Below, piece by piece: positions 1 to 26,811 of a DNA stretch of 26,811 nt. This stretch comes from a virus, in IMG/VR virus record IMGVR_UViG_3300020463_001342, positions 1 to 26,811 of that record; one strand, 5' to 3'. Each line of letters begins with the position of its first letter. The first letter of the stretch is position 1. Below the pieces are notes generated by a model. That model did not search any database. It saw only the letters and a list, made by a program, of their open reading frames with translations, and was not told the DNA's origin. A program made the translations under genes and the position numbers.

Positions 1-128
1 AATCCAAATCCTTCTTGAGATTGAATTACCATTTTAGGTTTAGATAGAGTAATGATATCTCCACTTTCGTATGTCAATTCACCTATGTATTCTCCATAAG
101 TCGTTACTACAGTTGTTATGTTTGTCAT
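1..128 (-). CDS. Partial small protein, possibly Sm-like (N-terminus only)
   Basis: The first 42 codons of a minus-strand gene that runs off the left edge of the window. The ATG at 128 follows a good Shine-Dalgarno (AGGAG) about 6 nt upstream. The visible protein begins MTNITTVVTTYGEYIGEL and continues with alternating hydrophobic residues (YESGDIITLSKPKMV), a pattern of short beta strands like the first strands of an Sm/LSm barrel. No catalytic motif is visible. It lies directly downstream of the small membrane protein gene at 137-340 and probably belongs to the gp41 transcript. The Sm-like reading is inference from the strand pattern; the missing C-terminus could change it. Confidence 0.7.
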   Translation of the reverse strand, partial: MTNITTVVTTYGEYIGELTYESGDIITLSKPKMVIQSQEGFG

Positions 129-136
129 ATTTTCTC

Positions 137-340
137 CTATAATTTTATTGCCAACACTATTAGTATGGCTAACAATAACATATTAACCATGAATAATAAA
201 ATGCCAAGAATAGTATGATACCATATCCAGCGAGTCTTATATGCATTGTCAATAGTTAATTCTTCGGGGTTAGGGTTTTCCCATGTGCCTTTATCGGGTT
301 CACCCCATAAAGTATCTTTTATTTTATTTATTATTCCCAT
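137..340 (-). CDS. Small single-pass membrane protein, unknown function
   Basis: 67 aa. The N-terminal half is soluble and charged (residues 1-35, with WGEPDKGTWENPNPEE). Residues 38-66 form one long hydrophobic stretch (ILGILLFMVNMLLLAILIVLAI), so the protein should be a single-pass inner-membrane protein, perhaps with a bent or hairpin helix. No signal peptidase site is evident. Its ATG overlaps the last 10 nt of the gp41 helicase gene, so it should be translated by coupling with the helicase. I recognise no family. Two other short membrane proteins in this window (5985-6140 and 23992-24147) have the same general design but no evident sequence similarity. Confidence 0.75.
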   Translation of the reverse strand: MGIINKIKDTLWGEPDKGTWENPNPEELTIDNAYKTRWIWYHTILGILLFMVNMLLLAILIVLAIKL

Positions 341-1719
341 TTAAACTCTTTAAATTTTTCTGTGTTTACTCTTTCACCAGCTTCTGATTTATCAAACACG
401 GGTACATCATCTTTTGTAGTGACCATATTTTGTTGGTCGTCATCTTCTAATTTCATTTTACTTCTGTCAACTTTCAGTGTAAATCTATTATATTTAGTCG
501 GGTCGTTATATCTGTTTTTCAACTGTTTAACAAGTATCTTGCCCATAGAATTGAGTTCATCATTTGATATAAGTGCAAACATTAAATCTGCAGTTGCGGG
601 TAAACCAAATGACTCGGAAGTATCTTCCAAGCCTGGGTCGTCACTTTGAAATCCTTGACGGTTAGTTTGAGTTGCACTCATAATTGGAACATTAAATTCT
701 ACCGCAAGTCCACGCATTTCTTCTGCAATACTCTTGATATAAGAATAAGAGTTCACTGCACCACCAATCATTTTCATTCTACTTGATGAGCAAATGTTTA
801 GATAATCAACAAAGATTATTTCTGGTATAAAGTTTTTCTTTAGTTTTAATTCATTTAACAATGCACGAAAGTGAGAAGTGTTTGCTTGACCCGTAGGATA
901 TTCTTTGATAATTAATTTACCATCTGTCTTTGCAGTTATCTGACCCACTTTGTCTCTGAACATATCTTTAGATAAGTTTTCAATTTGGTCAATTGGTATG
1001 TTCAATAAGTTTGCATCAATTCTTTCTGCAATCCTTTCCTCTGCCATTTCCATAGTAATATATAAGACATTACGACCTTGTGATAATATATTAGATGCAC
1101 AATGACACATGAATAAAGATTTACCCACACCCGTTCCCGCAAGTGCAATATTTAAAGTTTTGTTAGGTAATCCACCTTTGGTTATCTTATTGAAGTTATC
1201 TAAATCAAAAGGTATGCGTTCTTCTTGTTCGTGATAGAAATCATATCGTTCATCTACTTGTTCAAGATAATCATGACCAATTTGAGTATCAAACGAAACA
1301 CCAAGTGCTTTTGATAGAACATCAGGGATTGCATTCTTTTGAAGTGTCGCATGTTTACCATCAATGATAGATATAGATTCCATTACCGCATTATATACAG
1401 AACGGTCTTGACACCATTTCTCAGTTCTTTCAATTAACCAATCTAGATTTTCAGATTCAGGTGTAAAGATATTCGGTAACATTTCAATCGCTTGTCGATA
1501 GTTTTCTTCATTAAGTCTACCACCTTCATCTATCTCAATTTTAAATGATTCTAAAGTTGGTATCTTATTATACTTCGATACGAACTTTGCAACTTCTTTG
1601 AATAAATCTTTATATGCACCTTCGAAATAATCAGGTGCAAGAAAAGGAAGAACTCTTCTTGTGTATTCTTCATTTGTTAAAAGATTTCTAAGTATCGTCT
1701 GTTCTAGATTGATGTTCAT
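331..1719 (-). CDS. 41: Replicative DNA helicase, T4 gp41 (DnaB family)
   Basis: 462 aa (T4 gp41 is about 475). It is the hexameric 5'-3' helicase that opens the fork and works with the primase. Visible motifs in order: a helical N-terminal domain (residues 1-150), Walker A near residue 195 (ALAGTGVGKSLFM), the conserved ITMEMAEERIAERI segment after it, Walker B (IIFVDYLNICSS), the sensor-like MSATQTNR, and the C-terminal QLKNRYNDPT/KVDRSKMKL region typical of RecA-fold replicative helicases. The start overlaps the end of the preceding 127-aa gene by 32 nt, so the two are coupled. It lies downstream of uvsX, as in marine T4-like phages. Confidence 0.96.
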   Translation of the reverse strand: MNINLEQTILRNLLTNEEYTRRVLPFLAPDYFEGAYKDLFKEVAKFVSKYNKIPTLESFKIEIDEGGRLNEENYRQAIEMLPNIFTPESENLDWLIERTEKWCQDRSVYNAVMESISIIDGKHATLQKNAIPDVLSKALGVSFDTQIGHDYLEQVDERYDFYHEQEERIPFDLDNFNKITKGGLPNKTLNIALAGTGVGKSLFMCHCASNILSQGRNVLYITMEMAEERIAERIDANLLNIPIDQIENLSKDMFRDKVGQITAKTDGKLIIKEYPTGQANTSHFRALLNELKLKKNFIPEIIFVDYLNICSSSRMKMIGGAVNSYSYIKSIAEEMRGLAVEFNVPIMSATQTNRQGFQSDDPGLEDTSESFGLPATADLMFALISNDELNSMGKILVKQLKNRYNDPTKYNRFTLKVDRSKMKLEDDDQQNMVTTKDDVPVFDKSEAGERVNTEKFKEFKWE

Positions 1720-2071
1720 TATTTAACCATTCTATATTTTCTTGGGTAGCCATAACTTCACCCGTTTCAACATCTTGTGCAACCATAGAACCATCTACAA
1801 GAGATTGGTCTATTATATTGGAAAGTATTTTACCACAGTATTCTTGAAATGTCAAGTTGTTTTCAATTTGTAGGTCAGGGTCAGGACTGCTAATTAGTTC
1901 ATAATTAAATGTAAGTGCGTCTCTCTTTCCGTCAAACGCAACATTACCATATCGAATAACCGTCTCTGGATATTCTTCTATTAGTCTTACATCCCAACCC
2001 TTCGTGTCGTCTGATTGAGGTATTATCTCGTAATGAACTCCTTCACTGAGTTTATCTAAGATATCGTTCAT
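1688..2071 (-). CDS. Conserved T4-like phage protein between uvsX and gene 41
   Basis: 127 aa, acidic, no membrane segment. Segments such as EYPETVIRYGNVAFDGKRDALTFNYELI suggest a beta-rich core, followed by a helical C-terminal part (FQEYCGKILSNIIDQSL). The start forms an ATGA overlap with the uvsX stop, and the end overlaps gp41 by 32 nt, so it is locked between recombinase and helicase translation. I recall similar proteins at this position in marine T4-like phages, but no function is assigned. Because of its place, a role in coordinating recombination and helicase loading is possible; that is inference only. Confidence 0.85.
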   Translation of the reverse strand: MNDILDKLSEGVHYEIIPQSDDTKGWDVRLIEEYPETVIRYGNVAFDGKRDALTFNYELISSPDPDLQIENNLTFQEYCGKILSNIIDQSLVDGSMVAQDVETGEVMATQENIEWLNNEHQSRTDDT

Positions 2072-3075
2072 ATAGAGTATGTTTGTTTTATGTAATCTTT
2101 AAAATCTGTTGTTTCAAATATTGGAGTCCAGAACTCAACATTGAGTGTATCTTTTTCACGAACTTTGTTTCCGATAGTTTCCCCAGTAGTTTTATCAACA
2201 ACCATATACCACCCATTACTAGGCTTAACAACATAACCACCGTTAACAGCAACATCCAACAGACCGCTATAACACTGTATTCCACCTTCCCACGATACCG
2301 AGATAGGTATTTTTGACTTTTCTTTAACATATCTACTCTTGTCAATATTTATAATAAAGTGATATCCTTTTATTTCCGTTCCAGTTTTATCTTGTTGTCT
2401 ACCAACAATCCAAATATTATCTGCAGAATAATAGATACCCGTACCACCACCAACAACATCTTTTGGAAATAATCCAATCTCTTTGTAGGTATGGTTCACT
2501 GCAATCAAAGGAATGTTTTTCATCTTAAGATAAGGTGTAGACATTCTAAATAATCCTTTTAACGCTTTTGCACGAGACATATCTGCAACTGATTTTTCAT
2601 TTAATGCATCTTCAAGTTCTTTCTTACTTGCAAGATTACCAATCGAGTCAATCACAACAATAACATCGTCTTCTCTTTCTAGTTCTTCAAACTGTTTAAT
2701 TAAATCAAACTTAAGTTCTTCTACATTTGTAATAGGAGTATGCAACACTCTGTCCATAGGAATATTAAACTGTTCAAAATAAGATTGTGGTGAACCGAAC
2801 TCTGAATCATAGAATAGTAATACTGCATCTTTCTTGTTTTCTAAATAAGAACTTGCAATCTTTAATGCAAATGAAGTTTTAAAATGTTTACTAGGCCCTG
2901 CGAGGACGGTAAGTCCAGGCGTAATACCACCTTCGGTACTACCACTCAGTGCGACATTCATCATAGGAACATCTGTAGACACTACATCCGTTTCACCAAA
3001 AAACTGAGACTCAGAAAGAACTTCGGTCAACGCAATTGTTGAATTCTTTTTTAGTTTATCCATAATAGACGGCAT
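2068..3075 (-). CDS. uvsX: UvsX recombinase (RecA-like)
   Basis: 335 aa with the start chosen here (T4 UvsX is 391). It coats single-stranded DNA and drives strand exchange for recombination-dependent replication, with UvsY (20273-20722) as loading partner. The Walker A loop GPSKHFKTSFAL is the distinctive UvsX form, and Walker B is DDVIVVIDSIGNL; both are near their expected positions. The start is set at the ATG at 3075 because a GGAG Shine-Dalgarno lies 8-9 nt upstream. A longer reading from a TTG at 3090 is possible but would place that codon next to the Shine-Dalgarno. The gene begins 1 nt after the UDP-glucose dehydrogenase stop codon. Confidence 0.95.
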   Translation of the reverse strand: MPSIMDKLKKNSTIALTEVLSESQFFGETDVVSTDVPMMNVALSGSTEGGITPGLTVLAGPSKHFKTSFALKIASSYLENKKDAVLLFYDSEFGSPQSYFEQFNIPMDRVLHTPITNVEELKFDLIKQFEELEREDDVIVVIDSIGNLASKKELEDALNEKSVADMSRAKALKGLFRMSTPYLKMKNIPLIAVNHTYKEIGLFPKDVVGGGTGIYYSADNIWIVGRQQDKTGTEIKGYHFIINIDKSRYVKEKSKIPISVSWEGGIQCYSGLLDVAVNGGYVVKPSNGWYMVVDKTTGETIGNKVREKDTLNVEFWTPIFETTDFKDYIKQTYSI

Positions 3076-3076
3076 A

Positions 3077-3931
3077 TTATTTTTCTCCAAATTTTATATT
3101 GTTAGATTTCTCTCGTTCATCGAGTTCATACTCTTCTCGCATTTTATTGTTTATTTTAACAGACTCCGCAATTAAAGTCAAGTCTTTATTAAATTTAACA
3201 AACGCATTCATATCTTTTGGTAGACACGCACCACCAAAACCTTTCTTCCCATCAAAGCCAGGAACACGGGTATGTGAATATCCTACTCGTTTATCTGCAG
3301 CTACAGCATTGATAATTCTATTTGGACTAGACCCAAAGTCAAGAGCTGCATCATATAGTTGATTAAAAAATGTTACTTTCATTCCGAGATAACTATTGAT
3401 TGCATATTTAACAAAAGATGCTTCTTGTGGTGTCATGGTTATAAAATTTCTTCCTACACATAAACTAAATTGATTATAGAAATCAATTACCCTACTACAA
3501 GACTCGGTAGAACATCCACCAAGTACATGGTAACTACTATAAATAAATTGTTCTTTTGCGGAGTTCTCTGTTAAAAACTCTGGATTGTAAGTAAGTCTTA
3601 GTTTATCATCATCGTGTATAGAGTTATATAAACGATTAATTACATCGGGAGTAATTGTTGATTTAATAACAACAAGACTTTTTGTGTGAGTGATAAGTTT
3701 TAGGACTGCATCTTCAACTATTGATGCATCTACCATACCATTATCATGCATTGGTGTAGGTGCAGTAATAAAAGTCATGATAGGTTCATACTCTACTAAA
3801 TTATCTATAGTAGTATCATACAATGGGTCTACTAAAAACTTATCAACTAGTTCATGAGTAAATGCATAGTCGACTGCCTTACCAACAAAACCGTGTCCGA
3901 CAATACCTAATTTTATTTTTGCGTCTTCCAT
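3077..3931 (-). CDS. UDP-glucose 6-dehydrogenase, short form
   Basis: 284 aa. The family oxidises UDP-glucose to UDP-glucuronate in two NAD-dependent steps. Visible: the N-terminal Rossmann loop GIVGHGFVGKAVDYAF, the TAPTP segment, the YNPEFLTENSA block, the central dimer helix (VKYAINSYLGMKVTFFNQL) and the catalytic cysteine in GFGGACLPKD near residue 240. Cellular enzymes are about 390-450 aa. This one stops about 45 residues after the catalytic cysteine, so the C-terminal UDP-binding domain is missing. It may be a compact but active form, may use a shorter substrate contact, or may be degraded. It sits next to a sugar-nucleotide epimerase, which would use UDP-glucuronate as substrate. Confidence 0.88.
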   Translation of the reverse strand: MEDAKIKLGIVGHGFVGKAVDYAFTHELVDKFLVDPLYDTTIDNLVEYEPIMTFITAPTPMHDNGMVDASIVEDAVLKLITHTKSLVVIKSTITPDVINRLYNSIHDDDKLRLTYNPEFLTENSAKEQFIYSSYHVLGGCSTESCSRVIDFYNQFSLCVGRNFITMTPQEASFVKYAINSYLGMKVTFFNQLYDAALDFGSSPNRIINAVAADKRVGYSHTRVPGFDGKKGFGGACLPKDMNAFVKFNKDLTLIAESVKINNKMREEYELDEREKSNNIKFGEK

Positions 3932-4899
3932 TAATTTACTCCCATGTAATCTTTATACCATTCCATAAAATATGCAACACCTTCTTCAATATCCACCATG
4001 GGTTGATATCCTAACTTTTGTAGTTTGTTTGTATTACTCCAAGTTTCTAAAACATCTGCGGGGTGTGGTGGAACAAAATTTACGACTGGTTCTCTATTTA
4101 ACTCTTTACCAATTCTATCTATAAACTTCATAAGTTCAACTTGTTTGCCATTACCTATATTATAGATTTCACCAGAAGATATATCTTGATTAAAGATAAC
4201 TATTTTTATTCCTTCAACAATATCATCAATATAGGTAAAATCTCTTTTCATCATTCCATGATTATATGCTTTGATTGGTTCATCCTTTACTATACTTGTA
4301 GAAAAATCAAAGAGTGCCATGTCGGGTCTACCCCATGGCCCATAGACCGTAAAAAATCTTAAACCTATATTATGCAAACCTGACATTTTAAACTGACATT
4401 CGTTTACATACTTAGTGTATGCATAGGGGTTCTTTTGATGTGGATGGACAATATCTTCTGTCCAAGGTAACGTAGTTGTACCACTATAAACAGAACTTGT
4501 TGATGCATATATAACTTTTTGTACATCATGTAGTTTACATACGTTAATTAAGTTTTGTGTACCCTCTATATTATCCTTATGATATAAATGTTCGTTACCC
4601 ATACTGTTTCGTACTCCCGCACGAGCAGCTAAATGTACAACAATATCTGGTTCGTAATCTTGAAAAAGATAATCTAGTTTTTCAAAGTTATTTAAATCGC
4701 AGTCTCTTATTTCTAAACCAAACTCTTCGCACCTATCGTATTTTAATTTTGGGTCGTAATAATTATTAAAGTTATCTATACCAATACAAAACAAATCATA
4801 CTCTTTTGTAAGTAAAGAATTCATTAGGTGACTACCGATAAACCCAGCACCACCCGTCACTAATATCTTCATGGGTTTAGTTTCTATTTCTGTAGACAT
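3931..4899 (-). CDS. NAD-dependent sugar-nucleotide epimerase (UDP-glucuronate 4-epimerase-like)
   Basis: 322 aa extended SDR enzyme. The NAD-binding motif is ILVTGGAGFIGSHL near residue 12, the acidic NAD-ribose contact is in IGIDNFNNYYD, the catalytic region has STSSVYSG and YxxxK in NPYAYTKYVNE, and RFFTVYGPWGRPDMA is typical of UDP-glucuronate 4-epimerases. It probably converts the product of the adjacent dehydrogenase to UDP-galacturonate. The stop overlaps the start of the dehydrogenase by 1 nt, so the two enzymes are made together. The ATG at 4899 overlaps the primase gene by 23 nt. An alternative ATG at 4872, directly before the Rossmann strand, is possible; neither has a strong Shine-Dalgarno. 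Confidence 0.9.
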   Translation of the reverse strand: MSTEIETKPMKILVTGGAGFIGSHLMNSLLTKEYDLFCIGIDNFNNYYDPKLKYDRCEEFGLEIRDCDLNNFEKLDYLFQDYEPDIVVHLAARAGVRNSMGNEHLYHKDNIEGTQNLINVCKLHDVQKVIYASTSSVYSGTTTLPWTEDIVHPHQKNPYAYTKYVNECQFKMSGLHNIGLRFFTVYGPWGRPDMALFDFSTSIVKDEPIKAYNHGMMKRDFTYIDDIVEGIKIVIFNQDISSGEIYNIGNGKQVELMKFIDRIGKELNREPVVNFVPPHPADVLETWSNTNKLQKLGYQPMVDIEEGVAYFMEWYKDYMGVN

Positions 4900-5839
4900 A
4901 TTCTAATGCTCTGTCAGCTTCTTTCACCATATCACGGTTCTTATACCAACCACCCGTGACTCCATCAAACTCCTTACATAATGTTGCAACTTGTTCTGCG
5001 GTGATTGGATATCCTTTTGAAACTGCATTACCGCATGTTGCAACCATGATTTGATACATTTTATAGTACCAACCCGTTTCTGTAGTTGCACGATATTCTG
5101 TTTCAAGTTTCTTAGACCAAAACGGACAGTCAGAATATCCCGTCCAATTATAGTTTGTATTATTTAGTTTATTCTTACGATGGTCTACTACTGCTTTTTG
5201 TAATTCTGGTGGTAATCTATCTAGAAAGTTTTTACCCTTGTTTTCAATATAAGAATGTTTCTCCATCAACATTTGTGGGTCAAGAGTAATACCACTATTT
5301 CTAAAATAAAAGTTGAACGCATTTGGATATTGTGCGGGAACATAATACATTCTTGCAAGGTCTTTAGTTTGTTCGTCACCAATCTCTTTGAATTCTTTGT
5401 TCATTGCAAACCAGAAATGTGATAAATCTTTTGAGTAAACTTCTTTGGTCAATGGAAATACTAGACGGAACTTTGGTTTCTTAGTTGTTGAAGATGCGGT
5501 ACTGTAACAGACATATTCATATGCACCAAATAAATCATATAATTGTTTTGTTAATAAATCCAAATTAGTATGCTGAATATCAGATGCGCCGTCAAGTATA
5601 AAACTATCGCAATCAAGACAAGCCCAAGAACCCCATTTATTAACATTCTTATTACTTCTTGTCCCGTCTTTGTGAAAGATAGCAGGACTAATAAGAGCAG
5701 AACTATTATTTCCACCTTTTTCTCCTTTTTTATTTGACAATTCATACAGTAATAAACACATTTTATCCCATGACTGGAATTGCATAGACCTATGAGTTTT
5801 ATTGTCATAGGTATTTTTGAAAATGGTTAGACTATACAT
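4877..5839 (-). CDS. Putative DNA primase of the archaeo-eukaryotic (AEP) type
   Basis: 320 aa, in the place where a primase partner for gp41 is expected. It does not show the zinc ribbon and TOPRIM motifs of T4 gp61. It shows an AEP-like pattern: CLDCD (D76 and D78) as the metal-binding hDhD motif, YSTASSTTKKPKFRLVFPL (residues 112-130) at the place of the sxH motif with basic residues, and TKDLARMYYVPA (D160) as a likely third carboxylate. The histidine usual in the second motif is absent (SSTT). A C-terminal helical domain (residues 235-320) could be the helicase-contact or PriCT-like part. It would make primers for lagging-strand synthesis. Assignment rests on motif pattern, not on similarity search. 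Confidence 0.7.
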   Translation of the reverse strand: MYSLTIFKNTYDNKTHRSMQFQSWDKMCLLLYELSNKKGEKGGNNSSALISPAIFHKDGTRSNKNVNKWGSWACLDCDSFILDGASDIQHTNLDLLTKQLYDLFGAYEYVCYSTASSTTKKPKFRLVFPLTKEVYSKDLSHFWFAMNKEFKEIGDEQTKDLARMYYVPAQYPNAFNFYFRNSGITLDPQMLMEKHSYIENKGKNFLDRLPPELQKAVVDHRKNKLNNTNYNWTGYSDCPFWSKKLETEYRATTETGWYYKMYQIMVATCGNAVSKGYPITAEQVATLCKEFDGVTGGWYKNRDMVKEADRALEYVYRNRN

Positions 5840-5847
5840 TGTTGCAT

Positions 5848-5876
5848 ATTATACATGGTTTAACAAGAATTGTCAA
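5848..5876 (-). promoter_or_regulatory. Early sigma70-type promoter of the AEP-like primase gene
   Basis: On the minus strand, TTGACA (5876-5871), exactly 17 bp, then TATAAT (5853-5848). The primase ATG begins 8 nt after the -10 box, so the mRNA should have a leader of only 1-2 nt. The -35 box overlaps the stop codon of the small gene at 5873-6001. Confidence 0.85.
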
Positions 5877-6001
5877 TTGGAAGAGTCTTCCCAATGCATA
5901 CAACCTTGTTCTTTAAATATCTTGCGATATTTTTTCATCATTCTTTCGTGTCGTTTTTGTAATTCCTTTTCTTTCTTTGTTATCTTACCCAAACTTCGCA
6001 C
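5873..6001 (-). CDS. Possible 42-aa basic, helical protein
   Basis: A short reading frame starting with GTG at 6001 and ending at the -35 box of the next promoter. The product is rich in Lys/Arg/Glu (KKEKELQKRHERMMKKYRK), predicted as one long helix, ending EQGCMHWEDSSN. It overlaps the upstream small membrane protein gene by 17 nt in another frame. No Shine-Dalgarno is clear, and the start codon is not ATG; coupling to the overlapping gene would be needed. It fills a space that would otherwise be empty in a very compact region, which is the main support. Confidence 0.45.
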   Translation of the reverse strand: MRSLGKITKKEKELQKRHERMMKKYRKIFKEQGCMHWEDSSN

Positions 6002-6140
6002 CACTATTTACATCATCTTTCTTTTTCTTTTTAAAAGTAAAAAAGTTTTTAAATCCACCACTTAATCCCCACATAGTAAATAGATATACTAAAGTTAATA
6101 TACCTATCATTTGTAAGATTGCTTCAATCCACTCTAACAT
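5985..6140 (-). CDS. 51-aa membrane protein coupled to gene 43
   Basis: Begins [21 protein letters not shown]: one transmembrane helix (about residues 4-26), a short GLSGGFKNFF turn, then a lysine-rich cytoplasmic tail (FKKKKKDDVNSGAKFG). Positive-inside rules place the tail in the cytoplasm. The start codon shares one base with the gene 43 stop (TGATG), so it should be translated by termination-reinitiation after the DNA polymerase. I recognise no family. A membrane anchor near the replication machinery is conceivable, but that is inference from position only. Confidence 0.75.
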   Translation of the reverse strand: MLEWIEAILQMIGILTLVYLFTMWGLSGGFKNFFTFKKKKKDDVNSGAKFG

Positions 6141-8614
6141 CAACTAAAAAAATCCTCTAACGATGCTTTGGGTTCTGCACTCCAACCAACTGCATCGAAG
6201 ATTGGTTCAAGTGGTTCAAGAAAAGTTTTCTCAAACATTTTATCATAATCAATATATTTGTTTAGATTTAATTCTTTAGGTAAAACTGTCTTAAAAGAAA
6301 TGACATTTTCATTTATTGGATTGGGTGTCTTCAAGTAAGTATATTTAATTTTTTCTCCATTGTTTATCGCTTCATACTTAATAGTTAAATTATTTTTTTG
6401 AAGATAATGATTATACAATAAACAACCTCTAGAATGAATAGGTGTTCCTTTACCATAAATAGTATTTCTATCTGCATATTTTTTTACATGTCGGACTCCT
6501 CTCGGAAAAGAAATATCTTCTGCGGGAGAATCTTTGAATACATTTTTAAATACACTTACAAAGTGTTGTGCATCATCTTGTGTTTGTGCAACAATAATTT
6601 TAAATAGTTCTTTCATTTTATTACGAACTAATTCTGGAGTTGAAGACTTAATTGCTTCAATACCCATGACTTTGAGTTTAGGTTCTTTGTACTGTACTCC
6701 TTCTGAGTTGTGTACATTTAGAATATATCTTTTCTTTGCAACCCAAATACCTTTATCTGCAATAACCTCTCGTCCCATTTCCATACGATTAGACATTGCA
6801 CCCGTATAGTCTGCAAGTTCTTGATAGGATTTAGTTAATACTTTTTCAAAGTGTGTCTTACTAATCTCGTCCAAAAACTTAACTGGATTTTTAGGATTAA
6901 ATTTCTGGACGAGTTCTCCCATATTAATATAGAGAGAATCAGTATCAATTGCAATTACATAATCTTTATCATCTGTTTCTAAAAGTTTATTCATTTCTTT
7001 GTTGACAGTTCTTTCTGCCCATAGAATAGATAGTTGACCACCAAGAGTAATTGACTCTGCAACTCTTTGGTCGAAGTATCTAAACCAACGATTACCTAAT
7101 GCACCATATAACGAGTTCATCAAAATCTTGATAGACATCTGTTGATTATCTAAATGTGATATTCTATTTGATAAAGACTTAGTTGGTGTAGATTCATACT
7201 CTTGTTTTAATTCTAACATTTCTTTTTTAATGTCAACTCTTTCTTCGTAATAATTTTGTATTACATAAGGAATAACCCCTTGTCTATCTTTCTTAAATCT
7301 TGCACCATTAGGTGCAGTTGCATAAGTTGTATCGACTTCCGTCTGTTTTCTAAGTATATGTTCTAGAGAAGTATTTACTAAACCATCTACAACTGTTTCT
7401 GGAGACATATTGTTTTGAATAATAATATTTGGATACAGTGAATTCAAATCAAAGGACACGACCCACTCATGACTTCCTACTTGCGGTTCTTTTACATAAC
7501 CACCAACAAAACTAGTTTTTGACTTTTCTTCTTTGGGGGGACAAACAACTTTATTGCGATTTAACATACGATAAATTATATTATCCCATATCTTTGTTGT
7601 TCCGAGTGCATCACGATAGTTTACCCCACCTCGATATGCCATAGTAAGTGTTAATGTAATTAATCCGAGTGACTCCTCAAACCTATCAATCAATTCTACA
7701 TCTTTTATATTATATTCAATAAACTTTTGAAAGTCATTTTTATATAATGCAAACAAACTATCTTGTTCTTCGTATGATATCTTACCTTCACCAAGAACCA
7801 CATGTGCAATATTATTTAAAGTATACGACTCTTGTTCACCAAGAGTATTGTAAGTAAATTTTCTAAATATTTCTTTATAGTCTAATTGTGTGACTCCAAG
7901 TATTTCATAAGTTATTGCTTCTTTACCATAATAGTCAGTTCCCTTATCTTCTTTCACATGTCCCCATGGTGAAAGTTCTTTTACTTTATCTTCTCCATAT
8001 ATTTTACGCAAACGATTAATTACATAAACCATATCAAAACTAATACTATTCCAACCCGTGACAATGTCAGGATAATTTTGTTTCCAGTAATCTAAGAACT
8101 TATGTAAGAGTGCAGCTTCATTCTGACATTTAGTATAAAGAACATTCTCTGCGGGATTATAATCTCCACAACCCCAAGTACGATAAACATTTTCTTTGTT
8201 GTTTTTTGTAGTGATTGCAGTGATAGGATAATTTGCATATTTTGGTTCGGGAAAACCTTCGTCAGATTGTACTTCAATATCAAAACTTGTAACCGAAACA
8301 TCATCACGATTAAATTTTATTTCTTCGGGATATTTTTGTGCAATAAATTGTGCAACAAAATCATTCATCCCATAAATATTGAAAGTATCTACCCCCTGAT
8401 ATCTTTTTGTAAAGTCTGTCGCATCACGCATGGAATCAAACTCTATCGGGTCAACTGCTTCATCAAATAAAGTTTTCCAACCTGATTTGGGTTCAGGGGT
8501 AGAAACGTATAGAGTAGGTTTAAACGGAATTCTTTTCTGAACTCTTTGTCCGCCTTTATATCCTATGTAAAGTAAGTTGTTTCCAAAACGAGAAACATTT
8601 GTATAAAAATCCAT
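6140..8614 (-). CDS. 43: DNA polymerase, T4 gp43 (family B)
   Basis: 824 aa (T4 gp43 is 898). It is the replicative polymerase with 3'-5' proofreading. Exonuclease motif I is [11 protein letters not shown] (near residue 110), exonuclease II is [15 protein letters not shown], and exonuclease III is YNIKDVELI. Polymerase motif A is [13 protein letters not shown] (near residue 390), motif B is [19 protein letters not shown], motif C is [10 protein letters not shown] (near residue 555). The thumb ends in the C-terminal segment [20 protein letters not shown], with a final ASLEDFFS tail like the clamp-binding peptide of T4 gp43. The promoter at 8623-8651 ends 8 nt before the ATG, so the message should be practically leaderless. 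Confidence 0.98.
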
Positions 8615-8622
8615 TGTTGTGT

Positions 8623-8651
8623 ATTATATAGTATTCATCAATAAAAGTCAA
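8623..8651 (-). promoter_or_regulatory. Early promoter of gene 43
   Basis: Minus strand: TTGACT (8651-8646), 17 bp, TATAAT (8628-8623), then ACACAACA and the ATG. The -35 box is built into the 3' arm and tail of the hsp20 terminator hairpin (8647-8672). Confidence 0.85.
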
Positions 8652-8672
8652 GGGATATTTCTACCCCTTGAC
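8647..8672 (-). terminator. Intrinsic terminator after hsp20
   Basis: On the minus strand, GTCAAGGG (8672-8665) pairs with CCCTTGAC (8654-8647) around a 10-nt loop, followed by TTTTATT. The 8-bp stem lies about 12 nt after the hsp20 stop codon. Confidence 0.8.
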
Positions 8673-8684
8673 CACAAATAAAAG

Positions 8685-9122
8685 TTATTTGATTTTAATA
8701 GTTTTAGGTTTCTTCTCTTCTGGAATGTTTCTAAACAATTCAATTGATAGAATACCATCAACTATTTCAGCACCTCTTACTTCTACATGTTCTGCAAGTG
8801 CAAAAGTTTTGTAAAAGTTTCTTTCTGCTATACCTTTATGTACGAACTCGTCAGTTTCATTTTTAATATCATTCTCGTTCTTATTTTTAGAACAAGTGAT
8901 TGTTAAATTGTTTTCTTTAAGTTCAATATCAACATCTTTTTTACTGAAACCGGCGACTGCCATTTCGATAAACCATTGATTATCGCCTCTCTTGACGATA
9001 TTGTATGGTATGTTAATAGTATTACCACTGTGTGGTACTGCGGCTTCGGATAGTTTATCAAAAATACTATCGAAACCTATTGTAAATGGACGGTATTGTC
9101 CAAACGCTTCTATTGTAGTCAT
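8685..9122 (-). CDS. hsp20: Small heat-shock protein Hsp20 (alpha-crystallin domain)
   Basis: 145 aa, the usual length for an IbpA-like holdase that keeps unfolded proteins soluble. The N-terminal arm is TIEAFGQYRPFTIGFDSIFDKL. The alpha-crystallin domain runs from about residue 38 (YNIVKRGDNQWFIEMAVAGF, KKDVDIELKENNLTI) through GIAERNFYKTFALAEHVEV to DGILSIELF, and the tail ends with KKPKTIKIK, whose IKI matches the IxI docking motif. A Shine-Dalgarno (AGGAG) lies 7 nt before the ATG. Hsp20 genes are common in marine T4-like phages. A terminator separates it from gene 43. I found no convincing 17-bp-spaced promoter before it; an AT-rich TATATATAATAATAG segment near 9180 may contain a -10 box. 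Confidence 0.95.
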   Translation of the reverse strand: MTTIEAFGQYRPFTIGFDSIFDKLSEAAVPHSGNTINIPYNIVKRGDNQWFIEMAVAGFSKKDVDIELKENNLTITCSKNKNENDIKNETDEFVHKGIAERNFYKTFALAEHVEVRGAEIVDGILSIELFRNIPEEKKPKTIKIK

Positions 9123-9215
9123 ATCTACTCCTATATTAGCAAGTTAAATGAGAACCTCACCCGAGCATTCTCTATTATTATATATATGGGGACGAATTTT
9201 AAAAATTCAAGTATT

Positions 9216-9434
9216 TTAACAAATACCCGATTCTTTTTGTGTTATTACTATTCTGACTCCCCGTCTAGATAATTCGTTACGAATCTTTTGTTTCTTCTTT
9301 TGCGATGTAGATTCATTATTAAGTGTAGAAAATAGTTCATCCTGAGATACATTTTTTATGTAATGATGTCTTACACTTCTTTTCTTTGTTGTTCTGTCAA
9401 CTATTACTTCACTTGGTTTAAATTTTGTAGGCAT
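9216..9434 (-). CDS. Conserved small basic protein next to regA
   Basis: 72 aa, lysine- and arginine-rich, beginning MPTKFKPSEVIVDRTTKKR. The helical segment SQDELFSTLNNES is followed by QKKKQKIRNELSRRGVRIVI. I recall proteins beginning with KFKPS at this location in T4-like marine phages; none has a known function. Basic charge and position in the RegA-polymerase region would suit RNA or DNA binding (inference). The start codon overlaps the regA stop by one base (TAATG), so the two are translationally coupled. Confidence 0.85.
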   Translation of the reverse strand: MPTKFKPSEVIVDRTTKKRSVRHHYIKNVSQDELFSTLNNESTSQKKKQKIRNELSRRGVRIVITQKESGIC

Positions 9435-9844
9435 TATTTATTTCCGATATTATATTTTGGACACAATTCCCATTCTGATTTTTCTTTGAATGGTATTATC
9501 TTTATTTGTTTTAGGGAACTACATTCTTTTGCTTGTTCCGTGTTCTGTATTTCAACTAGTCCCCAATCACTCAATAAAGTTGCGATTGTATTTCTACGTT
9601 CTAAATCTGATTGTTCTAGATTAGATTTTTTCCCGTCTAACATAAACAGTTCTTTAAAGTGTACTATAAAGTACCTTCCTTGTTTATGAAGTATATGACA
9701 TGATTGAAATAACTTGTTTTCTTTACGAGACGCAACACCTATTCTTGTCAATGTCTCTCTTACTTTTAAAAAGTCGTCTGGTTCTGCAAGAGTTATTTCT
9801 AACATATTTGCAGGAGCCCAACTTACTATATTATTTTCTTCCAC
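9434..9844 (-). CDS. regA: RegA translational repressor
   Basis: 136 aa from the GTG at 9844. RegA binds the initiation region of phage early mRNAs and blocks ribosome access, regulating its own message and clamp-loader genes in T4. The match to T4 RegA is clear over the whole length: LEITLAEPDDFLKVRETL, then QSCHILHKQGRYFIVHFKE, DWGLVEI, and the ending CPKYNIGN. The first 13 residues are an extension relative to T4. An ATG at 9805 would give a T4-like N-terminus but has no Shine-Dalgarno, whereas AAGGTG lies 7 nt before the GTG. It overlaps gene 62 by 14 nt. Confidence 0.95.
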   Translation of the reverse strand: MEENNIVSWAPANMLEITLAEPDDFLKVRETLTRIGVASRKENKLFQSCHILHKQGRYFIVHFKELFMLDGKKSNLEQSDLERRNTIATLLSDWGLVEIQNTEQAKECSSLKQIKIIPFKEKSEWELCPKYNIGNK

Positions 9845-10208
9845 CTTTATTCACCTTTTTCCTAATGGTTTGTATCTGTTCTGGTGTAAGTAGTGGGAGT
9901 ATTTGTCTTGCTTTTTCGTTGCTATATCCATAATATTCTTTCACCACTTCAACATCATTTTCTATTTCTGGTTTAATCCATTTACTAAACCTTTTTCTCT
10001 TTCTAATAATATTTATAAGAAACGAGAATTGTAAACGACTATCTAGATGATGATACTTATTCATTTCATTTGCAATCGCAACTGTGTCAGGGAAATAAGA
10101 CAATGACCTATTAATTACAAATGAGTTATAATGTTTTTCATTCTCTGGGTCTACCATTAAATCTTTCTTGGTATAGTTGATTGCGTTTAAAAATTCAAAT
10201 GGACTCAT
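9831..10208 (-). CDS. 62: Clamp-loader small subunit, T4 gp62
   Basis: 125 aa (T4 gp62 is 187), so a shortened form. It forms the clamp-loader complex with four gp44 subunits and helps open and load the gp45 ring. The sequence is mostly helical, beginning MSPFEFLNAINYTKKDLM, with SRLQFSFLINIIRKRKRF in the middle. Identification depends mostly on position between gene 44 and regA, with ATGA overlap to gene 44, as in all T4-like phages. The loss of about 60 residues relative to T4 is also seen in marine relatives as far as I recall. Confidence 0.88.
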   Translation of the reverse strand: MSPFEFLNAINYTKKDLMVDPENEKHYNSFVINRSLSYFPDTVAIANEMNKYHHLDSRLQFSFLINIIRKRKRFSKWIKPEIENDVEVVKEYYGYSNEKARQILPLLTPEQIQTIRKKVNKGGRK

Positions 10209-11143
10209 TTAAAACTCACATTCGCCATAACTTCGGTTAGACATGCGACCATATTTAGTTCATGGTCTGCGACAAAACTATTTTTGTATTGATAGTCTGC
10301 AAGTATCAGAACTAATTGTGGGATACTCTCAGGTTGTACTTTCTCATACATAGTATCATAGACACCACGAATGATTGCAACTGGGTCTACATCAATATTG
10401 TTGACTACCCATGTTCTCATTTGTTTAAAATCTTTTTGTTTTAATGTGGAATATAAATCATCAAACGAGTCTTCCTTGTTTACTAAAATGTTTGCATTGA
10501 TTGTACCACCAATTGCATTTCTTTGACATTCGTTTAGACATCTTCTCCAATCTGGTGCATACTTAGTGATTACTTCTGCAATTACTTCTTCTTTATATTC
10601 TACACCTTCATCTTTTAGAATAGTCTGTAGTCTTTTCATGAACTGACCACATAGTTGTGCGAGTGTCTTCTTAGTAGTATTAAACTCATAGACACCACAA
10701 CGAGAATGTAGTGGCTCGATTATACGATTCTTAAAATTACAAGTCAGAATAAATCTACAGTTCTGACTAAACTCTTCTATAAATCCACGCAGTGCGGGTT
10801 GAGTTGATTGTGGATTTAGATAATCTGCTTCATCTAGGATAACAACTTTATATCCACCTTGTAAAGAAACTGTAGATGCAAACTGTTTTATCTTACCCCG
10901 AAGAGTATCAATATTACCTTCTTCTGACCCATTAATAATAATGTAGTCAAGTTCAAGTTGTTCGCATATTGCTTTTGCAATAGTAGTTTTTCCGAGTCCC
11001 GCAGTTCCCGTAAATAACATATTAGGTATTTCACCCGATTCTACAATCTTTGAAAAAGTTTGTTTTAGTTCTTTTTGAAGTATTGTCTGTTCGACAGTTT
11101 TGGGTCGATACTTCTCAACCCATAAGAATAAATCTTCTTGCAT
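10205..11143 (-). CDS. 44: Clamp-loader ATPase, T4 gp44
   Basis: 312 aa (T4 gp44 is 319). AAA+ ATPase that loads the gp45 sliding clamp at primer ends. Visible motifs: WVEKYRPKTVEQTIL at the N-terminus, Walker A FTGTAGLGKTTIAKA (near residue 45), Walker B VILDEADYLN, sensor 1 ILTCNFKNRI and the SRC box HSRCGVYEF. The C-terminal collar domain follows (residues 220-312). It has its own promoter (11243-11271) and a leader with a long inverted repeat (11163-11227). Confidence 0.97.
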   Translation of the reverse strand: MQEDLFLWVEKYRPKTVEQTILQKELKQTFSKIVESGEIPNMLFTGTAGLGKTTIAKAICEQLELDYIIINGSEEGNIDTLRGKIKQFASTVSLQGGYKVVILDEADYLNPQSTQPALRGFIEEFSQNCRFILTCNFKNRIIEPLHSRCGVYEFNTTKKTLAQLCGQFMKRLQTILKDEGVEYKEEVIAEVITKYAPDWRRCLNECQRNAIGGTINANILVNKEDSFDDLYSTLKQKDFKQMRTWVVNNIDVDPVAIIRGVYDTMYEKVQPESIPQLVLILADYQYKNSFVADHELNMVACLTEVMANVSFK

Positions 11144-11162
11144 AATGTAAAGTTCTCAAGGT

Positions 11163-11227
11163 GAGAAGAGTAAGAAAGCGTTGTGTATAATAATATTGTG
11201 ACACCTAGCAATGTGCTTACTCTTCTC
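11163..11227 (-). promoter_or_regulatory. Long hairpin in the gene 44 leader
   Basis: A perfect 12-bp inverted repeat: GAGAAGAGTAAG at 11216-11227 (minus sense) pairs with CTTACTCTTCTC at 11163-11174, with a 41-nt loop that contains shorter repeats. It lies between the promoter at 11243-11271 and the gene 44 ATG (11143), ending 19 nt before the start codon. No U-tract follows, so it is not a typical terminator. Confidence 0.75.
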
Positions 11228-11242
11228 TAAAATTAAAAAGGT

Positions 11243-11271
11243 AGTATATCAGGTTTAACTTTTATTGTCAA
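11243..11271 (-). promoter_or_regulatory. Promoter for genes 44-62-regA
   Basis: Minus strand: TTGACA (11271-11266), 17 bp, TATACT (11248-11243). The -35 box lies in the last codons of the 74-aa gene upstream. The predicted leader is roughly 95 nt, unlike the leaderless early genes in this window. Confidence 0.8.
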
Positions 11272-11479
11272 CCTTTGATTGTTCAGATTGGAATTGTTCA
11301 CACATCTGAATAATTTGAGTTGCTTGGTCTCTTAACTGACCAATTGTTGTCAACTCTTCACCTTTAAAACCACCTCTTTGAACTACGGTATCAATTACTG
11401 CAACAGTAGACCTTGATACTCGATTCGCAATTTCATATATTTGCGAGTGGTCTTTTTGTTCTGGTACTGGTTTTGCCAT
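11255..11479 (-). CDS. Conserved small protein between genes 45 and 44
   Basis: 74 aa, soluble, mostly helical. Segments SQIYEIANRVSRSTVAVIDTV and EELTTIGQLRDQATQIIQMCEQF look like two amphipathic helices joined by RGGFKGE, which suggests a helical hairpin or oligomer. The start lies one nt after the gene 45 stop, and the gene 45 3' end supplies a good Shine-Dalgarno (AAAGGAG). No known family is evident. The position between clamp and clamp loader suggests a replication accessory role, by inference only. Confidence 0.8.
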   Translation of the reverse strand: MAKPVPEQKDHSQIYEIANRVSRSTVAVIDTVVQRGGFKGEELTTIGQLRDQATQIIQMCEQFQSEQSKVDNKS

Positions 11480-11480
11480 T

Positions 11481-12161
11481 TTACACTCCTTTATAGGTTG
11501 ATGATTTCTCTAATGCAATAAAGTATTCTATATCACTCTGTTTACTTGTAAAGTGTGAGATAAGTTTACTTGATATCATAACATGAAAATCCTCATCAAC
11601 AACTTTTAAGTTATTTACATTCATTATGAAATTGAATTCAGTTCCTTCTGGATAACTACCTTCAACATCAATACTAAAAACATTCGAAGTTGCATTCGCA
11701 GAATCAACAATCGAAAGTCTAACTGCACCTTGTGTATTTGAGATAGACATTTCTGTATGTCCCAATGCACCAGCAGCTCTCCTAATTTTATTTAGGGTAT
11801 CACTATCTAGTGAAAAATTAACTTCCGCTTCTGGCATCTGTACATCTTTACCAGATGATGTTAACATGTCTGGGTCAGAATAATAATACTTAACTGCGGA
11901 ACGACCAGTTGAATCACCAACGGTCACATAGTCATCTTCAAAAGTCAAATGTGGTTTATCTACTAAAGATATCACATTTAGAAATTCACCTAAATCATAG
12001 ATACCAAACTCTTTCGGGAATGATTCTGTGATAGTAGACGAAGAAAGAACATTTCTTGCGACAGAAATAGTCTTTAATTGATTACCCGTCTCCACTACTA
12101 TATTCGGGTTGATATTTGCATAATTTCTTAATACACCTATCGTTTGGTCACTTAGTTCCAT
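11481..12161 (-). CDS. 45: Sliding clamp, T4 gp45
   Basis: 226 aa (T4 gp45 is 228). The trimeric ring tethers gp43 to DNA and, in T4, also activates late transcription through gp55 and gp33. The sequence begins MELSDQTIGVLRNYANINPNIVV and includes ITESFPKEFGIYDLGEFLNVISL, DDYVTVGDSTGRSAVKYYYS and the C-terminal ISSKLISHFTSKQSDIEYFIALE, all typical of T4-type clamps. Presence of gp45, gp55 and TATAAATA boxes in the same window supports a T4-like sliding-clamp-dependent late transcription system. It lies 9 nt after gene 46 stops upstream in the minus operon. Confidence 0.96.
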   Translation of the reverse strand: MELSDQTIGVLRNYANINPNIVVETGNQLKTISVARNVLSSSTITESFPKEFGIYDLGEFLNVISLVDKPHLTFEDDYVTVGDSTGRSAVKYYYSDPDMLTSSGKDVQMPEAEVNFSLDSDTLNKIRRAAGALGHTEMSISNTQGAVRLSIVDSANATSNVFSIDVEGSYPEGTEFNFIMNVNNLKVVDEDFHVMISSKLISHFTSKQSDIEYFIALEKSSTYKGV

Positions 12162-12170
12162 TATATACTC

Positions 12171-13886
12171 CTACTTAATTTTACTAAAGTTTTTCTCTTT
12201 TACAAACTCAATCTTTCTAGAGAATGAGGCGTCTTCGAGTTCTCCCTTATGGGAAATGACAAAAACATTTGTATCTTCTTGCAAAGTATACAGTATTTTC
12301 ATCAAATTGTCAACCCCTTCCATATCTAAAGATGAATCAAATGTTTCATCTAAGATTAAAAGATTGGTTGCGACACTATTTTTCATCTTGGCAATTTGTC
12401 TCCAAGTAAATAATAATGATAAGTCGATTCTTTGTTTTTCTCCTTCTGAGAAAGAGTCATAAGTAAATGCGTCACGATGTCTAGAACGAATAGTTTCAAT
12501 AAAACCTTCATCTAAATCAAAGTGAACATAAAAATCTAATATTTGTAAATATTGATTTGTTAAATTATTTATCACGGGTAAATATTGTTTAATAATTTTA
12601 GATTTAATACCCGAGTCTCTTAATAGTTCACTACTGACTTGGTGGTAAGAAAATTGTTCATTAAGTTTATATTTTCCATCTTGTAGTTTTTCTTTTTCTT
12701 TTCTAAACTCTTCTAGTTCTGCATTTGCATCTGATAAATCACCACTTGATTCTATTTGAGACTCTATATCGTTTTGCAATGAGTCGACCACTTTATTTAA
12801 TTTATCAATAGTTTTGTTATTACCAGATATTTCTGCATTATAATTTGCACAATCATCAATAGTATCTTGAAACAACTGTATTGATTTATTATAATTATCT
12901 CTCTCTTCGTCAGATTTATCTATTCCTACTTTTAGTTTGTCTAATCTTTTTTGTGTTGTTTCTATTTTCTCTTGTTTTAATTTTAAGTCTATCTCTTGAC
13001 TACATGTAGGACATTCATCATTCTCAGAAAAAAACTTGTTTTCTTTTTTAACAACTCTAAACTGTGCATTGATATTTGCAATAGTTTCTTCAAACTTTTC
13101 TTTTACTTTTATTACGGAACTTTGCATATCTATTGCGGGTTGTAATGATTTTTCTACTTGTTTACTTAAGATTATATTTTTATCGTTCAAATTCCTGATA
13201 TCTTCTTGAGTCTTAGATATCATATCTTGTTTTTCTTTTCTGAACTGTTCGTTAACTGATGCAATATCTCTTAGATATTTTTTCTGTGCATTTATTTTAG
13301 AATTGATAAGATTGATATCATTTCCGTTTTGAGTGATTTCGTCTTTTAACTTACCGACCTTTTCTTTTAGTATAATGTTCATGAGAGAGAACATATTAAT
13401 ATCAAGTAGGTCTTCTATAACGCTCCTTCTTTGTTGAGAGGTAAGTTGCATGAAGGGTACGAAACTCGAAGACCCAAGAACCACAATCTGATGAAAAGAC
13501 TTATGATTCAGTTTTAAAATATTTTTTTCTAACAGTGCTTGATAGTCTTTGACATGAGAGTTTTTATTCAACATGTTTCCGTCTAACCAAACTTCAAATG
13601 CATTTGGTTTAATACTACGAACAATTTTAAATTTCTTACTACCTACACTAAATTCTACTTCAACTACAGTTCCTTTTCCGTTAATAGAATTTATTAATTG
13701 ATTTTTAGATATCTTACGATGTGGTTTACCAAATAATGCAAATGACAACGCATCCAACATCGTAGACTTACCACTACCATTTGCACCCACTACTAAAGTG
13801 GTAGGTGTATCTTGAAAGTTTACTTCTGTAAAGTTATTCCCAGTACTAAGAAAGTTCTTGTACTTAAGAGTTTCAAATTGTATCAT
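12171..13886 (-). CDS. 46: Recombination endonuclease subunit, T4 gp46 (Rad50/SbcC-like)
   Basis: 571 aa (T4 gp46 is 560). SMC-like ATPase that, with gp47, processes DNA ends for recombination. Walker A is VVGANGSGKSTMLDAL (near residue 35). Long coiled-coil segments run through the middle and are joined by a zinc hook, CPTCSQE (near residue 290). The ABC signature is SFSEGEKQRIDL and Walker B is NLLILDETFDSSLD, followed by the H-loop VFVISHK. The end overlaps no gene, and gp45 follows after 9 nt. The start overlaps the 61-aa gene by 4 nt. Confidence 0.97.
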   Translation of the reverse strand: MIQFETLKYKNFLSTGNNFTEVNFQDTPTTLVVGANGSGKSTMLDALSFALFGKPHRKISKNQLINSINGKGTVVEVEFSVGSKKFKIVRSIKPNAFEVWLDGNMLNKNSHVKDYQALLEKNILKLNHKSFHQIVVLGSSSFVPFMQLTSQQRRSVIEDLLDINMFSLMNIILKEKVGKLKDEITQNGNDINLINSKINAQKKYLRDIASVNEQFRKEKQDMISKTQEDIRNLNDKNIILSKQVEKSLQPAIDMQSSVIKVKEKFEETIANINAQFRVVKKENKFFSENDECPTCSQEIDLKLKQEKIETTQKRLDKLKVGIDKSDEERDNYNKSIQLFQDTIDDCANYNAEISGNNKTIDKLNKVVDSLQNDIESQIESSGDLSDANAELEEFRKEKEKLQDGKYKLNEQFSYHQVSSELLRDSGIKSKIIKQYLPVINNLTNQYLQILDFYVHFDLDEGFIETIRSRHRDAFTYDSFSEGEKQRIDLSLLFTWRQIAKMKNSVATNLLILDETFDSSLDMEGVDNLMKILYTLQEDTNVFVISHKGELEDASFSRKIEFVKEKNFSKIK

Positions 13887-14068
13887 AAATTATATTCTTT
13901 CTTTATCTCTTCGGGTATTGGTTCGTGAAAAGGAATACTATTCATACTTCTCACTTTCATTTCTAGAATCAAGTTTCTGTTTTTTTCTGTTGTACTTTGT
14001 TTTGTCTTGGTGCGTAGACGGTTTATGAAACTTGTCCATATTTTTTTTAACTGGATTTTTTTTACCAT
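13883..14068 (-). CDS. Conserved small basic protein between genes 47 and 46
   Basis: 61 aa, strongly basic N-terminal half (MVKKIQLKKIWTSFINRLRTKTK) and a less basic end with SIPFHEPIPEEIKKEYNL. It starts 9 nt after the gene 47 stop and ends in an ATGA overlap with the gene 46 start. Small proteins of this type occur between genes 47 and 46 in marine T4-like phages. Function unknown; co-translation with the gp46/gp47 nuclease suggests an accessory role (inference). Confidence 0.78.
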   Translation of the reverse strand: MVKKIQLKKIWTSFINRLRTKTKQSTTEKNRNLILEMKVRSMNSIPFHEPIPEEIKKEYNL

Positions 14069-14077
14069 TTTGATTTC

Positions 14078-15136
14078 TCATTCAATTTCTATATTCTCTG
14101 CTTCTACCATAAGAGTAGAAATTTCTTTTTTAATTCTTTCCTTGTCTAAATCTGTGACAACCGAATCGATGTAATTATACACTATTGTCTCAGTATTGTC
14201 AAGGTCTATTTTACCATCATTTACATTAGTACCAATAAACTCTGAGAAATCTTCTGCAATTTTTAGTTCATGTATTTTTTGTGATTGTATTCTATCTATA
14301 AATCTTTCGAACTTATATGTGTCTCCTTTATTGGTTACAATAACTTTTACAAACTTATCGTCAAGATATCTTAAATCTTGAAAGTCATTTATTTTTTCGT
14401 GGTCATAATATATTTTTTCATAAATCCTATGTGGATTTTGAACGGGTGTTAATTCTCTTGTTTCAGTATCAAGAATATGAAAATACTTAGGGTCATCACA
14501 ATCATTCCAAAAAAATTCCATTTGAGCACCAAGGTAGTGTATATTGCCTTGATTAGACTTGGAATGAAAATGTCCCGTTAACACCATTTCAAATTTTTCG
14601 AAAGGTTGTCTACTCATCCCGTCAATGCAAGGCATTCCTTTTGACATGTCGAATCCTTGAAGTTCTAAATGAGCTCCTATTATTGATGCGTTACAATTAT
14701 TAATGAATTCTAAAGACTCTTCTTCATTATCTTCTGCAATCCATGGAAGTAATCCAATGTTCAAACCATCATAATTCATAACCATTGGTTTGTCAATAAT
14801 GTTTACTTCGTTCATGTAATGTCCTTGCAATTCTTTCAGGGAGTTTAAATCATTCGTGTTTTTAAAATAAGTATCATGATTACCTAAAATAATATCCATG
14901 GTAATACCATACTCTCTAAGTTTTTCTAAAAATATTTTACGATTATGATTTAAACATTTAAAGTTTACGGTCTTACGATTATCGTAGTAATCTCCCAGAT
15001 GTAAAATTCTGTCTATTCCATTATCATTCAAATGTGGAAAAAATACATCACGATAAAATTTCTCTTGATAGTCCATAAAAATATCAGAAGAATTACGGAT
15101 ACCACAATGGGTATCATTAAGTATAGCGATTTTCAT
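14078..15136 (-). CDS. 47: Recombination nuclease subunit, T4 gp47 (Mre11/SbcD-like)
   Basis: 352 aa (T4 gp47 is 339). Calcineurin-like phosphoesterase that forms the end-processing nuclease with gp46. All metal-binding blocks are visible: LNDTHCG (residues 5-11), HLGDYYDNR (about 46), LGNHDTY (about 84), GAHLELQ and LTGHFHS (about 187). The gene has an upstream promoter (15166-15194) and a leader of about 25-30 nt with a purine-rich GAGAGAA element that may serve as Shine-Dalgarno. Confidence 0.97.
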   Translation of the reverse strand: MKIAILNDTHCGIRNSSDIFMDYQEKFYRDVFFPHLNDNGIDRILHLGDYYDNRKTVNFKCLNHNRKIFLEKLREYGITMDIILGNHDTYFKNTNDLNSLKELQGHYMNEVNIIDKPMVMNYDGLNIGLLPWIAEDNEEESLEFINNCNASIIGAHLELQGFDMSKGMPCIDGMSRQPFEKFEMVLTGHFHSKSNQGNIHYLGAQMEFFWNDCDDPKYFHILDTETRELTPVQNPHRIYEKIYYDHEKINDFQDLRYLDDKFVKVIVTNKGDTYKFERFIDRIQSQKIHELKIAEDFSEFIGTNVNDGKIDLDNTETIVYNYIDSVVTDLDKERIKKEISTLMVEAENIEIE

Positions 15137-15165
15137 AGTGTTCTCTCAACTATTATTTTGAATGT

Positions 15166-15194
15166 ATTATACAGACGTTAACATGTTTTGTCAA
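15166..15194 (-). promoter_or_regulatory. Promoter for genes 47-46-45
   Basis: Minus strand: TTGACA (15194-15189), 17 bp, TATAAT (15171-15166). The -35 box lies inside the last codons of the upstream glycosyltransferase gene. The leader to the gene 47 ATG is about 23-30 nt. Confidence 0.85.
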
Positions 15195-16158
15195 GTGCAT
15201 AATCCATTTTATTTTTAAATTCTTTATAGTACTCTTCTTCTGATAACAAGACTTTTTTATAATTATTTCTGTACTCTTTTAATTTAGAGTCAAATACTTT
15301 TGGGTCTCTAAGTTCTAAAACCTTTTCAATAAATTCTTTTGATGACGATACTCTTTGCCAGTCATCTATATTATATGTATTGTTAGTATCGTAATCTCTC
15401 CAGACCATAGGTATGATACCTATAGAAAGTGCTTCAGGATATCTACTAGTAGTTGCAGTTTGGTCAATCCAATTAAAACAAAGAGTAGAACGAGTGGGTT
15501 CTAACATTGGATATAATTGTCTCCAATCTTTTATCCACTTAGATTGTCTTTTGATACCCGAAGGAAAACCACCAACCATTACTGTAGATAATTCTGAACG
15601 ATATATTTCTCTAATAGTTTTTTCTCTATCGTTTCCATGTTTCATTCTACCCCAGTATCCAAAGTCAGTTGTTTTTTCTATATCAAACAATGCGTTATCC
15701 AATCTCTGTATAAAATGATATTTCATTCCATGAATGTTTCCACTAAAGTCGGTTTCATCTATGGTGGTAAACTTTTTTATGTTCGGTAAAAAACTACGAT
15801 ACAATTCTTCTGTGTCTCCCCTATCACTTCTAAACATGATAACATTTTTATCTTTGAAGTAAGGTGCAATCTTTTCTATATGTGATTGTGATTTTTCTAA
15901 ATCCTTTGGGTTCATTTGCAACTCCCCATGATATCTAAATTCACTATCAGAAGGGATTACAATTACATCTGCGTTTTCAATACTCTTTGGTGTACGTTTT
16001 GGTTTATTCTTATTAAAGGATACATTATATGTATCATAATTGTATTGTGGATTTTCTCTAGTCCATTTTACATAGTTTTCAAAAAAACTATCGAGTACAG
16101 TTTCAAGTGGGCCATTGTATTTTACATTCGACCTTAATCTTGCAATAGTGATGTTCAT
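15178..16158 (-). CDS. Putative glycosyltransferase (GT-B/exostosin-like)
   Basis: 326 aa. The C-terminal half carries the pattern RSTLCFNWIDQTATTSRYPEALS followed by IGIIPMVWRDYD, resembling the donor-binding region of GT-B or exostosin-type transferases (an S-R-Y/F-x-E-A-L-x-x-G-x-I-P-x-V motif). The middle has FGYWGRMKHGNDREKTI and STVMVGGFPSGIK. The N-terminal half is less typical. ATGA overlap with the upstream glycosyltransferase at 16155 indicates that they act together. Targets could be phage DNA, phage structural proteins or host surface sugar; nothing in the window decides this. Exact family is uncertain. Confidence 0.65.
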   Translation of the reverse strand: MNITIARLRSNVKYNGPLETVLDSFFENYVKWTRENPQYNYDTYNVSFNKNKPKRTPKSIENADVIVIPSDSEFRYHGELQMNPKDLEKSQSHIEKIAPYFKDKNVIMFRSDRGDTEELYRSFLPNIKKFTTIDETDFSGNIHGMKYHFIQRLDNALFDIEKTTDFGYWGRMKHGNDREKTIREIYRSELSTVMVGGFPSGIKRQSKWIKDWRQLYPMLEPTRSTLCFNWIDQTATTSRYPEALSIGIIPMVWRDYDTNNTYNIDDWQRVSSSKEFIEKVLELRDPKVFDSKLKEYRNNYKKVLLSEEEYYKEFKNKMDYALDKTC

Positions 16159-17231
16159 GCGATAAATGTATTCAAATTGTTTTGGTGTGATTTAAAAGTT
16201 TCTATGGTTTTATCAATTGCATTTTCTATATGTTGTTTCCATGCATCTTGATTATGTTTTTCATAGGTCATTTCTTGTATTTCTTTTCTATCAACATTTT
16301 CAAAAGATTTTATTGCAGAAACAAGTGCGTCTTTATCATTCGTTGGTATTTTTTTATAATGACTCGGACTTGCTGGAATAATTTCAGATGCATGGTTTCC
16401 GTTTTTATAAGAGTTTAAAATTATTGGTATTCCACAAGACAAAGCTTCCATTGCAGTTATACCCCATGTTTCTCTATTCCAAGTAGAAAAAAATGTATTA
16501 CATTTTGAAATGTTTTTTATAACATCATCGTGTTTCAAATCCCAAACTGTATTATCCCAGTTTTTATTTTTTTCATAATATCGTGTATGGCCATCTATTT
16601 TTGCATTTGTTTTTTTAAATCGTACAGTAGAAGAAGACATCGCTGTGATAACCAATGTTTTTAAATCTGTATGTTTAGTCATGTGTTTTAATTTAAATGG
16701 TGATTTTCCTACATCACACCTACCGATAGTTCCACAATCATATTCACTATCTAGTATGTCTGGTTTCGTACAATATGAAGGTCGGATAATACCAAACGGA
16801 AGGAATTTACTTTTAGTATATTTTTTTATTTTATTATCGTACCATTCTCTTTGAAAATCAGATACGAGAAATAAAGAATGACCTTTCTTATGTAAATTTT
16901 CAAATCTTTGGTTGATAGATAGAAATGGATAAAAACAATGTTCAATACTCATTATTGGAATATGTGATTTAGATACAACTGAACCACAAAACGCACTCCA
17001 AGCAAAGTTATTCATTATGACATCTGCATTACATTCTTCTGCTTTGTTTATAATTTGTTGTTGCATTTGTTTTGTTCTTTCTTTATCAACTTCCATATGG
17101 TATTTAAAATATAAAACTTCTACATCAAAATTATTTTTTATTAACTTACAAAACATTTCTGTACCACCACTTACAGTAGAGTCAGTAATTCTTCTACCAT
17201 AAGGGTCTAAAAATGGTAATAGTATTTTCAT
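16155..17231 (-). CDS. Glycosyltransferase, GT-B fold, GT4-like
   Basis: 358 aa from the ATG at 17231, chosen because it forms an ATGA overlap with the upstream gene; a longer reading from 17270 lies inside that gene. The N-terminal MKILLPFLDPYGRR and VSGGTEMFCKLI match the first Rossmann strand and acceptor loop of GT-B enzymes. Residues IGRCDVGKSPFKLK begin the donor domain, and FSTWNRETWGITAMEALSCGIPIIL has the E-x7-E motif of retaining GT4-like enzymes. It ends overlapping the next glycosyltransferase. T4 carries DNA glucosyltransferases, but I see no specific similarity to them. Confidence 0.82.
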   Translation of the reverse strand: MKILLPFLDPYGRRITDSTVSGGTEMFCKLIKNNFDVEVLYFKYHMEVDKERTKQMQQQIINKAEECNADVIMNNFAWSAFCGSVVSKSHIPIMSIEHCFYPFLSINQRFENLHKKGHSLFLVSDFQREWYDNKIKKYTKSKFLPFGIIRPSYCTKPDILDSEYDCGTIGRCDVGKSPFKLKHMTKHTDLKTLVITAMSSSTVRFKKTNAKIDGHTRYYEKNKNWDNTVWDLKHDDVIKNISKCNTFFSTWNRETWGITAMEALSCGIPIILNSYKNGNHASEIIPASPSHYKKIPTNDKDALVSAIKSFENVDRKEIQEMTYEKHNQDAWKQHIENAIDKTIETFKSHQNNLNTFIA

Positions 17232-18340
17232 CTTATAATGTCTATTTTGTCCATATTTTCTTCGTTCCAAATCTCTGGTTCTTTTCGAACTCTACCTTCT
17301 GCAATCATTTTATCATATCTTTTGGTTGCATACTTTTTCCACCATGTGATTACATTCTCTAATTCAAATCTATCAAAGTTGACTGCTTTCTCTAGTGTCT
17401 CAGTTTTACCGAGTAAAACATCTTTTACATTTGCATATCCATACTCACTCATATAAAATCTTTTTTGTGTGGTCACATCACTTGCACCATTTATTTTATT
17501 GCAGAATAATTCATATGCTTTTTCATCATGTTGTTTCAGACTTGATTTTATAATCCCGACCATTTTGGTTTGCATTTTTAATTTACGACTTGATGCACCT
17601 TTGTGTATTAGTTCTTCCCCGCCATTCTTTTCCGTAAACCAATCACGCATTTCTGGATATATTTCGTCACCAAGTGTCAGTAAAAACTTAGACATAGTAT
17701 CTCCTTTGTATCTAAGGAAAGGTTTCATACCGTCATACATAGACGCACCTTTTATATTACCATACAAAGATGTCGTTTCAAATAAACAAAATTTAGTTTT
17801 GTATTTTTGGTTTAACATTCTGCGACTATCGTGCGAACAACAAATAGATGCAAGTAATTTACCACCAAGATAATTGAATCCAAAGGGTTGTACGGGAACT
17901 ATATTAAATCCCATGATTGCATGTTTGTTAAATATATCTAAATCTGGTGTTCCCCCGAGATAATCGTTTCTTGGTTTAGAGTTGATAAGTGGTGAACCAA
18001 AACGAATAAATCCTACAATAGTATTGGTGTTGGTTTCTTTAACTACCATCTTATGTGTCTTGCCTGGATTTTCATCTGGACTAAACGATGCAGTTTTTTC
18101 TAGTAGATTATCAAATAATTCCAGTGGTATTGATGTAACCTTAAAATCCATGTCTTGTGGATGCATATCATATGACTTAAACATTTCATCTTCGTCTGTA
18201 AATCCAAACAAAGGAGTTGGTAAGTTTTTAATTCTTTCTATTTTTCTTGCACGAAAATAATCGTCAATGCGATTGAAATCTTGGAAGTATTCAATAAATT
18301 TAGTTGCAGAATAGATTGCGTCTTCTTTATTTAATATCAT
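17228..18340 (-). CDS. DUF4338/DruA-like protein with GNAT-like core (tentative)
   Basis: 370 aa from the ATG at 18340; an upstream TTG reading (18400) starts in the promoter's -35 box and is rejected. The core pattern VGFIRFGSP, then MGFNIVPVQPFGFNYLGGKLLASI, then KYKTKFCLFETTSLYGNIKGASMYDGM resembles DUF4338, the family of Druantia protein DruA (motif order: GFG strand, NLAS/LGGKLLA helix, Y-x-LLETxxx-x-GxxY). The strand-helix layout also resembles an acyltransferase. A C-terminal domain (residues 225-370) is basic and helical. It is the first gene of the minus cluster leading to two glycosyltransferases and gp47. DruA has anti-phage roles in bacteria; why a phage would carry a relative is unknown. 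Confidence 0.6.
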   Translation of the reverse strand: MILNKEDAIYSATKFIEYFQDFNRIDDYFRARKIERIKNLPTPLFGFTDEDEMFKSYDMHPQDMDFKVTSIPLELFDNLLEKTASFSPDENPGKTHKMVVKETNTNTIVGFIRFGSPLINSKPRNDYLGGTPDLDIFNKHAIMGFNIVPVQPFGFNYLGGKLLASICCSHDSRRMLNQKYKTKFCLFETTSLYGNIKGASMYDGMKPFLRYKGDTMSKFLLTLGDEIYPEMRDWFTEKNGGEELIHKGASSRKLKMQTKMVGIIKSSLKQHDEKAYELFCNKINGASDVTTQKRFYMSEYGYANVKDVLLGKTETLEKAVNFDRFELENVITWWKKYATKRYDKMIAEGRVRKEPEIWNEENMDKIDIIR

Positions 18341-18371
18341 ATATAATATATAGCATTTTCCTATCTTGCAC

Positions 18372-18400
18372 ATTATACCTATCAAAACAACTAATGTCAA
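18372..18400 (-). promoter_or_regulatory. Early promoter for the DruA-like gene cluster
   Basis: Minus strand: TTGACA (18400-18395), 17 bp, TATAAT (18377-18372). The leader is about 25 nt to the ATG at 18340. It faces away from the late promoter at 18413-18420, which is only 12 bp from the -35 box. Confidence 0.85.
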
Positions 18401-18412
18401 CCATTAAAAACT

Positions 18413-18420
18413 TATAAATA
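18413..18420 (+). promoter_or_regulatory. T4-type late promoter of the tail-tube-like gene
   Basis: TATAAATA on the plus strand with five nt (AGAGT) before the ATG at 18426. In T4, late transcripts start about 6 nt after this box, so the ATG would be at or next to +1. Confidence 0.8.
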
Positions 18421-18425
18421 AGAGT

Positions 18426-18971
18426 ATGCCTATTAATACTACAAACATTACTACGCAAGTTGAAGACCAAGAACTAACGACTAATTTAAATTACTTGCAA
18501 CCCACTGGTTTTAAACTACTAATAGACCGTGCAAAGTATCCTAATCTAGAATACTTCTGTCAGTCCGTAGACCATCCTAGTGTCAGTGTAAATGAAGTAC
18601 CTTTACCAGTAAGAAGAATAACTTCTGTACCTTTGCCTGGCGACAAAATTACACATAACGAAATAGGATTTAATATTATTCTAGATGAAGAAATGACTGG
18701 ATATAATGAAATGTATAGTTGGTTGCAAAGATTAGTTAATGAAGCACAAGTGTCTCCCGTACAAAGAGATACAAAGTTTCCAACTTACGCAGATATTACA
18801 CTTATGATTTTATCGAGTCATAATAATGCAACTCAAAAAATTAAATACAATGACTGTCTACCTACTAATTTAGGTGGTATACAGTTTACCACAACAACTG
18901 GTAATGTGACCTATCTTACTTTTACTGCAAGTTTTAGGTTCTCTACCTTCGAAATAATTAAACAAACATGA
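18426..18971 (+). CDS. Tail tube-like structural protein (T4 gp19 fold)
   Basis: 181 aa. The C-terminal part, IKYNDCLPTNLGGIQF...YLTFTASFRF, lines up with the end of T4 tail tube protein gp19 (LWPTNVGELQL...FEVTLAL). The N-terminal part has LDR-like LQPTGFKLLIDRAKYPN and VPLPVRRITSVPLPGDK. gp19-type folds also occur in baseplate tube proteins gp48 and gp54, so it may be the main tube subunit or a baseplate paralogue. It is the first plus-strand gene, behind a late promoter as expected for structural proteins. No earlier in-frame start is possible (stop at 18405). It overlaps the next gene by 4 nt. Confidence 0.8.
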   Translation: MPINTTNITTQVEDQELTTNLNYLQPTGFKLLIDRAKYPNLEYFCQSVDHPSVSVNEVPLPVRRITSVPLPGDKITHNEIGFNIILDEEMTGYNEMYSWLQRLVNEAQVSPVQRDTKFPTYADITLMILSSHNNATQKIKYNDCLPTNLGGIQFTTTTGNVTYLTFTASFRFSTFEIIKQT

Positions 18972-20047
18972 AAATAATAAAAACAACAACTCCATTAGAT
19001 ACTGTAGAGTATGATGATGACTATCCACAAAATTTAGAACCTACAGATATTGTAGAAATATTTGAAACTCCTTTAACTGGTTCTTACAACTGGGACTACA
19101 CTGTCCAAGATAATCGTATAAAAAAATTATATGAGTTAGGAAAACAACTAAATTGGAATGCAGAAGTCGATGTAGATTGGACTCCAGAAATGATTGAAAC
19201 GCCTAAAGATGTATTTGAGTTTGAAGATAGTCAATGGGGTAAACATCCAGAATATAAAACTTGGGATAAGATGAGACGTAAAGAATTTTTACAAGACTTA
19301 AACAGTTGGTCAGTTAGTCAGTTTTTACATGGAGAACAAGGTGCATTGTTAGTTGCAAGTCAATTAGCATCATGCGCCCCTACCTTCAATGCAAAACTAT
19401 ATGCAGCTTCTCAGACCTTTGATGAAGCAAGACATGTTGAAGCATTCAATAAATATATACAAACTCGTTTAAGAAAAAGTTGGCCTGTGGGTCGTGCATT
19501 AAAAGGTTTATTAGATAAAATACTTACTGACCCTAGATGGGATTTAAAGTTTATTGGTATGCAAGTAGTAATTGAAGGACTTGCACTTGCAGCTTTTCAG
19601 GCTGCAAAAGATAATACTCGTGACCCAGTGTTTAAAGAAATGTTAGAATACATTATAAGAGACGAAGCACGTCATGTGACTTTTGGTATAAACTATCTTA
19701 CTGAGTTTGTACAAACATTGTCAGAAGAAGAACAAATAGATAGAGCTAAGTTTGCATTAGAAGCATGTACAGTGAGTAGAAATAGATTAAGACCATACGA
19801 TGTCTGGGAAATGTATGGAATGAACTTAGAGGAAACCGAAGAATATCAAAAGGAAGAAATTTTCCAAACACAATTTCAAGATGTATTGTTTAGTAGAATA
19901 ATGCCTAATCTCAAAAAAATAGGATTATTGCGAGACGAATTGATACCTGAATACGATAAACTAGGTGTTATGGGTTATGCAAAAGGCGATAGTGATTATG
20001 AAACAAGTTGGGAGGAACTTAGTAAACCGTTAAAGGAGGCGATATGA
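18968..20047 (+). CDS. Ferritin-like di-iron oxidase/oxygenase
   Basis: 359 aa. Four-helix di-iron carboxylate protein with a complete ligand set: E123 (HGEQGALL), E153 and H156 (FDEARHVEAF), E203 (VVIEGLALAAF), E233 and H236 (RDEARHVTFG). This E...DEARH...E...DEARH pattern fits R2-like oxidases, N-oxygenases and related ferritin-like enzymes, rather than a ribonucleotide reductase R2: the radical tyrosine position is not evident and the C-terminus lacks an R1-binding tail that I recognise. The substrate is unknown. It overlaps the tube gene (ATGA) and lies behind the late promoter at 18413, so it should be made late together with virion proteins. Confidence 0.82.
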   Translation: MKIIKTTTPLDTVEYDDDYPQNLEPTDIVEIFETPLTGSYNWDYTVQDNRIKKLYELGKQLNWNAEVDVDWTPEMIETPKDVFEFEDSQWGKHPEYKTWDKMRRKEFLQDLNSWSVSQFLHGEQGALLVASQLASCAPTFNAKLYAASQTFDEARHVEAFNKYIQTRLRKSWPVGRALKGLLDKILTDPRWDLKFIGMQVVIEGLALAAFQAAKDNTRDPVFKEMLEYIIRDEARHVTFGINYLTEFVQTLSEEEQIDRAKFALEACTVSRNRLRPYDVWEMYGMNLEETEEYQKEEIFQTQFQDVLFSRIMPNLKKIGLLRDELIPEYDKLGVMGYAKGDSDYETSWEELSKPLKEAI

Positions 20048-20244
20048 CAAGTGAAATAATTGATGTATTAATTAAACAATGTGAAGCAGGAATAGAAAGA
20101 CACAAAATGAATGTTCGTGTCTTAACAGAAAAAAATGTTGGTCTTGCTGAACATGGTGATTTGATGATAACTATAGAAAGTGAATTAGATAAAATTGCAC
20201 ACTTTGAAGATAGACTAGAAGTATTAAAAAAACACTTTACATAA
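20044..20244 (+). CDS. Small helical protein, unknown
   Basis: 66 aa. It begins MTSEIIDVLIKQCEAGIERHK and continues with amphipathic helix, ending DKIAHFEDRLEVLKKHF; probably an antiparallel helical hairpin or coiled-coil dimer. A very strong Shine-Dalgarno (AAAGGAGG) lies 6 nt before the ATG, inside the 3' end of the oxidase gene, and the start shares an ATGA overlap with its stop. This suggests it is made in larger amount than the oxidase. Possible structural or oxidase-partner protein; no family recognised. The uvsY promoter begins inside its last codons. Confidence 0.8.
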   Translation: MTSEIIDVLIKQCEAGIERHKMNVRVLTEKNVGLAEHGDLMITIESELDKIAHFEDRLEVLKKHFT

Positions 20245-20264
20245 TCTGTTAGATACTGTATAAT
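20236..20264 (+). promoter_or_regulatory. Early promoter of uvsY
   Basis: TTTACA (20236-20241), 17 bp, TATAAT (20259-20264), then 8 nt to the uvsY ATG at 20273. Spacing is the same as for gene 43 and the AEP-like primase, so the message should be nearly leaderless. Confidence 0.8.
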
Positions 20265-20272
20265 ATACGGTT

Positions 20273-20722
20273 ATGATTGACTTAGATACTATATTAGCTG
20301 AGTGGAAAGAAGATTCCAAAATACCCAAAAATGAATTAGACGAGGCGTCTCGTAAGACTCCTGAACTGCATCATAAGTATTTGTCGTATCTTTCTGGAAT
20401 GAAACTCAGATTAAAAAGAACAGAATTTGAACAAAAGAACTTATTGAAAGATAAGTGGTTGTACTATGAGGGTAAAATGTCTCAAGAAGATATTGAATCC
20501 AAGGGGTGGAAACCTGACCCTTATGATGGTCTTGTTATCACAACAAAGGGTCAAAAAGAAAACTGGTATGATACTGATAAAGAAATTCAAGACTCGGAAC
20601 TTAAAATACAGTACCTTACGACTTGTATAGATACATTAACTGAGATTGTAAACAATGTCACATGGAGACATCAGACTATAAGTAATATGATAAAATGGAG
20701 GCAGTTTGAAACTGGTATTTGA
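20273..20722 (+). CDS. uvsY: Recombination mediator UvsY
   Basis: 149 aa (T4 UvsY is 137). It loads UvsX on gp32-coated single-stranded DNA. The N-terminal MIDLDTILAEWKEDSKI, the basic helix KLRLKRTEFEQKNLLKDK with WLYYEGKMS, and the C-terminal WRHQTISNMIKWRQFETG follow the T4 protein's layout (helix, YYSG-like turn, IKHIQDMRAFEAG end). The stop overlaps the uvsW ATG (TGATG). No Shine-Dalgarno is visible, in keeping with a leaderless message. Confidence 0.93.
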   Translation: MIDLDTILAEWKEDSKIPKNELDEASRKTPELHHKYLSYLSGMKLRLKRTEFEQKNLLKDKWLYYEGKMSQEDIESKGWKPDPYDGLVITTKGQKENWYDTDKEIQDSELKIQYLTTCIDTLTEIVNNVTWRHQTISNMIKWRQFETGI

Positions 20723-22218
20723 TGAGACCCGCAAATACTATTCAAGTTGGTCTCAAAGACCATTCTATGATGTTGATAGACTGCGAAGGTCATCAACTCA
20801 AAGAACTATCTGAATACTTTTCTTTTTTTGTTCCTGGCCATAGATATATGCCTGCATTTAAACGTAGGGTGTGGGATGGGAAAATTCGTTTATTTAATCA
20901 AATGACTCGTGAACTCAATACGGGTCTATATCCACATCTTAAAAAATTTGCATTGGATAGAATGTATCCCGTACAATTAGTTGACAATGATGAGTTCGGA
21001 CATCCCGAAATAAAAAATAAAATACAACATAAGTCCTTAGTTAAATATCTTGACAGTCTCGATGCACCATTCGAAATAAGAGATTATCAATATGATGCAA
21101 TTTCATATGGTATAGAAAACAAAAGATGTTTATTATTATCACCGACTGGTAGTGGTAAGTCGTTTATCATTTATAATTTATTACGTTGGTATGCGGATAA
21201 TCATGATAAAAAGATGTTAGTTATTGTTCCCACAACAAGTCTAGTAGAACAGTTATATAAAGATTTTTATGAATATGGATTAGATGTAGAGAATGAAGTA
21301 CATCGTATTTATTCTGGTAAAGATAAGGTTACTGATAAAAGAATTATAATCTCTACATGGCAATCTATCTACCGTCTTAAGTTTGATTGGTTTGAACAAT
21401 TTGGTGCAGTCTTTGGAGACGAAGTGCATTTATTTAAAGCAAAATCTTTAACTGGTGTAATGAATAAATGTAAGAATGCAGAGTATCGTTTTGGTACTAC
21501 GGGTACACTGGACGGTACGGAAACAAATAAACTAGTTCTAGAGGGATTGTTTGGATTGACTCATAAAGTAATTGCAACTCGAGATTTACAAGTCCGTGGT
21601 ACACTTGCGGGACTTGATATTAATGTAATACTTCTTAGATATCATAATGATGTATGTCATATGATGAAAGGTAAAACTTATGCAGAAGAAGTAGATTATA
21701 TCGTAAGACACGAAAAAAGAAACAACTTTATTAAGAATATGACTTTAGATTTGAAAGGTAATACTTTAGTGTTGTTTCAATATGTAGAAAAACACGGTAA
21801 AGAATTGTTTGAAATAATTCGTAAAGGTGCAGAAAAAGACCGAAAAGTATTTTATGTATCTGGTGAAGTAGATGCAAAAGACCGAGAACAAATTCGTGGG
21901 ATTGTAGAGTCACAGAAAAACGCAATAATTGTTGCGTCCCTCGGTACGTTTAGTACGGGGATAAATATTAAGAACTTGCATAATATTGTTTTTGCAAGTC
22001 CAAGTAAAAGTCAGATAAAAGTATTACAGTCAATTGGTCGTGGGTTAAGACAATCAGATGACGGTAGTAATACAACTTTATATGATATTGCAGATGATAT
22101 GCATATTAAGTCACATAAAAACTTTACTTTGCGTCATTCTGGAGAAAGAATAAAGATATATGCAAAAGAACAGTTTCCTTATAAACTGATTCCTATTGAT
22201 TTAAAAAATGATAAATAA
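20722..22218 (+). CDS. uvsW: UvsW helicase
   Basis: 498 aa (T4 UvsW is 503). Superfamily 2 helicase that unwinds branched DNA and R-loops and shifts replication from origin- to recombination-dependent mode. Motifs: IRDYQYDAISYGI (Q-like), Walker A LLLSPTGSGKSFIIY (near residue 143), VIVPTTSLVEQ, motif II GDEVHLFK, motif III GTTGTLDG, motif V ASLGTFSTGINIKNL and motif VI QSIGRGLRQ. The N-terminal domain with PGHRYMPAFKRRVWDGKIRLFN is typical of UvsW. The start is the ATG at 20722, which overlaps the uvsY stop; the preceding TTG is not needed. Confidence 0.97.
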   Translation: MRPANTIQVGLKDHSMMLIDCEGHQLKELSEYFSFFVPGHRYMPAFKRRVWDGKIRLFNQMTRELNTGLYPHLKKFALDRMYPVQLVDNDEFGHPEIKNKIQHKSLVKYLDSLDAPFEIRDYQYDAISYGIENKRCLLLSPTGSGKSFIIYNLLRWYADNHDKKMLVIVPTTSLVEQLYKDFYEYGLDVENEVHRIYSGKDKVTDKRIIISTWQSIYRLKFDWFEQFGAVFGDEVHLFKAKSLTGVMNKCKNAEYRFGTTGTLDGTETNKLVLEGLFGLTHKVIATRDLQVRGTLAGLDINVILLRYHNDVCHMMKGKTYAEEVDYIVRHEKRNNFIKNMTLDLKGNTLVLFQYVEKHGKELFEIIRKGAEKDRKVFYVSGEVDAKDREQIRGIVESQKNAIIVASLGTFSTGINIKNLHNIVFASPSKSQIKVLQSIGRGLRQSDDGSNTTLYDIADDMHIKSHKNFTLRHSGERIKIYAKEQFPYKLIPIDLKNDK

Positions 22219-22732
22219 AGGTATGGACGATATAAAAGAAAGACATGTCGGTGATGTCCGACAATTTAAACTTGCATCTGGTGACGAGATTATTTGTGAA
22301 GTAATTGAATGGAACGACCCATACAGTACTGATGCAACTCGTCAAGAAGAAATCATAATTAGAAAATCTGCGAAAATGGTTTACATGAAAACAACTACGG
22401 GGTTTCCTTTTTATACAATGAGACCTTATATGGTATACCAAGATAGTCTTACTAGTGTTGTTGCATTGAATTCTTATCATATCATAAGTATTGCAACTCC
22501 ACCAGATTACTTAATCATGCAGTGGGAAGAAGCACTTGAAGACATGCAGGCTACTCATGAAGATAGAGTTCGCAACTGGAAAGATGCGGAAGCAGCTACT
22601 CGTGAAGGTAGAATTCAAGAATATGTAGATGGATTAGTTGAAGGACTAAAAGATGACTCAAAAGAACTTGCGGAAACGATGGGTAAATTATTATTCTTTC
22701 CCACCCGTGATGAGGACGAGAAATTACACTAA
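22208..22732 (+). CDS. Conserved phage protein with Sm-like N-terminal domain
   Basis: 174 aa. Residues 15-100 alternate hydrophobic strands with turns (RQFKLASGDEIICEVIEWN, then EEIIIRKSAKMVYMK, then YHIISIATPPDYL), a pattern of a five-strand Sm/LSm-like barrel. The C-terminal half is a long acidic helix (MQWEEALEDMQATHEDRVRNW...). The gene follows uvsW with 11-nt overlap; a second ATG at 22223 could be the real start. Similar proteins occur after uvsW in marine T4-like phages as far as I recall. Fold assignment is by strand pattern; RNA binding is only inferred. Confidence 0.75.
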   Translation: MINKGMDDIKERHVGDVRQFKLASGDEIICEVIEWNDPYSTDATRQEEIIIRKSAKMVYMKTTTGFPFYTMRPYMVYQDSLTSVVALNSYHIISIATPPDYLIMQWEEALEDMQATHEDRVRNWKDAEAATREGRIQEYVDGLVEGLKDDSKELAETMGKLLFFPTRDEDEKLH

Positions 22733-22760
22733 CATATACGGCGGGGGCGATGTAGCCAAG

Positions 22761-22789
22761 ATTATATACTATGAAACAAGAATTGTCAA
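22761..22789 (-). promoter_or_regulatory. Minus-strand early promoter directed against the uvsW cluster
   Basis: Minus strand: TTGACA (22789-22784), 17 bp, TATAAT (22766-22761). A transcript would start near 22754 and run antisense into the 3' end of the Sm-like gene and uvsW. No minus-strand gene is apparent there. Confidence 0.7.
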
Positions 22790-22804
22790 GAACTAATTTA
22801 ATTA

Positions 22805-22833
22805 TTGACTAAATATGTTTTGTAGAGTATAAT
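22805..22833 (+). promoter_or_regulatory. Early promoter of gene 55
   Basis: TTGACT (22805-22810), 17 bp, TATAAT (22828-22833). The sequence after the -10 box (ACACAACA) is identical to that at gene 43, but here the next codon is ATT, in frame with the gene 55 ATG at 22860, so the leader is about 20 nt. Confidence 0.85.
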
Positions 22834-22859
22834 ACACAACAATTAATAATGGATATATT

Positions 22860-23486
22860 ATGTCAGAATCACAGAAGAAAATAAAACCACAAGATAAACC
22901 ACACTATGTAAATAACAAGGAGTTTTCTCTTGCGGTAGTAGATTATTGCAATAGATTACAAAAAGCACAAAAACAAAAATCCAAAAAAAATCCTATAGTA
23001 GATGATTATATTGCAGAATGTTTTCTTAAAATTGCAGAAGGATTATCGCACAAATCAAACTTCATTCGATATACTTATCGAGAAGAAATGGTTATGGATG
23101 CAGTAGAAAATTGTTTAAAAGCAATTAAAAACTATGATATAGAAACTGCAACAAGAACTGGTACACCAAATGCATTTGCATACTTTACGCAGATATCTTG
23201 GTATGCATTCTTGCGTAGAATAGATAAAGAAAAGAAACAACAAGACATTAAATTAAAATACATGGCAAATATTGATTACGAAGACGCAGTTGATAATGCG
23301 GGCGGTAATCAACAATCAGATGAAGCGGGACAACACTTAGTTGATACTCTAAGGGCAAAAATAGATGATATCAAAGGTGCTGACCGTTATTGGAAAGATG
23401 TAGTGACCGAAGAAAAGAAAAAAAGAAAAAGAAGAACGGTCAATGTTGATTCTGATTTAAAGAATTTTTTATCGGATGAGTCTTAA
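22860..23486 (+). CDS. 55: Late-transcription sigma factor, T4 gp55
   Basis: 208 aa (T4 gp55 is 185). It directs host RNA polymerase to TATAAATA promoters, assisted by the gp45 clamp. Characteristic segments: HYVNNKEFSLAVVDYCNRLQ at the N-terminus, DDYIAECFLKIAEGLSHKSNF, YREEMVMDAVENCLKAIKNY and NAFAYFTQISWYAFLRRIDKE, the region-2-like DNA and core-polymerase contact. The C-terminus has a basic patch (EEKKKRKRRTVNVD) and ends DLKNFLSDES, comparable to the clamp-binding tail of gp55. An early promoter lies upstream. The late promoter at 23499 starts 13 nt after the stop. Confidence 0.95.
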   Translation: MSESQKKIKPQDKPHYVNNKEFSLAVVDYCNRLQKAQKQKSKKNPIVDDYIAECFLKIAEGLSHKSNFIRYTYREEMVMDAVENCLKAIKNYDIETATRTGTPNAFAYFTQISWYAFLRRIDKEKKQQDIKLKYMANIDYEDAVDNAGGNQQSDEAGQHLVDTLRAKIDDIKGADRYWKDVVTEEKKKRKRRTVNVDSDLKNFLSDES

Positions 23487-23498
23487 AAAACTTATTTG

Positions 23499-23506
23499 TA
23501 TAAATA
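23499..23506 (+). promoter_or_regulatory. T4-type late promoter before the riboswitch unit
   Basis: TATAAATA on the plus strand. The transcript should start near 23512 and carry a leader of about 260 nt that includes the glutamine aptamer, then the YRG-repeat peptide gene. Confidence 0.8.
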
Positions 23507-23568
23507 ATACTGAATACTGAATACGCCGCCCAAGGGGGGTGTATAGCTTAGGCTAGGTATTCAGACTT

Positions 23569-23705
23569 CGTTCATCTTATATTTTATATAAGACGGAAGT
23601 AGGAAAACTTGAAAACCTCTCACTATCCAGTGAGGCAAGCTAGTACCTTCTTTTTGGGTCAATAAATCCAGAAGGGAACGAGACCGACAGTTTACCGAAG
23701 GAACG
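23569..23705 (+). promoter_or_regulatory. Glutamine riboswitch (glnA / Downstream-peptide type) with enlarged P3
   Basis: The conserved core of the glutamine aptamer is present in order. P1 is CGTTC (23569-23573) with GAACG (23701-23705). P2 is TCTTATA (23575-23581) with TATAAGA (23587-23593). Then comes CGGAAGTAGG (23594-23603), the internal-loop signature. P3 is GG (23602-23603) plus AAACT (23605-23609) pairing with AGTTT (23689-23693) plus CC (23695-23696), followed by CCGAAGGAACG. The P3 loop is expanded to 79 nt and contains two hairpins: CTCAC/GTGAG (23619-23634) and CCTTCT/AGAAGG (23646-23675). Upstream, an 8-bp helix CTGAATAC/GTATTCAG (23517-23524 with 23557-23564) precedes the aptamer. 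Downstream, a GAAA-capped hairpin (23721-23734) leads to the ribosome site GGAGGG (23759-23764). Confidence 0.9.
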
Positions 23706-23771
23706 CTATGAGAAGGGTGTACAACGAAAGTTGTATGTACGAAATCGATTAGAAAACTGGAGGGCGAACCG

Positions 23772-23942
23772 ATGTACTACAGAGGTATCAAACAAACTCC
23801 CGAAAATACTGCAAAGGATAAAAAGAAAAAATCCATTGCGGGAATTTATCGTGGGATTAAACATGATGTTATTAAATCTGACAAGTCTGCATCCAAGGTA
23901 AAATCACAAAGTGGTATTTATCGTGGTGTTAAACATGGTTAA
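23772..23942 (+). CDS. 56-aa YRG-repeat protein (DUF4278-like)
   Basis: A short basic protein starting MYYRGIKQTPENTAKDK. The motif YRGIK(H)/YRGVKH occurs three times: residues 3-6, GIYRGIKH in the middle and GIYRGVKH at the C-terminus, joined by lysine-rich linkers. YRG-containing short domains occur in DUF4278 proteins of cyanobacteria, a family that includes the PII-interacting regulator PirA. The Shine-Dalgarno GGAGGG lies 7 nt before the ATG and a strong terminator follows 24 nt after the stop. A glutamine riboswitch in its leader links it to nitrogen status. Possible role: interaction with a host nitrogen regulator or glutamine synthetase; this is inference. Confidence 0.85.
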   Translation: MYYRGIKQTPENTAKDKKKKSIAGIYRGIKHDVIKSDKSASKVKSQSGIYRGVKHG

Positions 23943-23966
23943 GATTTAATCTTGTATCAAAAACAA

Positions 23967-23993
23967 GGGGGACTTAACATCCCCCTTTTTTTT
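23967..23993. terminator. Bidirectional intrinsic terminator
   Basis: GGGGG (23967-23971), 9-nt loop, CCCCC (23981-23985), then eight T on the plus strand. The minus strand reads CCCCCTTGTTTTT after the stem, so it can also stop minus transcripts. The T-tract overlaps the stop codon of the minus-strand gene at 23992. Confidence 0.9.
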
Positions 23994-24147
23994 AAAATAC
24001 TAATGACAGTAGTACAATACTACAAAGACATAACGAAGGTATCATATAAATACTAGTACTCCATTCCCATGGTTTAAACTCAGTATCAATACTAGACCAT
24101 ATCTTATCAATTCTACCACTTTTCATCAATTTATCTAGTTTTTTCAT
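23992..24147 (-). CDS. 51-aa small membrane protein, late expressed
   Basis: Starts MKKLDKLMKSGRIDKIW, continues with an amphipathic part (SSIDTEFKPWEWSTS) and ends with a hydrophobic C-terminal helix of about 18 residues (IYMIPSLCLCSIVLLSLVF). This layout is a C-tail-anchored protein, with a basic cytoplasmic N-terminus. A late box (24189-24196, minus) lies 41 nt upstream of the ATG, and the convergent terminator covers its stop. A late, tail-anchored small protein could be involved in lysis control (holin/antiholin or spanin type) or membrane remodelling; that is inference. No Shine-Dalgarno is obvious. Confidence 0.7.
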   Translation of the reverse strand: MKKLDKLMKSGRIDKIWSSIDTEFKPWEWSTSIYMIPSLCLCSIVLLSLVF

Positions 24148-24188
24148 ATGTGTCATTTGTGTGACAATTGTGTGTCACATGTGCAAAG

Positions 24189-24196
24189 TATTTATA
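24189..24196 (-). promoter_or_regulatory. Late promoter of the 51-aa membrane protein gene
   Basis: TATAAATA read on the minus strand. The predicted leader (about 24183 to 24148) contains an inverted repeat, TGTGAC/GTCACA (about 24159-24178), that could form a hairpin near the start codon. Confidence 0.65.
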
Positions 24197-24213
24197 CGAA
24201 TTATAATTTATAA

Positions 24214-24243
24214 AAAAGGGAAGACATTTCTATCTTCCCTTTT
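24214..24243 (-). terminator. Intrinsic terminator after rpsU
   Basis: On the minus strand AAAAGGGAAGA (24243-24233) pairs with TCTTCCCTTTT (24224-24214), 8-nt loop, followed by further T. It closes the rpsU transcript; the plus strand also ends with TTTT, so it may act in both directions. The 88 nt between this and the rpsU stop (24244-24331) are GC-richer and contain a GTAG/CTAC pairing, but no gene. Confidence 0.85.
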
Positions 24244-24331
24244 GAGAGGTTTGTAGTCTTTCTCATTCCTACATGGATGTTCGGTAATCAACCCTAGTCT
24301 GATTCTACGTTAGTCGACTAGTGACTATGTA

Positions 24332-24634
24332 TTAAATTCTTCCTCTCTTATAAGAACCCAAACCTTTATTATTAAGGTTTTCTCTTTTTTGTCTTCTAAT
24401 TGCTTTATCTTTTTGCAATCTCCTAGTTTCTCTACGAGTTTCAAAGTATTCTTTTTTCTTAAGTTCTTGCATAATACCCGCATTCTTAACTTTCTTTTTC
24501 CATTTCCTAAATGCCATGTCAAAATTACCTTCTCTTACATATACAGTAAGACCCGTATCTTTAGGGCCAGTATATTTCTTTTTAGGTTTTCTATCGAATG
24601 ATTTCGGACTTTGTGGTCTTCTAAATTTTCTCAT
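24332..24634 (-). CDS. rpsU: Phage-encoded ribosomal protein bS21
   Basis: 100 aa from the ATG at 24634 (MRKFRRPQ). Residues 28-80 are bS21-like: LTVYVREGNFDMAFRKWKKKV, then KNAGIMQELKKKEYFETRRE and a basic tail KAIRRQKREN. Bacterial bS21 is about 70 aa; this one adds an N-terminal basic arm (RRPQSPKSFDRKPKKKY) and a C-terminal tail. bS21 sits near the anti-Shine-Dalgarno end of 16S rRNA and aids initiation. Phage copies have been described, notably in Pelagibacter phages. The promoter at 24642-24670 lies 7 nt before the ATG, giving a leaderless message. A longer reading from 24670 would start in the -35 box and is rejected. Confidence 0.93.
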   Translation of the reverse strand: MRKFRRPQSPKSFDRKPKKKYTGPKDTGLTVYVREGNFDMAFRKWKKKVKNAGIMQELKKKEYFETRRETRRLQKDKAIRRQKRENLNNKGLGSYKRGRI

Positions 24635-24641
24635 GATGTGT

Positions 24642-24670
24642 ATTATACAGATGTAATCAAATTTTGTCAA
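24642..24670 (-). promoter_or_regulatory. Early promoter of rpsU
   Basis: Minus strand: TTGACA (24670-24665), 17 bp, TATAAT (24647-24642), then ACACATC and the ATG. A consensus sigma70 site; transcription should start within one or two nt of the start codon. Confidence 0.88.
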
Positions 24671-24688
24671 GTCTTAAATAACAAAAAA

Positions 24689-24711
24689 CCCACTACAAGA
24701 GTGGGCTTTTT
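24689..24711. terminator. Bidirectional intrinsic terminator upstream of rpsU
   Basis: CCCACT (24689-24694) pairs with AGTGGG (24700-24705) around a 5-nt loop; six A precede the stem and five T follow after one C, so either strand gives stem plus U-tract. On the minus strand it ends transcription coming from the RNA and small gene region at 24712-25708. Confidence 0.85.
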
Positions 24712-24878
24712 GCCGTTCAGTAAGGTTTACTCGATTGTTGCAACAACTGTTTCAACCCCATCGTGACTGCTGTTATAAACTTCCTAATAAATATTGGATG
24801 ACGATATTCTCTTATTCACCCAGAATCCAATATAAAGTGTCCACGGACATCTAAATCTATATCATATTCAACTCACAC
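24712..24878 (-). other. Gene-free structured segment before the terminator
   Basis: No open frame of note. It contains a 9-bp inverted repeat ATATTGGAT (24791-24799) with ATCCAATAT (24825-24833), a palindrome TGTCC/GGACA (24838-24849) and TTGTTGCAACAA near 24740. These may form the 3' part of a long untranslated or noncoding transcript from 25702. Confidence 0.45.
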
Positions 24879-25181
24879 TTATAACTTATTCACATACTCT
24901 GTATATTGACATTGCCGAAAAATGTTCGGAATATTTATCGTTCTTCCGACTACTTCCATGGTAAACGCTGAGTCTCGTCTCTGTTTTTTTACCACTTTTC
25001 CACACACATTCAATATCTCATACCCCAGGCTTAATCTTTCACCCAGACCTCGTATATCACCACTACTTGAATTAGGTTGATAATCTCTTATCCTAATAGG
25101 AGTACAATAAAATCTGATTTTTTTACCACCAGATGCCCTCATTAGTTTCCATGTCAAGTCCCCTTTAGCAATTAAGACCAT
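24879..25181 (-). CDS. Uncertain 100-aa protein with foreign codon use
   Basis: Reading from the ATG at 25181 gives MVLIAKGDLTWKLMRASGGKK, then FYCTPIRIRDYQPNSSSGDI, and ends CQYTEYVNKL. GGAAAG lies 3 nt before the ATG, and a TATAAT with a TGG extension lies about 50 nt upstream at about 25229-25234. The codons are unlike those of the other genes here: CTG, AGG, CGG, GCG and GGG are frequent. It is therefore either a recently acquired gene or a chance open frame inside a noncoding RNA. No family is recognised. A longer reading from 25250 begins at a TTG next to the TATAAT and is less likely. Confidence 0.4.
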   Translation of the reverse strand: MVLIAKGDLTWKLMRASGGKKIRFYCTPIRIRDYQPNSSSGDIRGLGERLSLGYEILNVCGKVVKKQRRDSAFTMEVVGRTINIPNIFRQCQYTEYVNKL

Positions 25182-25251
25182 TAACTTTCCGAACACACCA
25201 AAAGAAATAAATAACTTTCTAGTACAGATTATACCAGATAATAACGTCAAT

Positions 25252-25702
25252 TTTCTAATTCAGTGTTTCTTCTACTTCGTTCAGTGGTTCGACCCACGGT
25301 CTCCAATCTTTACAAGGAGACGAACAAAGTACGGCAATAGTTAAATCAGGGTAGTGAAGTAGTTATTGGTTTTATTGAGTATTCCCACAATAAGGAACGA
25401 CCCTTCGGTCAAGAAGGACTCTCACCACATGCTTCATCACATGACTCTACGAATTACAATAAGTCTTATGCTCTGTTTACTTTATCAATAGACAGTTTGG
25501 ATAGTTTAACCAATTCAGCTACTGGATTGAACCAGGCGGGACTCGAACCCGCATACTTCCACGACTTTTGAACTTTGTGACTGTTTTAATGGTAAAAAAC
25601 CCCGAAGGTGTCATATGGACTAAATCCGTACCAAGTAGGGTTTCTCTAATTTTTAAGTGTTCGCACCTCTCAAGCACACTTATAATTTATTCACTAAATT
25701 AT
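25252..25702 (-). ncRNA. Candidate structured RNA with tRNA T-arm-like hairpin
   Basis: A promoter at 25709-25737 leads into about 450 nt without a convincing gene but with many helices, and with higher GC than the surrounding genes. In minus order: ATAATTTA/TAAATTAT hairpin at the 5' end; AAGTGT/ACACTT; AAACCC/GGGTTT around a TTCG-containing element; a canonical T-arm GCGGG-TTCGAGT-CCCGC (25552-25536); CTGG/CCAG directly after it; D-arm-like GTAGCTGAATTGG; GACC-GAAG-GGTC; and a 7-bp helix CTACTTC/GAAGTAG (25362-25356 with 25278-25272) enclosing GTCTCC/GGAGAC (25321-25316 with 25304-25299). T-arm before D-arm is the order of permuted tmRNA or tRNA, but no full acceptor or tag could be assembled. 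The 3' end may extend to the terminator at 24711. Confidence 0.6.
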
Positions 25703-25708
25703 GTATGT

Positions 25709-25737
25709 ATTATATAGTAGTTTACATACTTTGTCAA
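25709..25737 (-). promoter_or_regulatory. Early promoter of the structured RNA
   Basis: Minus strand: TTGACA (25737-25732), 17 bp, TATAAT (25714-25709). Start expected near 25702. Confidence 0.85.
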
Positions 25738-25776
25738 ATGTTTTTTTAGACTTTATTGTTATAAGAACAAGTATTA

Positions 25777-26109
25777 TTAGAACTGTACCGAAACTCCACA
25801 ACCGCAAGAGGCTATTTCATTTGGATTAATAATCTTAAAGAATTCATTTAATCCTTCTCTTTGATAGTCCAAAGTAGAACCATTAAGAAAAGGTAAACTA
25901 ATATCATCTACGACAATTTTAAATTTACCGTAATCTACCACATTATCGTTTGGAGAGATATTATTGGTGTACTCAATAACATATTCATACCCAGAACAAC
26001 CACCACCAGTGACACCAAGACGAATATTACTTTCTTCGGGAGTAAACTCTCGACATCGTTCAATAGATTTTTTAATCGCTTCATTCGTTAATTCAATATC
26101 CATATCCAT
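25777..26109 (-). CDS. iscA: A-type Fe-S carrier protein (IscA/ErpA/SufA-like)
   Basis: 110 aa from the ATG at 26109 (MDMDIELTNEAIKK), the usual size. It carries or inserts Fe-S clusters. The three invariant cysteines are present: one in VTGGGCSGYEYVIEY and two in the C-terminal SCGCGVSVQF. The dimer region with VVDDISLPFLNGSTLDY is typical (the family has V-D-x-x-S-x-x-x-L-x-G-x-x-x-D). The ATG lies inside the 3' end of the scaffold gene, overlapping by 17 nt, so the pair is translated together; ATG 26103 is an equally possible start. A much longer reading from 26196 lies wholly within iscU and is rejected. Confidence 0.93.
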   Translation of the reverse strand: MDMDIELTNEAIKKSIERCREFTPEESNIRLGVTGGGCSGYEYVIEYTNNISPNDNVVDYGKFKIVVDDISLPFLNGSTLDYQREGLNEFFKIINPNEIASCGCGVSVQF

Positions 26110-26536
26110 TCGGGTCTTCCCACACTTGATTGTGTTTTCTATGTTTAGTTTTCTCTTCCCAATTTTCAATTGCCTTCTTAATACCTTCTTCTGCAAGAAC
26201 AGAACAATGTAATTTAATAGGTGGTAATTCTAATGCTTCTGCAATCTCTTTATCTTTTATTTGTTTTGCTTCTTCGATAGTTTTACCTTTTAACATTTCA
26301 ACAAACATCGTAGAAGATGCGATTGCACTTCCGCACCCATAAGTTTTGAATTTAACATCTGCAATAACATCACCTTCTAGTTTAAGGTCTAGTTTCATTA
26401 CATCACCACACGCAGGCGCACCTACCAACCCAGTTGCAACATTAGGGTCGTTAGGGTCAAATCTACCCACACCATGTGATTTAGGATTTTTAAGAACATC
26501 CTCAAATCTGTCTACTACTTTATTACTATATGCCAT
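26093..26536 (-). CDS. iscU: Fe-S cluster scaffold protein IscU
   Basis: 147 aa (bacterial IscU is about 128). It assembles [2Fe-2S] clusters from sulfide supplied by a cysteine desulfurase and iron. Conserved: VVDRFEDVLKNPKSHG at the N-terminus, the three cluster cysteines in GAPACGDVMKL, YGCGSAIASS and LHCSVLAEE, and the aspartate next to the first cysteine. An LPPIKLHC segment sits where IscU has the LPPVK(M)HC chaperone-binding motif for HscA. Extra residues at the C-terminus (KHRKHNQVWEDPNGYGY) are not usual. A late box lies 5 nt before the ATG. No desulfurase or chaperone gene is in the window, so host partners are presumably used. Confidence 0.95.
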   Translation of the reverse strand: MAYSNKVVDRFEDVLKNPKSHGVGRFDPNDPNVATGLVGAPACGDVMKLDLKLEGDVIADVKFKTYGCGSAIASSTMFVEMLKGKTIEEAKQIKDKEIAEALELPPIKLHCSVLAEEGIKKAIENWEEKTKHRKHNQVWEDPNGYGY

Positions 26537-26541
26537 AATAC

Positions 26542-26549
26542 TATTTATA
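26542..26549 (-). promoter_or_regulatory. T4-type late promoter of iscU-iscA
   Basis: TATAAATA on the minus strand, then GTATT and the ATG of iscU. The 5-nt distance is the same as at the tail-tube-like gene, so transcript and reading frame should begin together. Confidence 0.78.
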
Positions 26550-26559
26550 ATTGTAGTTG

Positions 26560-26811
26560 ATTTTACGGTAGTTCAATGTCTCGGGGATTACCCGATTTCT
26601 TACACTCTATTTTTTATCTAGGTGGTTTCGGCCTTCCACCATAACAAGTATCGTTTTACTGCAAATCCCAACCCAACTATAAGAATTTCTTTGCAATCAT
26701 TGTTCGATGTTTATTCTAGTCTCACTACCATATACCACGTCTTAATTGACTTTAACAACTAGAACATCTTTTCTGAGTCTCACAACAACCAACCAACTAC
26801 GACTCTTCTCT
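26560..26811. other. GC-richer gene-free stretch, probably structured RNA
   Basis: No reading frame of useful length on either strand to the window edge. Two clear hairpins occur: TCGGG/CCCGA (26580-26594) and GGTGG/CCACC around TTTCGGCCTT (about 26620-26641). The composition differs from the AT-rich coding sequence and resembles the RNA region at 25252-25702. Direction and extent cannot be told; on the minus strand a run of A/T follows the second hairpin (TAGATAAAAAATAG). Confidence 0.45.

Follow-up and report, generated by a model that had tools for sequence, protein, structure and literature searches.

The window analysed here, the whole 26,811-nucleotide stretch of IMG/VR record IMGVR_UViG_3300020463_001342, carries on its minus strand a large noncoding RNA gene in the interval between the genes for IscA and bS21 (Table 1). 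A preliminary description made from the letters alone had placed a promoter-driven, gene-free and GC-richer region at 25252–25702; the promoter and the lack of genes are confirmed, but the RNA extends to about 24683 and measures ~1,020 nt rather than 451, and the rise in GC content, right in direction, is only slight (37% vs. about 33%). The longest ORF (24879–25250, minus strand, 123 aa) is interrupted by frameshifts or stop codons in relatives, and a protein-coding origin was rejected because of this disruption; judged by comparison of the homologous sequences, the ~1-kb element is noncoding and is maintained at the RNA level. The description of a structured, promoter-driven noncoding RNA in a marine phage was thus correct. 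A promoter-like pair also lies upstream of the RNA core, at a similar distance, in most homologues with upstream sequence present. The intrinsic terminator occurs in clades A and B', and L252 and L255 carry a terminator resembling that of the window.

Table 1. Features of the RNA locus in window coordinates.
Feature	Position	Strand	Remarks
Whole large noncoding RNA, ~1,020 nt	24683..25702	-	Colinear homologues in 35 other IMG/VR contigs; no conserved ORF; 19 covarying helices
Sigma-70-type promoter TTGACA-N17-TATAAT	25709..25737	-	12/12 consensus letters; start site about 25702
5' domain	25590..25680	-	Covariation
5' domain stem	25680-25677/25659-25656	-	
5' domain pseudoknot strand	about 25670-25665 with 25642-25637	-	
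5' domain hairpin	25633-25629/25594-25590	-	
Core	24715..25573	-	Terminal stem GTTC (25573-25570)/GAAC (24718-24715)
tRNA-like module	25499..25560	-	Enclosed by outer stem 25560-25556/25503-25499
T-arm GCGGG-TTCGAGT-CCCGC	25536..25552	-	Covarying five-pair stem
Sealed acceptor-like hairpin CTGG-TTCAAT-CCAG	25522..25535	-	Pairing kept despite full stem replacement
D-strand	25510..25521	-	U8 25521, R9, GCTG 25519-25516, A14 25515, G18G19 25511-25510
Long-range helix 25492-25486/24864-24858	24858..25492	-	7 bp, 3 covarying pairs
Near-invariant motif GCATAAGACTTATTGTAATTCGTAGAGT	25444..25471	-	28 nt nearly identical in all clades
Three-way junction, helix around two hairpins	25271..25331	-	Refolds in clade A and B copies
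Helix 24833-24825/24799-24791	24791..24833	-	8-9 bp, 2-3 covarying pairs
Distal D-stem 3' strand CAGC	24769..24772	-	~750 nt downstream of GCTG; 3/4 pairs covary
Helix 24760-24754/24727-24721	24721..24760	-	Strongest covariation of all helices, double changes in up to 4 pairs
Intrinsic terminator CCCACT-CTTGT-AGTGGG-TTTTTT	24683..24710	-	Sequence reading

At gathering thresholds, Rfam recognises in the window only a glutamine riboswitch (23567–23709, plus strand, 45 bits), which lies upstream of a small ORF from 23774 that starts with MYYRGIKQTPENT and contains a repeated YRGxKH motif; in the OM43 phage Melnitz, this riboswitch class adjoins the tmRNA instead. Compared with L001, the region 25777–26536 encodes an identical IscU and an IscA of only 71% identity, which marks a mosaic breakpoint inside the Fe–S gene pair. 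A gene for an AurF/ferritin-like di-iron protein (18968–20047, plus strand) resides within the T4-like phage core-gene region, and the protein encoded at 17228–18400 (minus strand) has a weak DruA (Druantia) match, slightly below the Pfam cut-off.

Among the nearest relatives (L001, L002, L003, and L082), the IscA-to-bS21 interval is ~95% or better identical where present. In L004, L005, L013, L020, L086, and L090, only ~60 nt separate IscA from bS21, which has its own promoter, and the absence of the RNA from these near relatives indicates that it is a self-contained cassette. At the same junction, L038 carries a different, small ORF-like insert (around 5740–5960), marking the junction as a cargo spot. 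Divergent full-length copies of the RNA are found in the 146-kb contig G010 and in G024. The output of a first pattern scan was swamped by tandem tRNAs; in scans of IMG/VR, the pattern GAGGGCATCTGGTGGTAA recovered 25 contigs, 23 of them homologous, and GCATAAGACTTATNGTAA recovered 37 (34 homologous), while a third pattern, combining the 5' closing strand with the T-arm, returned 34 contigs, all previously recovered members. Five contigs that carry a probe pattern (L237, L253, L260, L270, and L271) were rejected as homologues. As the three DNA-pattern scans converge, the family in IMG/VR comprises little beyond the window and 35 further contigs. Full-length copies are colinear at identities down to 55% and fall into clades A (which includes the window), A' (L249 and L238), B, and C, with A and C 55–58% identical.

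The RNA resides in T4-like phages as well as in at least one lineage of DNA-polymerase-A phages. The gp23 of the 146-kb phage is 68.5% identical to that of Melnitz and 64% identical to that of Pelagibacter phage HTVC008M, and in L249 the RNA adjoins a family-A DNA polymerase gene. The gene contexts, at least six in number, have no neighbour gene in common, which makes a host partner, or action by the RNA alone, likelier than a dedicated phage protein; tRNA genes are mostly missing from the vicinity. In the clade C contigs L263 (6370–6816), L258, L259, and L265, a gene for a HAD/PNKP-type polynucleotide phosphatase lies directly upstream, a possible link to RNA repair.

Among isolate phages, a blastn search of 50,697 phage records, with representatives of three clades as queries, returned only tRNA-type T-arm or chance matches. 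CM R1 gave weak scores in HTVC008M, Mosig, C48C1, and ICP1 alone and no score in Melnitz; Mosig (24 bits, E=0.026) was inspected and not accepted as a member, and the ~800-nt ncRNA of ICP1 (NC_015157, 80097–81107) does not match the family above noise. Isolate phages of the annotated collection are without a recognisable copy. Bacterial genomes yielded three chance pattern matches, without the RNA. In Rfam 15, no family model reaches its cut-off on the RNA, and no paper describing the RNA was found in the open literature. The element is best assigned to a previously undescribed family among the large ornate RNAs of phages, one with a fair chance of deserving a class of its own.

The fold is well supported by comparison of the homologous sequences. 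Six helices, with 21 pairs in all, were followed through 19 sequences: the positions are paired in 99.2% of cases, 12 of the pairs change on both sides, and the same data contain 53 double-change cells compared with 15.9 ± 3.3 in shuffles; when the partner strand is slid out of register, pairing falls to 28–49%. Helices of at least four pairs were also compared with a tree-based phylogenetic null that preserves per-branch substitution counts (60 simulations): 19 helices have at least two covarying pairs, where the null gives 0.8 on average and at most 4, and six have at least three, against 0.017. Covariation among marine phage relatives, which the preliminary description had named as a check, is thus found. 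In an APC-corrected G-test of single pairs, none reached significance, probably owing to few deep splits and hence low power, and the helix-level test was used instead.

Most homologues close the core with a terminal stem of 7 bp (GAAGTTC/GAACTTC or AAAGTTC/GAACTTT), the window copy with one of only 4 bp; the first pair of the stem switches between G-C and A-U in clade A' and in L266/L272, and the core, closing stem included, measures 812–890 nt in copies with both ends. The 5' domain, which lies outside the core, is exchanged for unrelated sequence in L249 and L238, which retain the core. This exchange marks the 5' domain as modular; in L238, a perfect promoter lies upstream of the RNA. The 7-bp helix described earlier as enclosing two hairpins is real, and the resulting three-way junction is retained in local folds of clade A and B copies despite replacement of both hairpins.

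Within the core, a stem-enclosed module presents the elements of a tRNA elbow in the order T-arm, acceptor-like stem, U8, 5' strand of the D-stem, A14, and G18G19, the tRNA position numbers being assigned by analogy in the present analysis. The outer stem covaries (GGAAG/TATCC, GAGAG/CTCTT, GAGAG/CTTTC), as does the T-arm stem (GCGGG/CCCGC, GTGGG/CCCAC, ACAGG/CCTGT, GCAGG/CCTGC), and the T-loop reads TTCRANT in all copies with the segment. The acceptor-like hairpin follows the T-arm directly, as had been noted, and a short loop seals it in all copies, leaving no free acceptor end, even where its stem is rewritten (CTGT/ACAG, CTGTAC/GTACAG, CATAAC/GTTGTG, CACAC/GTGTG). T8, R9, G10, A14, R15 (A or G), and G18G19 are present in every homologue with the segment. 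With core letters kept and stems changing on both sides, the permuted order of T-arm and D-arm stands beyond chance. The D-arm-like GTAGCTGAATTGG is likewise present (25522–25510, minus strand), but it is not closed locally as had been described: the D-stem 5' strand, four letters starting at G10, has no local partner and pairs with the distal strand. This pairing switches from GCTG/CAGC in clades A and A' to GAGA/TCTC in B and C; the switch is a single deep split rather than many, and the sequence support for the D-stem can be called strong but not overwhelming.

A divergent permuted tmRNA was among the readings proposed earlier, on account of the order of T-arm and D-arm, and related marine phages, including Melnitz, do encode a permuted, two-piece tmRNA (PMC9004378). 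This reading is strongly disfavoured, to the point of being extremely improbable. ARAGORN calls no tRNA or tmRNA in the whole window, and a permissive Rfam scan of 24700–25800, extended to E=10, lists neither tmRNA nor GOLLD, whereas the same tools detect the permuted tmRNA of Melnitz (E=4e-23 and 6.6e-30; ARAGORN tag ANDNYVPVDYALAA). The RNA shares with the two-piece tmRNAs (RF01849/RF04321) a T-arm encoded ahead of the D-arm, a marine phage origin, and a promoter, but it lacks the CCA, the removable intervening segment, the SsrA tag, and a model match, and its acceptor-like stem is sealed in every copy. A candidate tag ORF, NKTNNYFTTLI, was rejected, as the stop codon of its frame is not kept in clade B.

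The closest known counterpart of the module, absent from the preliminary description, is the bacterial Y RNA YrlA (RF02553), the best permissive Rfam match (27.4 bits, E=0.0019), which falls exactly on the T-arm, hairpin, and D-strand elements and on the same place in other copies; sub-threshold matches to Group II D1–D4, tRNA, and snoRNA models were put down to chance or to the shared T-arm. T-arm, sealed acceptor-like stem, and D-arm follow in the order identical to YrlA, the tRNA-core identities agree, and both modules are enclosed by a stem. An enlarged YrlA that tethers Rsr/Ro60 to PNPase would account for this likeness, but it is very improbable: the scores in three clades (27.4, 19.7, and 21.5 bits) lie far under the 69-bit gathering cut-off, the model responds to tandem tRNAs as well and scores in 12 of 14 control genomes, and no Ro60/Rsr (TROVE) gene occurs in 15 phage records, mostly fragments, which include the 146-kb phage and Melnitz. 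The phage-borne RNA is, moreover, about 10 times longer (about 1,020 nt vs. 90–150 nt) and closes its D-stem over ~750 nt. In YrlA, TruB and DusA modify the tRNA-like domain, which also binds PNPase (PMC8394870).

The function inferred for the RNA is that of a stand-alone, ~1.0-kb structured phage RNA whose permuted tRNA elbow docks a host elbow-binding factor, a reading that is somewhat favoured. By analogy with YrlA, the elbow copy probably serves to hold on to a host factor whose usual partners are tRNAs. The sequence supports a sigma-70-type promoter of the RNA's own and, in most copies, a fold closed by pairing of the two ends. The permuted core may then display the elbow to the ribosome or to an enzyme that degrades, processes, or modifies RNA, such as PNPase, RNase P, TruB, or DusA, the remainder of the RNA would act as a scaffold or cage, and the particle would redirect or sequester the docked factor early in infection. 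Lacking a CCA, an anticodon, and a free acceptor end, the RNA is presumably neither aminoacylated nor decoded. The 4-bp closing stem of the window copy and the origin of the D-stem switch in one deep split weigh against this reading. An elbow without anticodon or acceptor end would also suit a decoy that titrates nucleases or modification enzymes, aimed at host defences that target tRNAs or at tRNA enzymes, and so would the patchy, cassette-like presence and the early-type promoter; however, it is not obvious why a decoy should require ~1 kb of conserved structure, nothing points to a particular target, and this role is improbable.

To our knowledge, very few RNAs are as large and as complex in structure, and what the phage-borne ones among them, GOLLD and ROOL, do is unsolved. 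The combination of giant size with a recognisable tRNA-elbow docking surface therefore provides a testable handle on the roles of giant phage RNAs, here with a tRNA core that is both permuted and sealed and extends over ~750 nt, in relatives of the phages of SAR11 and OM43 bacteria. More tentatively, and with the balance slightly against it, the family may represent a new class of RNA particle, in which an end-sealed, circularly permuted tRNA core is part of a giant fold and the whole, a tRNA mimic or a cage, traps host machinery that handles tRNAs.

Among the known large RNAs, OLE is likewise large and ornate, and bS21, whose gene lies directly downstream of the window RNA, is a component of the OLE RNP (PMC12054373). 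The OLE model gives no match in Rfam scans of three clades and the bS21 adjacency is confined to clade A, so that an OLE-type connection, drawn by analogy, is a lead and not evidence.

T-loop/D-loop elbows can be purely structural, and the RNA might instead be a GOLLD/ROOL-like homo-oligomer or cage made of RNA only, in which the tRNA-like core serves for internal packing and engages no host factor. Its similar size, phage origin, lack of a conserved protein neighbour, and extensive long-range helices are in keeping with such a particle, as are the nanocages into which GOLLD and ROOL assemble (PMC12286853). This alternative is nevertheless unlikely: U8, A14, G18G19, and C56 are kept beyond the needs of a simple T-loop, a retention of tRNA identity positions that suggests recognition, and there is neither GOLLD homology nor an Rfam match. 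The earlier suggestion of a tRNA mimic, or of a large phage RNA such as GOLLD, was close in kind, but the GOLLD model (conserved 3' half) is not matched and is also absent from the permissive Rfam results in three clades. Like GOLLD (RF02032) and ROOL, the RNA is large, highly structured, phage-encoded, and without a conserved protein partner. It matches neither of them in sequence or model, and, whereas tRNAs sometimes sit in the GOLLD linker (PMC12286853), it mostly lacks adjoining tRNA genes and instead carries a permuted tRNA core as an integral part of its fold.
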